Source: Bifidobacteriaceae bacterium | Lineage (GTDB): Bacteria; Actinomycetota; Actinomycetes; Actinomycetales; Bifidobacteriaceae | DNA length: 64,000 nt | NCBI GenBank assembly: GCA_022651005.1 | Contig: JALCQD010000003.1 | Coordinates: 1 to 64,000, forward strand | Reading direction: 5' to 3' | Shown: positions 1 through 64,000 of the stretch, one piece after another | Layout of the letters: every line of letters starts with the position of its first letter | How positions within the stretch are numbered: position 1 is the first letter of the stretch | Notes under the pieces: generated by a model | Database searches by the model: none | Told to the model about the DNA's origin: nothing | Seen by the model: the letters and a program-made list of their open reading frames with translations, nothing else | Program-made: the position numbers and the translations under genes

Positions 1-202
1 CCCGAAACCCTCCAGGGATCAGGCAACCGCAAGGCGACGGTGAACAACAACGTGGTATCCATACCCCCAAACTACCCGCCAGCCACCTCCACCCGACCAG
101 CCCACCCACACCAAACAGCAAAAAGCCTTATGTTTCATCCCATCAGCGTTCAAGGCAATTAGCATAGCTACTACTTCATACAGCTTCGATGGTTCAGACA
201 CC

Positions 203-445
203 TTGACCTATTCTCATGGACTTATTAGTAGAAAGAACGACAATATTGATCTTCGAAGACTCAAAAGCATCAGTGCAGAGGACAGCCCTTTCACTGGAGG
301 AAAGCTCACGGTTATTGAAACAAACGGCGTGGCGCGCACTCTTCCATATGTCAAGGACGCACGCACCATCGCTGACTCTCTAAGGCATTTGGTAGACGAA
401 GCGAGCCGTGCCCGAGGTGATATCCAGAACCGTATAATCGCTTAA
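203..445 (+). pseudogene. PH-domain-like protein, 3' part (5' end truncated)
   Basis: The 80 codons from a TTG resemble the second half of a bacterial PH domain (bPH_2 type: a 'SHGLISRKNDNIDL' strand followed by a 'GG.L.V.ETNG' turn). The same reading frame stays open upstream to a stop at 41-43, and the codons from about 164 (ATTSYSF) look like the first strand of the same domain. There is no ATG or GTG between 44 and 203, and no clear ribosome site before the TTG. The gene therefore looks cut at its 5' end, probably by the boundary of the accessory region that follows. Such domains usually sit in small membrane or cytoplasmic proteins of unknown role. It could still be a short functional gene using TTG. 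Confidence 0.45.
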
Positions 446-458
446 TACTAGGCGGGGG

Positions 459-496
459 AGTGCGCGACATGGGAAGACAGCACCTCATCGCGCACT
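459..496. terminator. Hairpin between convergent genes
   Basis: A 9-bp inverted repeat (AGTGCGCGA / TCGCGCACT) with a 20-nt loop is followed on the plus strand by a T-rich stretch (GGTTTTCTTTC). It lies between the PH-like fragment and the minus-strand AAA ATPase gene, where a shared terminator is expected. Confidence 0.5.
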
Positions 497-520
497 TATG
501 GTTTTCTTTCGCGCCCGTTC

Positions 521-1621
521 TTACACTTCTTGCACTTGCGTCATGTTTAAGGGCAGTTGCTCAGTCTGAGGAGTGTACACGCCGCGCTGGGATTTGCTTA
601 TTCGTCCGCTCTTAAGCAATCTGCTCAAAACGGTATCTACAGCACTTCTTCGTAGTCCAAGTTTATTAGCGATCTCAATGGCCTTAACTCCTTCGGGATG
701 CTGCTGAACAATGGAAAGAACTGACTGCGAGCGCTGATCTAGGTTATCGCTTTGCTGACCGAATTGTGCAGCCTGCCTAGCGCTCTCAAGGGATCCTCCA
801 GTGAGTCTCCACTCCCCGTTACTCGAGAAAGACATCTTGTATTCACCCTCCTCGGCATCGCGCGAAGTAACGAACAACACACCATCAGATGACGCTCTGG
901 GCCTCGTCAGAGTCATGACGGCATCGGCTGCACCTACTATTCCGTTAGTCCCGGAAACGGTTTCGACCGCATCCAACGCCCCCATTTTACGGGTGTGGTG
1001 CACAATCAGCAGTGTTGATCCGTAATGCTCGTCTGTGACCTGTTTGAGAGCACTCATGAGACGGTAATCTCGTTCATACGCCCCTTCACCTCTGTGCGCA
1101 GGCACGGACGGAAGCACCTTGCCCAACGTATCGAGTATCACCAACGGCTGTTTATCACCATACTTATCCATGAAAGCCCTGATGACATCCAGTACATCGC
1201 TCTTCGGTTGCAGGACGAAGAACAACTGGTCAGGAGGTTGCTCGACACCTAGAGAACGTAACCGGCTCTGTATTCTGCGCTCGCCATCCTCCAAAGCAAG
1301 GTACAACACCGGTCTTTGTTCGACTGGCACACCTCCAAAAGCGGATGACCCCCCTGCACTGGCTAACGCCAACCCAAGGACCATCCAACTTTTGCCGATC
1401 TTAGGTGCCGCTGCCAATAGAACCGTGCCAGCCGCAATCATTCCTGGGACCAGTTCGATCTGAGGAGGAAATTCCTTGTCGAATATGTTTCTAGCCGAGA
1501 GCATACCCGCGAGAGCTTCATCGGGGACCCCATCAGACGTGGCACCACAGTGGTTTTTTGCTGATGCAATAATATCTTGCATGACCTGCGGAGTAGGCAT
1601 CTTTATGGATTCGTCGATCAT
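521..1621 (-). CDS. RecA-like AAA ATPase with C-terminal HTH (replication module)
   Basis: The 366-residue protein has a RecA/RepA-like ATPase core (AAA_25 type). A Walker A motif APKIGKS is at about residues 72-78, a Walker B strand LVILDT ends near D164, and a LLIVHHTRK strand follows near 204. Residues about 295-350 look like a winged helix-turn-helix (KAIEIANKLGLRR..VDTVLSRLLKSGRI). This arrangement is common in hexameric helicase-like proteins of plasmids, phages and integrated elements that partner a Prim-Pol primase. The start overlaps the end of the upstream Prim-Pol gene by 4 nt (ATGA), so the two are translationally coupled. The exact activity (helicase or loader) is inferred. Confidence 0.8.
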   Translation of the reverse strand: MIDESIKMPTPQVMQDIIASAKNHCGATSDGVPDEALAGMLSARNIFDKEFPPQIELVPGMIAAGTVLLAAAPKIGKSWMVLGLALASAGGSSAFGGVPVEQRPVLYLALEDGERRIQSRLRSLGVEQPPDQLFFVLQPKSDVLDVIRAFMDKYGDKQPLVILDTLGKVLPSVPAHRGEGAYERDYRLMSALKQVTDEHYGSTLLIVHHTRKMGALDAVETVSGTNGIVGAADAVMTLTRPRASSDGVLFVTSRDAEEGEYKMSFSSNGEWRLTGGSLESARQAAQFGQQSDNLDQRSQSVLSIVQQHPEGVKAIEIANKLGLRRSAVDTVLSRLLKSGRISKSQRGVYTPQTEQLPLNMTQVQEV

Positions 1622-2514
1622 CGCGCCACCTCCTGCGATCCATGCAGAGCGCTTCCGACAATCGTTGTTATCTCAGTCTCCGACAGCCCCGATGAATTGC
1701 CACGAATAAAAGCGTCCCGGATGATCTGATCGCGATTCTCAGGATGATTGACGAACCTCCCGAAGCACCAACGATACAGTTCATCGTTCCTGCTGCCTTC
1801 TGGTATGGCAGAAAGATCGACGTTCTTGTCCGAAGAAAAACCAGCGCCACAGAGCTGAATCCCAGTCCCCCACGCCGATGAGGGCCGTGGCAGCTGAGCA
1901 GTCAGATCGGTATACCCGTTGACAATGAGGAAAGCACAAATCGGTTCAGGCATCTCAGGTATTTGCGCAGGCATCCAGTTCATCCCGCTCTCGGGGTCAA
2001 CCATCGATACATAAGGCAGATATTCTCCCTTATCCGTTACACTGTACGGACCGACCACATACCCTTTGCGCTCGCATTTCACATCAATGGGGATGCCATG
2101 AACATGAGATGCAGATTTTATGTGCCCTCTCATCCATTCAGGAATCCTGTAGTACAGATGAACCCCTCCAGATGGAGTGCGAACTCGGAACGTTCGAGCC
2201 GCAAAAAAATCCTCATCATTAGAGAATGCTTGCCTGAGGAGGCCTCCTACGATAGCCATTCCCGACTCGGCACCATCTTTGGCACGATCACAGTCAAGGA
2301 CGAGCATCCCGTAGCTAGGCACCACGGCATACGAAGCTCCTGATGGCATGAAATGCGTATCGATTTGGCCGTTCTCGACGTTAACCTTCCAGTCAATGGC
2401 GACCTTATTTACGCATGGGACGTAATCCGCCTTGAATCCCAAGGAATCAAGGTAATCAGGCATCTCTCGGCGTGATGGAACGTGTTGAATCTGGATAGTT
2501 GAATCGAACACCAT
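1618..2514 (-). CDS. Bifunctional DNA primase/polymerase (Prim-Pol) domain protein
   Basis: The 298-residue protein carries the archaeo-eukaryotic Prim-Pol fold. The metal-binding DxD is in VLDCD (D74, D76), the conserved His is in TPSGGVHLYY (H119), and a third acidic residue is in IDVKCERKGYVVGPYS (D144). The C-terminal third (about 225-298, ending in a 'SETEITTIVGSA' helix) resembles primase C-terminal modules. It would make primers or copy DNA for an autonomous or integrated element. It sits between a small HTH gene (6-nt gap) and the AAA ATPase (4-nt overlap), forming one operon. No integrase is present nearby in the window. Confidence 0.85.
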   Translation of the reverse strand: MVFDSTIQIQHVPSRREMPDYLDSLGFKADYVPCVNKVAIDWKVNVENGQIDTHFMPSGASYAVVPSYGMLVLDCDRAKDGAESGMAIVGGLLRQAFSNDEDFFAARTFRVRTPSGGVHLYYRIPEWMRGHIKSASHVHGIPIDVKCERKGYVVGPYSVTDKGEYLPYVSMVDPESGMNWMPAQIPEMPEPICAFLIVNGYTDLTAQLPRPSSAWGTGIQLCGAGFSSDKNVDLSAIPEGSRNDELYRWCFGRFVNHPENRDQIIRDAFIRGNSSGLSETEITTIVGSALHGSQEVAR

Positions 2515-2520
2515 GTCTAT

Positions 2521-2718
2521 TCACCTCCCCGATTCGCAAAAATCGCGGAGCGAAGAGACGACGATGTAATTCCTGCGTCCGATTTTTCGGGCGCGGATCT
2601 TTCCCTCTCGCACCAAACGCATGACGACTCGAGTATCATGCAGATCGAGCATCTGTGCAGCATGTTGCATGGTTACGAGTTGTTTTGACGCGAGTTCAAT
2701 CGACTGAAAAGCAGACAT
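2521..2718 (-). CDS. Small MerR-like HTH protein, excisionase/regulator type
   Basis: The 65-residue protein is almost entirely one DNA-binding domain of the excisionase (HTH_17) kind: VTMQHAAQMLDLHDTRVVMRLVREGKIRARKIGRRNYIV, a helix-turn-helix followed by a short wing. Proteins like this act as recombination directionality factors or as repressors of their own operon. A strong ribosome site (AGGAGGG) precedes the ATG, and a perfect 22-bp palindrome lies just upstream of that. It is the first gene of the operon that continues with Prim-Pol and the ATPase. Whether it is an excisionase or a copy-control repressor cannot be told from sequence. Confidence 0.7.
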   Translation of the reverse strand: MSAFQSIELASKQLVTMQHAAQMLDLHDTRVVMRLVREGKIRARKIGRRNYIVVSSLRDFCESGR

Positions 2719-2736
2719 ATGATGCCTTGCCCTCCT

Positions 2737-2758
2737 GCTTACCTAAATTTAGGTAAGC
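2737..2758. promoter_or_regulatory. Perfect 22-bp palindrome, candidate operator
   Basis: Two 11-nt arms, GCTTACCTAAA and TTTAGGTAAGC, are exact reverse complements with no spacer. The site lies directly upstream of the ribosome site of the small HTH gene. The arm TAGGTAAGC also occurs near 3423-3431. An operator bound by the HTH protein is the simplest reading; an RNA hairpin that hides the ribosome site is an alternative. Confidence 0.55.
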
Positions 2759-2856
2759 TACTACTAGGAAGACACAGGACATACATTATTGCGCCTGTTC
2801 GAAAGTAATTCACTGCTTATTTGGCAGCCGAGAAACCCAAGAACTCACTTGTGCCT

Positions 2857-2884
2857 ATTATAGCACAGGAGGGTCAAATCCCAA
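2857..2884 (-). promoter_or_regulatory. Candidate promoter of the HTH/Prim-Pol/ATPase operon
   Basis: On the minus strand a consensus -10 TATAAT (2862-2857) follows a -35-like TTGGGA (2884-2879) with a 16-nt spacer. The -10 lies inside a GTGC/GCAC inverted repeat. It overlaps the 3' end of the upstream unknown gene and would give a leader of about 130 nt before the HTH gene. Confidence 0.5.
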
Positions 2885-3329
2885 GAGAATGCGACAGCTT
2901 TTTTGCTTTAGGCCAAAGATCCCCAATTAGTTCTTCATATGAGGCGTTTTTGGCCCATCGAGAAAGCCTCGTCGGCGCATTACCAGCAACAGCTTGTTGA
3001 ATTTCACGACGAACCATCAACTGTTCATCGGGCGCAATCCTCCGACGCTTAATTCTCCTGATTTTGAAATGTGCCTCGTCATAGGCGGTGAACACAGTAT
3101 CGATAATTTCTAGGATTCTCTCACGCTCTCCCCTCTCCCTCGACATAATGTCTTGCCATATCTGGTTTGCGGTCATTCCTTGTGCGGGAATGTGCTCATG
3201 TTCCAGAAGCGGTACGAGGCAAGTATCCCAAACATCGGCGTCCTTGGCCCGAAGACGGGCCAAGCGCTTCTTCAAAGACTTTTCATGCTTCGCTCTAACT
3301 TCATATGTACTTAGAATCCGGTCACCCAT
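2874..3329 (-). CDS. Hypothetical protein of mobile-element region
   Basis: I do not recognise this 151-residue protein. It is basic and mostly helical-looking, with an Arg/Lys-rich N-terminus (KSLKKRLARLRAKDADVW) and a second basic patch FKIRRIKRRRI in the middle; no membrane segment or signal peptide is visible. A ribosome-site-like AGGGTAGG precedes the ATG. It lies upstream of, and on the same strand as, the HTH/Prim-Pol/ATPase operon, with a promoter for that operon at its own 3' end. A nucleic-acid-binding accessory role in replication or maintenance would fit the charge pattern and context, but that is a guess. Confidence 0.5.
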   Translation of the reverse strand: MGDRILSTYEVRAKHEKSLKKRLARLRAKDADVWDTCLVPLLEHEHIPAQGMTANQIWQDIMSRERGERERILEIIDTVFTAYDEAHFKIRRIKRRRIAPDEQLMVRREIQQAVAGNAPTRLSRWAKNASYEELIGDLWPKAKKLSHSLGI

Positions 3330-3394
3330 TGAACCTACCCTGTAAGAAGTGAAATATATGATAGAAGTTTATCAAGACGATAGATTGGCACACG

Positions 3395-3431
3395 GATAAG
3401 AGCCGATAAGTGGGTAAATAAGTAGGTAAGC
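3395..3431. repeat. Short direct repeats (GATAAG, GGTAA), possible protein-binding sites
   Basis: Within an AT-rich gene-free stretch, GATAAG occurs twice 10 nt apart, followed by GGGTAA and TAGGTAAGC. The last one matches an arm of the 22-bp palindrome upstream of the HTH gene. These could be iterons or half-operators of the replication module. The copies are short and the number is low, so chance cannot be excluded. Confidence 0.3.
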
Positions 3432-3513
3432 GTTCGACGTTGCCGTCTGCAATAGGTTTGAAAACATAATGTTAGAGGACTTTCAGGCGGAATCTCGTAT
3501 CCTCCGCCATTAA

Positions 3514-3555
3514 CCCGCAAACGTTGGTGTCTCAACGATTGCGGGCTTCTTTTTT
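3514..3555 (+). terminator. Rho-independent terminator
   Basis: A 13-bp stem with one mismatch (CCCGCAAACGTTG / CAACGATTGCGGG) and a 6-nt loop GTGTCT is followed by CTTCTTTTTT. A second small hairpin (GGCGGA / TCCGCC) lies just before it at 3486-3508. No gene on the plus strand ends immediately upstream, so the transcript it serves is unclear; a small RNA or a deleted gene are options. Confidence 0.6.
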
Positions 3556-3592
3556 CAGTGGAAGACACGATGCCTTACTATGTCTCCTATAA

Positions 3593-3790
3593 AGAAAAGA
3601 ACTTGAAGGAAAAGGCCACCAACTCTCCGGCCTGCTTTTGTACGCGAAAACAAACGAGAAGCTTGTTCCAGACGCAGAATACAAAATGAGCGGTAATCGC
3701 ATCGGAGCGCGAACGCTGGACCTCAATGAGTACTTCACCGGCATCAAATACCAGTTAAATAAAATCGCTCATGATTATTTAGAAAATTAA
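3593..3790 (+). pseudogene. mcrC-type restriction subunit, C-terminal remnant
   Basis: An open frame between stops at 3590 and 3788 encodes about 65 residues that match the C-terminus of McrC-family proteins: GLLLYAKTNEKLVPDAEYKM, then SGNRIGARTLDLNEYF, then a closing helix. McrC is the nuclease/partner subunit of McrB-type modification-dependent GTPase restriction enzymes. There is no start codon with a ribosome site, the rest of McrC (nuclease core) and mcrB are absent, and a strong terminator lies just upstream, so this is a decayed 3' fragment. After it, to 3970, there is no intact gene; short frames there (for example around 3805-3885) look like further debris. Confidence 0.6.
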
Positions 3791-3970
3791 AACCAGCTGC
3801 ACCACGTTTGCCTCATCGAGCTCAATTTGACAGAGCCTATGCCACCAAATATCTTAAAGCTAGGTTTCCGGACGGAGGCCGATGAAGAATCTGGATAGAT
3901 TCTGGAAGAAATGCAGCGACGTGCAGACGTATTCTTTCTAGAACTGTCCTCCAATGACGGAGGTATGGTG

Positions 3971-5365
3971 ATGAACAATCAAACAGACGGTATTGTCATT
4001 CGTTTTGAACAATCCGTTCAGCAAACGGTTGGCGAGACATCGAAAATCATGGGACTCGTTAAGGCCAAATATCTTATTTCTCTCATTACTGACCTTAATT
4101 TGAACGCAAATCCACGCGATTCGAAAACGGGTTCGGTCACAGATGCCATTGAGGATTCCATTGAACACGACAAAGACCTTTTCCCCTTTAAAACAAAAGG
4201 AATTCTCCTTGCCTCTTCCTCATACGAGAAACTGGATCGGGGACGCGTTCGAATCACTATCGACGATACCGACATCGAAGGCATTCTCGATGGAGGTCAC
4301 AACACTCTCGCCATCGGCATCCTCATTCTCAAACGTGCGCTTCAACTCGCAAACGTTCAATGGCCTCGGGGACAAAAAACCTGGGCCGAATTTAAGGACT
4401 TGTGGAACGAATACCAAGAAGAGATAACCGCATATCAGGAAGCTTTGCGTCCCGACGCGGCGGAAAATAACGACAGCATCCCCACCCTTTCCTTCTACGT
4501 TCCAGTGGAGCTTCTCATCCCGGCCGATCCAGACGATGAAATATGCATGAGTGCCTTCAAGAACAATTTGCTCGACATCTGTGCTGCCCGCAACAACAAC
4601 GCGCAGCTTACGATCGGCGCAAAAGCAAATCAGAAGGGTTACTTTTCCGATCTCGAACGTCTTCTCACGCAAAGTGACCCCACTTTGGCTAAACGCATCG
4701 AATGGAAAACGAATGACGGGGGTGATATCAATGTGCAAGACTTCATCGCACTCGCGTGGATTCCACTGAGTCAACTGCCGACCGTGAACGATCAGGATGG
4801 CAAACGTGTTGACCCTCCCGCTCCCCAAAAGATATACAGCGGCAAGGGCAGCTGCCTTTCCCAATTTGAACGCTTCATGAGCTCTCCCTCCGTCACGAAT
4901 AACACAACGAACGACTACAAAGCAGAGATGACAAACATCGCCGTCAACCAAGCCTTCAAACTCGCGATCCAAATTCCCCGGCTCTACGATTACATTTACG
5001 AGAAGTTCCCCGATCTCTACAACGCTGCCGGAGGAAGTTACGGACGCATCGGCGCGGTGAAAAAACTCAACGAACGGCGCATCAATAAGTCCACTCCTTT
5101 CATGAATCGCCGCATCGACGTCCTCAGTCCAGATGGGTTCATCGCCCCACTAGTCTATGGACTAGTGACACTCATCGATCCCAACACAATGGAGTGGAGG
5201 CAACAGCCCCAAGAATTCTTGGCTGAGAACCTTGGAAAGATTGTCAAACGCTACTCAGATGTATTGAGTCCTTGGCAATACGACCCTCAGAAGGTCGGAA
5301 AGGCTCCGGGAAGCTACACCATGGCCGCAGACGCATACAAAATGGCACTCGCCGGAATTCTATAG
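3971..5365 (+). CDS. AIPR-family (abortive infection phage resistance-like) protein
   Basis: The 464-residue protein has the layout of the AIPR family. A core strand pattern FPFKTKGILLASSSYEK is followed by the signature-like ILDGGHNTLAIG (family pattern 'NGg.t..ai'), then a region ending ICAARNNNAQLTIGAKANQ that matches the conserved 'RN.Q' part. The family is linked to abortive phage defence, but its biochemistry is poorly known. I chose the ATG at 3971 because GGAGGT ends 6 nt before it; in-frame ATGs at 3965 and 3911 are less well placed. The gene is more AT-rich than the chromosome to its right and follows an mcrC remnant, so it belongs to a decayed defence island. No toxin/antitoxin partner is adjacent. 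Confidence 0.6.
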   Translation: MNNQTDGIVIRFEQSVQQTVGETSKIMGLVKAKYLISLITDLNLNANPRDSKTGSVTDAIEDSIEHDKDLFPFKTKGILLASSSYEKLDRGRVRITIDDTDIEGILDGGHNTLAIGILILKRALQLANVQWPRGQKTWAEFKDLWNEYQEEITAYQEALRPDAAENNDSIPTLSFYVPVELLIPADPDDEICMSAFKNNLLDICAARNNNAQLTIGAKANQKGYFSDLERLLTQSDPTLAKRIEWKTNDGGDINVQDFIALAWIPLSQLPTVNDQDGKRVDPPAPQKIYSGKGSCLSQFERFMSSPSVTNNTTNDYKAEMTNIAVNQAFKLAIQIPRLYDYIYEKFPDLYNAAGGSYGRIGAVKKLNERRINKSTPFMNRRIDVLSPDGFIAPLVYGLVTLIDPNTMEWRQQPQEFLAENLGKIVKRYSDVLSPWQYDPQKVGKAPGSYTMAADAYKMALAGIL

Positions 5366-5408
5366 GCATAAGTGGTGCCGGGACGCTATTGAGACGCGAA
5401 GTCGCACC

Positions 5409-7304
5409 CTAGTTCTCAATCGTGTCGGCACCGCCGAACGAATCCATCACGTTGCTGAACACACGCAGGCGCTGTGCGTACGAAGGATTCGATTCCTCGC
5501 TACGAATCGTTTCTTGCAATCCACTAAGATTGTCCGTCACAATGCCGTCGACGCCGAGAAACATCATCTGCTCCATCTGATCGGTGTCGTTGATAGTCCA
5601 CGCCCACACTGCTTGGCCGCGGTCATGCGCTCGATCTACAAAGCTCTCGTTGAGAGTGGTCTCCTCGAGTGTATAGGCGTTGGCATGCGTGTTCGGGAAC
5701 ACCAGACTGTACGGCATAATGAAGCTCACGTACAGCTTCGGCGCGCGCTTATGCACCTGCGACACCACGCGGTAATCCAGTGAATGCACGCGGTCCCCCT
5801 GCGCAATCAATTCCTTGCTGTAGCCATCGATGAAGCGCTCGATCATGTCCGGACTGTCGCGCTTCGTGGTCTTCACCTCCACGATCAACTTCTGCTTGAG
5901 CCTCTTCGCCGCTGAAAGGTAACTATCAAGACTTGCGACGCGAGCACTGCGGCCGTTCTCATGAGCCGTTAACTTCTGCAGCTGCGCCAACGTGAGATCA
6001 CGCGGCCGCGCATTCGTGCCAGTAAGCGCCTTCACGTTCTCATCGTGCATTACGACGAACTTCTCGTCCTTCGTCTCGTGCACGTCCGTCTCCACGTAGT
6101 CAGGGTGCTTCTTCGCCGTTGCCGTCAGCGACGGTATCGTATTCTGCACACCGTTTCCGTTGTCGACGCCGCGGTGCGAAATCGTCAGCGGTCGGTCGTC
6201 CAGCAGCCCGTACATATACAGTCCGTTGAAAATGGCAGTGACCACTGTGAGGATGACGGCGATAATAATGATCGCCCGCCGCCGTACGTTACGACGCACG
6301 CGCGTCGGTTCAAGACGCTCGGTATCTGCCTTCTTGGGCGATGGCGAGGCGACAGTAGCTGTTGCGCTCGTTTCCGGGGGAACGGTCTCCTCCCTACCCT
6401 CCGTTACGTCTCGCGGCGCCGTCAAGAACAGGAGATAGAGGACCGTCGTCGCTCCGCTCAGGAAGATTTTGCCGACGATGAGCAGCGTCATGGTTACGAT
6501 CGCCGCAGGGAATGATACCCACCCGCGATCGTCGAGCGCTGCCTGTAGCTCGATCAGCGCAGACGACCACGCCCACGTCGTCACACTCGCAATGATGAAA
6601 AGCCACACAATGCGCCAGAGATAGAACCAAAAATGCCGTTTCGTATCCCCCCAGCTGTCGCGAACAGCGTCACCGAAAGACATCCCGCGCAAAATCGCGT
6701 TGGGAAGCACGCGGATGAGGCGCACCCCCAGATACGTCGCCCCGACATAGAGAACCACCAGGAACACCATAAATACCGGATTGGCAGTGAGAAAATCAAG
6801 GATAAAATCCGGAATGGTGACCTTAGACAGCAAACTCGATCCCACGATGAGATCGGTAAACGGCACAACGAGAATGAAATACGCGGCAAAGAATCCAAAG
6901 GAGCGGAATCGGAAATGTCGCAGCTTACGGAATGCACTGCCGACGACAGCGCGCGCCCGTAGCCCCTTGCGCAGGCGAATATTTTCCGTGCCTTCCAGCA
7001 GCACGGCAAACTGCAGATACACCAGAACCAAGATGGCGAGCATGATCGCAAGCAACCCCAAGACCACCAACGGGCGCCGCGTCAGCGCAAAACCCACGTT
7101 GTCATACCCCAAATACGCCAAGTGACCCACGGAGAAGAGCAGTTCAGTGAGACGGCGCAGGATGGGAATAACAACAAAATCGACGGCACCGGCGACGATG
7201 GCGATCAGCATCAGATAACTGCCCCACCGACTTGCGAACTCACGGATGCTGGCACCGACATATCGCAGTGAGTTCATGGGCGCCGCCTTCCGTTTCTCCT
7301 GCAT
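5409..7304 (-). CDS. Membrane-anchored glycerophosphodiester phosphodiesterase
   Basis: The 631-residue protein joins two parts. The first (about 1-300) is a multi-pass membrane domain of the kind found in GDPD fusions, with a cytoplasmic linker to about 340 and one more membrane span near 345-365. The second (about 375-620) is a GDPD TIM barrel: SHRG near 380, the acidic ETDVHETKD motif, and VMHDE carrying the second catalytic His. It would hydrolyse glycerophosphodiesters, or poly-glycerophosphate chains such as lipoteichoic acid backbones, at the outer face; the substrate is inferred. The listed ATG has little ribosome site; ATG at 7277 (codon 10), preceded by GGAAGG, may be the true start. 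It converges with the AIPR-like gene. Confidence 0.88.
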   Translation of the reverse strand: MQEKRKAAPMNSLRYVGASIREFASRWGSYLMLIAIVAGAVDFVVIPILRRLTELLFSVGHLAYLGYDNVGFALTRRPLVVLGLLAIMLAILVLVYLQFAVLLEGTENIRLRKGLRARAVVGSAFRKLRHFRFRSFGFFAAYFILVVPFTDLIVGSSLLSKVTIPDFILDFLTANPVFMVFLVVLYVGATYLGVRLIRVLPNAILRGMSFGDAVRDSWGDTKRHFWFYLWRIVWLFIIASVTTWAWSSALIELQAALDDRGWVSFPAAIVTMTLLIVGKIFLSGATTVLYLLFLTAPRDVTEGREETVPPETSATATVASPSPKKADTERLEPTRVRRNVRRRAIIIIAVILTVVTAIFNGLYMYGLLDDRPLTISHRGVDNGNGVQNTIPSLTATAKKHPDYVETDVHETKDEKFVVMHDENVKALTGTNARPRDLTLAQLQKLTAHENGRSARVASLDSYLSAAKRLKQKLIVEVKTTKRDSPDMIERFIDGYSKELIAQGDRVHSLDYRVVSQVHKRAPKLYVSFIMPYSLVFPNTHANAYTLEETTLNESFVDRAHDRGQAVWAWTINDTDQMEQMMFLGVDGIVTDNLSGLQETIRSEESNPSYAQRLRVFSNVMDSFGGADTIEN

Positions 7305-7458
7305 TCAGGATAGCGGGCAAAGGCAAGGGCAACTATGGTTCAGACGGATGAGATGACACCAATACGTTATGTTCCTGAGTTCACCACACGGATTCCTTCC
7401 ACAATCAGACTCAAAGTGATAGATACTCTAAGAAGACGCGTAGGCAAGGAAGGCACTC

Positions 7459-8511
7459 GTGATCAATTTCGCCAACGATTATTCGTACACTGCAGCACCC
7501 GAAATACTGAAAGTCATGCTCTCACCGACGCACAAGGAACAGGCGCGCCCAAGCTACGGAGTGGATGATGTCTCCGAGACTGCACGCGATCTCATTCGCC
7601 ACGCAATCCGCCAACCCGAGGCAACGATTCGATTCCTGGCCGGAGGAACACAAGCAAACGCACTCGCCCTCGACACCATGCTGCCGCGTTACTCAAGCAT
7701 CATTGCACCAGATACGGGGCACATCGCCACGTATGAAGCAGGTGCCATCGAATTCACCGGGCGGAAAATTCAGACATTGCCGAACCACAACGGCACAATT
7801 AGCGCGCACCAAGTGGAAGAGTACATGGAGGAATTTCGAGCATCCAGTTTGCGCGGTCACATGCCGCAGCCTGGAATGGTGTACATCTCCTATCCGAGCG
7901 AATTGGGAACTCTTTATACGGCAGCTGAGCTGCGCGCACTGTCGCAGGTGTGCCATGATAACGATCTGTTGCTCTATCTTGACGGCGCGCGCATGGCGTA
8001 CGGCCTGGCAGCGACCTCGAACGATATTAATCTGCCTCTCATCGCCGAGTGCTGCGACGCCTTTTGCATCGGCGGCACAAAGTGCGGTGCGATGTTTGGT
8101 GAGGCACTTGTTTTCTCTCGTCCCTCGACTACGCCTGACCATTTCGGCACATCAATGCGTCAGCACGGAGCACTTTTGGCAAAGGGATGGCTCATCGGCC
8201 GGCAATTCGCCGCCCTTTTCGAGAATGATTGCCACCTCTATCTGCACTACGGACGGCTCGGAGTGCAGCGTGCCCAGGAACTGCAACGCACCATGAAGCG
8301 TCACGGCGCGAAAGTAGCAGTGTCAACGCAGACGAATCAGGTTTTTGTGAGCGTCTCCGACGACACAAAACGCCGGCTCGCACAAAACGTCACCTTCACC
8401 GACTGGGGCCAGCTCAACGACGTCACGAACGTCGTCCGCTTCGTTACCTGTTGGGCGAACACGGACGCCGATATCGAGGGACTTGAGCAAGCACTGATTG
8501 CGGCAAAATAA
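7459..8511 (+). CDS. ltaE: Threonine aldolase-like PLP-dependent beta-eliminating lyase
   Basis: The 350-residue protein is a fold-type I PLP enzyme of the low-specificity threonine aldolase family, which splits L-(allo-)threonine to glycine and acetaldehyde. The PLP lysine is K208 in IGGTKCGA. The LDGARM motif (D175, R178) and the glycine-rich LAGGTQAN (60-67) are present, and length is normal for the family. Translation starts at GTG, preceded by AAGGAAGG about 6 nt upstream. It is a single gene between divergent and convergent neighbours. Related beta-eliminating lyases share this fold, so the substrate is not certain. Confidence 0.85.
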   Translation: MINFANDYSYTAAPEILKVMLSPTHKEQARPSYGVDDVSETARDLIRHAIRQPEATIRFLAGGTQANALALDTMLPRYSSIIAPDTGHIATYEAGAIEFTGRKIQTLPNHNGTISAHQVEEYMEEFRASSLRGHMPQPGMVYISYPSELGTLYTAAELRALSQVCHDNDLLLYLDGARMAYGLAATSNDINLPLIAECCDAFCIGGTKCGAMFGEALVFSRPSTTPDHFGTSMRQHGALLAKGWLIGRQFAALFENDCHLYLHYGRLGVQRAQELQRTMKRHGAKVAVSTQTNQVFVSVSDDTKRRLAQNVTFTDWGQLNDVTNVVRFVTCWANTDADIEGLEQALIAAK

Positions 8512-8544
8512 GAAATTCCGTCGCAATCAGTCTCTGGGGTAGAA

Positions 8545-9096
8545 CTATTCCTCCAACGTGTCCTTGATGGCGCCCACGAAGGCGTCAAGATCGGCCGGCT
8601 TGCGAGAGGTAATAAGACGCCATCCGTTGGCATTGCACACTTTGACCTCTTGATCGACCTGCGTTCCGCCCGCGTTTTCGACATCGGCCTTAATGTACCG
8701 CGTGCTCGTCAGCGTCTTGCCCGGCAGGAGGCCTGCGTTAACAAGCAGCCACGCACCGTGGCAGATGGCCGCAATCGGCTTACCTGCAGCCGCGAATTCC
8801 TTGGCGAGACGCTGTGCGTCACCGCTCACACGCAAACGGTCAACGTTGGTGGTGCCGCCCGGAACAACAAGAAGATCGTAGTCGGCTGAATTGACGTCAC
8901 CATACGCAGCGTCGGCATCAACCGTCTCACCCGCATAGCGATCATGCTGAACGGTCTCAACAGGAGCCTTCTCAGCCGCAGCCAAAGTAACCTGCGCCCC
9001 GGCCTCGCGTAAGTCGCGCAGTGGACGCGTCAGCTCCGTCTCCTCGATACCCCAGTTCTGAGTGATGATGAGTACCTTCGAATCCTTGACTGCCAT
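8545..9096 (-). CDS. DJ-1/PfpI family protein
   Basis: From the ATG with GGAG 6-7 nt upstream, the product is 183 residues of the DJ-1/PfpI (YhbO/YraA-like) family. The nucleophile elbow is AICHGAW (C112, H113), the conserved acidic residue is in GIEETEL (E18/E19), and VVPGG (77-81) forms the typical turn. Relatives act in stress protection as chaperones, deglycases or cysteine proteases; the precise activity is disputed in the literature. The frame remains open 21 codons upstream, but that extension has no ribosome site. It stands alone, convergent with the aldolase gene and divergent from the TSUP gene. Confidence 0.85.
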   Translation of the reverse strand: MAVKDSKVLIITQNWGIEETELTRPLRDLREAGAQVTLAAAEKAPVETVQHDRYAGETVDADAAYGDVNSADYDLLVVPGGTTNVDRLRVSGDAQRLAKEFAAAGKPIAAICHGAWLLVNAGLLPGKTLTSTRYIKADVENAGGTQVDQEVKVCNANGWRLITSRKPADLDAFVGAIKDTLEE

Positions 9097-9294
9097 AATT
9101 GCTCCTTCGCTCGGCGATTTTCTTCTGTGCCTTCCACGATAGCTAAACGCTGTGTACACGACGCTCTCAGCGAGAATGAAGCCGTCCGCGAGCGCTCCCG
9201 TTCACTCCGCGACCATTTCCACACGCCGTAGCCACGATGGCATATCGTCGTAACCGGCATTGAGGAATGAGTCCAGCGCGACGAAAGAGGCAGC

Positions 9295-10143
9295 ATGGTG
9301 ATCGGTGGAATATCAGTAGTGACGCTCATACTGATTTTCGCCGCTGGAGTCGGCGCGGGATTCGTTGGTTACGCAGTGGGCGTCTCCTCGCTGGTGTCAT
9401 ATCCTGCATTGCTGGCAATCGGCATTCCGCCGGTTATTGCGAATGCCTCTAACACCCTCGGCGTTATCGGGACGGGAATCGGTGGCTGCCTCGGCGCGCG
9501 CAAGGAGCTTGCCAAACAGAAACGCCGCGCCCTCACTCATTTCATCATCGGAGCCATCGGCGGCGTAGCAGGCGCCTTCCTCCTGCTGGAATTACCTGCG
9601 AAAGCCTTCGAATACGTGGTTCCGCCACTTATTCTGTTCAGTGCTGCGATGATCGCCTTCAACCCGGGCAAGAGAACCGCCGCGAAGACTGCCGCCGTAC
9701 AGGTGGAAACACAACTTGAAAAAAGGGAAAAGGCGGAGGGCATAGACGCGACTCTTCCAGTACCCGCTTCCTACAGCACCAAGGATCCCCTCTGGCTGCG
9801 CATTGGCATTTGGTTTGTGGCAATTTACTCCGGTTATTTCGGTGCGGGCGCCGGGACGTGCGCCATGGCCATGCTGGATGCCGCAAAGATCGGGCCGTTC
9901 CACGAGATCAACGCACTGAAAACCGTCATCGGCACGGGGGCGAATATCACGGCGTCCTTAGTCTTCGTTTTCAATGGCGCCATTGACTGGCCGGCCGCCA
10001 TCATGCTCTGCATCGGCTGCTTCATCGGAGGGTTTATTGCGCCGCCCATCACTCGGCATATTCCGGCACGTCTCATGCGCTATGCCACGGTTTTTGCCGG
10101 AGTCATCCTCGCCGTCGATCTCGGCATCAAAACCTATATCTAA
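9295..10143 (+). CDS. TSUP (TauE/SafE) family membrane exporter
   Basis: The 282-residue protein is a sulfite-exporter-type TSUP transporter. It has about eight hydrophobic segments in two related halves, with a GxG-rich start (GVGAGFVGYAVGVSSLVSYPALLA) repeated as GYFGAGAGTCAMAML in the second half. A polar loop at about 125-160 separates them. The family moves small organosulfur or organic anions across the membrane; the substrate here is unknown. The ribosome site AGAGG lies about 7 nt before the ATG. It is followed at 49 nt by an MFS gene with its own probable promoter. Confidence 0.85.
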   Translation: MVIGGISVVTLILIFAAGVGAGFVGYAVGVSSLVSYPALLAIGIPPVIANASNTLGVIGTGIGGCLGARKELAKQKRRALTHFIIGAIGGVAGAFLLLELPAKAFEYVVPPLILFSAAMIAFNPGKRTAAKTAAVQVETQLEKREKAEGIDATLPVPASYSTKDPLWLRIGIWFVAIYSGYFGAGAGTCAMAMLDAAKIGPFHEINALKTVIGTGANITASLVFVFNGAIDWPAAIMLCIGCFIGGFIAPPITRHIPARLMRYATVFAGVILAVDLGIKTYI

Positions 10144-10180
10144 TAGATATTAGATAGGTGTGTCGCGGGGCTCTTTTCTT

Positions 10181-10186
10181 TATACT
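10181..10186 (+). promoter_or_regulatory. -10 element of a likely leaderless transcript
   Basis: TATACT ends 6 nt before a GTG that begins the recognisable part of the MFS protein. That spacing would place the transcript start on the GTG itself. No clear -35 (GTGTGT at the right distance) and no ribosome site are present. Confidence 0.45.
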
Positions 10187-10192
10187 GACAGG

Positions 10193-11419
10193 GTGACCAA
10201 CCTGCTGCTCGCCATCATCTACCTCGCTTTTATCAGCCTGGGGCTGCCCGACTCACTCCTTGGTTCCTCCTGGCCCACCATGTACCAGGAATTCGGCGTT
10301 CCGGTTTCATACGCAGGCATCGCCTCCATGATCATCTCGGCGGGAACCATCGTTTCCAGCCTCATGAGCGACCGTCTCACACGCAAACTTGGCACCGGAA
10401 TGGTCATGGTGAGCAGCGTTGCCGTCACCGCCATTGCGCTCTTCGGTTTCTCCACCAGCCACGCGTTCTGGGTTCTCTGCCTCTGGGCAATCCCCTACGG
10501 ACTCGGCGCAGGTGCGGTGGACGCCTCGCTCAACAACTACGTGGCACTTCACTACGCGAGCCGTCACATGAGCTGGCTCCACTGCATGTGGGGCGTGGGC
10601 GCCTCGTTGGGGCCAGCCATCATGGGCGCGGCGCTCAGTGGCGGGCAGTCGTGGAACGCAGGATACGGAATCATCAGCGCGATCCAAGTCGTTCTCACCA
10701 TCATTCTGTTCTTCAGCCTGCCGATGTGGAAGAAACGGCCATCGGAAGCCGCGGAAGTCACCGAGGGAGCCAGCGGCGATACCGCAAATGCCCCTTCCAC
10801 CGCCCTGCCCTCAAAACCTCTCACCCTCCGTCAGATCGCTGCGATCCCAGGAGTGAAGGCGGTTCTTATCACCTTCTTCTGCTACTGCACCGTTGAGACA
10901 ACGACGGGTCTGTGGGCCGGTAGCTATCTCGTTCTCCATGCGGGATTCAGCAGGAGTGCCGCCGCCACCATGGCCGCGATGTTCTATGCGGGCATCGCAA
11001 TCGGCCGCGGCATCAGCGGCTTTGTCACGATGAAATTCAACGACGTTCAGATGACGCGTCTGGGTGAAGTCATCGTCGTTATCGGCCTCGTGTTCTTCTT
11101 CTTGCCGAACGCAGCACTCTTCGCTCCTGTTGGCCTCATGCTGGTGGGGCTGGGATGTGCTCCCATTTACCCGAGCATCATCCATGCGACGCCCGAGAAC
11201 TTCGGCGCAAACCGGTCACAGGCCATCATTGGAGTCCAGATGGCAACCGCTTACACGGGGTCATTCCTCATGCCTCCAGTTTTCGGCCTTATCGCCAACA
11301 ACATTTCCATTGCGCTGCTACCGGTATTCCTCGGAGCGGCAACCGTTGCGATGATTTTCTCGCACGAGGCTCTTCTGCGACATGTTGAAAAACAACCAGA
11401 GCAACAGCTCGAAAAATAA
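10193..11419 (+). CDS. MFS transporter, fucose-permease-like
   Basis: This is a major facilitator of about 408 residues with twelve predicted membrane spans and a polar central loop (about 195-225, rich in Glu/Ala/Ser). The start region LGLPDSLLGSSWP and the loop SDRLTRKLG resemble the fucose/glucose permease group (FGHS/YfkF-like). I prefer the GTG at 10193 because TATACT is 6 nt upstream and homologous proteins begin near 'TNLLLAI'; an upstream GTG at 10160 would add 11 unlikely residues. The substrate cannot be told. A hairpin separates it from convergent nrdG. Confidence 0.8.
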   Translation: MTNLLLAIIYLAFISLGLPDSLLGSSWPTMYQEFGVPVSYAGIASMIISAGTIVSSLMSDRLTRKLGTGMVMVSSVAVTAIALFGFSTSHAFWVLCLWAIPYGLGAGAVDASLNNYVALHYASRHMSWLHCMWGVGASLGPAIMGAALSGGQSWNAGYGIISAIQVVLTIILFFSLPMWKKRPSEAAEVTEGASGDTANAPSTALPSKPLTLRQIAAIPGVKAVLITFFCYCTVETTTGLWAGSYLVLHAGFSRSAAATMAAMFYAGIAIGRGISGFVTMKFNDVQMTRLGEVIVVIGLVFFFLPNAALFAPVGLMLVGLGCAPIYPSIIHATPENFGANRSQAIIGVQMATAYTGSFLMPPVFGLIANNISIALLPVFLGAATVAMIFSHEALLRHVEKQPEQQLEK

Positions 11420-11424
11420 AAGTC

Positions 11425-11455
11425 GCGCCAGTATAGTCACGCATAATACTGGCGC
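11425..11455. terminator. Hairpin between convergent genes
   Basis: A perfect 10-bp stem (GCGCCAGTAT / ATACTGGCGC) with an 11-nt loop lies between the ends of the MFS gene and nrdG. There is no long T-run on either side, so it is a plausible but not classic bidirectional terminator. Confidence 0.5.
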
Positions 11456-11484
11456 TCGAAACCTACAGACCTACCGAAACTTAC

Positions 11485-12285
11485 TTACGACTCTTGCCCC
11501 TCGCTGGCAGCGCGGTCCTTGCCGTACATCTCAGGAACGAAGCGATGCTGATCGTGGAGCTTTGCCCACTGAACAACATGATGGTCCTCGGCTGCCAGTG
11601 ACGCCTTCACATCAATAACGCGCTGATTCGCGGAACCTCGGAATTGCAGGAGCGAATCCTTCTGCGACTTCACGAAGCGACCATCCACGAGTACGTCCAC
11701 AAGTCCGAGCAACTCAGCCTTATCGGGAGTCTCACCGGCACGCATGAGTTCTTCCCACGTGTACCCGGTCCAGCACCAGATGTCCTTGGTATCGCCGAGT
11801 TCTTCGCGCAACCTGTGGCACAGGCGCAGCAGAACGGGCGTATTCAGCATGGGCTCGCCACCCAGCAACGTGAGACCAGTGACATAGCTCTGCGACACGT
11901 CACGAATGATGGCGTCTTCAAGCTCCTGCGTGTAGTCATGCCCTGCCTGGAAATCCCAAATCGAGGAGTTCCAGCATCCCTCGCAATGGAAGGGGCACCC
12001 ACTCACATACACGGAGCAGCGAATGCCTTCCCCGTCGGTGACCACGAAGCGCTTGTAATCGGCGATGCGATCGCGGCTCAGCGTTCTGCCGTCCCATTGA
12101 CCCGCAGCGGGGTTGGTGGAACCTGCATAAGGAACGGAGGGGCCACGATTGGTATCGGCCGGCGAGAAGTCCTTGTGACCAGGCGACAGCGTGACGGGGG
12201 TACCAGAAGCGGCAGAACCGCCGTCGGCCTGTGCCGACACGGCGGTTCTGATGAATCCGTGCTGAAGAGAATCAGGCTTACTCAC
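11485..12285 (-). CDS. nrdG: Anaerobic ribonucleotide reductase activating protein
   Basis: This radical-SAM enzyme makes the glycyl radical on NrdD. The [4Fe-4S] cysteines are in SGCPFHCEGCW (a CX3CX2C motif, about residues 97, 101 and 104 from the chosen start), followed by the glycine-rich LLGGEPM SAM-binding strand. I place the start at a GTG that overlaps the nrdD stop (CCGTGAGTAA), giving 266 residues and translational coupling. The first 60 or so residues are Ser/Ala/Gly/Pro-rich and precede the usual family start (GQWDGRTLS), so an internal start is possible. It works with NrdD to supply deoxynucleotides without oxygen. Confidence 0.92.
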   Translation of the reverse strand: MSKPDSLQHGFIRTAVSAQADGGSAASGTPVTLSPGHKDFSPADTNRGPSVPYAGSTNPAAGQWDGRTLSRDRIADYKRFVVTDGEGIRCSVYVSGCPFHCEGCWNSSIWDFQAGHDYTQELEDAIIRDVSQSYVTGLTLLGGEPMLNTPVLLRLCHRLREELGDTKDIWCWTGYTWEELMRAGETPDKAELLGLVDVLVDGRFVKSQKDSLLQFRGSANQRVIDVKASLAAEDHHVVQWAKLHDQHRFVPEMYGKDRAASEGQES

Positions 12286-14686
12286 GGGTGTTATCCCACC
12301 ATTCGTGAGTGGTGCCGTCCTTGAGCACAACGCGGCCGGTTTCACCCTCGAGGTGCTTGGCGCGGTGCACGATTTCCTCGTGGCGGCCGTGCACCATCGG
12401 GCGCTGGACTGGATTACCGAGGTAGCCGCAAGTGCGCTTGGTCACGTTGCACTTGGCGGGATCGTGATTGCCGCACTCGGGGCACTTGAAGCCGTCCTCA
12501 GTGGGTTCGAAGTCGCCTTCGTAGCCGCACTCGTAGCAGTGGTCGATGGGGGTGTTGGTTCCCAGATAACCGATGCCGATGCCGTAGGCGTAATCCCACA
12601 CGGCCTCGAGTGCCTTGGGATTCTGCTGCAGCGTCGGGTACTCACAGTAGTTGATGAAGCCGCCGGAAGCGAGGTAGGGGAAGTCCTTCTCGTAGTTGAG
12701 CTTCTCCATCGGGGTCGGACGCAGCCACACGGGGTAATGGAAGCTGTTGGTGTAGAAATCGTGGTCCGTGACGCCTTCAACGGTTCCGAACTTCTCACGA
12801 TCCAGACGATTGAAGCGGTCGGTGAGCGACTCGGCCGGCGTGGAATACACAGAGTAGTGATAGCCCTCGGCCTTGGCCCACTGCTTGCACAGCTGGCTCA
12901 TACGGCGCACAATGTCGAGCGCAAACTCCTTGCCAGCAGGATCCCAGGAATGGTCCTTCATCCAGTCCTTGCCGAAGAACACTGCCGTTGCCTCGTACAG
13001 GCCAATGTAACCCAGAGACACGGTAGAGCGCTCGTTGCGGAAGAGATTGTCAACGTTGTCGTCGGCGTCGAGACGGCCAAAGGCACCATACTGGAAGAGC
13101 GTCGGCGCGTTGATGGGCATTGCTTCCTTGGCGCGGTTAATGCGCACCTGCAGCGCCTGGTGAGCGGTCTCAAGACGCTCGTCGAGCAGCTTCCAGAAAC
13201 GGTTCTTGTCTCCCTGCGACTCAAGTGCCACACGTGGGATGTTCACGGAGACAACGCCGAGGTTCATGCGGCCGTCTTCCACGTCCTTGCCCGTTTCGGG
13301 GTCGATCCATCCCTGAAGGAAGGAGCGGCAGCCCATGGGCGCCTTGAAGGAGCCGGTGATCTTGATGATGTTCTCATAGAACACCACGTCGGGATACATA
13401 CGCTTGGTGGCGCACTCGAGTGCCAGCTGCTTCATGTCGTAGCTAGGATCCCCCGCATCAGCATTCACGCCGTGCTTGATGGTGTAGACGAGCTTGGGGA
13501 AGATGGCCGTGCGACGTTCCTTGCCAAGGCCGCGGATGCGGTTGAGAAGAATGGCACGGGAAATTTCACGAGCGAACCAGTCCTGACCCAGACCGAAACC
13601 GACGGTGACGAACGGCGTCTGCCCATTGCTCACGCGGTTGGAGTTGATCTGGTATTCCATGGTCTGCATGGCGTCGTAGATGCTCTTGCGCGTCATGATC
13701 TTGGCGTAGATCTCGCGAATCTGCTGCAGCTTCGGCGCATCCTCGTGGAACGGGGTGTCCAGTGCCAGGTCGGGACGGTCTTCAAAGTGAAGCCACTCGG
13801 ACTGCTTGGAGCGGAACTTGTTCACCACGCCCCACGCGAGATCCTCCGGCATGCCGTCGGGAATGACGGTCTCCGCCATGTCGAGGTGCTTGTTGTAGTC
13901 GAGCTTTGCGTAAGGCTCAAGCATTTCGTCGGCGCGGTTCACCGTCTGGCCGCCGTACTGGCTGGAGGCGATGTCCTTGATGATCTGGGTGATCTGAGTG
14001 GCGGCGGTACCGATGGACTTCGGTGAGTCCATCATGGCATTGCCGAGCACGAAACCGTTGGCGAGCATGTCGCCGAAGTCGGGCAGCGAGCAGTTGGTCT
14101 GTGCGGTAAACGGAGAGTAGTCGGCATCGTGGAAGTGGATGTCGCCCTTGAGGTGTGCGTTGGCGACCTGCTTGGGAAGCATGGACAGCGCGGAGGCCTT
14201 GGAGATGGCGCCGGCGAGGAGATCGCGCTGAGTAGCGTACACATTGGCGTCCTTGTTGGCGTTCTCGCGAACGAGGGACTCATCCTTGTTCAGCAGGCGC
14301 TTGACTGCCTCGTTGACATCGGTGGCCTTGGCGCGCGCGATGTCCTTGTTGAGACGCCATGACGTGTAGGCGCGAGCCACCTCATAAAGGTGCTTGTTGA
14401 CGAGCTCGTGCTCCACCAGGTTCTGGATATCGTCAATGCGCACAGGACTCTTGTAGCGCTCGTCAATCTCAGCTTCAATGTTGCCCACCATGATGGTGAT
14501 GTCAGCCTGTTCGTCGGAGCCGATCTCCATATCGACATCCTTGTAGGCGGCGGAGATGGCCCGCACGATGTTAGAAGCATCGTAATCCACCACACGACCG
14601 TCACGCTTCTGAACACTACGAACGGCAGCTTGCGTTTCCGCTTTTGCGTCTGTTGTCTGCGCGCCCTCGAGAACCTGCGTTTCCAT
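12278..14686 (-). CDS. nrdD: Anaerobic ribonucleoside-triphosphate reductase, class III
   Basis: The product, 802 residues from the ATG preceded by AGGAGAGG, is a class III reductase. An ATP-cone lies near the N-terminus (VQKRDGRVVDYDASNI onward). The active-site region contains GCRSFLQGW. A zinc ribbon CYECGYEG..CPECGN is near the C-terminus, and the glycyl-radical motif RTCGYLG follows it. It reduces NTPs to dNTPs anaerobically and needs NrdG, whose gene overlaps its stop. The frame is open 16 codons further upstream, but the internal ATG has the ribosome site. Candidate NrdR boxes lie upstream. It is expected to be the main reductase during strict anaerobic growth. Confidence 0.95.
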   Translation of the reverse strand: METQVLEGAQTTDAKAETQAAVRSVQKRDGRVVDYDASNIVRAISAAYKDVDMEIGSDEQADITIMVGNIEAEIDERYKSPVRIDDIQNLVEHELVNKHLYEVARAYTSWRLNKDIARAKATDVNEAVKRLLNKDESLVRENANKDANVYATQRDLLAGAISKASALSMLPKQVANAHLKGDIHFHDADYSPFTAQTNCSLPDFGDMLANGFVLGNAMMDSPKSIGTAATQITQIIKDIASSQYGGQTVNRADEMLEPYAKLDYNKHLDMAETVIPDGMPEDLAWGVVNKFRSKQSEWLHFEDRPDLALDTPFHEDAPKLQQIREIYAKIMTRKSIYDAMQTMEYQINSNRVSNGQTPFVTVGFGLGQDWFAREISRAILLNRIRGLGKERRTAIFPKLVYTIKHGVNADAGDPSYDMKQLALECATKRMYPDVVFYENIIKITGSFKAPMGCRSFLQGWIDPETGKDVEDGRMNLGVVSVNIPRVALESQGDKNRFWKLLDERLETAHQALQVRINRAKEAMPINAPTLFQYGAFGRLDADDNVDNLFRNERSTVSLGYIGLYEATAVFFGKDWMKDHSWDPAGKEFALDIVRRMSQLCKQWAKAEGYHYSVYSTPAESLTDRFNRLDREKFGTVEGVTDHDFYTNSFHYPVWLRPTPMEKLNYEKDFPYLASGGFINYCEYPTLQQNPKALEAVWDYAYGIGIGYLGTNTPIDHCYECGYEGDFEPTEDGFKCPECGNHDPAKCNVTKRTCGYLGNPVQRPMVHGRHEEIVHRAKHLEGETGRVVLKDGTTHEWWDNTRE

Positions 14687-14801
14687 GGTGCCTCTCCTCA
14701 TACTTCTTATATCCCTAAATATGCTGTGCGACACCGTTCTCCGCAGAGCTTTTGCGCGGTATCAGTGTCACGTTCTGAGTAGCCATCTTACATGCATGTA
14801 A

Positions 14802-14847
14802 TTCGATATTTAGTGTTCATCGCGACGAGCGTCCGCATATATTGTGG
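14802..14847. promoter_or_regulatory. Pair of candidate NrdR boxes upstream of nrdDG
   Basis: Two 15-bp sites fit the NrdR box pattern (ACACxATATxTTGTG): TTCGATATTTAGTGT at 14802-14816 and CCGCATATATTGTGG at 14833-14847. Their centres are 31 bp apart, the spacing expected for paired NrdR boxes three helical turns apart. They lie 116-161 nt upstream of the nrdD start. The rest of the 14687-15389 stretch has two DnaA-like boxes and a leader repeat but no gene that I can support. Confidence 0.55.
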
Positions 14848-14858
14848 TTTTCAACAGG

Positions 14859-14967
14859 TTATCCACATGATCAGGGCTCGGAAAGTTTTCGGACAACTGT
14901 CGACTTGCGCGTCGTTCGAGGCATGTCGAGCAGCATCATTCACCCGATCTTTTTCCATTGTGGATAG
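14859..14967. promoter_or_regulatory. Two DnaA-box-like sequences near the nrdD promoter
   Basis: A perfect DnaA box TTATCCACA is at 14859-14867 and an opposite-strand 8/9 match TGTGGATAG is at 14959-14967. The first is 12 bp from an NrdR-like box. There is no AT-rich unwinding element or dnaA/dnaN neighbour, so this is not oriC; a link between DnaA and nucleotide reductase expression is a possibility. Confidence 0.35.
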
Positions 14968-15164
14968 CAAGAAATTTGATCCTCGGCGTGTCTCTTCTAC
15001 ACGTCTTTCTAGCGGAGAATTCACGTGTTACGACAATGTTAAAAACTCTTATTTAATTTAATGGTATTATTTTTTAAGCGCGTGATACAGACATCCCGGA
15101 CCGCTCTGTGAGAAGGAGCCGCATTCGTCCCCGATGATTCAAGTAGTTTTCTGTGCGCAGAGAT

Positions 15165-15230
15165 ATGGGAATGAAGATACACCGTACATCCTGGAGACAA
15201 TTTATCCCCGTACGATCTGTGATGACTGAA
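15165..15230 (+). repeat. Leader repeat, copy A (upstream of first sortase-like gene)
   Basis: This gene-free stretch shares blocks with 16466-16532: TGGGA-TGAAGA, CCGTACAT, TGGAGACAATT and GTGATGA-TGAAT in the same order and spacing. Both copies lie 160-230 nt before paralogous genes. It may be a conserved promoter or structured leader RNA. Confidence 0.55.
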
Positions 15231-15389
15231 TAACACCTTCCAATCACCGCCTTAGCTATCTGGCGACTTGCGTGCTTCATTTATGACTTTCCTACGCTCA
15301 ACACCTTGATTATCACGACTTTGTCCTGTTTATCGGCTGCTGCCTGAATTGCGCTCCTCTGTTTTATGTTTAAAGAGGATTATTTTTTA

Positions 15390-16226
15390 ATGGCTAAATT
15401 CCGCACACGCGAAATTCATATCCACGAGTTCCACATCAGTACCCTTGGCGTTGCACTGTGCAATGTCACACTTGCAATTGGCTTATCTCTCACCATCTCG
15501 GCCGTGAGCGCACACGCAAGCGAGACGCGCGCCGAATCCGGGCAAAAGACCTACAAAGCAGCCCAGGCAAATCTGAAAGCGCAAAATGAGCGCCGCGCAC
15601 TCGAAAAGAACCGCCGAGCCGCACTCACACAGACCTCCTCACATACCAAGAAGGCCCTCGCCACACGCACACAGCGAGGAAACGATATCAAGTCTGCCGC
15701 CACTCACATGGTTGAAGCACGTCAAGCGCACATCGCCGCATCACAGGCAGCACAGTCCACCCCCTCGTCCGCATATGCATCAACCGGGTCATACGCAACA
15801 CGTGGATACACTGGGTACTCCCCCGCCGCATCACAGACTTCTCACGCATACCGCAGCTCTGCCAGCACGCCATCACGCTCATATTCTTCCTCCAATCACG
15901 CCATCTCACGCTCCTGCTCCACGAGCAATCAGCCAGCGGCCTGCCAATCTGCAGTCAACGGCGGCGGACTTGTCCAGATCAACGCCGGATCTCACGGCTC
16001 GAATATCACGTTGTATGCCGCTCACAACAACGCGGGCGGTGCCTGGATTCAGAACGTCAACAACGGTCAATCCGTTACGGTCGGCGGCAAGTCGTACAAA
16101 GCTGTAGAAACACGGCATATCAGCAAGTCGAATCCACGAATGGCCACAAAAAACGGCGACGTATGGCTTCAGACGTGCGAAGAGAACGGCACCACCATGA
16201 AGGAAATTCGCCTCCAACGCAACTAA
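15390..16226 (+). CDS. Secreted protein with C-terminal sortase-like domain (paralog 1)
   Basis: From ATG 15390 (AGAGGAT about 9 nt upstream; a matching start is used by the paralog) the product is 278 residues. A signal peptide runs to about residue 40 (hydrophobic LAIGLSLTISAVSAHA, cut after AHA). A charged, probably helical segment follows (about 42-115), then a Ser/Ala/Tyr-rich linker (about 120-175). The C-terminal ~100 residues contain YAAHNNAGGAW..., a G..V..GG..YKA strand and WLQTCEENG, which resemble the catalytic His and Cys strands of sortases (AH...G, LxTC). The usual sortase Arg position seems to be Lys (TTMK). No membrane anchor is seen after the signal. Function is inferred: cell-wall transpeptidase-like or a binding domain. 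Confidence 0.6.
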   Translation: MAKFRTREIHIHEFHISTLGVALCNVTLAIGLSLTISAVSAHASETRAESGQKTYKAAQANLKAQNERRALEKNRRAALTQTSSHTKKALATRTQRGNDIKSAATHMVEARQAHIAASQAAQSTPSSAYASTGSYATRGYTGYSPAASQTSHAYRSSASTPSRSYSSSNHAISRSCSTSNQPAACQSAVNGGGLVQINAGSHGSNITLYAAHNNAGGAWIQNVNNGQSVTVGGKSYKAVETRHISKSNPRMATKNGDVWLQTCEENGTTMKEIRLQRN

Positions 16227-16253
16227 GCGCAGTGGCTTTCTTGTGATCACTCC

Positions 16254-16293
16254 AAGGTTGGCGTATTGCCCGACGAGGCAGTACGCCAACCTT
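16254..16293. terminator. Long hairpin after first sortase-like gene
   Basis: A 12-bp perfect stem (AAGGTTGGCGTA / TACGCCAACCTT) continues inward as TGCC / GGCA around a 6-nt loop. It starts about 28 nt after the stop codon. There is no T-tract, so it may act as a transcript-end stabiliser or a Rho-assisted terminator. Confidence 0.55.
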
Positions 16294-16465
16294 CAAAACT
16301 CGAGAGTATGCTATTCGCGAATAATCAACAGAATAAATGAATCTATCTATTATTCAGAACCCCTCGATGGTAATATTTTCTTAGCGCCGACAGGCGTCGA
16401 GAGCAGCTCCTCGAGACAGAGTGTTCACAGCTCTCACAACGCCGAACATTGTTCGCGCTGAAGAC

Positions 16466-16532
16466 TGGGATGAAGACAGTAACCCGTACATTATGGAGAC
16501 AATTCATTCCAGGAGCACCAGTGATGATTGAA
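16466..16532 (+). repeat. Leader repeat, copy B (upstream of second sortase-like gene)
   Basis: This is the diverged partner of the stretch at 15165-15230, with the same ordered blocks. The remaining 16294-16692 sequence has no gene that I can support. Its conservation upstream of both paralogs suggests that the coding sequence and its control region were duplicated together. Confidence 0.55.
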
Positions 16533-16692
16533 TGCACTTCATTTAAACGATCGCCACAGTTGCCGATCGATCTGCCGCATTCACTCATGACTCTTTACAG
16601 ATTTTGCTACATGTGACGTCTGCCCTCGGCCTCTTCGCCCGGTAGCAGTCACCCTCAATGAACCATGCCTCCGTTATTACAGAGGAACCCTC

Positions 16693-17595
16693 ATGACGAT
16701 ATTTCATACCCGTGAGTCACACACTCACAAGTTCCGCACCCTCACCTTTTGCATTGCGCTCTGCGACATCGCAATCGCCATTGGACTGTCGTTTTCCATC
16801 TCAACGGCGAGCGCCTACGCGGGTGAACTGAAAGCTCAATCCACTCAGAGAATTCACGAGGCAGCAAAAGCTCGCCTGGAAATTCTCCAAAGGAACCTCG
16901 CCGCAGAGAAATACCACGCCGACGCACTCCTCCATCATGACGATGCACGAATCGTTGCCTCGCACCGCTTGCAGCGCGCTAGCTCCATCAAGTCCGGTGC
17001 CACCGGCATGGTGCACACCCTGAAGGCCCGCCAGGCAGCAGCCAAGAAAGCCAAGGCAGAAAAAGCGGCAAAAGCCGCCGCAGCCGCAGCCGCGCGCACA
17101 GCCTCCTACTCCACCACCTCCACGTATACAGCAGCACCCTCGTATGCAAGGTCTGCATACAGAAGCAATGCCGGAACATCGTATACGCGCGCCCGCACGA
17201 GATCAACATATTCCGCACCTCGCGCCCCACGTTATTCCGCTCCACGCACTCAGGGACCCGCAAACCACGGCATAGCCCGCACCTGCAGCACAAGCAACCA
17301 GCCAGCAGCGTGCCAATCCTCTGTCAATGGCGGAGGCCTCGTCCAGATCAACGCCGGCAACCGCGGCGCGAACATCACGGTCTACGCGGCACACGACAAC
17401 GCAGGTGGCGCGTGGATCCAAGGCGTCAACAACGGCGATGCCGTAAAGATTGGCGGCCGCTCCTACAAGGCCGCACAAACTCGCCATATCAGCAAATCAA
17501 ACCCACAAATGGCCACGCAGAAGGGGCAGGTGTGGCTCCAGACATGTGAGAAGAACGGCACCACCATGAAACTGGTGCTCCTTCAGCGCAGGTGA
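16693..17595 (+). CDS. Secreted protein with C-terminal sortase-like domain (paralog 2)
   Basis: The 300-residue product has the same plan as its upstream neighbour: signal peptide cut near AYA-GE (about 40), a charged helical part (about 42-115), a long Ala/Lys then Ser/Tyr/Arg-rich linker (about 115-190), and a C-terminal domain close to that of paralog 1. The domain keeps CSTSNQPAACQS, VYAAHDNAGGAW, GG.SYKA..TRHISKSNP and WLQTCEKNGTTMK. The two Cys in its N-terminal part could form a disulfide outside the cell. The His and Cys strands look sortase-like, with Lys at the usual Arg position. The ribosome site AGAGGAA is 6-7 nt before the ATG. Tandem duplication is clear; the substrate and enzymatic role are unknown. 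Confidence 0.6.
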   Translation: MTIFHTRESHTHKFRTLTFCIALCDIAIAIGLSFSISTASAYAGELKAQSTQRIHEAAKARLEILQRNLAAEKYHADALLHHDDARIVASHRLQRASSIKSGATGMVHTLKARQAAAKKAKAEKAAKAAAAAAARTASYSTTSTYTAAPSYARSAYRSNAGTSYTRARTRSTYSAPRAPRYSAPRTQGPANHGIARTCSTSNQPAACQSSVNGGGLVQINAGNRGANITVYAAHDNAGGAWIQGVNNGDAVKIGGRSYKAAQTRHISKSNPQMATQKGQVWLQTCEKNGTTMKLVLLQRR

Positions 17596-17667
17596 GGCTC
17601 CGGGGATGAAGTCTCACTAACCTGCGAAGTCTCTTTAGCGCCCCACGAGATCCTTCACGCTGTATCG

Positions 17668-17715
17668 CAGGGCGTGCGCACCCTTACTCAGTACTCCTCG
17701 GTGCACACGCCCTGC
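17668..17715. terminator. Hairpin between convergent genes
   Basis: The arms GCAGGGCGTG-c-GCAC and GTGC-a-CACGCCCTGC form a long stem with one internal mismatch and a loop of about 19 nt. It sits between the sortase-like paralog 2 and the LysR gene, which converge here. There is no T-run. Confidence 0.5.
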
Positions 17716-17716
17716 A

Positions 17717-18532
17717 CTATGAGATCGCTGCAACAACCTGCGCACTCACGCGCTTCTGAACCGCGCTCAATCCCGAACGGGGTGTCAGCGCATAAAACCG
17801 CCGCACGAATTCCGGGCCGAGTGCTTCACGCGGAACGCTATCGCCAGTCACGGAATCAAGAGACGCAACCGACACCACGGACTGGCCGAATCCCGACTCG
17901 AGCGTGCGGCAGATGGCCTCGTTGTTCGCCACTTCAATCACAGTAGCGGGTCGCGTTGAAAGCCCACGAAAATAGAGCTCCGTGTAGTACCGAACGCCGG
18001 ATCCCTCCTCCCGCACAAGCCATGGAGCGTGCGGGTCTCCAGCGCGCACAAGACGATCCTCGATAAGAGTCGTCCGCATCACCGATTCCCCGGAAAGCGG
18101 CTTCTCGATAATGGCGAACTCGGCCTCCTTTGCCGACACCGCCGCGAAAATATCCCCCGAATTGCGCTCGGCCGCCACTATCGAAATCTCGCCGAGGAAG
18201 GCACCGCACACCTTCAGCACCTTCGGCAGCAGCACATGCGTCGCCGTATGCGAGGTGAGAATGCGGAAGGGTTCGCGCGCGCGGGCATCGTGGGCGATGT
18301 CGGCGAGCGCCTCCGACCACTCGCTCGTCATGGAGCGAGCGGCGACATACAGGCGTTCTCCGGCAGCGGTCGGCACAACGTCGCGACGGGCAGGTCGGTC
18401 GAAAAGACGATGCCCCACGCGCTTTTCCAGCGCTGCGATGCGTTCGGATACTGTCGATTGCGACACATGCAGTTCGGCCGCCGCGGCGAGAAATTGCCGC
18501 GTTTCGTACACCGCAATGAACGTATCGAGCAT
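17717..18532 (-). CDS. LysR-family transcriptional regulator next to a YeiH-type exporter
   Basis: The protein of about 271 residues has an N-terminal LysR helix-turn-helix (MLDTFIAVYETRQFLAAA..LHVSQSTVSERIAALEKRVG) and a periplasmic-binding-like effector domain in the rest. I place the start at codon 4 of the open frame because GAGGG lies 10 nt before that ATG but only 1 nt before the first. It follows the YeiH-type gene on the same strand with a 50-59-nt gap. The pairing of a LysR regulator with a YeiH-family exporter is also found in enterobacteria (yeiE/yeiH), so it probably controls that gene. The ligand is unknown. Confidence 0.85.
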   Translation of the reverse strand: MLDTFIAVYETRQFLAAAAELHVSQSTVSERIAALEKRVGHRLFDRPARRDVVPTAAGERLYVAARSMTSEWSEALADIAHDARAREPFRILTSHTATHVLLPKVLKVCGAFLGEISIVAAERNSGDIFAAVSAKEAEFAIIEKPLSGESVMRTTLIEDRLVRAGDPHAPWLVREEGSGVRYYTELYFRGLSTRPATVIEVANNEAICRTLESGFGQSVVSVASLDSVTGDSVPREALGPEFVRRFYALTPRSGLSAVQKRVSAQVVAAIS

Positions 18533-18590
18533 AGGAATCATTCCCTCATTCTCTCACCGCCACAGTCTCGAATTACGTCGCCATGACACC

Positions 18591-19700
18591 TCAGAACAGC
18601 AGATATGCGGCACCGTACGCAAAGGCGAGGAGGATGACGGAGGCCAAGAAACTTGACAGGAACGCTGCCTTGCCGCGGCGCGCGATGGCGGAGAAATTGA
18701 CGTTCATTCCCAGCGCTGCCATGGCGATGCCGAGGATGAGGTAGGCGAGCTTGACGAGCCAGCCGGTCCACGAGGCGATGAGCGGCACATACGTTCCCAG
18801 AATTGAGGCCGCGATGAAGCCGAGCATGAACCACGGGAGAGGAACGTGGGCACGGGAGCGAGACGAGGCGTCCTTTGCGGTGGGAACCTCCGTGTTCGAG
18901 GAGCCATCGGTTTTCGAAGTCACCACCCCACTCTTTGCCCACCACGCGCCGAGAATGATAGCGGCAGGAGCGAGCATGAGCACGCGCGACAGCTTCATGA
19001 TGATGGCGGCATCCATCGCGACGGATCCACCGGAACCGCCAACGGCCACAGCGTGGGCGATCTCATGGAGGGACGCGCCCGCCATGGTGCCGAACTGCGT
19101 GGGACTGAGTCCCAGAACCGGACGCAGTGCAATCTCGATGAGCGCGAACACCGTTCCCATGATGGCGACGGCGGCGACTGCCATCACCTCGTCCTCCTCT
19201 TGCTCTCCCGCTCGATCCTCGGGGAGTCTCATCGAACTCGACAGACCCATGACGGCAGCTGCGCCACAGATTCCCGTGCCGCCTGCGGTGAGGATGGCGA
19301 GATGCTTGCCCACGTGGAGCTTGCGCGCGATGCCATAGGTCATCGTGATGGTGCCTGCAACAACGACGATGGCGAGGCCAATCGTTTTAACTCCCGCGCT
19401 AAAAAGATCGGAAAGGTTGAGTTTGAACCCGAGAAGGATGATGCCAGCGCGCAGAAGTTTGTTGGAGATCCATCCCGCAGATTTTGCAACGCCCTTGGCG
19501 TGCACTTCGTTGCCGCGAACGAAGATCGCACGAAGCGGTAACTGGAACGCCATCCCCAATACAAGCGCAATGATGAGCGCCCCGAAGAGTGAGAGGACGG
19601 GCAGGCCTCCGAGTAGCGTTCCGGCCACGGAGGCGATGATTCCCAGGATCGCCACTACGGCAAATTCCCGGGCATAATTTTTGATGATGTCAGTAGGCAT
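18591..19700 (-). CDS. YeiH-family (UPF0324) putative sulfate exporter
   Basis: The protein of about 369 residues is a polytopic membrane protein with ten or eleven hydrophobic segments. It carries family hallmarks such as GWISNKLLRAGIILLGFKLNL and LTAGGTGICGAAAVM, and a second-half FGTMAGASLHEIAHAVAV motif. The family is annotated as putative sulfate exporters without strong biochemical proof. The frame is open 12 codons further upstream (19736), and no start has a convincing ribosome site, so the N-terminus is uncertain. The adjacent LysR gene is its likely regulator. Confidence 0.85.
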   Translation of the reverse strand: MPTDIIKNYAREFAVVAILGIIASVAGTLLGGLPVLSLFGALIIALVLGMAFQLPLRAIFVRGNEVHAKGVAKSAGWISNKLLRAGIILLGFKLNLSDLFSAGVKTIGLAIVVVAGTITMTYGIARKLHVGKHLAILTAGGTGICGAAAVMGLSSSMRLPEDRAGEQEEDEVMAVAAVAIMGTVFALIEIALRPVLGLSPTQFGTMAGASLHEIAHAVAVGGSGGSVAMDAAIIMKLSRVLMLAPAAIILGAWWAKSGVVTSKTDGSSNTEVPTAKDASSRSRAHVPLPWFMLGFIAASILGTYVPLIASWTGWLVKLAYLILGIAMAALGMNVNFSAIARRGKAAFLSSFLASVILLAFAYGAAYLLF

Positions 19701-19808
19701 GCTGCCCATTGTGCCGAACGGCAGCATATCCCACAAATCGAATTGAATGGCTTTTCATATCGACTATTCCGATACTACTTTCGCCCACTTCTCGCTTCTT
19801 AATAATGT

Positions 19809-20327
19809 CTACTTCTTAATATCCCCAAGGAGACGGTTCAACGTGTCGTCGCGTCGATCCTTGGCGAGCTCACACTCCCAGACCACGAGAACTTTCCACC
19901 CCGCAGCGGCGAGCTCCGCATGCTGGGCAGCATCCCTGGCACGGTTACGCAGCAGCTTCGCCGTCCAAAACTCGACATTGGATTTCGGGATGCGCGCCTT
20001 GGAACACCCCTCATACAGATGCCAGAAACACCCATTGACGAAGACCATGGTGCGATACTTGGGCAAGACCACATCCGGATGGCCCGGATACCGCTTGTCG
20101 TTCTTTCGGAAACGCAGGCCATGCGCGAAGAGAAAGCTACGGACGAGACGTTCCGGCGAAGTGTCCTTGCTGCGAATCTGGGACATCACGAAGCTGCGGG
20201 TACCGCGTTCAAAGGTGGTCGCATAACGCGCGCGAGGCGTACGAGGCGCGTGGGGCGCGCGAACCTTCTTCGCCCGTTGACCTGTCTTTTGTACCGTTGT
20301 TGCAGCCTGTTCCGTCGCCATCACCAC
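19809..20327 (-). CDS. vsr: Very short patch repair (Vsr) endonuclease
   Basis: The 172-residue protein is a Vsr nuclease, which nicks DNA 5' of T:G mismatches left by deamination of 5-methylcytosine. MSQIRSKDTSPERLVRS is the N-terminal motif. The catalytic Asp is in HPDVVLPKY, and the zinc-type cluster is NGCFWHLYEGC. A basic N-terminal extension (about 25 residues rich in Lys/Arg/Ala/Pro) precedes the core. Vsr genes normally sit beside a C5 cytosine methylase; none is within this window, so it is an orphan here. It lies just downstream of, and on the same strand as, the membrane-protein operon, 21 nt from its last gene. Confidence 0.9.
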   Translation of the reverse strand: MVMATEQAATTVQKTGQRAKKVRAPHAPRTPRARYATTFERGTRSFVMSQIRSKDTSPERLVRSFLFAHGLRFRKNDKRYPGHPDVVLPKYRTMVFVNGCFWHLYEGCSKARIPKSNVEFWTAKLLRNRARDAAQHAELAAAGWKVLVVWECELAKDRRDDTLNRLLGDIKK

Positions 20328-20348
20328 TGCGAGTCTAGTGCTTTAAGA

Positions 20349-20897
20349 TCAATTGGCCTCATGCTGCAACATGTATTGAGCGGCCGCTCGTGCATCGTCG
20401 CGCGTTACCTTCAGCCACGAAAAAGCCCCGCCGGAATAATTCACCGCATCGGAGCCAAAGGCGATGAGAGCAGCATCCTGCTCCTGCTGCGACGCCGCCG
20501 CGCCAACTCCGAGAGAGCGAAGAGTAATCTCCCCCGAGCGCAACGCAGCATGCGCAAACACATACTTCAGCTCTTCCCGTACCGGAGGCTTAATGATATC
20601 GGCGGTTTCCCCAGAAGCCCCGGGAAGGGGGGCGTTCTCGTGATGCGATGGATCCTCGAGATATCTTTCCCATTCTTCCCATATTGCGGCAGAGCGGCTT
20701 TTCACACGATTTTGAGCATCTTGTGCCATTTTCTCCTGAGCCGCCTTTTCCTCTTTAGAGGAGCTCCACGCAGAAAAGATGAACCAGATCACGCCACCAA
20801 CCACCGCGATCCCAATGACCCACGGCAAAAGACTAGCGATGAACGACCACGCCGCCACTATAACGATGATGGCCACAATAGCAATAACAATAGGCAT
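20349..20897 (-). CDS. Hypothetical membrane protein, last gene of SPFH operon
   Basis: I do not recognise a family for this 182-residue protein. Two closely spaced hydrophobic segments (about 1-22 and 24-45) are followed by a charged Lys/Glu/Gln helix and a soluble C-terminal part (about 70-182) with no known motif, ending in an 'RDDARAAAQYML' helix. It is the fifth gene in a same-strand set led by an SPFH protein, 60 nt after the DUF4190-like gene. A role in that membrane-associated system is the only hint to function. Confidence 0.6.
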   Translation of the reverse strand: MPIVIAIVAIIVIVAAWSFIASLLPWVIGIAVVGGVIWFIFSAWSSSKEEKAAQEKMAQDAQNRVKSRSAAIWEEWERYLEDPSHHENAPLPGASGETADIIKPPVREELKYVFAHAALRSGEITLRSLGVGAAASQQEQDAALIAFGSDAVNYSGGAFSWLKVTRDDARAAAQYMLQHEAN

Positions 20898-20957
20898 TCG
20901 AATGCTGCTCCCAGGAATAATTTTCTATTTGCTAATCATTTCATGGACCCGCGGGAA

Positions 20958-21311
20958 TTACTTTCCTGCGAGTCCATCCATAAGCTGCTGCGCCTCCACA
21001 GGATTCGCATACAGCCATATCACGAAAATAATTCCCGCCACGATGTAGAGCGTCCACAGTGCTCCAATCACAATGCCAGTAATTGCCGCCCCGCGGCCGG
21101 GAACTTCCATGCCGACTCTGCGTCCTTTAGCGATTCTGCGCAAGCCTATGATTCCCAGCACGAGGCCAACGGGTCCAAGAAATATTCCCGCCGGTACGGC
21201 TAAGGCCGCGAAAAGATCGTACTTGTTCTTCTTTCCAGCCCTCTGATTACCTCGCCTGATTCTTTGCCCCTGCAGGCTACTCCCCGTGTAGTTGCTAAGT
21301 TTCATAGCCAT
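20958..21311 (-). CDS. DUF4190-like small membrane protein
   Basis: The 117-residue protein has a basic N-terminus (GQRIRRGNQRAGKKNK) and then the two-span pattern typical of DUF4190 proteins: AALAVPAGIFLGPVGLVLGI, IGLRRIAKGRR, a polar GRGAAITGIVIGAL turn and a second span. The family is widespread in actinobacteria and has no proven function. It is the fourth gene of the SPFH-led operon, 24 nt after the preceding gene. Confidence 0.65.
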   Translation of the reverse strand: MAMKLSNYTGSSLQGQRIRRGNQRAGKKNKYDLFAALAVPAGIFLGPVGLVLGIIGLRRIAKGRRVGMEVPGRGAAITGIVIGALWTLYIVAGIIFVIWLYANPVEAQQLMDGLAGK

Positions 21312-21335
21312 ATCCTTTGAACGAGTTTCCGTCTT

Positions 21336-22397
21336 TCACCACTGCAAATTCGATTGAGAATTGGCCGCAATGACCCTGCGCCTGATCTCCGCAAAATTTT
21401 GATCATATTCTTGTGGAGTGGGGAAATAAAGGAGATTATCCATATTCATAGTGCCTGGCATCGGAATCTCAATGGCCTGATTCCTGTTCGTATAAAGAAT
21501 GAGGTAACCGTCTTGTTTTCGAGTCTTCGCAAAAGCAGATAAAGTGAACTCCTTTTGCGCATCGTTAACAATTTCCTGCCGCAACAGCGACAATCTTTCC
21601 GCTTCGAGATCGGAAATCTTGCCGTTCTGAGCTTCTTTTCGCAACTTTTTAAAAGTATCGATAACGATGCTGTTCACTTCAAAGGTCGCTTCATATAACA
21701 TATCGCTATCCACAAAGTAACTGTGAACGTGGAAGGAGGGCTCCTCCTCCACAATATCGAGATATGCCACGGGGAGACTCGAATGCCTGTCATTCGCCTC
21801 AAAGGCGTTTACCTCATTGGCTCTTTGTATGATTCTTTCGAAGAAGACCTTTGCAAGATCATTCTCCTCAAATTCCTTCCGAGCGTACCCAATGAGCTCT
21901 GTCTGCTCGACTTCGCCTTTACTCATGTAGCCCAAGTCACCATCAGAGACGGCCGGCAACAATCGTCCTGACCGCACCGCATACAAAAGGTACGCAGCAT
22001 GCCCCACAATGAGGAGAGCGGGCACCCACAGCACCCAGGGACTTACTTCTTTAATTCCTATTCCATAAGTTCCATAGGCGCCAAGAGTGACACGAACGAC
22101 GCTAGAATGCCAGTAGAAGCCCTCAAGCACTGCGAGCACAATCGCGACAACTACATATACAGAAAGCACTCGCTTCGCAGTTCCATACGGCAAGGTTCGC
22201 CGAAGAGCTTCGGCTTTATTGTCGGAGTCATAGCCCGCCTTCTCTATCGCGCTAATCTCCTTGATATCTTTTTGAAGCTTATAACCCAAGATGGGCAATA
22301 AGATCAAGAATATGTAGTACGCCGTGCCAGCTCCGGAAAAGGCCCAATACCAAAACAAAACAACGAATATCGCCAATACTTTGTGACGAAGAATCAT
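21336..22397 (-). CDS. Hypothetical membrane protein of SPFH operon
   Basis: I do not recognise this 353-residue protein. It has hydrophobic spans at about 8-38 (probably two) and at about 75-95 and 118-142. A long soluble C-terminal part (about 160-353) rich in Glu/Lys helices follows, ending in strands such as DGYLILYTNRNQAIEIP. It may be a membrane-tethered cytoplasmic domain protein. It lies third in the operon, 48 nt after the 140-residue membrane protein and 24 nt before the DUF4190-like gene. Confidence 0.6.
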   Translation of the reverse strand: MILRHKVLAIFVVLFWYWAFSGAGTAYYIFLILLPILGYKLQKDIKEISAIEKAGYDSDNKAEALRRTLPYGTAKRVLSVYVVVAIVLAVLEGFYWHSSVVRVTLGAYGTYGIGIKEVSPWVLWVPALLIVGHAAYLLYAVRSGRLLPAVSDGDLGYMSKGEVEQTELIGYARKEFEENDLAKVFFERIIQRANEVNAFEANDRHSSLPVAYLDIVEEEPSFHVHSYFVDSDMLYEATFEVNSIVIDTFKKLRKEAQNGKISDLEAERLSLLRQEIVNDAQKEFTLSAFAKTRKQDGYLILYTNRNQAIEIPMPGTMNMDNLLYFPTPQEYDQNFAEIRRRVIAANSQSNLQW

Positions 22398-22445
22398 CTC
22401 ATTCCCTCATTATTCTCTGTATTACCTATCTCAGAATCCAACACC

Positions 22446-22868
22446 CTAGAAAGAACCAGTCTTAGGCGTCAGCCTTTCCTCATTGCTCATAGCGGCCTTG
22501 CGTTCCTGCTCGGCCGTATTCTTTTCGTTGAGGACACCAGACATAACGACAATGACACCTGCGATAACGACACACACCACCTCTGCGATAACGTATGCCT
22601 GCCACAAATTCTGATTGGCAACTATAAGAAGGACGACTTGCGCAATGGCGAATCCCCCCATGGCGGCATAGGCGGGCAGCGCATTCTCAAGTTGATATCC
22701 CCTCGCCGCCAAAAGCGCCATCGTGCCAAAGAACAATAATTCGCTCACGATGAGGACGCACAGGGCAATCCAATACAGCGGCACTGAATTATGAGGCAGC
22801 ACCACAGCGATGACCGCTGTTGCCACAGCAATTCCACCGCCTATTATCCACAACGCATTCTTACTCAT
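22446..22868 (-). CDS. Small hypothetical membrane protein of SPFH operon
   Basis: The 140-residue protein has four hydrophobic segments (about 5-23, 30-52, 66-86 and 90-112) and a short charged C-terminus. No family is recognised. It is second in the operon, 27 nt after the SPFH gene, and probably an integral membrane partner. Confidence 0.6.
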   Translation of the reverse strand: MSKNALWIIGGGIAVATAVIAVVLPHNSVPLYWIALCVLIVSELLFFGTMALLAARGYQLENALPAYAAMGGFAIAQVVLLIVANQNLWQAYVIAEVVCVVIAGVIVVMSGVLNEKNTAEQERKAAMSNEERLTPKTGSF

Positions 22869-22895
22869 AGTGGTCTCTCCAAAAAATACATTGAT

Positions 22896-24167
22896 TTACT
22901 GATTTCTTTTCCGTTGCTGCGCCAGTGCAGCAATCGCAACATCCCCTGTGATGGTCGTCGCAGTCGTTCCCAGAGGAAGGCCGCGCTGAGTGTCACCATC
23001 CGTGAGGATCGGCTCCCCCGCAGCGTTCTCGACAATATAGATGGGCTTATTGCTCACAGGATCGTCAACCAGCATGTCTCGCACAACCTTCATCCCGTCA
23101 AAAAGGGCCGCTTCAGGGCTCTCAGCAGGAGCGGGAGAGGCGACAGGTGCGGGTTGCTGCGCAGGAGCGGCGTCCGACGCCGGTGTTGCCGGAGCATCCG
23201 CTGCGGCCGTCGGATCCATCAAGCCACCCATCTGATTGAATGCCTTACCCATCATTTGGCCCATCGCTACACCCATAGTGAGGTCCATCCCCATATTCAT
23301 GGCGGAAGAACCTGTTCCAGACCCCTCATTGCTCGCGGCCGCATTGAGCACGCCAAATTTCCGACTTGTCTGACGATCGTAACCACCATGCTTCTGCCGA
23401 TATTCATTGGCATCTGCCTGCAGTCGCTGCGAGTACACATCAAAGCCTTGGGCGTTGAGCTTATCCCTCACCTGAGCATTGTTGCGAGAATGACCGTCCA
23501 ATGCAATGGACCACACGTTCATCGAGGTGACGCCAAGGCCGATTTTCTTGAGGCTCCAGTCAAGTGAGTCATCCGTGTCTTTGCGCAAAGCTTCTTTAGC
23601 CTTATTACTGACTTCAATGAGATGCTGCGAAATCTCGTCATAGGGCCATTTACCATTCCCAACGGCCGTCGACACAATTTGAATGAGCTGATTATCGAGC
23701 CTCGAGGTGATGTATTTCGCGATCTCGCTCTTCTTGATCGTGTCGATATTGTCGGATTTCATCTGCCCGACAAGTGCCGCCGGATCAGTGATCTTTATGC
23801 CGATATCGGCCCTGGCGCGCATGTCGAAAGTTGCGTTATATCGAGCATCCCTGACCTGAAAATTGCCCGGAGTTGACCATGGAATAGTCAACATATCCGA
23901 GAGAGTGACAAACCAAATCTCAGTGTTCTGAGGGGCTTTGTTGTAGAACAGGTTCGTGATGCGGGATACGCCCTGTAGATAATCACCCTGTACTTGGTGT
24001 GCGCCGGGACCAAAGGTTTCCGCCAACCTGCCCTGGCTGTATAAGAAAGCCTGCTGGCCATCACTCACGCGGACTTTGGTGCCACGTGCCAATTTTCGGT
24101 TCGGATGCCGATAAGCATAGGTGTCGTCCGATGCTCCCTCGAATTCAACGACCTCGAATAACGCCAT
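22896..24167 (-). CDS. SPFH/Band 7 protein, YdjI (virion core protein-like) family
   Basis: The 423-residue protein begins with an SPFH domain of the YdjI type. The start VVEFEGASDDTYAYRHP and the LARGTKVRVSDGQQAFLYSQGRL strand match this family, and the conserved TLSDMLTIPWSTPGNFQVRD block follows at about 105-125. After residue about 270 come a Gly/Met stretch and an Ala/Pro-rich linker (about 325-350), then a short C-terminal segment (DGMKVVRDMLVDDPVSNKPIY..). Relatives associate with membranes and are linked to envelope stress; the exact role is unknown. A good ribosome site (GGTGAGGAG) precedes the ATG. It is the first gene of a five-gene same-strand group. Confidence 0.8.
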   Translation of the reverse strand: MALFEVVEFEGASDDTYAYRHPNRKLARGTKVRVSDGQQAFLYSQGRLAETFGPGAHQVQGDYLQGVSRITNLFYNKAPQNTEIWFVTLSDMLTIPWSTPGNFQVRDARYNATFDMRARADIGIKITDPAALVGQMKSDNIDTIKKSEIAKYITSRLDNQLIQIVSTAVGNGKWPYDEISQHLIEVSNKAKEALRKDTDDSLDWSLKKIGLGVTSMNVWSIALDGHSRNNAQVRDKLNAQGFDVYSQRLQADANEYRQKHGGYDRQTSRKFGVLNAAASNEGSGTGSSAMNMGMDLTMGVAMGQMMGKAFNQMGGLMDPTAAADAPATPASDAAPAQQPAPVASPAPAESPEAALFDGMKVVRDMLVDDPVSNKPIYIVENAAGEPILTDGDTQRGLPLGTTATTITGDVAIAALAQQRKRNQ

Positions 24168-24203
24168 GCGGGCTCCTCACCTCTGAGTTGCGGGAATATG
24201 CAC

Positions 24204-24218
24204 GTAATTTTAAATTAC
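24204..24218. promoter_or_regulatory. AT-rich palindrome upstream of SPFH operon
   Basis: GTAATTT-T-AAATTAC is a 7-1-7 perfect inverted repeat about 37 nt upstream of the SPFH start. It may be an operator or part of the promoter; AT-rich palindromes also arise by chance. Confidence 0.35.
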
Positions 24219-24402
24219 AATCCAGACAAAATAAAGGTTTTTTCCATGTTTTAAGAAGTTCTCACCGAGGTTTTTATGGTATAAAGCGTGTCAGGTGTGT
24301 CACTTCCACGTGAGAAAATCACACGCGTTTAAAATTAGTGGGGTGCATTCGCCTAAGTTCTAATGCATTTACCACATTTGTTGCCAAACAGACAGGAATC
24401 CC

Positions 24403-25626
24403 ATGAGCTCTTCCGTGCCAATCGTGCCGACTCTTCAGCAGCCGAAACCCGCCGGAGGATTCATCACCACCGTGCGCCTGCTGAGCCTGTCTCTCGTCTC
24501 CTTCTCCCTCGGAATGAGCCAGTTCATGTTGGTGAGCCTGCTGCCCAACGCGGCCACGGCGCTCAGCATTCCTTCAAGCCAGGCGAGCAACCTCATTTCG
24601 TCATACTCCATCGGTATCTGCGTAGGACTGCTGCTCTTGCTGCTGTCCAAGCGCCTCTCAGCCAAAGTCATCATGATCCTCATGGCAGGTCTCATTGCGG
24701 TCGGCAGTTTCCTCACGTTCATCTTCACTTCTTTTGGCCTGCTCGTGGTGGCGCGTTTCATCGCGGGTCTGCCTCATGGCGCTTTCTTCTCGCTCACGTC
24801 GCTCGTGGCACCGAAACTGTCGCGCAAAGGCAAGGAGGCGCGCGGCCTGGGAATCGTGGTGACCGGTCAGACGGTGGCAAACATCATCGGTGTACCACTC
24901 GGAACCTTCATGGCCTCGGTCATGCCGTGGCAGTCGGTTTTTCTCGTCATCGCCATTGTGGCGCTCGTGGGACTGCTGCTCATCGCCGCGCTTGTGCCGT
25001 CCGTTTCGCTCAACGACGGATCCGACGCCCGTGCGATCCTCAAGGCGGTTCGCACCCTTCCCTTCTGGATGGGCTTCCTCGGCGTCTTCTTCGGGTGCGC
25101 CTCAATCTTCGCGTGGTGGAACTTCCTGTCGTCCTGGGCCGTCACGTTCGGTGGACTCACCTCTGCAAACATTGTCATTCTGATGATGGTGGCCGGCATC
25201 GGCATGTTCCTCGGCTCCACGCTCTCTAGCCAAATCAGCGATCGCACCGCACCTGCCGCCACCACTATGTGGGGCCAGGTGGGCGCACTCATCGCGCTGC
25301 TGGTGGTTGGACTCGCGTCGCCGTCGGGAATAGGTGCGTACGTCGCCACGTTCTTCGTGGCTTTCTTCCTGTTCTTCGTGTGCGGCGCTCCCTCCCAGCT
25401 CGTGATGGTGGGACTCGCTGCAGGCGGCCTGTTGGGCGGGGCGGCCTTCCAGTTCGCCGTCAACTTCGGCAACTTCGTGGGAACCGAGATCGGCAGCGTC
25501 GCGGCCGGATCGGCCGGGCACTATCAGGTTTCAGCGCTCGTAGGCGCCGCACTGTCCGTGCTGTCCATCGCCGGATTCATCTATCTTTCCGTGCGTGAAA
25601 AGCGCGGGAGCGACGTCATCGCTTAG
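24403..25626 (+). CDS. MFS transporter, AraJ-like
   Basis: The 407-residue protein is a twelve-span major facilitator of the AraJ/Bcr-type drug:H+ antiporter-like group. A cytoplasmic N-terminus leads to LSLVSFSLGMSQFMLVSLLP (the family 'g..efv..glLP' start). ARFIAGLPHGAFFSLTSLVA is motif-like for span 4, and GQTVANIIGVPLGT for span 5. The substrate is unknown. It is convergent with another MFS gene of the same subfamily (15-nt gap); the two are clearly related and may be ancient duplicates. Confidence 0.85.
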   Translation: MSSSVPIVPTLQQPKPAGGFITTVRLLSLSLVSFSLGMSQFMLVSLLPNAATALSIPSSQASNLISSYSIGICVGLLLLLLSKRLSAKVIMILMAGLIAVGSFLTFIFTSFGLLVVARFIAGLPHGAFFSLTSLVAPKLSRKGKEARGLGIVVTGQTVANIIGVPLGTFMASVMPWQSVFLVIAIVALVGLLLIAALVPSVSLNDGSDARAILKAVRTLPFWMGFLGVFFGCASIFAWWNFLSSWAVTFGGLTSANIVILMMVAGIGMFLGSTLSSQISDRTAPAATTMWGQVGALIALLVVGLASPSGIGAYVATFFVAFFLFFVCGAPSQLVMVGLAAGGLLGGAAFQFAVNFGNFVGTEIGSVAAGSAGHYQVSALVGAALSVLSIAGFIYLSVREKRGSDVIA

Positions 25627-25641
25627 CGCGTCCTTGACACC

Positions 25642-26913
25642 TCAAATACGCCGACGTCCCAGATAGAAGCACATCGCCGCCGAGCCGAGCGAGAAGATGG
25701 CCCCGAACGGTCCGAGCCAGCCCATGCCGAGACCGTCCGTCACAAGGCCACCCACCGCAGCGCCCACCGCAATGCCGATGTTGAATGACATCGAGTTCAG
25801 CGACGACGCGAGATTCACGGACCCTGGGTGTGACGCAGCAGCCACGTCGAGAAAGAGTATCTGTGACGGCGAATTCATAAGGTACATGAGGAATCCCAGC
25901 GCTACGAGCATCACGAGCGTCAGCGGTGCCACGCGGAATATCCCCACAAGCGACGCCAAGCACACGGCTTGCACGAGAAAAACGGGGAGGCAGCGAGCCA
26001 ACGGCTCCGTCCCCTTACCGCTGCCGCGATTCGCCAGCCGCCCGCTAGTGAGATTGCTGGCAAGGCACGCAATGCCGAACACGATCAGCGCAAATCCCAC
26101 AAAACGTGGTGGCACGTGCCCGAATCCCGTGATGATCGGGGTGAGATACGTATAGAACACGTAGCTCGCCGCTGAGGCGCAGAGCACGCATGTCAGCCCA
26201 GCGAGAATGCGCGGATCAAAGAACAACAAGAACTGGCTGAAGAACCCTACGCGTATCTGTCGTTGCGATGAATGATGTGGGAGCTTCACCACCATCACGA
26301 TGACAAGCGCCACAATCATCACGTCGATGGCATGGAAGGCCGCCCGCCATCCGAGAGAACCGGCAATGGCCGTCCCAATGGGTACTCCCACGATCGAGGC
26401 GATGGAGAATCCCGAAAATACCCACGATACGAAACGCGTGCGGTATTGCGGCTGCGTCACGTCGGGAGCAAAGGTCATGGAGATTGCCACAAGAGTTCCG
26501 CTCACCACGGCGATGACGATTCTCGCCACCAGCAGCATCACGTAGTTCACTGCAAAGGCGCACAGGATATTACCCGCAAGAAAGATGCCAATAAGCACCA
26601 TATAGATTCTAAAACGTTGGAATCTCGCGGAAAGAGCCGCACCCAGCGGAGTACATACGGCATATGCAGCGGCGAAAATCGACACGAGATTGCCCACAGT
26701 TGTAAGAGGAACGTTGAGATCGCGAGCAATGTTGGGCAGTACTCCCACCATGATGAATTCGCTGGTGCCCAGCGCGAAGCTGAGGCCGATGATGGCAAGC
26801 ACCTGAATCGTGAAGAAGCGCGGATTTGCCTCGGGTATGCGCATGGTAGCCCCCGGTTTTTCAAGCGGGGATTCGGAATGCGAGGAGCCAGTGGGTCCAG
26901 TGCCAAAAGTCAC
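25642..26913 (-). CDS. MFS transporter, AraJ/YdhP-like
   Basis: The 423-residue major facilitator has a 35-residue cytoplasmic N-terminus and twelve hydrophobic spans. Typical features are FALGTSEFIMVGVLPNIA (span 1), ARIVIAVVSGTLVAIS (span 4) and GFSIASIVGVPIGTAI (span 5). Its closest features are those of sugar-efflux or drug-efflux proteins of the AraJ group. The gene may start at ATG 26913 or at a later ATG (codon 24); no strong ribosome site decides. It faces the AraJ-like gene tail to tail. Upstream lies the leader of the cystine transporter, read in the opposite direction. Confidence 0.82.
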   Translation of the reverse strand: MTFGTGPTGSSHSESPLEKPGATMRIPEANPRFFTIQVLAIIGLSFALGTSEFIMVGVLPNIARDLNVPLTTVGNLVSIFAAAYAVCTPLGAALSARFQRFRIYMVLIGIFLAGNILCAFAVNYVMLLVARIVIAVVSGTLVAISMTFAPDVTQPQYRTRFVSWVFSGFSIASIVGVPIGTAIAGSLGWRAAFHAIDVMIVALVIVMVVKLPHHSSQRQIRVGFFSQFLLFFDPRILAGLTCVLCASAASYVFYTYLTPIITGFGHVPPRFVGFALIVFGIACLASNLTSGRLANRGSGKGTEPLARCLPVFLVQAVCLASLVGIFRVAPLTLVMLVALGFLMYLMNSPSQILFLDVAAASHPGSVNLASSLNSMSFNIGIAVGAAVGGLVTDGLGMGWLGPFGAIFSLGSAAMCFYLGRRRI

Positions 26914-27019
26914 GTTCCCAGCCTATCGAGAGGTCAGGCCGCACAGGAGTGACTACGGAGTGTCACCCATATCACTCGCAGGATTCCTCTCCACCACCGA
27001 TCTCTCTGCGAGCTTTCCC

Positions 27020-27048
27020 TTGCACGATTCGGCAACGTGAGCTAATCT
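27020..27048 (+). promoter_or_regulatory. Promoter of the polycysteine leader ORF
   Basis: TTGCAC (27020-27025) and TAATCT (27043-27048) are separated by exactly 17 nt. The -10 ends 7 nt before the GTG of the small ORF, so transcription would begin at or next to that GTG (leaderless mRNA). Confidence 0.55.
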
Positions 27049-27055
27049 CAATCCC

Positions 27056-27181
27056 GTGAGCATAAGCACAATCTCTACAGCCGTTGAGGCGCAGTCTGCA
27101 GCAGCGCAGGCACTGCGTTCTTCTCAGCGTGCCCTCGCGTGTGCCTGTGCATGTTGTCAGCTCACGTGTTGTGCTCGCTGA
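27056..27181 (+). CDS. Leaderless polycysteine leader ORF (putative Cys attenuator)
   Basis: A 41-codon frame starts at GTG and ends in TGA. Its last 14 codons hold six cysteines, all TGT, in the order CACACCQLTCCAR. The first two thirds are Ser/Ala/Gln-rich. A good promoter ends 7 nt upstream and there is no ribosome site, which fits a leaderless transcript. The next gene on the strand, 249 nt later, is a cystine-type symporter. In mycobacteria, leaderless polycysteine short ORFs are known to act as cysteine-responsive attenuators of sulfur genes. By analogy, ribosomes would stall on the Cys tract when Cys-tRNA is scarce and permit transporter expression. The role here is inferred. A RiPP precursor is less likely because no maturation enzymes are nearby. 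Confidence 0.6.
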   Translation: MSISTISTAVEAQSAAAQALRSSQRALACACACCQLTCCAR

Positions 27182-27430
27182 ACAATAAATATTCATATTA
27201 TTTGATTCAGTTCTCGCACTTTCACATTTAGCGTCCTCTTTGTGGACATTTCTGAGCCCCTGTGCCCCATGCCATCACTGTTACGAGCATACGGAAGCCA
27301 AGAAATTCCGCGAATCGTGCACGCATCATAAAAAATCGCAATAACGAATACCCGTAAAACCGCTATAGGAATTAACGATTTTCGCTATTTTGATGAAGGA
27401 ATTATTGCCGCATTGGGCAAAGGAGAAATA
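27182..27430 (+). promoter_or_regulatory. Leader between polycysteine ORF and cystine transporter
   Basis: This 249-nt AT-rich stretch has no other ORF that I can support. It would be the attenuator region if the small ORF controls the symporter. I see no textbook terminator (stem plus T-run); CGCTAT occurs twice near 27360-27388 as a direct repeat. Regulation could be Rho-dependent or use a structure not evident by eye. Confidence 0.35.
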
Positions 27431-29041
27431 ATGTCGGACACCCCAGTAATAACATCGCTGGATTGGGTCAGCCTTGGCGTGACCGTGGTGCTCTTCGCCG
27501 TATTGGCGTTCTTGAGCATCAAGAAGCTCGTGGGCTTCGGTCTGCGCACCATCATTGCAACCGCCTTCGGAATCATCGTGGGCGCCGCCTTCCAGGGCCA
27601 CACCACGTTTGTGGCTGCCTTTGGCTCCGTGTGGTCCAACGCCATCTCAGCCATCGTGGTGCCGCTGCTGCTTTTCAGCATCATCGCGTCGATCACAAAT
27701 CTGGGCGAATCGGTGCGCCTGAAGAACATCGGACTCAAGTCAATCGTGTTCCTCATGCTCAACACCCTCACCGCAGCACTCCTCGCCCTCGGCCTGGGCA
27801 CTGCATTCGGCGTGGGCAACGGATTCAATTACACGCCGGTCGCCGGGTACAAGGCACACGAAGTACCCACCGTTCTCGACACCCTCATCAACCTCTTCCC
27901 CTCGAATCTCGTGGCCAACTGGTCCGAGAATCAGGTAGTCCCTGTGGTGATCTTCGCGCTCCTGGTCGCCATCGCCTTCAATGAAGCCGCCAAGACCCCC
28001 AAGGGCGCGGAAGCCGTTTCTCCGTTCAAGCGTTTCGTGGACGCGGGCAACGTGGTGCTGAGCAAGGCCACCCAGATTGTCATCGGCTTCACTCCCTACG
28101 CTGTGCTTGCGCTCATTGCCAACGCGGTCTCCGGCTCCAACATCGCCACGCTGCTGCCGCTCGTGGGCGTGCTCGTCGTGGCCTACGTCGCCATGATCAT
28201 CCAGATGTTCATCGTTCAGCCTCTGCTGCTCGGTGGCTTCACGCGCCTCAACCCCATTCGCTTCTTCAAGTTCTTCTGGCCCGCCGGCGTGGTGGCCTTC
28301 ACCTCTGAGTCCAGCATCGGCACCATCCCGGTCACCGTGCGCCAGCTCAAGCAAATGGGCGTGAAGGGCGACATCGCGTCCTTCGTTTCCAGCCTCGGCG
28401 CCAATCTTGGCATGCCTGGCTGCGCCGGAATCTGGCCTGTGCTCGTGGCCGTTTTCACAGTGCACGCCCAGGGTTTGAACTACTCCGCCGGTCAGTACCT
28501 GTTCCTTGTTGTCCTCGCGCTGCTGGTGTCCGTTGGCACGGTGGGCGTTCCCGGCACAGCAACCGTCACCGCCACGTCGTTGTTTGCCGCGGCCGGGCTG
28601 CCAGTTGAGTTTATCGCCGTAATGCAGCCAATTTCCACCATCGTGGACATGGGTCGTACTGCCCTGAACGTCGCGGGCGCGGCCAATTCCGCCGTGATCG
28701 TGGCCAAGACCGAAGGACAGCTTGACGTTGATATTTACAACGGCAAGAAGGAATACATCGAGGAAGACGAAGAGCTTCTCGCCGAGGCCTCATCCCTCAT
28801 TGGGCGCAAAGGCAAGAAGGACACGGCAGCTTCCGGCGCCGCTGAGAGTGGCGCTGCGACGGCGCTGGCAGCGGACGCTTCCGTCGAGTCTACGGCCTCG
28901 GCAGATTCCGCTCCCGCCTTCAGCTTCGACGTTGCCGACTCGGCCTTGAGCTTCAGCCCCGCAGCCGCGCTGTCTGGCCAAGACGATGACCAATGCGGCA
29001 TCGGCGGAGTTGGATCCGGCAAGGCTTCCGACAATAAGTAG
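27431..29041 (+). CDS. tcyP: Cystine-type sodium/proton:dicarboxylate symporter family transporter
   Basis: The 536-residue protein belongs to the DAACS family and most resembles L-cystine transporters of the TcyP/YdjN kind. A short N-terminus leads into FAVLAFLSIKKLVGFGLRTI. ISAIVVPLLLFSIIASITNL is the family span-3 region, and TSESSIGTIPVTVRQLKQ and GTATVTATSLFAAAGLPVEF are the re-entrant-loop motifs. After the last membrane span (about 430) there is an unusual acidic/Ala/Ser-rich tail of about 100 residues. I use the ATG with AGGAG 5-6 nt upstream rather than a TTG 18 nt earlier. The polycysteine ORF upstream supports a cystine substrate; this is inference, not proof. Confidence 0.8.
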   Translation: MSDTPVITSLDWVSLGVTVVLFAVLAFLSIKKLVGFGLRTIIATAFGIIVGAAFQGHTTFVAAFGSVWSNAISAIVVPLLLFSIIASITNLGESVRLKNIGLKSIVFLMLNTLTAALLALGLGTAFGVGNGFNYTPVAGYKAHEVPTVLDTLINLFPSNLVANWSENQVVPVVIFALLVAIAFNEAAKTPKGAEAVSPFKRFVDAGNVVLSKATQIVIGFTPYAVLALIANAVSGSNIATLLPLVGVLVVAYVAMIIQMFIVQPLLLGGFTRLNPIRFFKFFWPAGVVAFTSESSIGTIPVTVRQLKQMGVKGDIASFVSSLGANLGMPGCAGIWPVLVAVFTVHAQGLNYSAGQYLFLVVLALLVSVGTVGVPGTATVTATSLFAAAGLPVEFIAVMQPISTIVDMGRTALNVAGAANSAVIVAKTEGQLDVDIYNGKKEYIEEDEELLAEASSLIGRKGKKDTAASGAAESGAATALAADASVESTASADSAPAFSFDVADSALSFSPAAALSGQDDDQCGIGGVGSGKASDNK

Positions 29042-29092
29042 CATTACAGCGCCCTCGCATTAATTCCCCTATTGCCGACATATATATAAAGG

Positions 29093-29120
29093 TGCCCGCT
29101 TCATTGTGACGAAGCGGGCA
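29093..29120. terminator. Bidirectional terminator hairpin
   Basis: A 10-bp stem (TGCCCGCTTC / GAAGCGGGCA) with an 8-nt loop lies between the convergent symporter and TetR genes. On the minus strand it is followed by CCTTTATATA; on the plus strand by TCTTGCG. Confidence 0.6.
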
Positions 29121-29172
29121 TCTTGCGTTATAGAGATTATGCGCGGATTATGCGCGGCATTCCGGCACGCCT

Positions 29173-29847
29173 TTATACGTGTGCGAGACTCTTTGCTCCT
29201 GCACCCGTGACAACGCCCACGCCCACTCCATCGCATGTCTTCGGCGGGAAGGTGCGCGTCATGAAGCGCACGAAATCGGTGATGGACATGCCTCCGTCGT
29301 CGGAGAGCCACGCAGACACTGCCGACACGATTCCCGACAACGCGAATTCGCGGTAGAGCCGCGCTTCGGCGTCGGTGAGATTGAGGCAATCGGCACCTTG
29401 ATTAATCAGTGGAACGATGAGGTCCTTGAATTTGCGCACGAATTTTGGATCGCCGCGTTCGGAGAGCAGCACCGACATGAACGAGCGATATGTTTGCACG
29501 GTGGAGGCGAGGAATTTCATGTCTTCCTCGAAGTCGAAGGAGTTCACAACATCGTCGAGCGACACGTCCTGGACCCGAGTGCCTTCTGGCACGGCAAATT
29601 TCTTTACGTCGCCCAGATGAGACACGATGAGTTCGGCGATGGCGTCGAGCAGTTTGTCTTCGGCCTGGGCGAAGAGCTCCGGAATGTCACGGTAATACTG
29701 GTAAAAGGTGGCTCGGTTGTACCCCGCTCGGTCGGTGATGTCTTTGACACGAATCTTGTTGACGTCGTTGTTCAAGTACAGTTCCCAAAACGCCTGCTGC
29801 AACCGTTCGCGCGTCTGCTCGGTCACCTCGGGTTGCTTGTTGACCAT
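29173..29847 (-). CDS. TetR/AcrR-family repressor, divergent from MMPL transporter
   Basis: From the ATG with AGGAGAT about 6 nt upstream, the product is 224 residues. The TetR helix-turn-helix is at about 10-60 (TRERLQQAFWELYLNND..IRVKDITDRAGYNRATFYQYYRDI). The C-terminal domain is ligand-binding and not otherwise recognisable. It is transcribed away from the MMPL/heptad-repeat gene pair, and inverted repeats occur in the gap between them. It probably represses that pair and perhaps itself; the inducer is unknown. Confidence 0.85.
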   Translation of the reverse strand: MVNKQPEVTEQTRERLQQAFWELYLNNDVNKIRVKDITDRAGYNRATFYQYYRDIPELFAQAEDKLLDAIAELIVSHLGDVKKFAVPEGTRVQDVSLDDVVNSFDFEEDMKFLASTVQTYRSFMSVLLSERGDPKFVRKFKDLIVPLINQGADCLNLTDAEARLYREFALSGIVSAVSAWLSDDGGMSITDFVRFMTRTFPPKTCDGVGVGVVTGAGAKSLAHV

Positions 29848-29922
29848 TCCGCATCTCCTTGCCACGCTCAGCATACCGCCGTTTGCGAGAGGGTATCACC
29901 GTCCCGGCATCGCGCTTATCAC

Positions 29923-29983
29923 CTGACAAACACGACAAAATTGTCAGTTGATGAAATCTCTAACGGTGTTTATGATACATCAT
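29923..29983. promoter_or_regulatory. TetR-type operator and promoter of the MMPL operon
   Basis: An inverted repeat CTGACAA-(11 nt)-TTGTCAG (29923-29947) overlaps the upstream edge of a promoter-like pair: TTGATG (29948-29953), a 17-nt spacer and TATGAT (29971-29976). A second inverted repeat, ATGAT-AC-ATCAT (29972-29983), covers the -10. Either could be the operator for the divergent TetR protein. Confidence 0.5.
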
Positions 29984-30062
29984 CAGGCAACACGTTGTTG
30001 GATAATACTCGACAGCTCACGAACAGCCCCTTTAGCGGCCCCTACGAAAGGCAGTGCGCAGC

Positions 30063-32144
30063 ATGGATTGGATCGCCCGGCAGGTCCTCCGTTTCCGGAA
30101 GACCATCATCACGATTTTCGCCGTCGCAATCGCCGTTTTCGGTACGGCCGCGCTCACCCTGCAGATCAATTACGACATGACGCAATACCTGCCTGCCGAC
30201 GCCAACTCCACTAAAGCCTTGAACGTCATGAAGTCGTCCTTCAAGAAGGATCTGCCCAACGCAACCGTCATGATCCCAGTCAACGGCGTGGCCCAAGGCA
30301 AGGAATACAAGGACAAGATCGCGAAGACCACCGGTGTCGAGGACGTTATGTGGCTCGACGATTCCGTTGACCTCACCAAGCCCGTGGAATCCCTCGATCA
30401 AAAAACAGTCGACAGCTACTACAAAGACGGCCACGCGCTCTACCAAGTCACCGTGGAATCGGGCGACGAGCAGAAGGCCGTCTCGGCGCTCAAAGCCCTC
30501 GCCACCAACGCGAAAACGGGCGAGAGCACCGTCGCCGTGGTGGGCAACGCGGCAGATATGGCGAGCTCTCAGAAAATGGCGCTCAGCCAAAGCTCCTACG
30601 CCATGCTCCTCCTCGTGCCTATCATTCTGGCCATCCTCATCATCGCCACACGCAGTTGGGTGGAGCCCCTGCTCTACCTCGCCACCATCGGCGCCAGCAT
30701 CGTCATCAACCTGGGCATCTCGTCCATGATGGGCGAAATCAGCTTCATCTCCATGGCAGTTGTGCCAATTCTGCAACTCGCCGTGGCGCTCGACTACGCC
30801 GTGTTCCTCTCCACCGCCTACACGGCCGCCCGCGAAACCACTGCCAGCAGCGTCGACGCCATGAAAACGGCCATGAAAAAGTCGGCCACCTCCATCTTCG
30901 CGAGCGCACTCGTCGGCATCTTCGCCTTCGCCGCGCTGATTTTCATGAACTTCAAGATCGGCCCGGACATGGGCTGGGGCTTGGTGCGCGGCGTGGTGGT
31001 CAGTTACGTGAGCGTCATCACTCTGCTGCCCGCGCTCACAGTCGCGGCCGACAAGTGGATTCAGAAGACGCATCATCGCCGCTTCCTGCCCAGTTTCACG
31101 CGCACGAGTTCGGCGCTAGTCAAGATTCGTATTCCTGCGCTCATCGTGATTGTGCTCATGGTGATTCCGTCGTACTTGGGTCAGGCGCGTAACTCCTTCA
31201 TTTACGGTTCGGGAGATGCCGCGGCCGGCTCCACAATAGCCGTCGATACTGCCGCGGAGAAGAAGATCTTCAGCACGGACAACACACTCGTGTTGCTTGT
31301 TCCGCGCGGCGACCCTGCGGCCGAAAAGCAGCTCGATGCCGCCATCAAGCCGCTGGCGGGCGTCAAGTCCATCACCTCGTACGCCACGGCCGTGAGCAAT
31401 CAGGTTCCACCGCAGTATCTGGGAAGCCTCTCCGATAACTTCTATTCCAAGGACTATGCACGCATCATCATCACGGTGACCACGAAATCCGAGGGGGACG
31501 CGGCCTTCAGGCTTGTTCGTCAGGTGCGGGCGGCCGCTAGCAATCTCTACCCCGGCAAACAGACCTATCTCGCCGGCGAATCCGCGAACATGTATGACAT
31601 GATGAACACCGTCACCGCCGACAACAAGCGCGTGGACACCATCACCGTCATTGCCATTTTCCTGATATTGCTGATACTGTTCCGCTCACTCATCTTGCCG
31701 CTCATTGCCATCGTGACCATCAAGTCGGCCATTTTCATCAACATGGCGATCCCGTATTTCATGGGCACGGAGCTCAGCTTCATCGGCTACCTCATCGTGT
31801 CGGTCATCATGATGGGATCGGCCATCGATTACGGCATTCTGCTGCTGGACCACTACCTGGTGGAGCGGCGAACGATGGGCAAGATTCCCGCCATGAAGTC
31901 CGCTCTCAAGCAGGCGATTCCGGCCATGTTCGTCTCCGCGTTGATTCTCACGCTCGCCGGCATCACGCTGGGCGTCACCAGCTCCAACGCCATCGTGGCG
32001 GCGATGGGCTGGCTCATCGGGCGCGGCGGCATCATCGCGTTCCTCTCCTCGATCACGCTGCTGCCAAGTCTGCTGCTCGTTTTTGACCCGTTGATTCCAA
32101 AGCTCTCGCTCAAGCTCACGTTTTATAAGGAGATTTCCAAATGA
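30063..32144 (+). CDS. MMPL/RND-family membrane transporter
   Basis: The protein of about 693 residues has the MMPL layout. An N-terminal span precedes an extracytoplasmic domain (about 35-165), then a block of five or six spans containing LQLAVALDYAVFLSTAYT (the first GDY-type motif). A second extracytoplasmic domain (about 370-510) is followed by another span block with MMGSAIDYGILLLDHY. The two conserved acidic/Tyr motifs expected for proton coupling are present. Such proteins export lipids, peptides or drugs in Gram-positives. An in-frame GTG 9 nt upstream is too close to AAAGG to be a good start. Its stop overlaps the next gene (ATGA). The TetR gene is divergent. Confidence 0.85.
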   Translation: MDWIARQVLRFRKTIITIFAVAIAVFGTAALTLQINYDMTQYLPADANSTKALNVMKSSFKKDLPNATVMIPVNGVAQGKEYKDKIAKTTGVEDVMWLDDSVDLTKPVESLDQKTVDSYYKDGHALYQVTVESGDEQKAVSALKALATNAKTGESTVAVVGNAADMASSQKMALSQSSYAMLLLVPIILAILIIATRSWVEPLLYLATIGASIVINLGISSMMGEISFISMAVVPILQLAVALDYAVFLSTAYTAARETTASSVDAMKTAMKKSATSIFASALVGIFAFAALIFMNFKIGPDMGWGLVRGVVVSYVSVITLLPALTVAADKWIQKTHHRRFLPSFTRTSSALVKIRIPALIVIVLMVIPSYLGQARNSFIYGSGDAAAGSTIAVDTAAEKKIFSTDNTLVLLVPRGDPAAEKQLDAAIKPLAGVKSITSYATAVSNQVPPQYLGSLSDNFYSKDYARIIITVTTKSEGDAAFRLVRQVRAAASNLYPGKQTYLAGESANMYDMMNTVTADNKRVDTITVIAIFLILLILFRSLILPLIAIVTIKSAIFINMAIPYFMGTELSFIGYLIVSVIMMGSAIDYGILLLDHYLVERRTMGKIPAMKSALKQAIPAMFVSALILTLAGITLGVTSSNAIVAAMGWLIGRGGIIAFLSSITLLPSLLLVFDPLIPKLSLKLTFYKEISK

Positions 32145-34351
32145 ACTCTAAGATTCGCACGGCGGGCATCGCCTCCCTCGCCTCCATTGCACTACTGCTG
32201 ACCGGCGGCTCGCTCGCCTACGGCGCCACCGCCACCAGCACGAGCGCGACGGCAGCCGGAACAGGAACCGCTGCCTCGCAGATCACCACCAGTTCCGACG
32301 GCTCCGTCAAGACGGCGGTGGCGAACAGCACGGCGGCAGGATCCGGTAGCGCAAAGGCCACCAAGGACCAGAACATCTACGGCATCCTGAACTCCGACGG
32401 CGGCTCCAAGAACGTGTACGTGGTCAACCAGTTCAAGGTCACCAAGGCGGGAACGCTCGTTGACTACGGCGATTACGATTCCGCGCAGAACCTCTCCACC
32501 ACGACGAAACTCACGAGCAGCGCCGACAAGCACTCCATTGACGTCTCCAAGGGCGACTTCTACTATCAGGGAAACCTCACCTCCTCCGCAGCCCAAGCGC
32601 AACTGCCCTGGAACGTTGGCATCAGCTACCAGCTCGACGGCAATACGGTGGACGCTAAGAAGCTCGTTGGCGCCACCGGCCACGTGAAGGTGAGCATCGA
32701 CACCGCAAAGAACCCAAGCGCCGCAAGCAGCTTGTATTACAAGAAGTACATGCTGCAGATCTCGCTCACCGTTCCCGCGGACGCTGTGAACAACCTCGAC
32801 GCCGGGGACTCCGGCATCGTGGCAGATGCGGGTGCCAACAAGCAGATCACCTTCATGGTGATGCCTGGCAAGGATGGAAAGCTGAGTTTCAGCGCCGACG
32901 CCACCGACTTCAGCATGAGCGCAATCTCCATTGCAGCGGCACCGTTCTCGATTGACATCGGCGATGCCTTCGACACGTCGTCTCTGACGTCCGGCATGGA
33001 AAAGCTCGCCAGTGGCATGAACGAGCTGTCAGACGGCTCAGGCACACTGGCGGCCAATACGGGGTCGCTGACTTCGGGCACGTCGCAACTGGCGAGTGGG
33101 GCAGGAACGCTAGCATCCGGCGTATCGCAGTACTCCGCTGGAGTCGCAAAGTTCGGCATCGGCGTGGGCAAGGCGGCAGACGGGGCCACCACCCTGGCGA
33201 GCGGCGCAACGTCGCTCAGTTCAGGAGTGACGCAGTACGCGAGCGGCGTGACCCAGCTTGCAAAGGGCACGTCCTCTCTCAGCTCAGGGGTATCGCAGCT
33301 CTCAGGCGGCGTATCGCAGCTTTCCGGAGGCGTTTCCTCCCTGAGCACCGGAGTATCCAAGGCGGCCGCAGGATCCAAAACGTACGCCGACCAGCTGTCG
33401 CAGCAGGCGACTTCGTTGGGGCAGAAGGCAAACGCAACCACCATTGCAGCGGCATCGGAAAAGTATCAGACGGCGTTCACCGAGTATTCCACCGCGCTGT
33501 CGATGCTTGCGGCCACCCAGCCTATGAAGCTGCTCACCGTGCAGACCATTCAGAAGAAGCTGCCCGATCCGGTCAAGGATCCCAGCGGTTACCGCTCAGG
33601 CCTCGTGAGCGCCATCAATTCCCAGTCCGATAAGGATGTCACGAACATTCTCCAGAAGGTGCTCGCCATTACCGATACGCAGGCGGCACTCACCACGCTG
33701 GCGGGAACGGCGGGATCAGCCCAGGCGCTCAGCGGTGCAGCATCAGGTGCTTCCAAGCTCAATGACGGCATGCAGCAACTCGCCACTGGAGCGAGCACCC
33801 TTGCCACGGGAGCCTCTAAAACCGCGGAAGGCGCCTCCAAGACCGCAGCGGGCGCAAAGTCGCTCGATGACGGCGCCCAGAAGGCGGCAAAGGGAGGGAA
33901 AACCGTGGCCTCCGGAGCGTCAAGCCTCGCAAAAGGCGCGACCACCTACGCAAAGGGCCTTGAGTCACTGAACACGGGAGCCTCGTCACTCACTACTGGC
34001 GCCTCCAAGCTCTCCAGTGGCGCGGGAACTCTCGCCACAGGCGCCTCGTCCCTGTCGTCAGGAGTGTCCCAATTCGCCTCTGGCGTCACCCAACTGAGTG
34101 ATGGCATGGCCACGATGGCAGAGAACACCGATAAGATTCCCTCCACCATGAAGAAGGAGATCAACAAGGCGATGGAGGCCTTCACCGGCACCGTAACGCC
34201 CGTTGACTTCGTATCGTCCAAGAACTCCGACGTGGAGCAGGTGCAATTCATGCTCACCACATCTGCTCTAGAGAAAACGGAAACCACGAAGGCAGCAAAA
34301 GACGCCCCGACGCCATCGTTCTGGGAGCGGTTGAAGAACCTGTTCAAGTAA
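32141..34351 (+). CDS. Secreted heptad-repeat protein, YhgE/Pip-like, partner of MMPL
   Basis: The 736-residue protein has a signal peptide (about 1-30, ending SLAYGATA) and a folded N-terminal part (about 60-270). A long Ser/Ala/Gly/Leu region (about 280-420 and 520-670) follows, built on repeats of the type 'LxxGxxxLxxGxxxL' (SGASQLASGA.TL.SG.). These X3-Leu-X2-Gly repeats occur in YhgE/Pip-type envelope proteins. Unlike those, no C-terminal membrane span is seen, so it is probably exported and may form a long coiled or tube-like structure. Its ATG overlaps the MMPL stop by 4 nt, so the two are coupled and likely work together. The function of the pair is unknown. Confidence 0.7.
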   Translation: MNSKIRTAGIASLASIALLLTGGSLAYGATATSTSATAAGTGTAASQITTSSDGSVKTAVANSTAAGSGSAKATKDQNIYGILNSDGGSKNVYVVNQFKVTKAGTLVDYGDYDSAQNLSTTTKLTSSADKHSIDVSKGDFYYQGNLTSSAAQAQLPWNVGISYQLDGNTVDAKKLVGATGHVKVSIDTAKNPSAASSLYYKKYMLQISLTVPADAVNNLDAGDSGIVADAGANKQITFMVMPGKDGKLSFSADATDFSMSAISIAAAPFSIDIGDAFDTSSLTSGMEKLASGMNELSDGSGTLAANTGSLTSGTSQLASGAGTLASGVSQYSAGVAKFGIGVGKAADGATTLASGATSLSSGVTQYASGVTQLAKGTSSLSSGVSQLSGGVSQLSGGVSSLSTGVSKAAAGSKTYADQLSQQATSLGQKANATTIAAASEKYQTAFTEYSTALSMLAATQPMKLLTVQTIQKKLPDPVKDPSGYRSGLVSAINSQSDKDVTNILQKVLAITDTQAALTTLAGTAGSAQALSGAASGASKLNDGMQQLATGASTLATGASKTAEGASKTAAGAKSLDDGAQKAAKGGKTVASGASSLAKGATTYAKGLESLNTGASSLTTGASKLSSGAGTLATGASSLSSGVSQFASGVTQLSDGMATMAENTDKIPSTMKKEINKAMEAFTGTVTPVDFVSSKNSDVEQVQFMLTTSALEKTETTKAAKDAPTPSFWERLKNLFK

Positions 34352-34374
34352 AGCAATAAAGCAATAGTTCCTCG

Positions 34375-34412
34375 TTGTGCCCGGCCCCTCTCCTGAGGCG
34401 AGTCGGGCACAA
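34375..34412 (+). terminator. Hairpin after MMPL operon
   Basis: TTGTGCCCG pairs with CGGGCACAA, with a smaller inner stem (CCTC / GAGG). It starts about 23 nt after the stop codon. No T-run follows. Confidence 0.5.
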
Positions 34413-34561
34413 ATCTGCTGTATGGCACCGATTTCGCCCATAGGCATGGGCCCCTCATGAGATAGCATGGCGTGATTCAATCGAAGAAGGCCAAAGTATC
34501 CCGGGCGACGTAGCCCACGCTGCACGATACGGGAGAAACGCAAGGTGGAGAGGAACCTGCC

Positions 34562-36727
34562 ATGAACATGAAAACTCCAGCAACGGCACAGAAGCACACG
34601 TTCAAAGGTGTGATGAGCAGTATCGGGCGATTCATCGTCAGCTCACCCATGCCGTTCATCGTCCTGATCATCGGTGGCATCAATGGTCTGCTGTGGAGCA
34701 ACTACCAGCAGATTGCCACATGGATCTTCCTCGCACTCACTGCGTATGCCGTGGTGGATGCGCTGATGGGCATTGTGCGCGACATTCGTCACGGCCACGT
34801 TGGCGTCGACATTCTGGCAATTATTGCCATTCTCGCCACCACAGTGGTGGGTGAGCAATGGGCGTCCTGGATCGTGGTTCTCATGATCTATTCGGGCGAT
34901 GCCATCGAAGACTTCGCTCAAAGTCGCGCAGGCCGCAACCTCACAGCGCTCGTGGACGCTGCACCCCAAATCGCGCACGTGCTACGGGAAAAGGGCGAGA
35001 AGGCCGGTTCCGAGGCTGCACCCACTGAGGAATCCTTTGATCCCGACGCCTCCTACAATTCCGAAACTGGCGAGCGTCTCGACTATGCAGAAGGCGCTCT
35101 CGACTATCAGCCGCCTGCATACAGCAAGGAACCCAGCGCCTCCGACCGCAGCGTTCTTCTCCCCTCCCCCGACCATTCGGGCGGATGGGACACCGTGGAC
35201 GTCGACAAGGTGCACATCGGCGACCGTCTCGTCGTCAAGCCTGGCGAAACCGTCCCCGTCAACGGTGTGCTGCTCAGTGAGCAAGCCACCGTGGATCTCT
35301 CCATGATCAACGGAGAACCCGTTCCTGTAGACGTGTACCGCGGCGGCCACATCTCGTCTGGAGCCATCAACGGCTCGGATACGCTCACTATGCAGGCGAG
35401 CGCTACGGCCGCTTCTTCGCAGTACCAGAAGATTCTGCAGCTGGTGAAGACGGCACAGGAGTCGCGCGCCACGGTTGTCAAGACCGCCGATATGCTCGCC
35501 GTGCCGTTCACGGTGATCTCCCTCGTCATCGCCTTTTTGGCGTGGTACTTCTCCGGCGATCCCGTGCGCTTCGCTCAGGTGCTCGTGCTGGCGACCCCTT
35601 GCCCGCTGCTGATTGCGGCGCCTGTGGCCTACATGGGCGGCACTGGCAGACTGGCGAAGATTGGCGTCATCATCAAGACGCAGGATGTGCTCGAGAATCT
35701 GGGCAATGTGTCGCATATCTTCTTTGACAAAACGGGAACTCTCACACGCAAGCGTCCTGAGGTGGCGCGCGTGGACGTGGTGGAGGGCAGCAGTTATTCC
35801 ACCACCGACGTGCTGCGTTTGGCAGGACCGCTTGAGGCGTACTCCGTGCATATTCTTGCAAAGGGAATTTCCGTGGCCGCAACAAACCTTATTCGCGACC
35901 AGCATCTGAAGCACCCCGTGGTGGAGGGTGCGCGCGAGGACTCCGGCAACGGAACACTGGGACGTGTGGACGGCCACGATGTGCGCATTGGACGCATGGG
36001 ATTCGTGGATTCGAACGCTGCGGATAATGCGGCCAAGAAACTGTTCTCCGCACTCGAGCCAAACGAGATGGTGGCCTACGTTTCCATCGATGGAACCCTC
36101 GCGGCGCGCATCGTGCTGCGCGACTTTGCCCGCAACAACGCGGCCTCTGCCGTGCGCAAGCTGCGGGACCTTGGTATCAAGCGTCTCTCGATGCTCACCG
36201 GAGATAACTACGCGTCGGCAACCGCAATCGCCGACGAGGTGGGCATCACCGACGTTCACGCGCAATTGCTGCCCGAGGAGAAAGTGGACGCTCTCAAGAA
36301 CGCGCAGCGTGACACTCTTCCGCACATGTCCGCGCTCTGGCGCTTCCTGCGCCATCTCGCAGGCGCTCCGGATCCCGCTCCCGTCACCATGATGGTGGGC
36401 GACGGAGTGAACGATGCGCCGGTTCTTGCATCTGCAACTATTGGCGCCGCAATGACGGATGGATCGTCTACGGCAGCGAGCGAATCGGCTCAGGTCGTCA
36501 TCATGAACGACGACATCGAGATGGTGCCATCCGCCATCCTCATCTCGCGCCAGACCAAGCGCACCATGCTGCAGGCGGTGCTCGCCGGACTCGGCATCGC
36601 CATCGTCCTGATGGTTCTTGCTGCGTGCAACCTCATTCCCGTGGTGCTGGGCGCGCTGTTGCAGGAAGTCATCGACGTTCTTTCCATCCTGTGGGCTCTG
36701 ACCGCCATCATTGACAGGAAGAAGTAG
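34562..36727 (+). CDS. Divergent P1B-type (heavy-metal-like) ATPase
   Basis: The 721-residue protein is a P-type ATPase of the metal group. DKTGTLT (phosphorylated Asp) and GDGVNDAPVLA (hinge) are intact. Other signatures differ. The actuator-domain TGE reads MINGEP, the membrane CPC reads TPCPL, and the P1B 'HP' motif reads SVHILAK. There is no N-terminal metal-binding domain (CxxC). A polar insertion rich in Glu/Asp/Tyr/Pro (about 140-205) interrupts the actuator domain. A ribosome site (GGAGAGGAA) precedes the ATG. TPC-type pumps are rarer than CPC-type, so the metal is unknown. It is monocistronic or shares a transcript with the carbonic anhydrase 54 nt downstream. Confidence 0.8.
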   Translation: MNMKTPATAQKHTFKGVMSSIGRFIVSSPMPFIVLIIGGINGLLWSNYQQIATWIFLALTAYAVVDALMGIVRDIRHGHVGVDILAIIAILATTVVGEQWASWIVVLMIYSGDAIEDFAQSRAGRNLTALVDAAPQIAHVLREKGEKAGSEAAPTEESFDPDASYNSETGERLDYAEGALDYQPPAYSKEPSASDRSVLLPSPDHSGGWDTVDVDKVHIGDRLVVKPGETVPVNGVLLSEQATVDLSMINGEPVPVDVYRGGHISSGAINGSDTLTMQASATAASSQYQKILQLVKTAQESRATVVKTADMLAVPFTVISLVIAFLAWYFSGDPVRFAQVLVLATPCPLLIAAPVAYMGGTGRLAKIGVIIKTQDVLENLGNVSHIFFDKTGTLTRKRPEVARVDVVEGSSYSTTDVLRLAGPLEAYSVHILAKGISVAATNLIRDQHLKHPVVEGAREDSGNGTLGRVDGHDVRIGRMGFVDSNAADNAAKKLFSALEPNEMVAYVSIDGTLAARIVLRDFARNNAASAVRKLRDLGIKRLSMLTGDNYASATAIADEVGITDVHAQLLPEEKVDALKNAQRDTLPHMSALWRFLRHLAGAPDPAPVTMMVGDGVNDAPVLASATIGAAMTDGSSTAASESAQVVIMNDDIEMVPSAILISRQTKRTMLQAVLAGLGIAIVLMVLAACNLIPVVLGALLQEVIDVLSILWALTAIIDRKK

Positions 36728-36781
36728 GGCACGGGCCAACGTCTTCACAACGCGTCACACAACGGTGCGAAAATATGAGGC

Positions 36782-37456
36782 ATGAGCACTTCAGAAGAAT
36801 GGGACATCGTACGCGGTACCAGCAGTACCGCAACGTCACACACTCCGGAATCGGATGCAGTGCTGGCCGATCTCATGGAGGGAAATCAACGTTTCGCGGG
36901 TGGAACGTCGACGCAACGTCATCCGCATCAGGATGCTGCGCGCCGCGATGATCTCGTGGGAGGTCAGCATCCGCGGGCCGTGGTGCTCGGCTGTTCGGAT
37001 TCACGGGCGGCCACTGAGATTGTTTTCGATCAGGGCTTGGGAGATCTCTTCACCGTTCGCACCGCGGGCGAGATCCTCGACACCGCCGTGCTCGCCTCCC
37101 TCGACTTCGCCGTCGAGGGGCTTGGCGTGCCACTGCTCTTCGTGCTTGGTCACGAGAACTGCGGGACAATCGCCGCCACAAAACAGACGCTGACGGGCAC
37201 CCCGGAGGGGAATGTTTCGGTGGGTGGCTCCCAGTCGGCAATCCTCGAGCAGGTAGGACTCTCCATCCGGACGGCCCTCAACAACGGTGCGAATACCGCC
37301 GATACCGCCGCCTTTGAACGTACGCACGCATTGCGCATCGCCAGCGAGATTCTCACCCGTTCGCGCGTCATCAGAACGGCAGTGGCGCAGAACCGCCTCG
37401 GGATCGCCGTGGGACGGTACATGATCACCACAGGCGCGGTGGAATTACTGAATTAA
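36782..37456 (+). CDS. Beta-class carbonic anhydrase
   Basis: The 224-residue protein has the beta-carbonic anhydrase active site: C71-x-D73-x-R75 (GCSDSR) and H124-x2-C127 (GHENC), which bind zinc. It interconverts CO2 and bicarbonate, supplying bicarbonate for carboxylations. A signal peptide is absent, so it is cytoplasmic. Length is normal for the short bacterial type. It converges with mntH (12-nt gap). Confidence 0.92.
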   Translation: MSTSEEWDIVRGTSSTATSHTPESDAVLADLMEGNQRFAGGTSTQRHPHQDAARRDDLVGGQHPRAVVLGCSDSRAATEIVFDQGLGDLFTVRTAGEILDTAVLASLDFAVEGLGVPLLFVLGHENCGTIAATKQTLTGTPEGNVSVGGSQSAILEQVGLSIRTALNNGANTADTAAFERTHALRIASEILTRSRVIRTAVAQNRLGIAVGRYMITTGAVELLN

Positions 37457-37468
37457 AGAACTACTGAA

Positions 37469-38866
37469 TCAAAACAGGGCGGCGATATCGCTCACCACAA
37501 GTTGCAGGTTCAACGCGGTGAGAACGGCGGCAACAATCCACCCCAACGCCGCGAGCCACCTCGAATTCGCGTACTTCCCCATAATCTTGCGCGACGACGT
37601 GAAATACACCAGCGGAATCATCGAGATGGGGAGCGCCACGCAGAGGAACACCTGCGAATACACAAGAACATCATCCAGGGTTCCCTCGGTGTCTCCAAAG
37701 ACGAAGGCGCACACAAGCACGGGGATAATTGAAATGACCCGTGTCACGATGCGGCGCAACCACAGAGGAATGTGCAGGTTGATGAAGCCTTCCATCACAA
37801 TCTGACCTGTCAGCGTTCCCGTGATGGTGGAATTCTGGCCGCTTGCCAAAAGGGCCACGGCGAACAGCGTGCTGAGCAGGCCCGAGGCCACGGGTCCGGC
37901 GATGGAGCTGTCGGACAGTGCGTTATACAGCGACGAGAATGTCCCTAAGCCCTCGCCGTGGCCGTAGAACATCGAGGCGCCCAAAATCAGCAACAAGGCG
38001 TTGACGATGAACGCCGCCGAGAGCTGGATGTTGGAATCCCATGTGGCAAAGCGCACTGCGGAATGCACGGCGCTGTCGTCCGTGCGATCCACGGCCCGGC
38101 TTTGCACAATCGAGGAATGCAGGTACAGGTTGTGCGGCATGACGGTGGCGCCCACAATTCCCAAAGCCATCGTCAGCTCACCGGGGTGCAAAATTCGTGC
38201 GCTCGGCAGGAGGCCGGCAAAGGCCGCTCCCATATCCGGACGCGACACCACCACTTCGTAGATGAACACCACCATGATGACGGAGATGAGCGCCACCACG
38301 ATCGCCTCGATCTTGCGGAAACCAATCTGCATGAGGCCAAGGAGCAGAAGAACGTCAAAGATGGTGAGGGCAATGCCCACGGTGAGAGGGATGCCGAACA
38401 ACAGATTCAACGCGATGGCCGCGCCGATGACCTCCGCCACATCCGTCGCCATCACCGCCAGCTCGGTGGTGATCCACAGCACGATGCCCAGCTTGCGACC
38501 CGTATGCATGCGCGTGGCCTGCGCGAGATCCAGACCTGTGACGATGCCCAGCTTCGCCGACATGTATTGCAGCATCATCGCCAGCAAGCTCGACAGCAGC
38601 ACCACCGACATCAAGAGGTACCCGTATTTTGCGCCGCCTCCGATGGAGGTGATCCAGTTGCCCGGGTCCATGTAGCCGACAGCCACCAGCGCACCAGGGC
38701 CCGAGAAAGCAAGGAGATGCTTCCAGAAGCTTGCGGATTTCTCCGGCACCTTGACCGTAGAGTTGATTTCTTCCAGTGACGCGCGTTCCGGACGGTGATG
38801 CTCGCCGCGGGAGGAAATAGCTGCCTTCCCGCTAACCCGCTTCTCATTGTCCGTCTCGACCGTCAT
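37469..38866 (-). CDS. mntH: Nramp-family Mn2+/Fe2+ transporter
   Basis: The protein of about 465 residues has eleven hydrophobic spans and the two Nramp hallmarks. [10 protein letters not shown] in span 1 holds the Asp and Asn metal ligands, and [17 protein letters not shown] in span 6 holds the MPH ligands. It takes up Mn2+ (and Fe2+) with protons. The ATG chosen is the one followed by TVETDNEKR; an upstream ATG adds five residues. A possible MntR-type inverted repeat lies at the promoter, and a DtxR-type regulator gene is nearby but frameshifted. Confidence 0.92.
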
Positions 38867-38896
38867 CGTCACTCTCATCACCAGTTTTGAACTTGA

Positions 38897-38932
38897 TTCG
38901 AAGATTAGAACTTATTTGTTCGACACCTCGAA
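38897..38932 (-). promoter_or_regulatory. Candidate metal-regulator operator at the mntH promoter
   Basis: An inverted repeat TTCGA-CACC-TCGAA (38919-38932) lies 17 nt or so upstream of a -10-like TAATCT on the minus strand (38907-38902), with TTCGAA at 38897. This placement over the -35 region would suit a repressor. The sequence is not a known MntR consensus. Confidence 0.3.
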
Positions 38933-39026
38933 GTCTAGTGAGTGCACGTTACAACGCAAGCGGCTTTTACCTACCGGTTACATACAATTAATTCTTCCCG
39001 CAGCTGCGCGGGAAAAGTCCGCTCCC

Positions 39027-39758
39027 TCACAGAATCGTGGCGTTGTAGCGATCTGCCAGAGGGCGCAAATTGGGAATACCGTACCGAGCCACCAGCGCGT
39101 CGAAGCGGGCGGCGTTCTCCTCGCCGAAGCGGGAGGCAGAGCGACGAGCAGCCGGCTCCGACACGAATTTCGGCGGCCGAGACTTGGTGTGGAACTTGTC
39201 GGCGTACATCACAATCTCCTGCTCGATGGTCCGCGGCGTGTAGTCGTCAGCGGGAATCGGGAGCCCCTGCCGCACCACGTCCTCGCGCGTGATTCCCACG
39301 CCCGTGTGGTTGCGCGCGAACTGCGCAAGAGCCTCGCCGTATCCCTCGTCCGTCAGGATGCGATACCCCTCAAGCCCGTGGAAAATGTAGCGCCCCGGCT
39401 CAAAAGAGATGCCGTCTTCCGCAAAAACCCGATACACGCCGATGTCGTGAATGAGCCCACCAAGGTACGCGAGATCGGCGTCGGGAAAGGCGCTGCCCCA
39501 AGGGTTTACAGGACGCGTGTCCCCTGAGTCCGTAGAAAGTTCGGAGTTTGCAGCCGTCTTGCGCCCCATCGCCGCTCGATATCCCTGCGCAAAATCGCGC
39601 GCGAGAGTGCCCACAATCTGGCAGTGCGTCCACACGAGATCGTACGCGGCCTGGGACGGCGCCAACTGATGGTGCAGGAACGCGATGCGCCGGAAGCCCT
39701 CGTCACTGAGCGGCAAAGGGATCGGGATGGCGCGAACGGCAGAACTTTGATTTCTCAC
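39027..39758 (-). CDS. HD-domain phosphohydrolase-like protein
   Basis: From a GTG, the product is about 243 residues with an HD domain. The first metal-binding His is in LVWTHCQIV (H45), HD is in GGLIHDIGVY (H104, D105), and later His residues are in GLEGYRI and NHTGVGI. An acidic helix and TPRTIEQEIVMYADKFH (Asp ligand) follow. The family hydrolyses nucleotides or related phosphoesters; the substrate is unknown. The frame is open 58 codons further upstream, but that would run through the start of the divergent regulator, so the shorter form is more likely. It is next to mntH on the same strand and divergent from the DtxR-type gene. Confidence 0.75.
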   Translation of the reverse strand: MRNQSSAVRAIPIPLPLSDEGFRRIAFLHHQLAPSQAAYDLVWTHCQIVGTLARDFAQGYRAAMGRKTAANSELSTDSGDTRPVNPWGSAFPDADLAYLGGLIHDIGVYRVFAEDGISFEPGRYIFHGLEGYRILTDEGYGEALAQFARNHTGVGITREDVVRQGLPIPADDYTPRTIEQEIVMYADKFHTKSRPPKFVSEPAARRSASRFGEENAARFDALVARYGIPNLRPLADRYNATIL

Positions 39759-39906
39759 TCCACCATTCTCGCGCGGATCCCTACGCCTCGCCAGCAGCAC
39801 AACGGTCCACCAGCGCAATGGCCTGCCAGGGTCACTACGGGGCACGATCGAGCCCAATCTTTGGCAACCTCGCGCCAAACGTCGCAAAACCTCATAAACT
39901 GGGCGT

Positions 39907-40639
39907 ATGGCATTCTCGGACCTCTCCACCAACTCACAGGATTACCTCAAGGTGATCTGGGATCTTCAGGAGTGGTCCGGCCAGGCCCGTCGCACCCAAG
40001 GCTCTGGCGCACAAAACGGGCATGAAGCTGTCCACGGTCTCGGGCGCCATCACGCGTCTTGTGGCCGCAAAACTCGTGGAGCACACGCCCTACGGAACCA
40101 TCACGCTCACACCTGAAGGCGAGCAGTACGCACTCATCATGGTGCGCAGGCATCGGCTGCTGGAAACTTTTCTGGTGAAATCACTCGGATACACCTGGGA
40201 CGAGGTGCACACCGAGGCCGATTCGCTCGAGCACGCAGTGAGCGACACCATGATTGACCGCATCGAGGCAAGCCTGGGACACCCCACGCACGATCCGCAC
40301 GGCGACCCCATTCCCACAAAAGACGGCACCATCGAGGAAGAGGCCACCCAGTCGCTGGCCGAAGTGGCCGCAAACGCGCCCTCCGGCACAGTGGTCACCG
40401 TGGAACGCATCTCAGACGAAGACCCAGAGCTGTTGCGTTACCTCGCCTCCGAGCACGTTGGCATCGGCACCCGGCTTCGCATTGGGCAGAAAGCCCCGTA
40501 TTCGAATTCTGTGAGCGTTACTGTTGTGCCGAATGGCGACGCTTCAGGCATTACGCTTGGTAATGCGGCCGCGGAGTACATTCGCGTTGTCGCCACCGAG
40601 GCAGTCACAGACCCTCGGGGGCCCGAGACCGTCGACTAA
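39907..40639 (+). pseudogene. DtxR/MntR-family metal-dependent regulator, frameshifted
   Basis: Two overlapping frames together encode a DtxR-family repressor. The first (from ATG 39907) gives the N-terminal helix MAFSDLSTNSQDYLKVIWDL and runs to about WSGQ. The second, shifted by one base, continues with VAPKALAHKTGMKLSTVSGA, the helix-turn-helix, and goes on through the metal-binding domain (MVRRHRLLETFL..) and an SH3-like FeoA-type end. The shift falls at about 39980-39988 (CCAGGCCCG); one G fewer would restore a single frame of about 243 residues. The gene is therefore broken, or the sequence has an error here. Its expected target is mntH. Confidence 0.75.
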
Positions 40640-40731
40640 CAAGCCGTGCAACAAGTAACAAGTAGGGCTACGCAGCGGTATAAAATACAGAATCACAAAA
40701 TTGAGATACGCAACAACAGGAGAACGTTCGC

Positions 40732-42270
40732 ATGGCTGACTCAGCATCATCATGGACAAATCCCCTGCGAGATCCCCAAGACTTGAGGCTTCCTCGCATC
40801 GCAGGGCCGTGTTCAGTAGTCATTTTCGGCGTCACCGGCGATCTGGCACAGAGAAAGCTGCTGCCCGCAATCTACGACCTCGCCAACCGTGGCCTGCTGC
40901 CCGCCAGCTTCGGGCTCACCGGCTTTGGCCGACGCGATTGGAGCAACGAACAGTTCGCCGAATTCGTCAAGGCAGCCGTCCAGCGCGGCGCACGCACCAC
41001 CTTCAAGGAGTCCACCTGGGAGCAGCTCGCCGCCGGCATCCGTTTCGTACGCGGCGAATTTGACGACCCCGACGCCTTCAAGCGCCTCAGCGACACCGTG
41101 GCCGAGCTCGACCGGGTGCGCGGCACCCGCGGCAACCACGCGTTCTACATGTCCGTGCCACCGAGTGCGTTCCCCATTGTGTCCCGTCAGCTTGCGGACT
41201 CTGGCCTGTCCAAGTCGCAGGAGGGCGCGTGGCGCAGGGTGATTATCGAGAAGCCCTTCGGTCACGATCTGCAGAGCGCCAAGGAACTCGCCGAAACCGT
41301 GTCGTCGGTGTTCGACCCTGAGTCGATCTTCCGCATCGATCACTACTTGGGCAAGGAAACCGTGCAGAACCTGCTGGCTCTGCGCTTTGCCAACATGCTC
41401 TTCGAACCCATCTGGAACGCCAACTACGTGGATCACGTCCAGATCACCATGGCCGAAGACCTTGGCATCGGCGGGCGCGCGGGCTACTACGACGGCATCG
41501 GCGCGGCACGCGACGTGATCCAGAATCACCTGCTGCAACTGCTGGCGCTCACCGCCATGGAGGAGCCCGTCTCCTTCTCTGCCCACGACCTCACGCTGGA
41601 GAAGACGAAAATTCTCTCCGCTGTCCGCATCCCCAAGGATCTCGCGGCACACACTGCCCGCGGCCAGTACGCCGCAGGATGGCAGGGTCCCGAAAAAGTG
41701 GTCGGCTATCTGGATGAGCGCGGCATCGACAAGACGTCGGAAACCGAAACCTACGCGGCCGTTCGGCTCAACATCGACACGCGCCGTTGGGCGGGAGTGC
41801 CGTTCTATCTGCGCACCGGAAAGCGCCTGGGCAAGCGCGTCACCGAGATCGCGGTGGTCTTCAAGAAGGCGCCACACCTGCCCTTCGAATCCACTGCCAC
41901 GCGCGAACTTGGCAAGAACGCCATTGTGCTGCGCGTCCAGCCGGACGAGGGCATCACGCTGCGCTTCGGCTCCAAGGTTCCAGGCACCGCCATGGAAGTT
42001 CGCGACGTCAATATGGACTTCAGCTACGGCCGCTCCTTCACCGAGGCGTCCCCCGAGGCATACGAACGTCTCATCCTCGACGTGTTCCTTGGAGAGCCTT
42101 CCCTCTTCCCCACCACGGAAGAAGTCAACCTGTCATGGAACATTCTCGATCCCATCGAAGAATTCTGGGCAACACAAGGTCAGCCGCAACCCTACCGCTC
42201 GGGCACATGGGGCCCGCAGCAGGCCGACGACATGATGCATAACGACGGACGCGCTTGGAGGATGCCATGA
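40732..42270 (+). CDS. zwf: Glucose-6-phosphate 1-dehydrogenase
   Basis: The 512-residue enzyme oxidises glucose-6-phosphate to 6-phosphogluconolactone, making NADPH. The NADP-binding GVTGDLA is at 33-39, EKPFGHD at 173-179, and the active-site RIDHYLGKE at 201-209. A ribosome site (AGGAGA) precedes the ATG, and a -10-like TATAAA is at 40679-40684. It is first of three genes: its stop overlaps the opcA start (ATGA), and pgl follows. In a bifidobacterium this route would supply NADPH beside the phosphoketolase pathway. Confidence 0.95.
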   Translation: MADSASSWTNPLRDPQDLRLPRIAGPCSVVIFGVTGDLAQRKLLPAIYDLANRGLLPASFGLTGFGRRDWSNEQFAEFVKAAVQRGARTTFKESTWEQLAAGIRFVRGEFDDPDAFKRLSDTVAELDRVRGTRGNHAFYMSVPPSAFPIVSRQLADSGLSKSQEGAWRRVIIEKPFGHDLQSAKELAETVSSVFDPESIFRIDHYLGKETVQNLLALRFANMLFEPIWNANYVDHVQITMAEDLGIGGRAGYYDGIGAARDVIQNHLLQLLALTAMEEPVSFSAHDLTLEKTKILSAVRIPKDLAAHTARGQYAAGWQGPEKVVGYLDERGIDKTSETETYAAVRLNIDTRRWAGVPFYLRTGKRLGKRVTEIAVVFKKAPHLPFESTATRELGKNAIVLRVQPDEGITLRFGSKVPGTAMEVRDVNMDFSYGRSFTEASPEAYERLILDVFLGEPSLFPTTEEVNLSWNILDPIEEFWATQGQPQPYRSGTWGPQQADDMMHNDGRAWRMP

Positions 42271-43205
42271 TCGTTAATCTCACAGACACCACAACTCACG
42301 ACATCTCAGAGAAGCTTGACCAGATGCATGAAGAGCGTGGCGAGACCACGTCCGGACGAGTGCTGACGCTGCTCATCACGTGCCTTCCCACCGAACTCGA
42401 CGAGTCCGTGCACACCGCGAGCGCCGCGAGCCGCGAACACCCGTGCCGCATCATTGCGCTGGTGAAGGGTGCAGGGGCCGTTGAGGCTGCCGAGTCACGC
42501 TTGGATGCCGAGATTCGTACGGGAACTGACGCCGGCGCCGGCGAAGTGATTATTCTTCGTCCCTTTGGTGAGCTCACAGGCCATTTGGATACGCTTGTGA
42601 TTCCGCTCATGGTTCCCGATACCCCGGCCGTTGCGTGGTGGCCCACGACGCCGCCGCTTAATCCGTCGAAGGATCCGATTGGCGCGATGGCCAGCTCGAG
42701 GCTGACCGACGCATCTCGAACTCCGGATCCGCAGCGCACCTTTGAGCTGCTGCGTAAGTCTGCGACGCCGGATGACGTGGATCTCTCCTGGACTCGTCTC
42801 ACGGTGTGGCGCGCCATGCTCGCATCCATGCTTGATCAGCCGCCGCACGAGCCGATCACGTCGGCGCAGGTGTCGGGAGAACCCGGCAACCTGTCCGTGT
42901 GGTTGTTGGCGGCATGGTTGCACGTTCAGCTTGGGGTTCCGGTGGGGATTGAGTGGGATTCCGCGGCGACTGCTGTGCGCGGCGTAAAGATGTACCGTTC
43001 CGATGGCGAATTGAGCTTCGACCGTCCGTGTGAGGATCAGGCCGTAGTGTCCGTTCCCGGTGAGGCGCCGCAGCAGATTTCCGTACCGATGCGCACGCTC
43101 GTGGAGTGCATGAGCGAGGAGTTGCGCCGGCTGAACCCCGATGAGGTCTACGTCAAGGTGATTCATTCGGACTTTGACTTCACTGAGACGTTCGTGGACG
43201 AATAG
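42267..43205 (+). CDS. opcA: Glucose-6-phosphate dehydrogenase assembly protein
   Basis: The 312-residue protein starts at an ATG overlapping the zwf stop, with GGAGGA just upstream. It belongs to the OpcA family, which is needed for activity or redox control of Zwf in cyanobacteria and actinobacteria. Conserved features include a GEVIILRPFGELTGHLDTLVIPL-like block and PDTPAVAWWPTTPP; later come WDSAATAVRG and a C-terminal ELRRLNPDEVY. No catalytic motif is known. Its coupling to zwf supports the assignment strongly. Confidence 0.9.
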   Translation: MIVNLTDTTTHDISEKLDQMHEERGETTSGRVLTLLITCLPTELDESVHTASAASREHPCRIIALVKGAGAVEAAESRLDAEIRTGTDAGAGEVIILRPFGELTGHLDTLVIPLMVPDTPAVAWWPTTPPLNPSKDPIGAMASSRLTDASRTPDPQRTFELLRKSATPDDVDLSWTRLTVWRAMLASMLDQPPHEPITSAQVSGEPGNLSVWLLAAWLHVQLGVPVGIEWDSAATAVRGVKMYRSDGELSFDRPCEDQAVVSVPGEAPQQISVPMRTLVECMSEELRRLNPDEVYVKVIHSDFDFTETFVDE

Positions 43206-43287
43206 AAGCAGGGTTATAAGTAGTCACCAAAAACTACAATCATGTAGGTATTTGATCCTTGCATAAGAACAATCTAAGAAGGTAAGT

Positions 43288-44139
43288 ATGGCAACGAAGC
43301 CGCAGATAGCACACGACACCCAAGCACTTGCGACGGGCGCTTCCCTCGCTCCGCGCCTCGTGGTGCGCTATGCCAACGAAGAGGCCGTAGCGCAGGCGGC
43401 GGCGAACCGCATTCTGCTCCGACTCAGCGATATTCTTGCGACCCCGGGCCGCGATTTTGCTGACTTTGCCGTGACAGGCGGCGGCGACGGAATCCACGTG
43501 CTTGAGGTCATGCTCACCAACCCGCTGTTGACGTCCGTTGACTGGTCACGCGTGCGCATCTGGTGGGGCGACGAGCGCTTCGTGCTGGAGGATGACGACG
43601 ACCGCAACGCCAAGCAAGCGCGCGAAGGCCTGCTCAATGAGCTCGTGCGTCGCGGCATGCTTCCCGAGGAAAACATCTACGAGATGCCGGCAGATACCCG
43701 CGATGCCGCAACCCGCGCCGCCGCAACCGATACGGAAAATCAGGCTGCAGCAGACGCTTCCGCAGCGGCCTACGAGAAGACGCTACGCGCCACGCTTGAT
43801 GCAGACGATCCCCGTCTCGACATCGCCCTGTTCGGAGTTGGCCCTGACGCTCATTTCGCCTCGCTGTTCCCAGGCCATGAGGAAGTCAAGATAAACGACG
43901 GACGCCTGGCGACCGGCGTCATCAACTCTCCCAAGCCACCGAGCCTGCGCGTAAGCCTCACCGTTCCAGTGATTCAGCGTTCGCACAACGTGTGGGTCAT
44001 TGCCTCGAGCACGAGCAAGACCGACGCCATGGCGAAGGCGCTACCCGTCATCAACGATCCGATGGCGCCCGTGAGCCACGCGGCCGGCACCGATTCCACC
44101 GTGTGGATGGTGGACGTAAACGCAGTCCCGGAAGCGTGA
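43288..44139 (+). CDS. pgl: 6-Phosphogluconolactonase
   Basis: The 283-residue protein is a DevB-type lactonase that hydrolyses 6-phosphogluconolactone. The GGDG motif is in VTGGGDGIHVLEVM (about 64-77), with VRIWWGDERFV and LFGVGPDAHFASLFPGH as the other conserved strands. A ribosome site AAGAAGG lies 6-7 nt before the ATG. The 82-nt gap after opcA could hold its own promoter, but co-transcription with zwf-opcA is likely. An Ala/Asp-rich insertion at about 130-165 is longer than usual. Confidence 0.92.
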   Translation: MATKPQIAHDTQALATGASLAPRLVVRYANEEAVAQAAANRILLRLSDILATPGRDFADFAVTGGGDGIHVLEVMLTNPLLTSVDWSRVRIWWGDERFVLEDDDDRNAKQAREGLLNELVRRGMLPEENIYEMPADTRDAATRAAATDTENQAAADASAAAYEKTLRATLDADDPRLDIALFGVGPDAHFASLFPGHEEVKINDGRLATGVINSPKPPSLRVSLTVPVIQRSHNVWVIASSTSKTDAMAKALPVINDPMAPVSHAAGTDSTVWMVDVNAVPEA

Positions 44140-44171
44140 AGCGGCTGTAAGCAACATAAAAACAACATAAG

Positions 44172-44210
44172 ACAGTGAGGGCACCGCACATAACGCGGTG
44201 CCCTCACTGT
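44172..44210. terminator. Strong hairpin between pgl and GH43 genes
   Basis: A perfect 16-bp stem (ACAGTGAGGGCACCGC / GCGGTGCCCTCACTGT) with a 7-nt loop lies between convergent genes; TTTAT follows on the plus strand. Confidence 0.75.
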
Positions 44211-44226
44211 TTATGAGAATTCAGGA

Positions 44227-45171
44227 TTACAGCTGCCTCATGTACGAACCCGGCCATACCGCATCCACTTGTAGATTTCCGTTGGCATCGTGGCTTAGCG
44301 GGGCAAAAACAATCTCACGTTCATGGCCACTTCCTCTGCCGCACATTGAGAAGCGATGATAGGCAAGAATCCATTCATCCATGCCCGGAAGCCGCGTAAT
44401 GGAGTGATGCCCCGTTGCCAGCACACCCTTTTCTTCATCTTTCTCTATGAGAATTCCACGATCCTGCCAGGGACCTGTCAACGAATCAGAGATAGCGTAA
44501 CGGACCTGGTATTCGGGATCTCGCGCATCATTTGCCGACCATGAAGCATAATAGAGGTCTCCGCGGCGATGAATCCATAAGGCCTCGCGAAAATCGGTGG
44601 GCTGCCATTTTGCATGCGTAGACCTATCGATATCGAGGCAGTCGGACGTCAGCCGTGCCATATGGGCTACCGTATTGCCCCACAGAAGATACTTTGTCCC
44701 ATCGTCATCAATAAAGACGGAAGGATCAATCATCCCCTCTCCGAACTCCTCAGTGGTAAGCAGAGGATTCGGAAGGGGCTCGAAGGGCCCGTAGGGGGAT
44801 GACGAGATGGCAGCGCCGATCTGAGAATCAGCGACAAAGTAGAATACGTAGTCCCCGGCATCGTTTCTTACGATCGTGGGGGCCCAAGCTCCGCCTTTAT
44901 GCCGCCACCACGGAACGTCATCAAGATCGAGGATGGGAACGGGGTGCTCCTCCCAATTCGCAAGATCGTCCGACGTATAAACACTGAAAGTGGTGGATCC
45001 CCAATTCGGGAAACCGTCATTCGTGCAGTACATGAAATAACGTCCCTCAAACACGGCCAGGTTGGGATCCGCGCAGTATCGGTGAAGAGGCGTCGTGGGC
45101 ACAAAGGGACGTTCCATTACTCCGGAGAGAGACTTCCCTTTTGTGCTCAGACCTGTTGAGGCACAACTCAT
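44227..45171 (-). CDS. Glycoside hydrolase family 43
   Basis: The 314-residue protein is a five-bladed beta-propeller hydrolase of GH43 (arabinan/xylan-debranching type). The general-base Asp is in CADPNLAVFEG, the pKa-modulating Asp in IDPSVFIDDDG, and the acid Glu in FREALWIHRRGDLYY. No signal peptide is present, so it acts in the cytoplasm on imported oligosaccharides. A ribosome site AAGGAG is 8 nt before the ATG. It is last in the solute-binding protein/permease/permease/GH43 operon. Arabino- or xylo-oligosaccharides are likely substrates; which one cannot be told. Confidence 0.88.
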   Translation of the reverse strand: MSCASTGLSTKGKSLSGVMERPFVPTTPLHRYCADPNLAVFEGRYFMYCTNDGFPNWGSTTFSVYTSDDLANWEEHPVPILDLDDVPWWRHKGGAWAPTIVRNDAGDYVFYFVADSQIGAAISSSPYGPFEPLPNPLLTTEEFGEGMIDPSVFIDDDGTKYLLWGNTVAHMARLTSDCLDIDRSTHAKWQPTDFREALWIHRRGDLYYASWSANDARDPEYQVRYAISDSLTGPWQDRGILIEKDEEKGVLATGHHSITRLPGMDEWILAYHRFSMCGRGSGHEREIVFAPLSHDANGNLQVDAVWPGSYMRQL

Positions 45172-45255
45172 TACTTTTTCTCCTTTAGAGCGCGCAATGC
45201 GCTCCGATAAGATTTCTCTTAGACTCTTAGACTCACAAGAACGAAACCGCGGGGA

Positions 45256-46143
45256 TTACCCCTTCACGCTGCCCGCAACAAGACCGCTGACGATCCACTT
45301 TTGGCACAGGATGAAGAAGATGAACACCGGCAGAAGCGCAATAACAGTAATCGTCATGAAGCTGGGCCAATCCGTCGAGAACTGCCCCACGGCGTTATAG
45401 ACCTGCAACACGATGGTGCGTAAGTTTGAGCTAGAGATAAAGATGTTCGCAGTCATGAAGTCATTCCATGTGCCCATCGTCTGGAACACAACAACAGTTG
45501 TCAGAATCGGTCGGATCAGAGGAATAACAATGCTCCAAAAAATCCTGAACGGCCCCGCTCCATCAATTCGCGCCGCTTCTATCAGCTCGAATGGCAGAGA
45601 CCGCATATACCCCACAATGAGGAAGTAACAGAAGACCGCTCCACCCAAGTACATCACGACCAAGCCGGCCAAGGTGTTAACAAGTCCGGCCTTCGATTCC
45701 ATCTGGTAGAGAGGAATCAGGGTTGCCTGTCCGGGAACCACAAAAGCTACGAGGAGAATTGCACCAATAGCCGATGTGAAAACTGACTTGCGAAGAATCA
45801 TTCCATACGCGGCAACCGCTCCGATGAGAACCTGGAAAGCAACACCGAACACAGTCACAATCAGCGTATTGACAAAACTGCGGAGAATAGGAATATTCTC
45901 AAACGCATCCTTGTAGTTGGCGAGAGTCCACTTCTTAGGGAAACCCAGCTGATTAGTTTGCATGTCGCCCGTGGTCTTAAACGTGTTGATAACGATGTAC
46001 CACAGCGGAATAGCGCAAATAAGCGTAATCGCCAGGACAACGACGCTTTTGACAATGAGTCGCCTTCTCTTTGCCTTTTGCATGGGAGACAGCGCTCTTT
46101 TCTCTCCCGTTTCACTTTTAATGGAAATAGTCGGAGAACTCAC
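45256..46143 (-). CDS. Sugar ABC transporter permease, MalG type
   Basis: The 295-residue integral membrane protein has six spans and the EAA loop of carbohydrate importers (LIEAARIDGAGPFRIFWSIVIPLIRP). It begins at a GTG that overlaps the preceding permease stop (GTGA), with AGGAGG a few nucleotides upstream. It pairs with the MalF-type permease. No ATPase gene is present in the locus, so a shared ATPase such as an MsmK-type protein elsewhere probably powers the system. Confidence 0.92.
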   Translation of the reverse strand: MSSPTISIKSETGEKRALSPMQKAKRRRLIVKSVVVLAITLICAIPLWYIVINTFKTTGDMQTNQLGFPKKWTLANYKDAFENIPILRSFVNTLIVTVFGVAFQVLIGAVAAYGMILRKSVFTSAIGAILLVAFVVPGQATLIPLYQMESKAGLVNTLAGLVVMYLGGAVFCYFLIVGYMRSLPFELIEAARIDGAGPFRIFWSIVIPLIRPILTTVVVFQTMGTWNDFMTANIFISSSNLRTIVLQVYNAVGQFSTDWPSFMTITVIALLPVFIFFILCQKWIVSGLVAGSVKG

Positions 46144-47132
46144 TGGAACCTCCTTGAAATTGAGTTTGCAACACCCATTTGCGCAAAAACAACTACTGCC
46201 GTAGCAAGCGTAAAGAGCACAGCCAATGCGGAACCGACGCCATATTGCGATTGCCCGATTCCTTGCTGGATTATCGATTGCGTCACCGTATAGGTCGAAT
46301 AACCCGGGCCACCTTTCGTCAAAGTAAACGGCAGATCGTAAACCTTGAGGCCTCCGTTCATGAGGAGGAATGTCGACGTGACAATGCCAGGAACGAGCTG
46401 GGGCAGCGTGATATGGACGAACTGCTGCCGTTTGCTAGCTCCGTCAACGGTCGCTTGCTCATAGAGGTCGTGCGGTATCGATTGCAAAAAGGCCAAATAC
46501 AGAGTGGCATGCCATCCGATTTGCGCCCAGACGGCGACGAAGATGACACACCCCTGCGCCAAATGCGAATTCGAGAGCCATGGCAGCGAATCAATCCCGA
46601 AGAGTCCGAGGAAGCTATTGACGAGGCCCGTTTTCATTGGCGAGAAGATGTAACGCCACACCAAGCCGAGGATTGCCATCGATGGAACGCTGAAGAAGAA
46701 GAACATGGAGCGGGCAAAATTGCGTCCGAAGAACTTTCCATTAAGCGTCACCGCAAGTGGAATTGCAATAACCGTAATGAAAATAGTCTGCAGGACCGCA
46801 TAAATGACCGTGAAGATGAGCCCTTGGAGAGTGGATGAATCGGTAAATACCTTCTGATAGTTCACCCATCCCACGTAGTGCATGTTCATGCTGTAGCCGT
46901 TGAAATCAGTAAATGAATAAATCAGCGTCTGTACCAGTGGCACCGCAAAGAGGATCACGAACACCGCGAGAATTGGCAGAAGGAACCAGAACGACGTCAG
47001 ATCGTCGCGCAGCCCTTGCCTTCTCTTACGCTTTTTATACAAACTTTTCTCGTCCACGGTCCCAGGGGTTGGGTCGCTCGTCTCCGAGCGACCCTTAATC
47101 CTCGTGACCGCACTCATCACGTGAGTCATCAT
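46140..47132 (-). CDS. Sugar ABC transporter permease, MalF/UgpA type
   Basis: The 330-residue protein has a basic cytoplasmic N-terminus (about 45 residues) and six spans. The EAA loop reads DLYEQATVDGASKRQQFVHITLPQLVP. It forms the channel with the MalG-type permease. It follows the solute-binding protein gene by 40 nt and overlaps the next permease by 4 nt. Confidence 0.92.
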   Translation of the reverse strand: MMTHVMSAVTRIKGRSETSDPTPGTVDEKSLYKKRKRRQGLRDDLTSFWFLLPILAVFVILFAVPLVQTLIYSFTDFNGYSMNMHYVGWVNYQKVFTDSSTLQGLIFTVIYAVLQTIFITVIAIPLAVTLNGKFFGRNFARSMFFFFSVPSMAILGLVWRYIFSPMKTGLVNSFLGLFGIDSLPWLSNSHLAQGCVIFVAVWAQIGWHATLYLAFLQSIPHDLYEQATVDGASKRQQFVHITLPQLVPGIVTSTFLLMNGGLKVYDLPFTLTKGGPGYSTYTVTQSIIQQGIGQSQYGVGSALAVLFTLATAVVVFAQMGVANSISRRFQ

Positions 47133-47172
47133 TCCCTACCCTTCATTAATGCGTGCGGATCTTTGAGCGAAA

Positions 47173-48417
47173 TTACTGAGCTTCGGCAATCTTCTTATCG
47201 ACATTGGTGGCAAACTGGTCAAGAGTGATGGACCCCTGCACCAGCTGCTGAGTCTCCGACTGAGTTGCAGTACTCAGAACCGACGGCTTGGAGTAGAAAT
47301 TGGTGAGCAGGAAATACTTACCGGTCTTTACATTCTTTTCGTAAACGTTCTTATACTGATCCACAACGTTCGAGTTGAATCCCTTCACAGTGACGGCATC
47401 TCCACCATCAGACTGCTCCTTGAGGGACCACTTGCTCTGCATGAACGTCAAGAACTTCTCTGCTGCCTTCAGCTTCGCTCCCGAGATCTTTGAGGAGATA
47501 GCCCAAGCAGGAGATGGCGAACCCTGAGAATACTGTTCCATTCCCTCTTCCATCGCCGGAATCTGCGAGAATCCCCAGTTCACTCCAGACTCCTTGAATG
47601 TTGAGAAGTCCCAAGCACCATCCGTGATCATTGCAACCTGACCGCCAGTAAACTGCGTCTTCAAATCATCACCAGTCATGCCCACCGTGTCGCGCGTCAC
47701 GAGTCCCTGATCATAGAGCTTCATCCACGCCTTATATGCGGTCTTCTCATCCGTACCCGGAGTCTGGGTCTTCGCTTCTGAGAGCTTGGTGAGATCCGTG
47801 CCCTTCTTTGCGAGAATTCCGCCATAGAAAGCGTCTTGAATACGACGCGTATCGTCCGCGTTTGCCTCAAGATAAGGTGTGATGCCCGCCGCCTTCAGCT
47901 TCTTGCACAGTGCGAGGAATCCATCCCACGTGGTGGGAACTGAATCAACGCCAACCTTCTTGAGAAGATCCTTGTTGTACACAATTCCTGATGCCCACGA
48001 GCTCGTAGACATTCCGTAGACTTTGTTATCCTTCGACACAAACTCTTTATTGGCGTCGGAGATGTTCTTCATAAAGGATTCATTCGTGAGATCCTTCACG
48101 TAGCCATTAGAAATGAGATCCGCTTTGTTCTCCGATGTAATGATGAAGACATCTGGAGCCTGGTTACCCACCAGACGCGTTTGAAGAGTTTGAACGTACG
48201 ACGTTGACGATCCGAAATCAATGGTGATATCGGGGTTTTCTTTCTCGAACTCGTTGACGTAGGCCTTTGACGCTTCCTCATTGTTCCAAGAGAAATAAGT
48301 CAGCGTGACCTTTCCACCGCTGGCGCTGTCCGAATTACCACAAGCTGCCATCGATGCAACCATTGCACCACTCGCAATTATTGCTAACGCAGCTTTCGCT
48401 GCTTTGCCGATACTCAT
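47173..48417 (-). CDS. Extracellular sugar-binding lipoprotein
   Basis: The 414-residue protein is a family 1 solute-binding protein. A lipoprotein signal peptide ends at a lipobox ASMAAC (Cys near residue 26). The mature part has WNNEE..KAYVNEFEKENPDI, the typical start of carbohydrate-binding proteins, and NAD...FYGGILAKKGT in the middle. It captures an oligosaccharide for the permeases encoded downstream. A good ribosome site (GGGGAGG) precedes the ATG. The upstream region carries operator-like sites for the divergent LacI regulator. Confidence 0.92.
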   Translation of the reverse strand: MSIGKAAKAALAIIASGAMVASMAACGNSDSASGGKVTLTYFSWNNEEASKAYVNEFEKENPDITIDFGSSTSYVQTLQTRLVGNQAPDVFIITSENKADLISNGYVKDLTNESFMKNISDANKEFVSKDNKVYGMSTSSWASGIVYNKDLLKKVGVDSVPTTWDGFLALCKKLKAAGITPYLEANADDTRRIQDAFYGGILAKKGTDLTKLSEAKTQTPGTDEKTAYKAWMKLYDQGLVTRDTVGMTGDDLKTQFTGGQVAMITDGAWDFSTFKESGVNWGFSQIPAMEEGMEQYSQGSPSPAWAISSKISGAKLKAAEKFLTFMQSKWSLKEQSDGGDAVTVKGFNSNVVDQYKNVYEKNVKTGKYFLLTNFYSKPSVLSTATQSETQQLVQGSITLDQFATNVDKKIAEAQ

Positions 48418-48493
48418 ATTGTCCTCCCCGCATACGGCGATCGTGCCGCGTGCTCACGTTGTGCGGCTTCAATGACGCAACCAAACGAACCAA

Positions 48494-48552
48494 TTGACTC
48501 GATTCAATTCGCTTGTAAGAAAAGTTATACACCCTGATTTGAATCGAGTCAA
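48494..48552. promoter_or_regulatory. Two LacI-type operators between the ABC and lacI-type genes
   Basis: TTGACTCGATTCAA (48494-48507) and TTGAATCGAGTCAA (48539-48552) are exact reverse complements of each other and each is a near-palindrome around TCGA, the usual LacI-operator form. Their centres are 45 bp apart. They flank the divergent promoter region of the sugar operon and its regulator. Confidence 0.65.
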
Positions 48553-48629
48553 CTCTGCGTTAGAATCAAACCATTACAACATGTTCGTCGTTGCTTGTTC
48601 AGACTGTTACCAGGCTAAGGAGCCCCCAA

Positions 48630-49658
48630 TTGGTCACAATGAGAGAGGTCGCAGAGGCAGCTGGGGTGTCAAGAGCCACTGCATCGTATGCCCTACGCGG
48701 AGATCCCCGCATCATTCCCAAGACCGCCGAAAAAGTTATGCGAGCAGCAAGAGACTTGCAATACACCACAAATCTCACTGCGAAGAGCTTACGATCCGGG
48801 AAGAGCGGCATCATCGGCGTTGCAATTTTCGAGCTCGATAAGCCTTACCCCTCCGAAATGAGCGCTGCCGTTTCGAGGGAAGCGGCAAAAAACGGGTTCC
48901 AGGCAATCATTCAGCAGACTTCCAATTCAAAAGAGAGCGAAATATCGATTCTCCAGAAAGTAACAAGCCAACTGTGCGACGGAACAATTTTCAGCCCCGG
49001 CAACGTCACGAGCGAAGAGATCAAGGAACTTGCCGGAGGAAAGCCCATTGTTCTGCTCGACAGCACATCATTAAGCCCACTTTTTGACACAGTTCTTACT
49101 CCGAGCGAAGACGGAGCGCATGATGCAATAGAGCATCTCCTTAAGATCGGATGCCGCAACATTCTGATCCTGGGAGCGGATTTCGGCATTCTCCAGAAGC
49201 CCGATCAAAAGATGACCGTATCCGCTCGACGTCTCAGAGGCTGCAAACGGGCCTTCGACGAAGTCGGAATGAGCTTCACTCACGACAATGTCGTTGACAC
49301 TCCAGACTGGGGAACAGAAACCGCACGAAGAACAATCCACAATCTCGTCCAATCTGGTCGCCATTTTGACGGACTTTTCTGCATGACAGATTCCATGAGT
49401 TTAGGAGCGATTCGCAGTCTTGCAGACAGCGGGATACGCGTTCCCGACGATGTTCGCGTTATCGGTTTCGACGGTATCAACGAGGGGGACTTCTCCGTCC
49501 CGTCCCTCAGCACGATAGAAGTGGACCTCCATGACTTGGCACAGAAATCCATCGAGCTGCTTGCGCGCCGCATCGACGGAGACACAACGTCCATCCCACA
49601 AAGCGTGACCGCAGAATATCGACTTATTGAAAGGGAATCAACGTCTATGCAAAGATGA
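48630..49658 (+). CDS. LacI-family transcriptional regulator of the GH43/ABC locus
   Basis: The protein of about 342 residues has a LacI helix-turn-helix (MREVAEAAGVSRATASYALRG) and hinge near the N-terminus, then a periplasmic-binding-like sugar domain (from SGIIGVAIFELDKPYPSEM). I place the start at a TTG with AAGGAG 7 nt upstream; an ATG three codons later is a possible alternative, and the frame is open to 48591. It is divergent from the sugar ABC/GH43 operon, and two operators lie in between. It probably represses that operon and itself until the sugar binds. Confidence 0.9.
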   Translation: MVTMREVAEAAGVSRATASYALRGDPRIIPKTAEKVMRAARDLQYTTNLTAKSLRSGKSGIIGVAIFELDKPYPSEMSAAVSREAAKNGFQAIIQQTSNSKESEISILQKVTSQLCDGTIFSPGNVTSEEIKELAGGKPIVLLDSTSLSPLFDTVLTPSEDGAHDAIEHLLKIGCRNILILGADFGILQKPDQKMTVSARRLRGCKRAFDEVGMSFTHDNVVDTPDWGTETARRTIHNLVQSGRHFDGLFCMTDSMSLGAIRSLADSGIRVPDDVRVIGFDGINEGDFSVPSLSTIEVDLHDLAQKSIELLARRIDGDTTSIPQSVTAEYRLIERESTSMQR

Positions 49659-49690
49659 CGGCGTTCCCCTCCCAAGACTGCCGCCTCAAT

Positions 49691-49730
49691 AAAAGCGGGC
49701 CGAGGCCCACACAAGCCCCGTCCCGCTTTT
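49691..49730 (+). terminator. Terminator of the lacI-type gene
   Basis: AAAAGCGGG pairs with CCCGCTTTT across a 22-nt loop that has an inner short stem; the stem itself ends in T residues. It starts 32 nt after the stop. Confidence 0.6.
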
Positions 49731-49783
49731 ACTACCCCGCGTCACCTCCCCTAATCACGCGGGCACCACACGAAATTCTCCGA

Positions 49784-50106
49784 CTAAACCCGCGTCTTTC
49801 CAGTCACGATGTCGTGAATTTCCTCAACCGGCAGCTTCGGCACCCGGTTTTCGTCCATGAGACCATTGGCTTCCTGGCGAGTGTCGGTGAGCTGCGTGTA
49901 GCAGAAGCCCGACACGTCGGGGCAGTCATAGATCGCGCTGAACAGCTCGGTAATCCTGCCGAGATAATCGTCGGCTGACGCCGCCGTGGCATATCCCCAC
50001 GAATCTGGCGCGCTGTTCATTGCGAACTCAACGCCCCCGAACTCAGAAATCATCACCGGCAGCTGGTGCACGTGCGCGTATTCGCCACCCTCGAGCGGAA
50101 GCTCGG
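49784..50106 (-). pseudogene. GH2 beta-glycosidase, 3' fragment
   Basis: About 105 residues match the C-terminal end of the GH2 TIM barrel. PVMISEFGGVEF carries the catalytic nucleophile Glu. The SGFCYTQLTDTRQEANGL block and VPKLPVEEI helix follow. The acid/base Glu and all N-terminal domains are missing. The frame stays open upstream only because it reads through a CRISPR-type repeat (to 50167). It is therefore the remnant of a beta-galactosidase/glucuronidase-like gene, truncated at about 50106. It is not expected to be active. Confidence 0.7.
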
Positions 50107-50167
50107 CACAGTTAAACCCAGCGCCATGGCCCATGTCGGGGCTCATCCCCGCACTCGCGGGGAACAC
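50107..50167 (-). CRISPR. Orphan type I-E CRISPR repeat with one spacer-sized segment
   Basis: On the minus strand, 50167-50139 reads GTGTTCCCCGCG-AGT-GCGGGGATGAGCCC, a 29-nt sequence with the stem (CCCCGC / GCGGGG), ends and length of type I-E repeats in actinobacteria. The next 32 nt (50138-50107) have the length of an I-E spacer, but no second repeat follows; GH2 fragment sequence begins instead. Upstream on this strand lies an AT-rich stretch (50168-50240) that could be a leader. No cas genes are in the window. This is the leader-end remnant of a deleted array, or a solitary repeat. Confidence 0.6.
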
Positions 50168-50334
50168 ACTTAGAAATCACTGTAATCCCAATGCCCGTGA
50201 ATTACGAAAAGAAGAAAATTATTTAGTTTGATTAAGTCCTCAGGCGAGAGAGAAGACTCTCCTTGTGCACCGAATCTAATCTATAGATCAATTCACATTT
50301 AACGCGAGAATAATTCTCACATTATCTGCTACGT

Positions 50335-50370
50335 AAAGTGGCCAGTCCCAGCAAAGAGACCGGCCACTTT
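50335..50370. terminator. Hairpin after gnd
   Basis: AAAGTGGCC / GGCCACTTT with an inner GTC / GAC forms a stem about 30 nt downstream of the gnd stop. The stem ends in T residues on either strand. The 50168-50334 stretch before it is AT-rich and has no gene that I can support. Confidence 0.55.
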
Positions 50371-50400
50371 AATAAACTACGAGATATTACTTATCACATG

Positions 50401-51873
50401 TCACGCCGTATACGCGGCAGAATCGTCTTCCTTGATTTCCTTGCGTCCCTCTTCGCCCCACAGTGTGTGGAACACACCGGGCTCGTCCACACGGCCGTAG
50501 GTGTGTGCACCGAAGAAGTCACGCTGGCCCTGAACGAGGGCAGCAGGCAGGCGGTCAGAGCGCAGGCCGTCGTAATAGGACAGCGAAGAGGAGAACGCGG
50601 GGATCGGCACTCCGCCCAGAGCGGCTGCGGACACCACACGACGCCATGAATCCTGTGCATCGCCAAGGGACTTAGTGAAGTAGGGGTCAAAGACGAGGGA
50701 GGAGGTCATCTTGCCGGAGTCATATGCATCTGAGATGCGGTTGAGGAACTTCGCACGGATGATGCAGCCTGCGCGCCAGATGCGTGCCACGTCACCCAGG
50801 TTGATATCCCAGTCGTATTCCTTCGCGCCTTCGGTGATCTCATCAAAGCCTTGCGCGTAGGCGATGATCTTGGAAGCGTACAAAGCCTTGCGCACGTCCT
50901 CGATGAAGGCCTCGCGGTCAGCAACATCAATGTGAGGAGTGACACCTGGAAGAGTCTTCGACGCGGCCTCGTCACGCTGCTCAGAACGGCTCGAGAGCCC
51001 ACGAGCGAACACTGCCTCGGCAATGCCCGTGACGGGAACTGCAAGGCTGAGAGCAGTCTGAACAGTCCAGGTTCCGGTGCCCTTCATGCCAGCATGGTCC
51101 ACCACGATGTCGAGGAACGGCTTGCCCGTCTTCGCGTCGGTGTGGTGCAGCACCTCTTCGGTGATCTCCACAAGGTAGGAATCCAGCTCGCCCTTGTTCC
51201 ACTCGGCGAAGATGTCGCCAATCTCAGAAGGCGTGAGACCCAGACCGCGACGCAAAAGGTCGTAGCTCTCAGAAATGAGCTGCATATCGGCATATTCGAT
51301 GCCATTGTGCACCATCTTGACGAAGTGGCCGGCGCCGTTTTCGCCGATGTGAGTAACGCACGGCGCTCCGTCTTCGGGAGCCTTCGCGGCGATGGACTCG
51401 AGGATGGGTCCCAGGGTCTTCCACGATTCGGCGGTGCCACCGGGCATCATGGACGGTCCGTTGAGAGCGCCCTCCTCGCCGCCGGAAACGCCACAGCCCA
51501 CATAATGCAGTCCGCGAGCGCGAATGGCCTTCTCGCGGCGAATGGTGTCCTTGAAGTAGGTGTTGCCGCCGTCGACGATGATGTCACCGGGCTCCATGAC
51601 GTCCGCGAGCGCGTTGATGGTGGCCTCGGTGGGTGCACCCGCCTTGACCATGATGATAGCCGTGCGCGGAACGCTGAGTGATGCTACGAACTCCTCGAGA
51701 GTCTTTGCGGGGATGAACTTGCCTTCGGTGCCGTGGTCCTTCATGAGGGTCTCAGTGCGGCCGTACGAGCGGTTGAATACCGCCACGGTGTTGCCATGAT
51801 GCGCAAGGTTGCGTGCCAAGTTGGAACCCATCACCGCCATGCCAATGACACCGATATTTGCTTTTTCGCTCAT
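50401..51873 (-). CDS. gnd: 6-Phosphogluconate dehydrogenase, decarboxylating
   Basis: The 490-residue enzyme converts 6-phosphogluconate to ribulose-5-phosphate, CO2 and NADPH. The NADP fold motif IGMAVMGSNLA is at about 10-20. The substrate motifs GVSGGEEGALNGPSMMPGG and HFVKMVHNGIEY (catalytic Lys) are intact. I use the ATG with AAAGG 7 nt upstream; a start 5 codons earlier is unsupported. It completes the oxidative pentose phosphate steps with zwf and pgl but lies about 6 kb away, on the opposite strand. Confidence 0.95.
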   Translation of the reverse strand: MSEKANIGVIGMAVMGSNLARNLAHHGNTVAVFNRSYGRTETLMKDHGTEGKFIPAKTLEEFVASLSVPRTAIIMVKAGAPTEATINALADVMEPGDIIVDGGNTYFKDTIRREKAIRARGLHYVGCGVSGGEEGALNGPSMMPGGTAESWKTLGPILESIAAKAPEDGAPCVTHIGENGAGHFVKMVHNGIEYADMQLISESYDLLRRGLGLTPSEIGDIFAEWNKGELDSYLVEITEEVLHHTDAKTGKPFLDIVVDHAGMKGTGTWTVQTALSLAVPVTGIAEAVFARGLSSRSEQRDEAASKTLPGVTPHIDVADREAFIEDVRKALYASKIIAYAQGFDEITEGAKEYDWDINLGDVARIWRAGCIIRAKFLNRISDAYDSGKMTSSLVFDPYFTKSLGDAQDSWRRVVSAAALGGVPIPAFSSSLSYYDGLRSDRLPAALVQGQRDFFGAHTYGRVDEPGVFHTLWGEEGRKEIKEDDSAAYTA

Positions 51874-51940
51874 TGTTATGCCTTTCACACAGTTGATTCC
51901 GTGCAGTTTCGACCGCTACCGCATCCGGAAGCCTAAAACG

Positions 51941-53518
51941 TCATATCTTTCCGTTCACAAGTCTATCGCCGGGTGCGGAATCTGCGCCACCAGCGAGGAT
52001 TTTGCGGTCACTCGCCGCCTCTTTCCATAGCGCAGCGACGTCGAGATCAGGGTTGGAATCCTGCGTGGCAACGAGCTGGCGCGCCTCGGCTTCCGTTGAC
52101 ACCGTCGGCATAGCTCCCAGCATGGGCTTGCGCGCAGATTCCTTGAGGCACAGCGCTGCCACGACGCCCGCGGCGGACGTGAAGATGATCCAGAAGGCAG
52201 GTGCGAGCGCGTTCCCGCTTACCGTTACCAGAGACTCCATGATGAGTGGTGCGGTTCCAGCGAACAGAGTAGCCGCGAAGTTGTAGGAGATTCCCATCCC
52301 GGAGTAGCGCACGGACGTCGGGAAAAGCGCCGGTAGCGTGGAGGCGATGTTGGCCACGAGGCATGACATTGGGATGGAGAGGAGGAGAAGTCCGAAGAAG
52401 GTTTCCACCAGGGATCCCGTCATCATGAGCAGGAACGCAGGCACGACGACGATGGCACCCAGCAGCGCCCCGGAGAGGAGGATTGTCTTGCGCCCGAAGC
52501 GATCCGAGAGCGCGCCCATCACGGGGATGAGCCCCGCCAACAGCACGAGTACGGGTATCGTAACCAAGTTGCCGTGGGCGGTGTCGTAGTGCAGTGTTGT
52601 GGTCAGATACGTTGGCATGTAGGACGTGAGCGTATATCCGAGCGTGTTGCCGGTTGCCACGAGCGTAAAGCCGATGAGCAGCTGGCGCCAATAGCCGTGG
52701 AAAAGTACGGAGAAGCCGCTTTTGGGAGCGGCGGTAGCGGATTCCGAGCCCTCACCCGCTACCGACGGACGCGCAATTGCATCCCCGCTGTCCGCTGCCG
52801 CGCGCTGTCCCTGCAAATAAATCGGCGTATCGTCCACGCGGTTGCGGAAGTACACGGCCACGATGGCTAGCGGCAGCGCGAGGATGAAAGGCACGCGCCA
52901 TCCCCAGTTGTTCATGATGCTATCTGCGACGTTGATCTGCATGATGGAGACAACGACGGCGCCCAACGCAAATCCTAAATAGGATCCCACGTCGAGCAGC
53001 GACGAGTAGAAGCCACGGTGCTTATCGGGCGCGTATTCGGTTATCAGCGTGGTGGCGCCGGCGTATTCTCCGCCGGTCGAGAAGCCCTGGACGAGCTTGA
53101 GCACCACGAGCGCGAGGGGCGCCCACCCGCCCACTTGTGCGAAGTCGGGAAGCACGCCAATGAGGAACGTCGCCGTGGACATGGCGAGCAGTGTGAAAGC
53201 AAGCACGCGCTGACGGCCCAGACGGTCTCCGAGAGATCCCAGCAGCACGCCGCCGAGTGGGCGCGCAATGAACGTCACCGCAAAGACGCCCAGCGAGAAG
53301 AGCCTCTGCACCGAGTCTGCTGCATTGGAAAGAAAGACGTGCCCAATGGTGACCGCGAGGTAACCGTATACGCCCACGTCGTACCATTCCATGAGATTGC
53401 CGACTACCGTGCCTGCAATGGCACGGCGCAATACGGATTTCTTGACGACGATGACGTCTTCAACGCGCAAACGACGAGGCTGCTCGCTGCCCGACGCCAC
53501 TGACTGCTGGGATACCAT
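51941..53518 (-). CDS. MHS-family MFS transporter (ProP/shikimate type)
   Basis: The protein of about 525 residues has twelve spans and the metabolite:H+ symporter signatures: GNLMEWYDVGVYGYLA, FIARPLGGVLLGSLGDRLGRQRVL (the motif between spans 2 and 3) and VQGFSTGGEYAGATTLI. It would import a small organic solute such as an osmolyte or carboxylate; the substrate is unknown. An Ala/Ser/Glu-rich loop lies in the centre and a soluble tail of about 65 residues follows the last span. The start chosen has AGGAAGGGG upstream. Confidence 0.87.
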   Translation of the reverse strand: MVSQQSVASGSEQPRRLRVEDVIVVKKSVLRRAIAGTVVGNLMEWYDVGVYGYLAVTIGHVFLSNAADSVQRLFSLGVFAVTFIARPLGGVLLGSLGDRLGRQRVLAFTLLAMSTATFLIGVLPDFAQVGGWAPLALVVLKLVQGFSTGGEYAGATTLITEYAPDKHRGFYSSLLDVGSYLGFALGAVVVSIMQINVADSIMNNWGWRVPFILALPLAIVAVYFRNRVDDTPIYLQGQRAAADSGDAIARPSVAGEGSESATAAPKSGFSVLFHGYWRQLLIGFTLVATGNTLGYTLTSYMPTYLTTTLHYDTAHGNLVTIPVLVLLAGLIPVMGALSDRFGRKTILLSGALLGAIVVVPAFLLMMTGSLVETFFGLLLLSIPMSCLVANIASTLPALFPTSVRYSGMGISYNFAATLFAGTAPLIMESLVTVSGNALAPAFWIIFTSAAGVVAALCLKESARKPMLGAMPTVSTEAEARQLVATQDSNPDLDVAALWKEAASDRKILAGGADSAPGDRLVNGKI

Positions 53519-53613
53519 AATCCCCTTCCTCGAACACGAACAGGCTACGGTCACATGGCACAAACTCTTGTGAGCCTACACCACACGTGCGTTTCGAGGT
53601 GTTGAACTGCTTG

Positions 53614-54561
53614 TTATTTCAGCGGACTCAATTCGTACTCCCCCGTGCGCGTATTCACTGCGATGAGGGTGTTATTGGGAAGGTCGTGCCAACCCTCTTC
53701 CTCGGGCTGCTCGAAGCCTGTGGAGGCAATCACGACGCCCGCGTTGCCATAGTCTCCCTCGGCATCTGCGTCCAGCTCCCGATACTTGATGTCTCGGTAG
53801 TCGGCAATATGCTGCTCGAAACCGTTCTCCGTATAGATCTTGCCGAGTTCCTTGCTCACCGGGCCTTCACCCACGGCATGGGCGAAAATGAGGGTATCCT
53901 CAGTCTGCACCACGCTGTTGTACGAGCTGTCGGGATACACGGTGCGCATGTCAGCAATTGTGCTGCTCACTGCCTTGACGAGACTTCCGCTCTTTCCATA
54001 CGCCTTGATGATGGCGGCGAAGTATACGGCCGAATCGGAACGGCCTCCCGTGCGCTCGAACTCCTCATGCGTCACTGGCAAGTAGGGCTCGGTAGGGGCA
54101 TTGCCTTCGCTTGAGGATGCGGCAGCAATTGCTCCTACAGTTCCGAGCGCCTCGTAGTTGTCCACGATGTTGCCGCTGGCATTCTCGATGGATCCGTTGT
54201 GCATGAACGTGACGCCGTCGCAGGAGAACGGCTGCTGGTTCTCGATTTCGAGCGGGATTCCCGGCGTCGCCAGGCGCAGATGGAAAATAGCGGAACGCGC
54301 CGGCTCGGCGGTGACTGCCTCAACGAGGGGATCAAGGAATGCGGATTCGGTGGAGCGGTAGATGCTCGTGGTGGTGTCCTCGCTAGGGGCGCCACCGTCG
54401 TCAATTCCGGCGGAATCGGAGGCATCGACCATGTGCACTGCGCCCCATCCGTCGTTGTGAATGGTGGACATCCACAGGAATCCCTCAATTTGCTCAGGAG
54501 TCAATACTTCCTTGAGACTCAGGTTCTCCCTCGCCGCAGCATAGGCAAGCAGTCTGCACAT
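53614..54561 (-). CDS. Class II glutamine amidotransferase (YafJ-like)
   Basis: The 315-residue protein is a stand-alone Ntn-hydrolase of the glutamine amidotransferase class II type. The nucleophile is Cys2 (MCRLLAY). HLRLATPG and QPFSCDGVTFMHNGSIEN are the glutamine-site motifs, and SDSAVYFAAI comes later. The conserved sequence is complete. Relatives (YafJ, EgtC-like) release ammonia or hydrolyse gamma-glutamyl groups; the partner enzyme is not adjacent, so the substrate is unknown. A GGAG is about 8 nt before the ATG. Confidence 0.85.
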   Translation of the reverse strand: MCRLLAYAAARENLSLKEVLTPEQIEGFLWMSTIHNDGWGAVHMVDASDSAGIDDGGAPSEDTTTSIYRSTESAFLDPLVEAVTAEPARSAIFHLRLATPGIPLEIENQQPFSCDGVTFMHNGSIENASGNIVDNYEALGTVGAIAAASSSEGNAPTEPYLPVTHEEFERTGGRSDSAVYFAAIIKAYGKSGSLVKAVSSTIADMRTVYPDSSYNSVVQTEDTLIFAHAVGEGPVSKELGKIYTENGFEQHIADYRDIKYRELDADAEGDYGNAGVVIASTGFEQPEEEGWHDLPNNTLIAVNTRTGEYELSPLK

Positions 54562-54632
54562 TGGTTTGCTCCGTCCTTCGATTCCTCAGTTCCCCATTGT
54601 CTCATTCCCTTGCGGTCGTGTTCGCTGTCGCC

Positions 54633-57600
54633 TTATTTCGCTGCGGCCTTCCGGGTTGCGGTTTTATGAGCGGCGGTTTTGCGCGTCGTCGTCTTACGAG
54701 ATTTTGCTGCGCGCGGTGTGCTGGTTCTGCGAGCCGTGGGCGATGACACCTTTGCTGCCGACGTTGCAGAAGACTTGCCTTTGGCGGGTGTTGTCTTTGC
54801 TGCAGTGGACTTGGTGGTCTCTGGCGCCTTGGCTGCTGACTCTGCGGCCTTGGCAGTCCCGGATTTCGGCGTCTCGGCCTTCGTCTTTGCTGACGTGCTC
54901 TTCGCTGCCGGTGCAGCGTGCGCTGCGCTTTTTGCCGCAGTCGATGACGACTTCTTTGGAGTCGTCTTGGATGATGCAGCCTTTGACGTCACCTTCGCGG
55001 CGGTTGAGGCAGCCTTGGCCGATGTGGCACGGCGTCGCACACGCTTTACCGCGACGGCCGTCTTGGTCTTGGCCGTTGCGGCCGAGGTCTTGCGATCCGT
55101 CTCCACCTTGTTCTTGGTGGGGGCGTTCTTGGCAGTGCTCTTTGAGGCGGACTCAGTCTTGGACGTCGACGCCTTGGCAGGAGCAGACTTCTCCTGGGAG
55201 TCCTTGTCGGACTGAGGGGCACTAGATGCAGACTTCGCAGTCGTCGCACCATCGTCCTTGGCCTTTGCACCAGCGGACTTGGCAGCAGCCTTCTCCGCCT
55301 TTTCGGCTTTCTCTTCCGCTTCCTTTTCCTGCTCTTCTGCGGCCTCGGCGAGAATCGCCTGAAGTGTGATCGGCTTCTTGACCTTGCGCAGAGACGTCCG
55401 CTTCAGCGGGGGCACCGCCACCGTGGACACAAAGAGCGGTAGAACCTCGACGAGCGGGTTGTACGCCGCGAGACCGAACCACTTGACCGGGGAGCCGGCC
55501 ACGTGGCGAATCGCGTACTTCACGCGCAGAGACAAAGCACCACGCGAGGTGATCTTCGATTCAGGAATGAGATTCTTGTGAATGAGGATGTACTTGATGG
55601 TGCCAATCTGCTGGTCCTCGTCAAGCTTGGGGTAGATCGTCGCCTGTTCGGGCAGCTCGTCGGAGGCGATGAGATCATGCATGATCTGGTGCAGATACGT
55701 CGCCACGTTCTGGTTGACCTTGAATCCGATGCGGATGCGCACACGGAACAGGAAGTCCGTGCCAAAGTTCTCCACCGAATACTCGCGAGTGAAGGGATCG
55801 TCGGTCACTTGAACGGATACGGCCCACCAGGCGCGCGCCCTCTTGGGGTGGTCGGCGAAGATCGAATAGAAGATATCCGTGTCGAGACGTCGCAGTTCCG
55901 GGTCCGACGTCAGATACACCACGTTGTCGGAACAGTAATCGATCCGTTCGTCGCGGTGCAGCATGTCCAGTGCGGGCAGGAACTCCTCCGGGGAAAGGTG
56001 GCGGCGCTGCGAGCGCTCCACCTTCGTGCCCACGTCCCAGGCGTACATGATGAACAGAATCGCCAGAGTGAGCGCCATGGTGAACCAGCCGCCATGGAAG
56101 AACTTCGTGAGCGAGGCGAGGAGGAACAAAATCTGAATTGCCAGGAACACAACAGTGAAGACGATGGCGAAGAATTTCTTCTTCATGCCCCACCAGATGT
56201 AGGCGGCGAGCAGAACTGTCGTCGTAATCATGGTGATGGTGAGCGCCAAGCCATACGCGGCTGAGATGTGTTCGGAGTCTCGGAACAGCGCAAGGACCGA
56301 CAACGTCGCCACGCACAGCACCGCGTTGATGGCGGGAATGTACAGCTGACCACGCGTGCGCGCAGGGTAGCGTACCTGAAGGTGAGGCATCCAGTTGAGG
56401 CCCGTGGCTTCGCTCACCATGGTGAACGCACCGGTGATGAGAGCCTGCGAGGCAATGACGCCCGCGGCCACCGACAACACCACGGCGACGGTACGGATGC
56501 TGGGATCCATCATCTGGAAGAAGGGGTTGAGGTTGTCGACCTTCATCATCTCGGGATTCGTGTTGTTCTTGAGAATCCAGGCTCCCTGGCCGAAGTAGCA
56601 GAGCACGAGCGCAATCTTGATGAGCGGCCAGGTGACGTAGATGTTGCCGCGACCCACGTGACCCATGTCCGAATACAGCGCCTCGGCGCCGGTTGTGGAG
56701 AGGAACACGGTTCCCATGATGGCCAGGCCGGCCTTGTTGCCCGGCGCCACCAGGAACTGCAGACCGTACATGGGGTTGAGCGCCTCGAACACCGACCAGT
56801 CGTTCGACAAGTTCATGATGCCCGTGACGGCGAGGAAGGCGAACCACACCATAACAACAGATCCGAAAACCTTGCCGATGCGTTCGGTACCGCGCGACTG
56901 CACGGCGAAAAGAATGATGATGATGACAACCGTGATGATGAGCGTGAGGTTGTCGTTGCCGTCGAACACTGATTCAAGCGCAGGAATGGTCTTGAGACCT
57001 TCGACTGCAGAGGAAATCGAGACGGCGGGTGTCAGCACGGAATCGGCCAGAAAGGCCGCACCGCCGAGCATGGCGGCGACTGCCAGCCACTTACCGTAAC
57101 GACGCACCAGGGTGTAGAGAGCAAAAATGCCTCCCTCACCCTTGTTGTCGATGCGCATGGCGATGAGCACGTACTTGACCGTGGTGATGAGTGTGACCGA
57201 CCAGAACAGCAGCGAGAGCATGCCCAACACAGCGGGACGATCCGCGTACTGAATGCCACCCTGCCCCGAGATGAAGGACTGGATGGTGTAGAGGGGCGAC
57301 GTGCCGATATCTCCGTAGACCACGCCGAGCGCCACGATAGACATGCCCAGCGAGACCTTGTCTCGCGACATCTGGAGCTTCCTCCACCACCGACCAAGGG
57401 GCGTGCGCGCCGGACGACGCTGCATCTCGGCGGCCTTCTTCGCCTCGCGCTTGGCCTCTTCTTCGGCGTCACGCTCCTCCTGCGAAATGGCATGCTTGTC
57501 AATCCTGGGGGCGTTGGTAATGGTGCCCTTGGGAACAAGGTTCCCCGTGTCTTCGATGCTTTCGAGCCTCATGGTCTCTTCCGCATCAGAAATACGCTTC

Positions 57601-57716
57601 AAACTTCGGCTGGTGTCCTTGTCTGCATCCTTGTCGGACGCAGTCTTGTTGGACTCCTGCGTGACCTGAGCATCTACCCTCGTGCGCTTACGCGCACGAC
57701 CGTCATGCTGTGCCAT
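54633..57716 (-). CDS. kup: Kup-type potassium transporter with Lys/Ala-rich tail
   Basis: The 1027-residue protein is a KUP/HAK/KT K+:H+ symporter. After a charged cytoplasmic N-terminus of about 130 residues come twelve spans (about 135-560) with VYGDIGTSPLYTIQSF and GEGGIFALYTLVRR. A conserved C-terminal cytoplasmic domain follows (about 575-790). The last ~230 residues are unusual: Ala/Lys/Ser/Thr-rich, with PAK, TAK and KTA repeats like histone H1 or HU tails, ending TRKTAAHKTATRKAAAK. Kup proteins are normally about 630-700 residues. GGAGG is 5 nt before the ATG, which is well supported. Confidence 0.92.
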   Translation of the reverse strand: MAQHDGRARKRTRVDAQVTQESNKTASDKDADKDTSRSLKRISDAEETMRLESIEDTGNLVPKGTITNAPRIDKHAISQEERDAEEEAKREAKKAAEMQRRPARTPLGRWWRKLQMSRDKVSLGMSIVALGVVYGDIGTSPLYTIQSFISGQGGIQYADRPAVLGMLSLLFWSVTLITTVKYVLIAMRIDNKGEGGIFALYTLVRRYGKWLAVAAMLGGAAFLADSVLTPAVSISSAVEGLKTIPALESVFDGNDNLTLIITVVIIIILFAVQSRGTERIGKVFGSVVMVWFAFLAVTGIMNLSNDWSVFEALNPMYGLQFLVAPGNKAGLAIMGTVFLSTTGAEALYSDMGHVGRGNIYVTWPLIKIALVLCYFGQGAWILKNNTNPEMMKVDNLNPFFQMMDPSIRTVAVVLSVAAGVIASQALITGAFTMVSEATGLNWMPHLQVRYPARTRGQLYIPAINAVLCVATLSVLALFRDSEHISAAYGLALTITMITTTVLLAAYIWWGMKKKFFAIVFTVVFLAIQILFLLASLTKFFHGGWFTMALTLAILFIMYAWDVGTKVERSQRRHLSPEEFLPALDMLHRDERIDYCSDNVVYLTSDPELRRLDTDIFYSIFADHPKRARAWWAVSVQVTDDPFTREYSVENFGTDFLFRVRIRIGFKVNQNVATYLHQIMHDLIASDELPEQATIYPKLDEDQQIGTIKYILIHKNLIPESKITSRGALSLRVKYAIRHVAGSPVKWFGLAAYNPLVEVLPLFVSTVAVPPLKRTSLRKVKKPITLQAILAEAAEEQEKEAEEKAEKAEKAAAKSAGAKAKDDGATTAKSASSAPQSDKDSQEKSAPAKASTSKTESASKSTAKNAPTKNKVETDRKTSAATAKTKTAVAVKRVRRRATSAKAASTAAKVTSKAASSKTTPKKSSSTAAKSAAHAAPAAKSTSAKTKAETPKSGTAKAAESAAKAPETTKSTAAKTTPAKGKSSATSAAKVSSPTARRTSTPRAAKSRKTTTRKTAAHKTATRKAAAK

Positions 57717-57751
57717 CGGACCTCCATTTGCGCTCTGGTTGAGAGCACATT

Positions 57752-57787
57752 ACTTCTGACCTGAACTTTGTACAAACGGTCAGAAGT
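57752..57787 (-). promoter_or_regulatory. Inverted repeat upstream of kup
   Basis: ACTTCTGACC / GGTCAGAAGT are perfect 10-nt arms with a 16-nt spacer, 36 nt upstream of the kup start. It may be an operator or a hairpin in the leader. The rest of 57788-57990 has no gene that I can support; a C-rich palindromic stretch TGCGAAAGCTTTCG is at about 57848. Confidence 0.45.
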
Positions 57788-57990
57788 CTATCCCGTTTGC
57801 GTCGATAATGATAATCCTGTGAAGAACTGTGAGCTATCACAAAGTTGCGAAAGCTTTCGTTTTCGCACGCTAAAGAGCTGTCGTCAAATTCTCGTCTGCC
57901 TCTTAATAATCCTTATATATCAACGAAAAGAGCTACGGTCTGTACCAAGAGAGAGCGCTTCTCACTCTCATTTCGCGTGCACCTATTCCA

Positions 57991-58941
57991 TCAAATTCCA
58001 TAGACCATTTTGGCCGTCCGTCTCGTCATCTCCGCCACCTTTTGGACGCTCATGCCCAAAGTATCCGCCATCGACGCCAGCGTGTACGGAATCATGTACG
58101 GAGCGTTCGTTCGCCCGCGGTACGGCATCGGGGAAAGATAGGGCGCGTCCGTCTCCACCATGACGTGTCCCTTGTCCACGATTCTCAGCGCCTCGCGAAT
58201 ATCGTCGTTGCCCTTATACGACACCGTTCCGGAGAAGCTCAGGTACCAGCCATGCTCGTTCGCCAAGCGTGCCATTTCAGGCCCTCCGGAGAACGAATGA
58301 AACACCGTTCCCTCTGGCGAGCCATCTGCCAGCAGGGTTTCAATCACTTGCTGGTGGGCGTCGCGGTCGTGAATCTGCATCGGAAGGTTCAGCTCCTTCG
58401 CGAGCGCGATATGCGCTCTGAAGGCCTGTCTCTGCAGCTCCTCCGCCTCCTGCCCCGTGCGGAACAGATCCATGCCGGTCTCACCAATGGCGACGACTTC
58501 GTGTGGATTCTGCCGGGCGAGACGCTCCACCTCTGCAAGCGCGTCGTCGAACGGCACGTCGTGCCATGGCTGGTATGCCAGTTCGAGTCCATCCGGCCCC
58601 TTGGCCCCGTGGTGACCGTGGAGAACGGCCTCGTTGGGATGAATCGCGAGTCCTGCGTGCACCGTTCCGGGGTGCGCCTTCGCCATGTCGACTGCCGCCT
58701 GCAGATGCGGGTATTCGCATCCCACATCCACAATGCCGGCGACGCCCACCGCGGCAGCCTGGTCAAGGATCTCGTCCACGGAGTACACGGGAACGGCCGG
58801 CTGTTCTCGTGCTGCCGCCTGCCGGTTCATCTCGGCTGCGAACGGCACTACCGACGCCACATGCGTGTGGTTATCAATAGTAGGGAATTCGAGGGCCTGC
58901 GGCGCCGGTGCCCAGCTGCGATTGCGATGATGCTTTGCCAT
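57991..58941 (-). CDS. TatD-family metal-dependent hydrolase
   Basis: The 316-residue TIM-barrel hydrolase has the TatD metal site: NHTHV (first HxH), IGETGMD (Glu), MQIHDRDA (His), HSFSG (His) and VETDAPYLSP (Asp). The family has 3'-5' exonuclease/DNase activity or a quality-control role. A good ribosome site (GGAGG) precedes the ATG. It lies downstream of metG on the same strand, as often in Bifidobacterium, although here 342 nt separate the two genes. Confidence 0.9.
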   Translation of the reverse strand: MAKHHRNRSWAPAPQALEFPTIDNHTHVASVVPFAAEMNRQAAAREQPAVPVYSVDEILDQAAAVGVAGIVDVGCEYPHLQAAVDMAKAHPGTVHAGLAIHPNEAVLHGHHGAKGPDGLELAYQPWHDVPFDDALAEVERLARQNPHEVVAIGETGMDLFRTGQEAEELQRQAFRAHIALAKELNLPMQIHDRDAHQQVIETLLADGSPEGTVFHSFSGGPEMARLANEHGWYLSFSGTVSYKGNDDIREALRIVDKGHVMVETDAPYLSPMPYRGRTNAPYMIPYTLASMADTLGMSVQKVAEMTRRTAKMVYGI

Positions 58942-59013
58942 GCCTCCAGTCTTAGCATGAGGAGCTCAGGCGTTCACTGCCAGTCAAGGGGAGCGAGATC
59001 CGTTTTGAGGCAA

Positions 59014-59047
59014 AGAAAAACCCGATGGAGAGAGAAGCCATCGGGTT
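59014..59047 (-). terminator. Rho-independent terminator downstream of metG
   Basis: On the minus strand AACCCGATGG / CCATCGGGTT (10 bp, 9-nt loop) is followed by TTTTTCTTTG. It lies about 240 nt after the metG stop; the 59048-59283 stretch between them has no gene that I can support (a 42-codon frame on the minus strand lacks a ribosome site). Confidence 0.65.
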
Positions 59048-59283
59048 ATTAGAGAGAGAAGAAGGGTTCAGTTATGGGGTATTAAAACCTCATCAGCTCT
59101 GATTCCTTGCTGATATCTAAAAGACTAAAAAGCAACACTTGGAGAAATGATGCATTTAGCTGGGAAAAGTCTGAGAAAAACGGCGATATCCCAGTAATCC
59201 CAACGCTTTCCGGTTCCCAGAAAAGCGCCGAGAAAACTGCGACACGCCGTGTTCATGATCTTGCCGCCAGCGTCGCTTCGCCC

Positions 59284-61149
59284 TCATTTGGACGCGAGCT
59301 TCGCCTTCTCCTCCTCGAGACGCTTCTTTTCGGCGTCCTGACGAGCGGCGATCTCGGCCTCGATGCGCTCCGTCTCCTCCTCAACGGCTTCCTTGGGGAT
59401 CTTGGCAAACAGGGGGCTCGGCTTGGCGATCGGGGTGCCAGCGACGATCTCGGCACGCTTCCACGGTGCCACGTTGACGCCCAGCTCGTAGTGTCCGGTG
59501 ATGATGGGGTACTCAAACCCCGGCTTGTCGAGGTCCTCGACGTCCTTGAGCTCGGGGAGCGGGGAAATGATGCCCGTTCCACCTAGAGTCTCGTGCACCT
59601 TCTGCGCCGAATGCGGCAGGAAGGGGGCGAGCAGGACGTTGGCATCGTTCACGGCCTGCGCTGCGGTGTGAAGCACGGCTGCGAGGCGCCCCTGGTTGTC
59701 CTTGATCTTCCATGGCTCGGTGGCGGAGATGTACTTGTTGATCTCGCCCACGATGCGCATGGCCTCGTTGAGAGCTGCCTTTTGATGATGATGCTCGATG
59801 AGGTCGCCCACCGAGTCGAAGGCTGCGGCGGTTTCGTCGAGCAGGTCAGTATCGATCTGCTCGAGGGAGGAGGTCTCCACAGCCGGGATCTCGCCGAAGT
59901 TCTTGAACAGCAGCACCGCCACGCGGTTGACGAGGTTGCCCCATCCGGAGACGAGTTCCTCGTTATTGTGACGCACGAACTCCTTCCAGGTGAAGTCGGA
60001 GTCCTGATTCTCTGGGCCAGCCACGGAAATGTAGTAGCGCACGGCGTCCACCTGGTAGCGCGCCAGGATGTCCTTTACATAGATGACGATGCCGCGAGAA
60101 CTGGAGAACTTCTTCCCCTCCATAGAGAGGAATTCGCTTGCCACCACCTGTGTTGGCAGGTTGAGATGGCCGAGCGAGCCGACGCTGCCCCCTTTGGATC
60201 CCTCACCGTCGTAGGCGAGCAACTCGGAAGGCCAAATCTGCGAATGGAAGGTGATGTTGTCCTTGCCCATGAAGTAGAAGCCCGGAGCGCTGGGATCCGT
60301 CCACCACTTCTTCCACGCGTCCGGCGTTCCCTGGCGGCGCGCCCATTCGATGGAAGCCGACAAATATCCGATGACGGCATCGAACCACACGTACAGCTTC
60401 TTGTTGGGGTTGTCGATCCAGCCCTCGACGGGAACGGGAATGCCCCAGTCGATGTCGCGGGTGATGGCGCGCGGCTTGACCTCCTTGAACAGGCCCTTGG
60501 AGAAGTTGATGACGTTGGTACGCCAGCCTTCGCGAGTATTGAGCCATGCGAGATTCGCCTCGGCGAGGGCGGGGAGGTCGAGGAAGAAGTGTTCGGTCTC
60601 CTTGAAGATGGGGGTCTCACCGTTGATCTTGGAACGAGGATTCTTGAGGTCGATGGGGTCGAGCTCGTTGCCGCAGTTGTCGCACTGGTCTCCGCGAGCG
60701 CCTTCATAGCCACAGATAGGGCAGGTGCCCTCAATGTAACGATCCGGCAGGGTGCGTCCCGTGGACGGCGAGATGGCCACCATTTGGGTGCCCTTGTAGA
60801 TGTAGCCGTTCTTGAGGCACTGGGTGAACATCTCCTGCACCACGTGCTCGTGGTTACCGGTAGTAGTTCGGGTAAACAGGTCGTAACTCAGGCCCAGATC
60901 CGCGAGGTCCTTGGCAATGACGCGATTGTATCGATTGGCGAGCTCCTGAGCGCTCACTCCTTCTTTTTCGGCCTGCACGAGAATTGGGGTGCCGTGTTCG
61001 TCGGTGCCACTCACCATGAGCACATTGTTGCCCTTCATGCGCTCATAGCGCGCATAGACATCCGAGGGCACTCCAAAACCGGCGACGTGGCCGATGTGAC
61101 GAGGGCCGTTGGCATACGGCCACGCAACAGAAACAAGGATATTAGTCAT
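59284..61149 (-). CDS. metG: Methionyl-tRNA synthetase
   Basis: The 621-residue enzyme charges tRNA-Met. The HIGH-type motif is in [14 protein letters not shown] (near residue 18), the zinc knuckle in [18 protein letters not shown] (about 143-160), and the KMSKS-type loop in GKKFSSSRG (about 350). The C-terminal EMAP-like tRNA-binding domain of long MetRS forms is absent; a charged helix ([20 protein letters not shown]) closes the protein. There is no ribosome site, but TAGTAT lies 7 nt before the ATG, so the transcript may be leaderless. Confidence 0.95.
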
Positions 61150-61390
61150 ACGTCGGATACTACTAGTCGGATACTACGAACGACTCGTGCAGGCAAGCGG
61201 CCGCACGCCCCGCCAACGCATGACGCCGCTCATCGTCCTTCTTCTCTTTATCTCTCCTTTTGCCTTTCCTGCTGACTAGTTTTGTACGCAGTTTTCCACA
61301 AGAGGTGATGGTCACGTTCCGCTCCTCCACATATCCACATTTTTCCGGCGCAGTCCCGCACGCTCGTAAAGCTCCTGTTACCGTGTCGCC

Positions 61391-62173
61391 ATGACCACAA
61401 CGATGCGAGATTCTCACTCACCCCGCTCCACCACCGCACACCCCGCTACGGCACCAGCCGGAAGCACTCCAAAACGACCTCCCACGAGGTCAGACCGGGC
61501 AAGACCTTCCCCCACCAGGGCAACTTCTCCACCCGGAGCGCTTACGTCTACCGTTCCTCCACGTGGTGTCGCTGAGCCCGCGCGTGGAATCACTCATTCT
61601 TCGGGAAAACCACTCGCGAATCTCTTGGCGCACCCCATCGTCCGCACAGAAGACGTCCCAGGCCCCTTGTGCCTTGCGCTCATGGAGAGCAAGGGAATCA
61701 TCACGATGCTCGACACCACCGCGGGCTATCTCACGGCTGCCTCCCGTACCCTTTTCGGACGCGCCGGCATTGCCACGCATCTTGTTCCCAAGAAGACGAT
61801 CGCTGCCAGCACCACCGCGTTTTGGATTTGGTTCTCCGGGACCCTGCCGACAGAGATAACCGTCATTAGCGCTTCGCATTTCCGCTCACTGGCATTCGGG
61901 CGTCGCATTACGGCGTTCAACCGCGCCACCCCGCCCGAAGATCTTCGTCACATTGGCAGCCTGACTCTCACCTCTCCCCTCCGCACGGCGTGCGACGTTG
62001 CGTGCCTTCCAAGAGACGAGTTCGATCGCACCGTAGGATCCCTCATTCTGTTTTCATTTCTGCAGTTCTATGAGATTCCATTGCAAGAATGCCGTGCCGC
62101 CATCCTCAAGAATCCGCGCAGACCAGGCTTCGCCAATGGCTTATGCGTTCTCAATGAAAAGGGGACCCTCTGA
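61391..62173 (+). CDS. AbiEi-like antitoxin/regulator-domain protein
   Basis: The 260-residue protein begins with about 80 Pro/Ser/Thr/Arg-rich residues of low complexity. From about 80 it resembles the large family of AbiEi-type (type IV antitoxin) C-terminal domains: a 'shrSAA.LWG' counterpart is STTAFWIWFSGTL, then a strand/His pattern and TSPLRTACDVACL, which matches the family's 'TSPxRTxxDLA'. No nuclease domain and no AbiEii toxin gene are nearby. Members are abundant in bifidobacteria and mostly unstudied. The N-terminus is uncertain. It is coupled to the next gene (TGATG). A DNA-binding or regulatory role is inferred. Confidence 0.5.
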   Translation: MTTTMRDSHSPRSTTAHPATAPAGSTPKRPPTRSDRARPSPTRATSPPGALTSTVPPRGVAEPARGITHSSGKPLANLLAHPIVRTEDVPGPLCLALMESKGIITMLDTTAGYLTAASRTLFGRAGIATHLVPKKTIAASTTAFWIWFSGTLPTEITVISASHFRSLAFGRRITAFNRATPPEDLRHIGSLTLTSPLRTACDVACLPRDEFDRTVGSLILFSFLQFYEIPLQECRAAILKNPRRPGFANGLCVLNEKGTL

Positions 62174-62577
62174 TGCCGCACCTCCTTCACGCACTGCAGA
62201 TGCTCTTTCGGACACCGAGAGAGCATCGCCGCCGCCACCGGAACCCAAAGGGAACAGGGATGACGCTGTCGTCACAGCAACGTTTGTTCCGAATGCAGAG
62301 ACGTGTCGAGGAAGACCACACCGCATATCCCTCGCAAAGGCACCGTGCTGGCGCCCTGTTGCCTCCTCGCCCACCGCTTCTTCTGACGCCAGCGCTTGCG
62401 CTCGATCCTGCCGTCTCACAAGAGACACTCTGGACCATTGCCGCAGAAAAGCCAGAGCTGCGTCATTGGCTCATCGCAAACCCAGCGGCGAGTCCCGAGC
62501 TTCTTGAATTCGTCGCTCAAAAAGGAGGCCCCGGCGTTCGTGAAGGCTTCGATGTGCTCTTCGACGATTCCGGGTAA
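62173..62577 (+). CDS. Small protein with a leucine-rich-repeat-variant (LRV) segment
   Basis: The 134-residue protein has a basic N-terminal half with no recognisable fold and a C-terminal segment (about 75-130) that matches the leucine-rich-repeat variant family: ALDPAVSQETLWTIAAEKPEL, then RHWLIANPAASPELLEFVAQ. One repeat is present; larger bifidobacterial proteins carry the same motif at their N-terminus. Its ATG overlaps the previous stop by one base, so it is coupled to the AbiEi-like gene. The basic half could instead be non-native sequence with a later start (ATG, codon 30). Function unknown. Confidence 0.5.
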   Translation: MPHLLHALQMLFRTPREHRRRHRNPKGTGMTLSSQQRLFRMQRRVEEDHTAYPSQRHRAGALLPPRPPLLLTPALALDPAVSQETLWTIAAEKPELRHWLIANPAASPELLEFVAQKGGPGVREGFDVLFDDSG

Positions 62578-62650
62578 GAACAGCCGAATGCAGACAAATC
62601 CGCGCCGTCACGGTCTTGTTTCAAATACAAGCCTTACTGCAACGCAGGTC

Positions 62651-63601
62651 TCACTTCAGCGCGAGCGCGGCGTTGTATACCTCTTTTTTATTGGGGAGGC
62701 TGCCGTCGGGAAGCGGATGCTCCGCAATGACCTCCGCGATGGCGTCCTTGATGCGCACATTCTCGGCCTGCGCGCGAGCCTGCGCCAACGCCGCCAAGTC
62801 CTCGACGCCAAGGCTCGCCATGGCACCCACGCCATGACGCAGCTCTTCGTCGGAAGCTCCCTGCAGAACGAGAACAAGCTCGCCGCGAGGGGGATCATTC
62901 ACCACGGAGTCGCGGATGCCCTCGACGGTAGAACGACGCACTTCCTCGTAGTCTTTGGTGAGTTCCCGAGCCAGGGCCATAGGACGGTCAGGCGGAAATA
63001 TGCTGGCAAGGTCGTCCATAGCCTCGGCGATGCGGTGAGGCGTCTCGTAGAACACAATGGTTCGCGGCTCGGAGAGGAGCGAGCGGAAGTGCTGCAGGCG
63101 CTCGGAATGCTTGCGAGGAACAAACCCCTCGTAGCAGAATCGATCCGTTGGCAAGCCAGACAATGCCAAAGCGTCCAGTACTGCGGAAGGGCCAGGAGCA
63201 CAGGTCACCGGAATGCCCCGATCAATGGCCCTGCGCACCATTGTGAGACCGGGATCGTTGATAGTGGGCATGCCGGCATCGGACACGAGCAGAACGGTGG
63301 CCCCTTTCTCCACCTCGTCGAGAATGCCGTCCGCCTTCAGGTGCTCATTGTGGTCGTGGTAGGCCACAACGTGGCCGCCCACGCGCACACCCAGTCTGTT
63401 GGCAAGGTCGTAGAGACGGCGCGTATCTTCCGCGGCGACGATGTCTGCCGTTTCCAGAAGATGCACCAAGCGCGCCGAGGCATCCCCCACGTTGCCAATG
63501 GGGGTAGCTGCAAGAACAACTCTGCCTTCGCGCGGGGCAACCACGGACTCACCTTCGCCAGAAGCGTCTTTTTGCGCATCATTCTCAAGATCTGTTGTCA
63601 T
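62651..63601 (-). CDS. rsmI: 16S rRNA (cytidine1402-2'-O)-methyltransferase
   Basis: The 316-residue protein is the RsmI tetrapyrrole-methylase-like RNA methyltransferase. The motif ATPIGNVGDASARLVHLLETAD precedes VAAEDTRR, then VSDAGMPTINDPG and APGPSAVLDALALSGLP, the SAM site. It methylates the ribose of C1402 in 16S rRNA. GATACT lies 6 nt before the ATG, so the transcript could be leaderless. It is next to metG in many bifidobacteria; here two small genes intervene. Confidence 0.93.
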   Translation of the reverse strand: MTTDLENDAQKDASGEGESVVAPREGRVVLAATPIGNVGDASARLVHLLETADIVAAEDTRRLYDLANRLGVRVGGHVVAYHDHNEHLKADGILDEVEKGATVLLVSDAGMPTINDPGLTMVRRAIDRGIPVTCAPGPSAVLDALALSGLPTDRFCYEGFVPRKHSERLQHFRSLLSEPRTIVFYETPHRIAEAMDDLASIFPPDRPMALARELTKDYEEVRRSTVEGIRDSVVNDPPRGELVLVLQGASDEELRHGVGAMASLGVEDLAALAQARAQAENVRIKDAIAEVIAEHPLPDGSLPNKKEVYNAALALK

Positions 63602-63659
63602 ACCTCAAGTATCCCCCACGGCTCAACAAAGATAATTTTGCTTCCATTGCCCAAAAGAA

Positions 63660-63679
63660 ATTTAGCATATATGCTAAAT
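63660..63679. promoter_or_regulatory. Perfect 20-bp palindrome before a toxin gene
   Basis: ATTTAGCATA and TATGCTAAAT are exact reverse complements. The site ends 22 nt before the HigB-like start and includes a TATGCT that could be a -10. It is a good operator for a toxin-antitoxin autorepressor. Confidence 0.55.
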
Positions 63680-63701
63680 ATAGAAAGCGAGGACGGAGAC
63701 A

Positions 63702-64000
63702 ATGACTCCGTATCAAGTGGAATTCTACGAGACTCCTAACGGAACGGTTCCGATCGCAGAATTCCTTGACTCAATCACCGATGCGAAACTGGCAGCAAAG
63801 GTTTCTCTAGATCTGAAACTACTCGGGGAATATGGACCACAATTACGCACGCCCCTATCAAAAGCGGTGAAGAAAGGAATCTTCGAACTACGAATAAAAC
63901 AATCAAGCAATATTGTGAGGTGCCTTTATTTTTTCTTTCGCGGGAGGCACATCGTTGTCACAAATGGTTTTATCAAGAAAACTCAAAAAATACCCTCCCG
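63702..64000 (+). CDS. HigB/Gp49-type toxin (partial, runs off the window)
   Basis: The start MTPYQVEFYETPNGTVPIAEFL and the later FELRI, RCLYFFFRGRHIVVTNGFIKKTQKIP follow the RelE/HigB (phage-derived Gp49-like) ribonuclease family, which cuts mRNA at the ribosome. GGAG lies 3-4 nt before the ATG. The frame is open to the last base, so the C-terminus and the expected HTH antitoxin gene are missing. Confidence 0.75.
   Translation, partial: MTPYQVEFYETPNGTVPIAEFLDSITDAKLAAKVSLDLKLLGEYGPQLRTPLSKAVKKGIFELRIKQSSNIVRCLYFFFRGRHIVVTNGFIKKTQKIPS

Follow-up and report, generated by a model that had tools for sequence, protein, structure and literature searches.

A short open reading frame (ORF) whose final codons are rich in cysteine probably places a tcyP-like importer gene of a Bifidobacteriaceae bacterium under cysteine-responsive leader control. 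We assign this reading a probability of about 0.8, a figure that excludes the Rho step discussed below. The ORF lies in a window of 64,000 nucleotides, the whole stretch of DNA that was analyzed, on contig C3 of a 2.16-Mb genome whose nearest relatives in our genome collection are Bifidobacteriaceae MAGs. The original prediction had interpreted the ORF as a Cys leader device, and comparison across 17 tcyP loci largely supports that interpretation. That related species keep the same device strongly suggests that cells sense cysteine shortage and switch the importer on.

The leader ORF, its promoter, and the importer gene

The features of the locus are collected in Table 1. A spacer of 17 nt separates the two elements of promoter P1, and no Shine-Dalgarno site precedes the leader GTG. 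Together, the promoter spacing and the missing Shine-Dalgarno site predict a transcript start at or next to the GTG. The predicted peptide is (f)MSISTISTAVEAQSAAAQALRSSQRALACACACCQLTCCAR, and its six cysteines, every one encoded by TGT, fall within codons 28-41, i.e., the last 14 of the leader. The promoter, its 7-nt distance to the start, the GTG, the 41-codon ORF, and the six TGT codons had been predicted exactly to the base, and the claimed lack of a ribosome site at the GTG was borne out as well. P1 is absent from the list of a simple sigma-70 scan, since TTGCAC/TAATCT falls under its 9-of-12 threshold; the support for P1 as a promoter comes from its conservation.

Table 1. Features of the tcyP leader region, in window coordinates
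Feature	Position	Strand	Basis
P1 promoter, -35 element TTGCAC	27020..27025	+	TTGNNN at the matching place in 13/16 orthologous loci
P1 promoter, -10 element TAATCT	27043..27048	+	Ends exactly 7 nt (CAATCCC) before the leader start codon
Putative leaderless leader ORF, 41 codons (GTG start at 27056, stop TGA 27179-27181)	27056..27181	+	Orthologues
Putative regulatory Cys tract, six TGT codons (codons 29-39)	27140..27172	+	Codon count
Weak possible hairpin over Cys tract and stop codon	27151..27215	+	cbs model, 8.3 bits, E 0.1 (marginal)
Untranslated gap, 250 nt, C/G ratio 1.41	27182..27431	+	Alignment (sequence drifts between species), composition
Possible LysR-type T-N11-A dyad, ATCATAAAAAATCGCAATAAC	27325..27345	+	Identical in congener L003
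tcyP Shine-Dalgarno site AAAGGAG	27420..27426	+	Sequence
tcyP-like SDF-family symporter gene, presumed target (ATG start at 27432)	27432..29041	+	PF00375 2e-92; motif and identity comparison

A cysteine cluster of this kind is rare. Across all six reading frames, the window holds 1,989 stop-to-stop segments of at least 14 codons; a single one carries at least six Cys in its last 14 codons, and in Markov sequences of matching composition the frequency is 1 in 99,565. Codon choice is also distinctive: the genes of the window use TGC 133 times versus 30 for TGT, whereas the tcyP leaders use TGT 58 times versus 9 for TGC. For tcyP and cbs leaders together, UGU outnumbers UGC by 154 to 17, opposite to genome usage. 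This preference may raise the sensitivity of the sensor, or it may serve an RNA fold at cbs.

The original prediction had placed a TcyP-like symporter next to the leader, in agreement with our analysis: the protein belongs to the SDF family, and its best Escherichia coli relative by direct alignment is TcyP (31%, 145 bits; GltP, 133 bits). The symporter and E. coli TcyP have in common a one-residue-longer TM7 motif, GCAG-(Y/W)-P, which is absent from GltP, DctA, and SstT; the TM8 stretch DMGRTALNV is likewise shared with TcyP. No NCBIfam equivalog reached its cut-off, with the GltP, DctA, and SstT models all sub-threshold and GltP the best of them. The transporter tree, in which the E. coli proteins sit on long branches, does not settle membership in the TcyP subfamily; we call the symporter TcyP-like rather than a proven TcyP. 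We infer cystine as its substrate, and the Cys leader strengthens this assignment.

The symporter ends in an Ala/Ser-rich, acidic tail beyond the SDF domain (window 28740-29041), which E. coli TcyP (463 aa) lacks. The neighboring genes comprise two of the MFS efflux type (24403-26913) and, at 29173-34351, a TetR regulator, an MMPL transporter, and a repetitive, secreted-looking protein; no cysteine gene was recognized among these neighbors.

Conservation of the leader at tcyP and cbs

Seventeen Bifidobacteriaceae tcyP loci, namely the window, two congeners, and 14 members of genus g14, keep a leader whose end carries Cys codons. The congener leaders read VSIRNIYSAAEAQSAVAQTLQCACCCRLACCAR (L003) and VSINNTLSFAEVSFANVRAAQCLCCCLLTSCTR (L004), and examples from g14 are MTSQISSADSSNGYGLYRSAVNCNSRLHTMMSCMTMSCCR, MTSQILFTGNAAEPISGQRCLLCLPAMSCCRR, MNFVLCCCR, and MMFMFCCRR, each followed by the stop codon; the g14 leader of L040 ends in YCR and the stop. 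Upstream promoters were compared for 16 of the 17 loci; the L003 contig starts just before the GTG. All 16 have a TANNNT box followed by 7 nt and ATG or GTG, a geometry shared by nearly all cbs loci, and TTGNNN lies 17 nt upstream of the box in 13. When 11 of the tcyP leader loci are aligned, the promoter, leader, and ribosome site are kept, while the gap drifts, and its length ranges from 249 to 462 nt across leader loci. The expected pattern, an in-frame Cys tract conserved amid drifting flanks, thus holds in both congeners and in the 14 g14 loci, and the leaderless geometry is preserved there too. Judged by the transporter tree, the distribution of the leader requires two changes, one in the genus of the window and one in a 14-member clade, which could reflect two gains or a single origin with losses.

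To gauge the background, we used a strict scan for a TANNNT box, 7 nt, and an ORF with Cys-Cys near its end. The scan matched 14 tcyP upstream regions and nothing elsewhere in about 424 kb, i.e., 128 kb of the window (both strands) and 296 kb of other locus sequence. In a sample of some 50 loci around CC-nnn-stop sites of the same genome, almost entirely from contigs C1 and C2, the 7-nt geometry was found at no other ORF, and a search of this genome for paired Cys codons gave no excess over control. We rejected TGYTGYCGYTGA as a family-wide finder: it is commoner than control in many genomes, yet not specific. In the loci that it fetched, a single short ORF had the box geometry (L086), and it was not followed by a long ORF.

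The same leader type precedes cbs. In the genome of the window (G000), MHAFPCCCR and its stop codon, behind TACACT, 7 nt, and ATG, lie upstream of adjoining PALP (cbs) and Cys/Met-metabolism (cgl-type) genes. Altogether, 30/30 cbs loci tested in the family, G000 included, have a leader that closes with CCC(C)R and the stop, with equal spacing in nearly all. The recurrence of this device at tcyP and cbs points to a small ribosome-read cysteine regulon, in which both genes probably share one signal, so that import and synthesis of cysteine would respond together. Six g14 species (G084, G100, G107, G109, G146, and G149) have the tcyP leader and gave no cbs match of orthologue strength; these may rely wholly on imported cysteine.

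Across the 30 cbs loci, a real RNA hairpin emerges, the 5' arm of which holds the Cys codons (mean folding z about -3.5). In loci L117-L144, for example at L131:2636-2718 on the minus strand, the 5' arm, consisting of UCUCA and the Cys codons, pairs with GACGCAUAACUUGAGA past the stop. UCUCA is kept in L121 despite a change in the surrounding reading frame, which points to selection on the RNA. A covariance model built from 17 loci recovers eight held-out cbs loci with E values of 9e-9 or below, although some of these loci are closely related to those used for training; covariation is modest, with six cells changed on both sides and 3/500 shuffles as high. At tcyP, a hairpin over the Cys codons was rejected for the group (mean z about -0.25). 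The candidate in the window is not significant by shuffling and gives no convincing match to the cbs model. The tcyP leaders of L021, L023, and L051 have a fold similar to that of cbs.

Proposed mechanism and alternative explanations

In the mechanism that we propose, P1 transcription would begin at or next to the GTG, and consequently a 70S ribosome would initiate directly at the 5' terminus, unaided by a Shine-Dalgarno sequence. Such leaderless translation is suggested by the conserved geometry and supported by the 15% of start sites measured as leaderless in Bifidobacterium pseudolongum (PMC4782308). With plentiful Cys-tRNA, the ribosome would pass the UGU codons and leave at the stop. Its departure would expose about 250 nt of untranslated, structure-poor RNA with C in excess over G, and most transcripts would then end before tcyP. 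Rho is our candidate for ending them; this is the least certain step, to which we give slightly less than an even chance. With Cys-tRNA in short supply, the ribosome would stall at the UGU codons, with a rise in tcyP expression. We consider sensing by ribosome stalling to be well supported by inference, and the induction that would follow is suggested by mycobacterial precedent.

The composition of the gap bears on the Rho step. Intrinsic terminators were found neither in the window gap nor in most other tcyP leader gaps, and an Rfam search of the region returned no match. The C/G ratio of the gap is 1.14-1.62 in 17/17 tcyP leader loci versus 0.69-1.31 for the upstream regions of 11 leader-free tcyP genes; the excess is not present in all cbs gaps, and it may follow genome composition. 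The long, C-over-G gap and the rho gene present in the genome fit Rho-dependent termination without proving it. Since neither an intrinsic terminator nor a predicted release of the ribosome site was found, Rho-type termination is the leading guess. A stalled leader ribosome would not obviously stop Rho from loading downstream, which leaves the termination step without a defined switch.

An alternative read-out is the one published for Mycobacterium smegmatis, in which the downstream ribosome-binding site is sequestered in a fold until a ribosome stalls on the leader and releases it (Canestrari 2020, as cited in PMC13236596 and PMC9031893). Some release of this kind is predicted at cbs, where a model stalled ribosome raises Shine-Dalgarno accessibility in 12/30 loci and lowers it in none. 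At tcyP, however, a model ribosome on the leader changes accessibility by a mean of +0.01, and by 0.00 in the window, and the intervening gap is long and not conserved. As the folding of long RNA is unreliable, these values do not disprove unmasking, and we regard it as an improbable read-out for tcyP rather than a refuted one.

Control of tcyP could also bypass the leader. Most leader-free tcyP orthologues carry a strong LysR-type T-N11-A dyad (consensus CTATAgccAAyGGcTATAG) about 80-175 nt, mostly 103-123 nt, upstream of the gene. After training on other genera, a matrix recovers this dyad in several g14 leader-free loci. In g14 leader loci, no dyad was found at the corresponding place, the sole low-p match (L042) falling inside the leader. 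Dyads upstream of tcyP were seen in L006, L007, L022, L046, and L049 and, as a weak candidate, in the window (27325-27345). A second promoter behind such a box, near 27335, is conceivable in the genus of the window, where a LysR-type activator could drive most tcyP expression and the P1 leader would be minor or a relic. In favor of this, L002 and L003 have the same 21-mer, a related but weak version of the dyad, amid the drifting gap; yet a matrix from independent training does not score the window box above shuffles (p 0.65), and the leader is still kept in all three congeners. We consider it unlikely that the leader has been displaced in this way. The distribution hints, as a lead only, at an exchange of transcription-factor and attenuator control on tcyP, with both present in the genus of the window.

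The Cys-rich C-terminus would also suit a working micropeptide that binds metal or serves redox chemistry instead of sensing Cys-tRNA. We find this very unlikely, because the peptide body varies from clade to clade, several orthologues have only nine residues (e.g., MNFVLCCCR), and the ORF precedes cysteine-related genes of two kinds. Small ORFs are common, and one could arise by chance in an intergenic region; the original prediction had called chance unlikely from the match of features in the window. On the comparative data, a chance origin is already refuted: sequence and geometry are conserved in 17 tcyP and 30 cbs loci, the strict scan had no background matches, and the Cys cluster was singular among the window segments.

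Relation to known attenuators and significance

The cysteine-responsive leader proposed here resembles the polycysteine leaderless ORFs described in mycobacteria at cysA2 and other loci (Shell 2015, PMC4633059) in its predicted leaderless start, its Cys codons at the 3' end, its position as a short ORF before genes of presumed cysteine-related function, and its occurrence at several loci that probably answer to one signal. Leaderless Cys leaders have been shown to work in mycobacteria (Canestrari 2020, as cited in PMC13236596 and PMC9031893), and the precedent invoked in the original prediction is thereby confirmed as far as these citing papers report it. Our case differs from these: its presumed target is an importer, its gap spans about 250-460 nt, the tcyP ribosome site is not predicted to be masked, and it is known from sequence. 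As in the classical attenuators (trp, ilv, and his), the speed of the ribosome at regulatory codons would be the sensor; unlike in those systems, no terminator/antiterminator was found.

Another close parallel is the leader of B. longum cbs, for which a candidate Cys leader peptide was predicted in 2005 (Seliverstov, PMC1262725). It comes from the same bacterial family, has a Cys run near the stop, and lacks a detected terminator, and Rho was proposed there because attenuator elements were missing. In Bifidobacterium, cbs alone is named in that paper, and we found in it no mention of the leaderless geometry, tcyP as a target, or the conserved cbs hairpin, a structure that has no significant match in the tcyP leader of the window. 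The earlier claim that no such device had been described for a cystine importer in this group agrees with our search of largely open-access literature, in which no report of an importer as the target of such a leader was found; the group itself already had a predicted Cys leader at cbs.

A broader scheme is more tentative, and we hold it to be somewhat doubtful: in the Bifidobacteriaceae, a LysR-type operator and a leaderless attenuator would have replaced one another in the control of a cystine importer gene, with both kept in the genus of the window, and the tcyP attenuator would need no conserved RNA fold and would instead couple the stalled leader ribosome to Rho-type termination. Such a locus would offer a natural comparison of an attenuator and a transcription-factor site on one gene. 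In addition, cbs and tcyP form a two-gene set that is open to testing in culturable Bifidobacterium species. Several bifidobacteria seem to depend on outside cysteine. If our reading is true, ribosome-read control by cysteine would reach beyond biosynthesis genes to import, and beyond mycobacteria to bifidobacteria.
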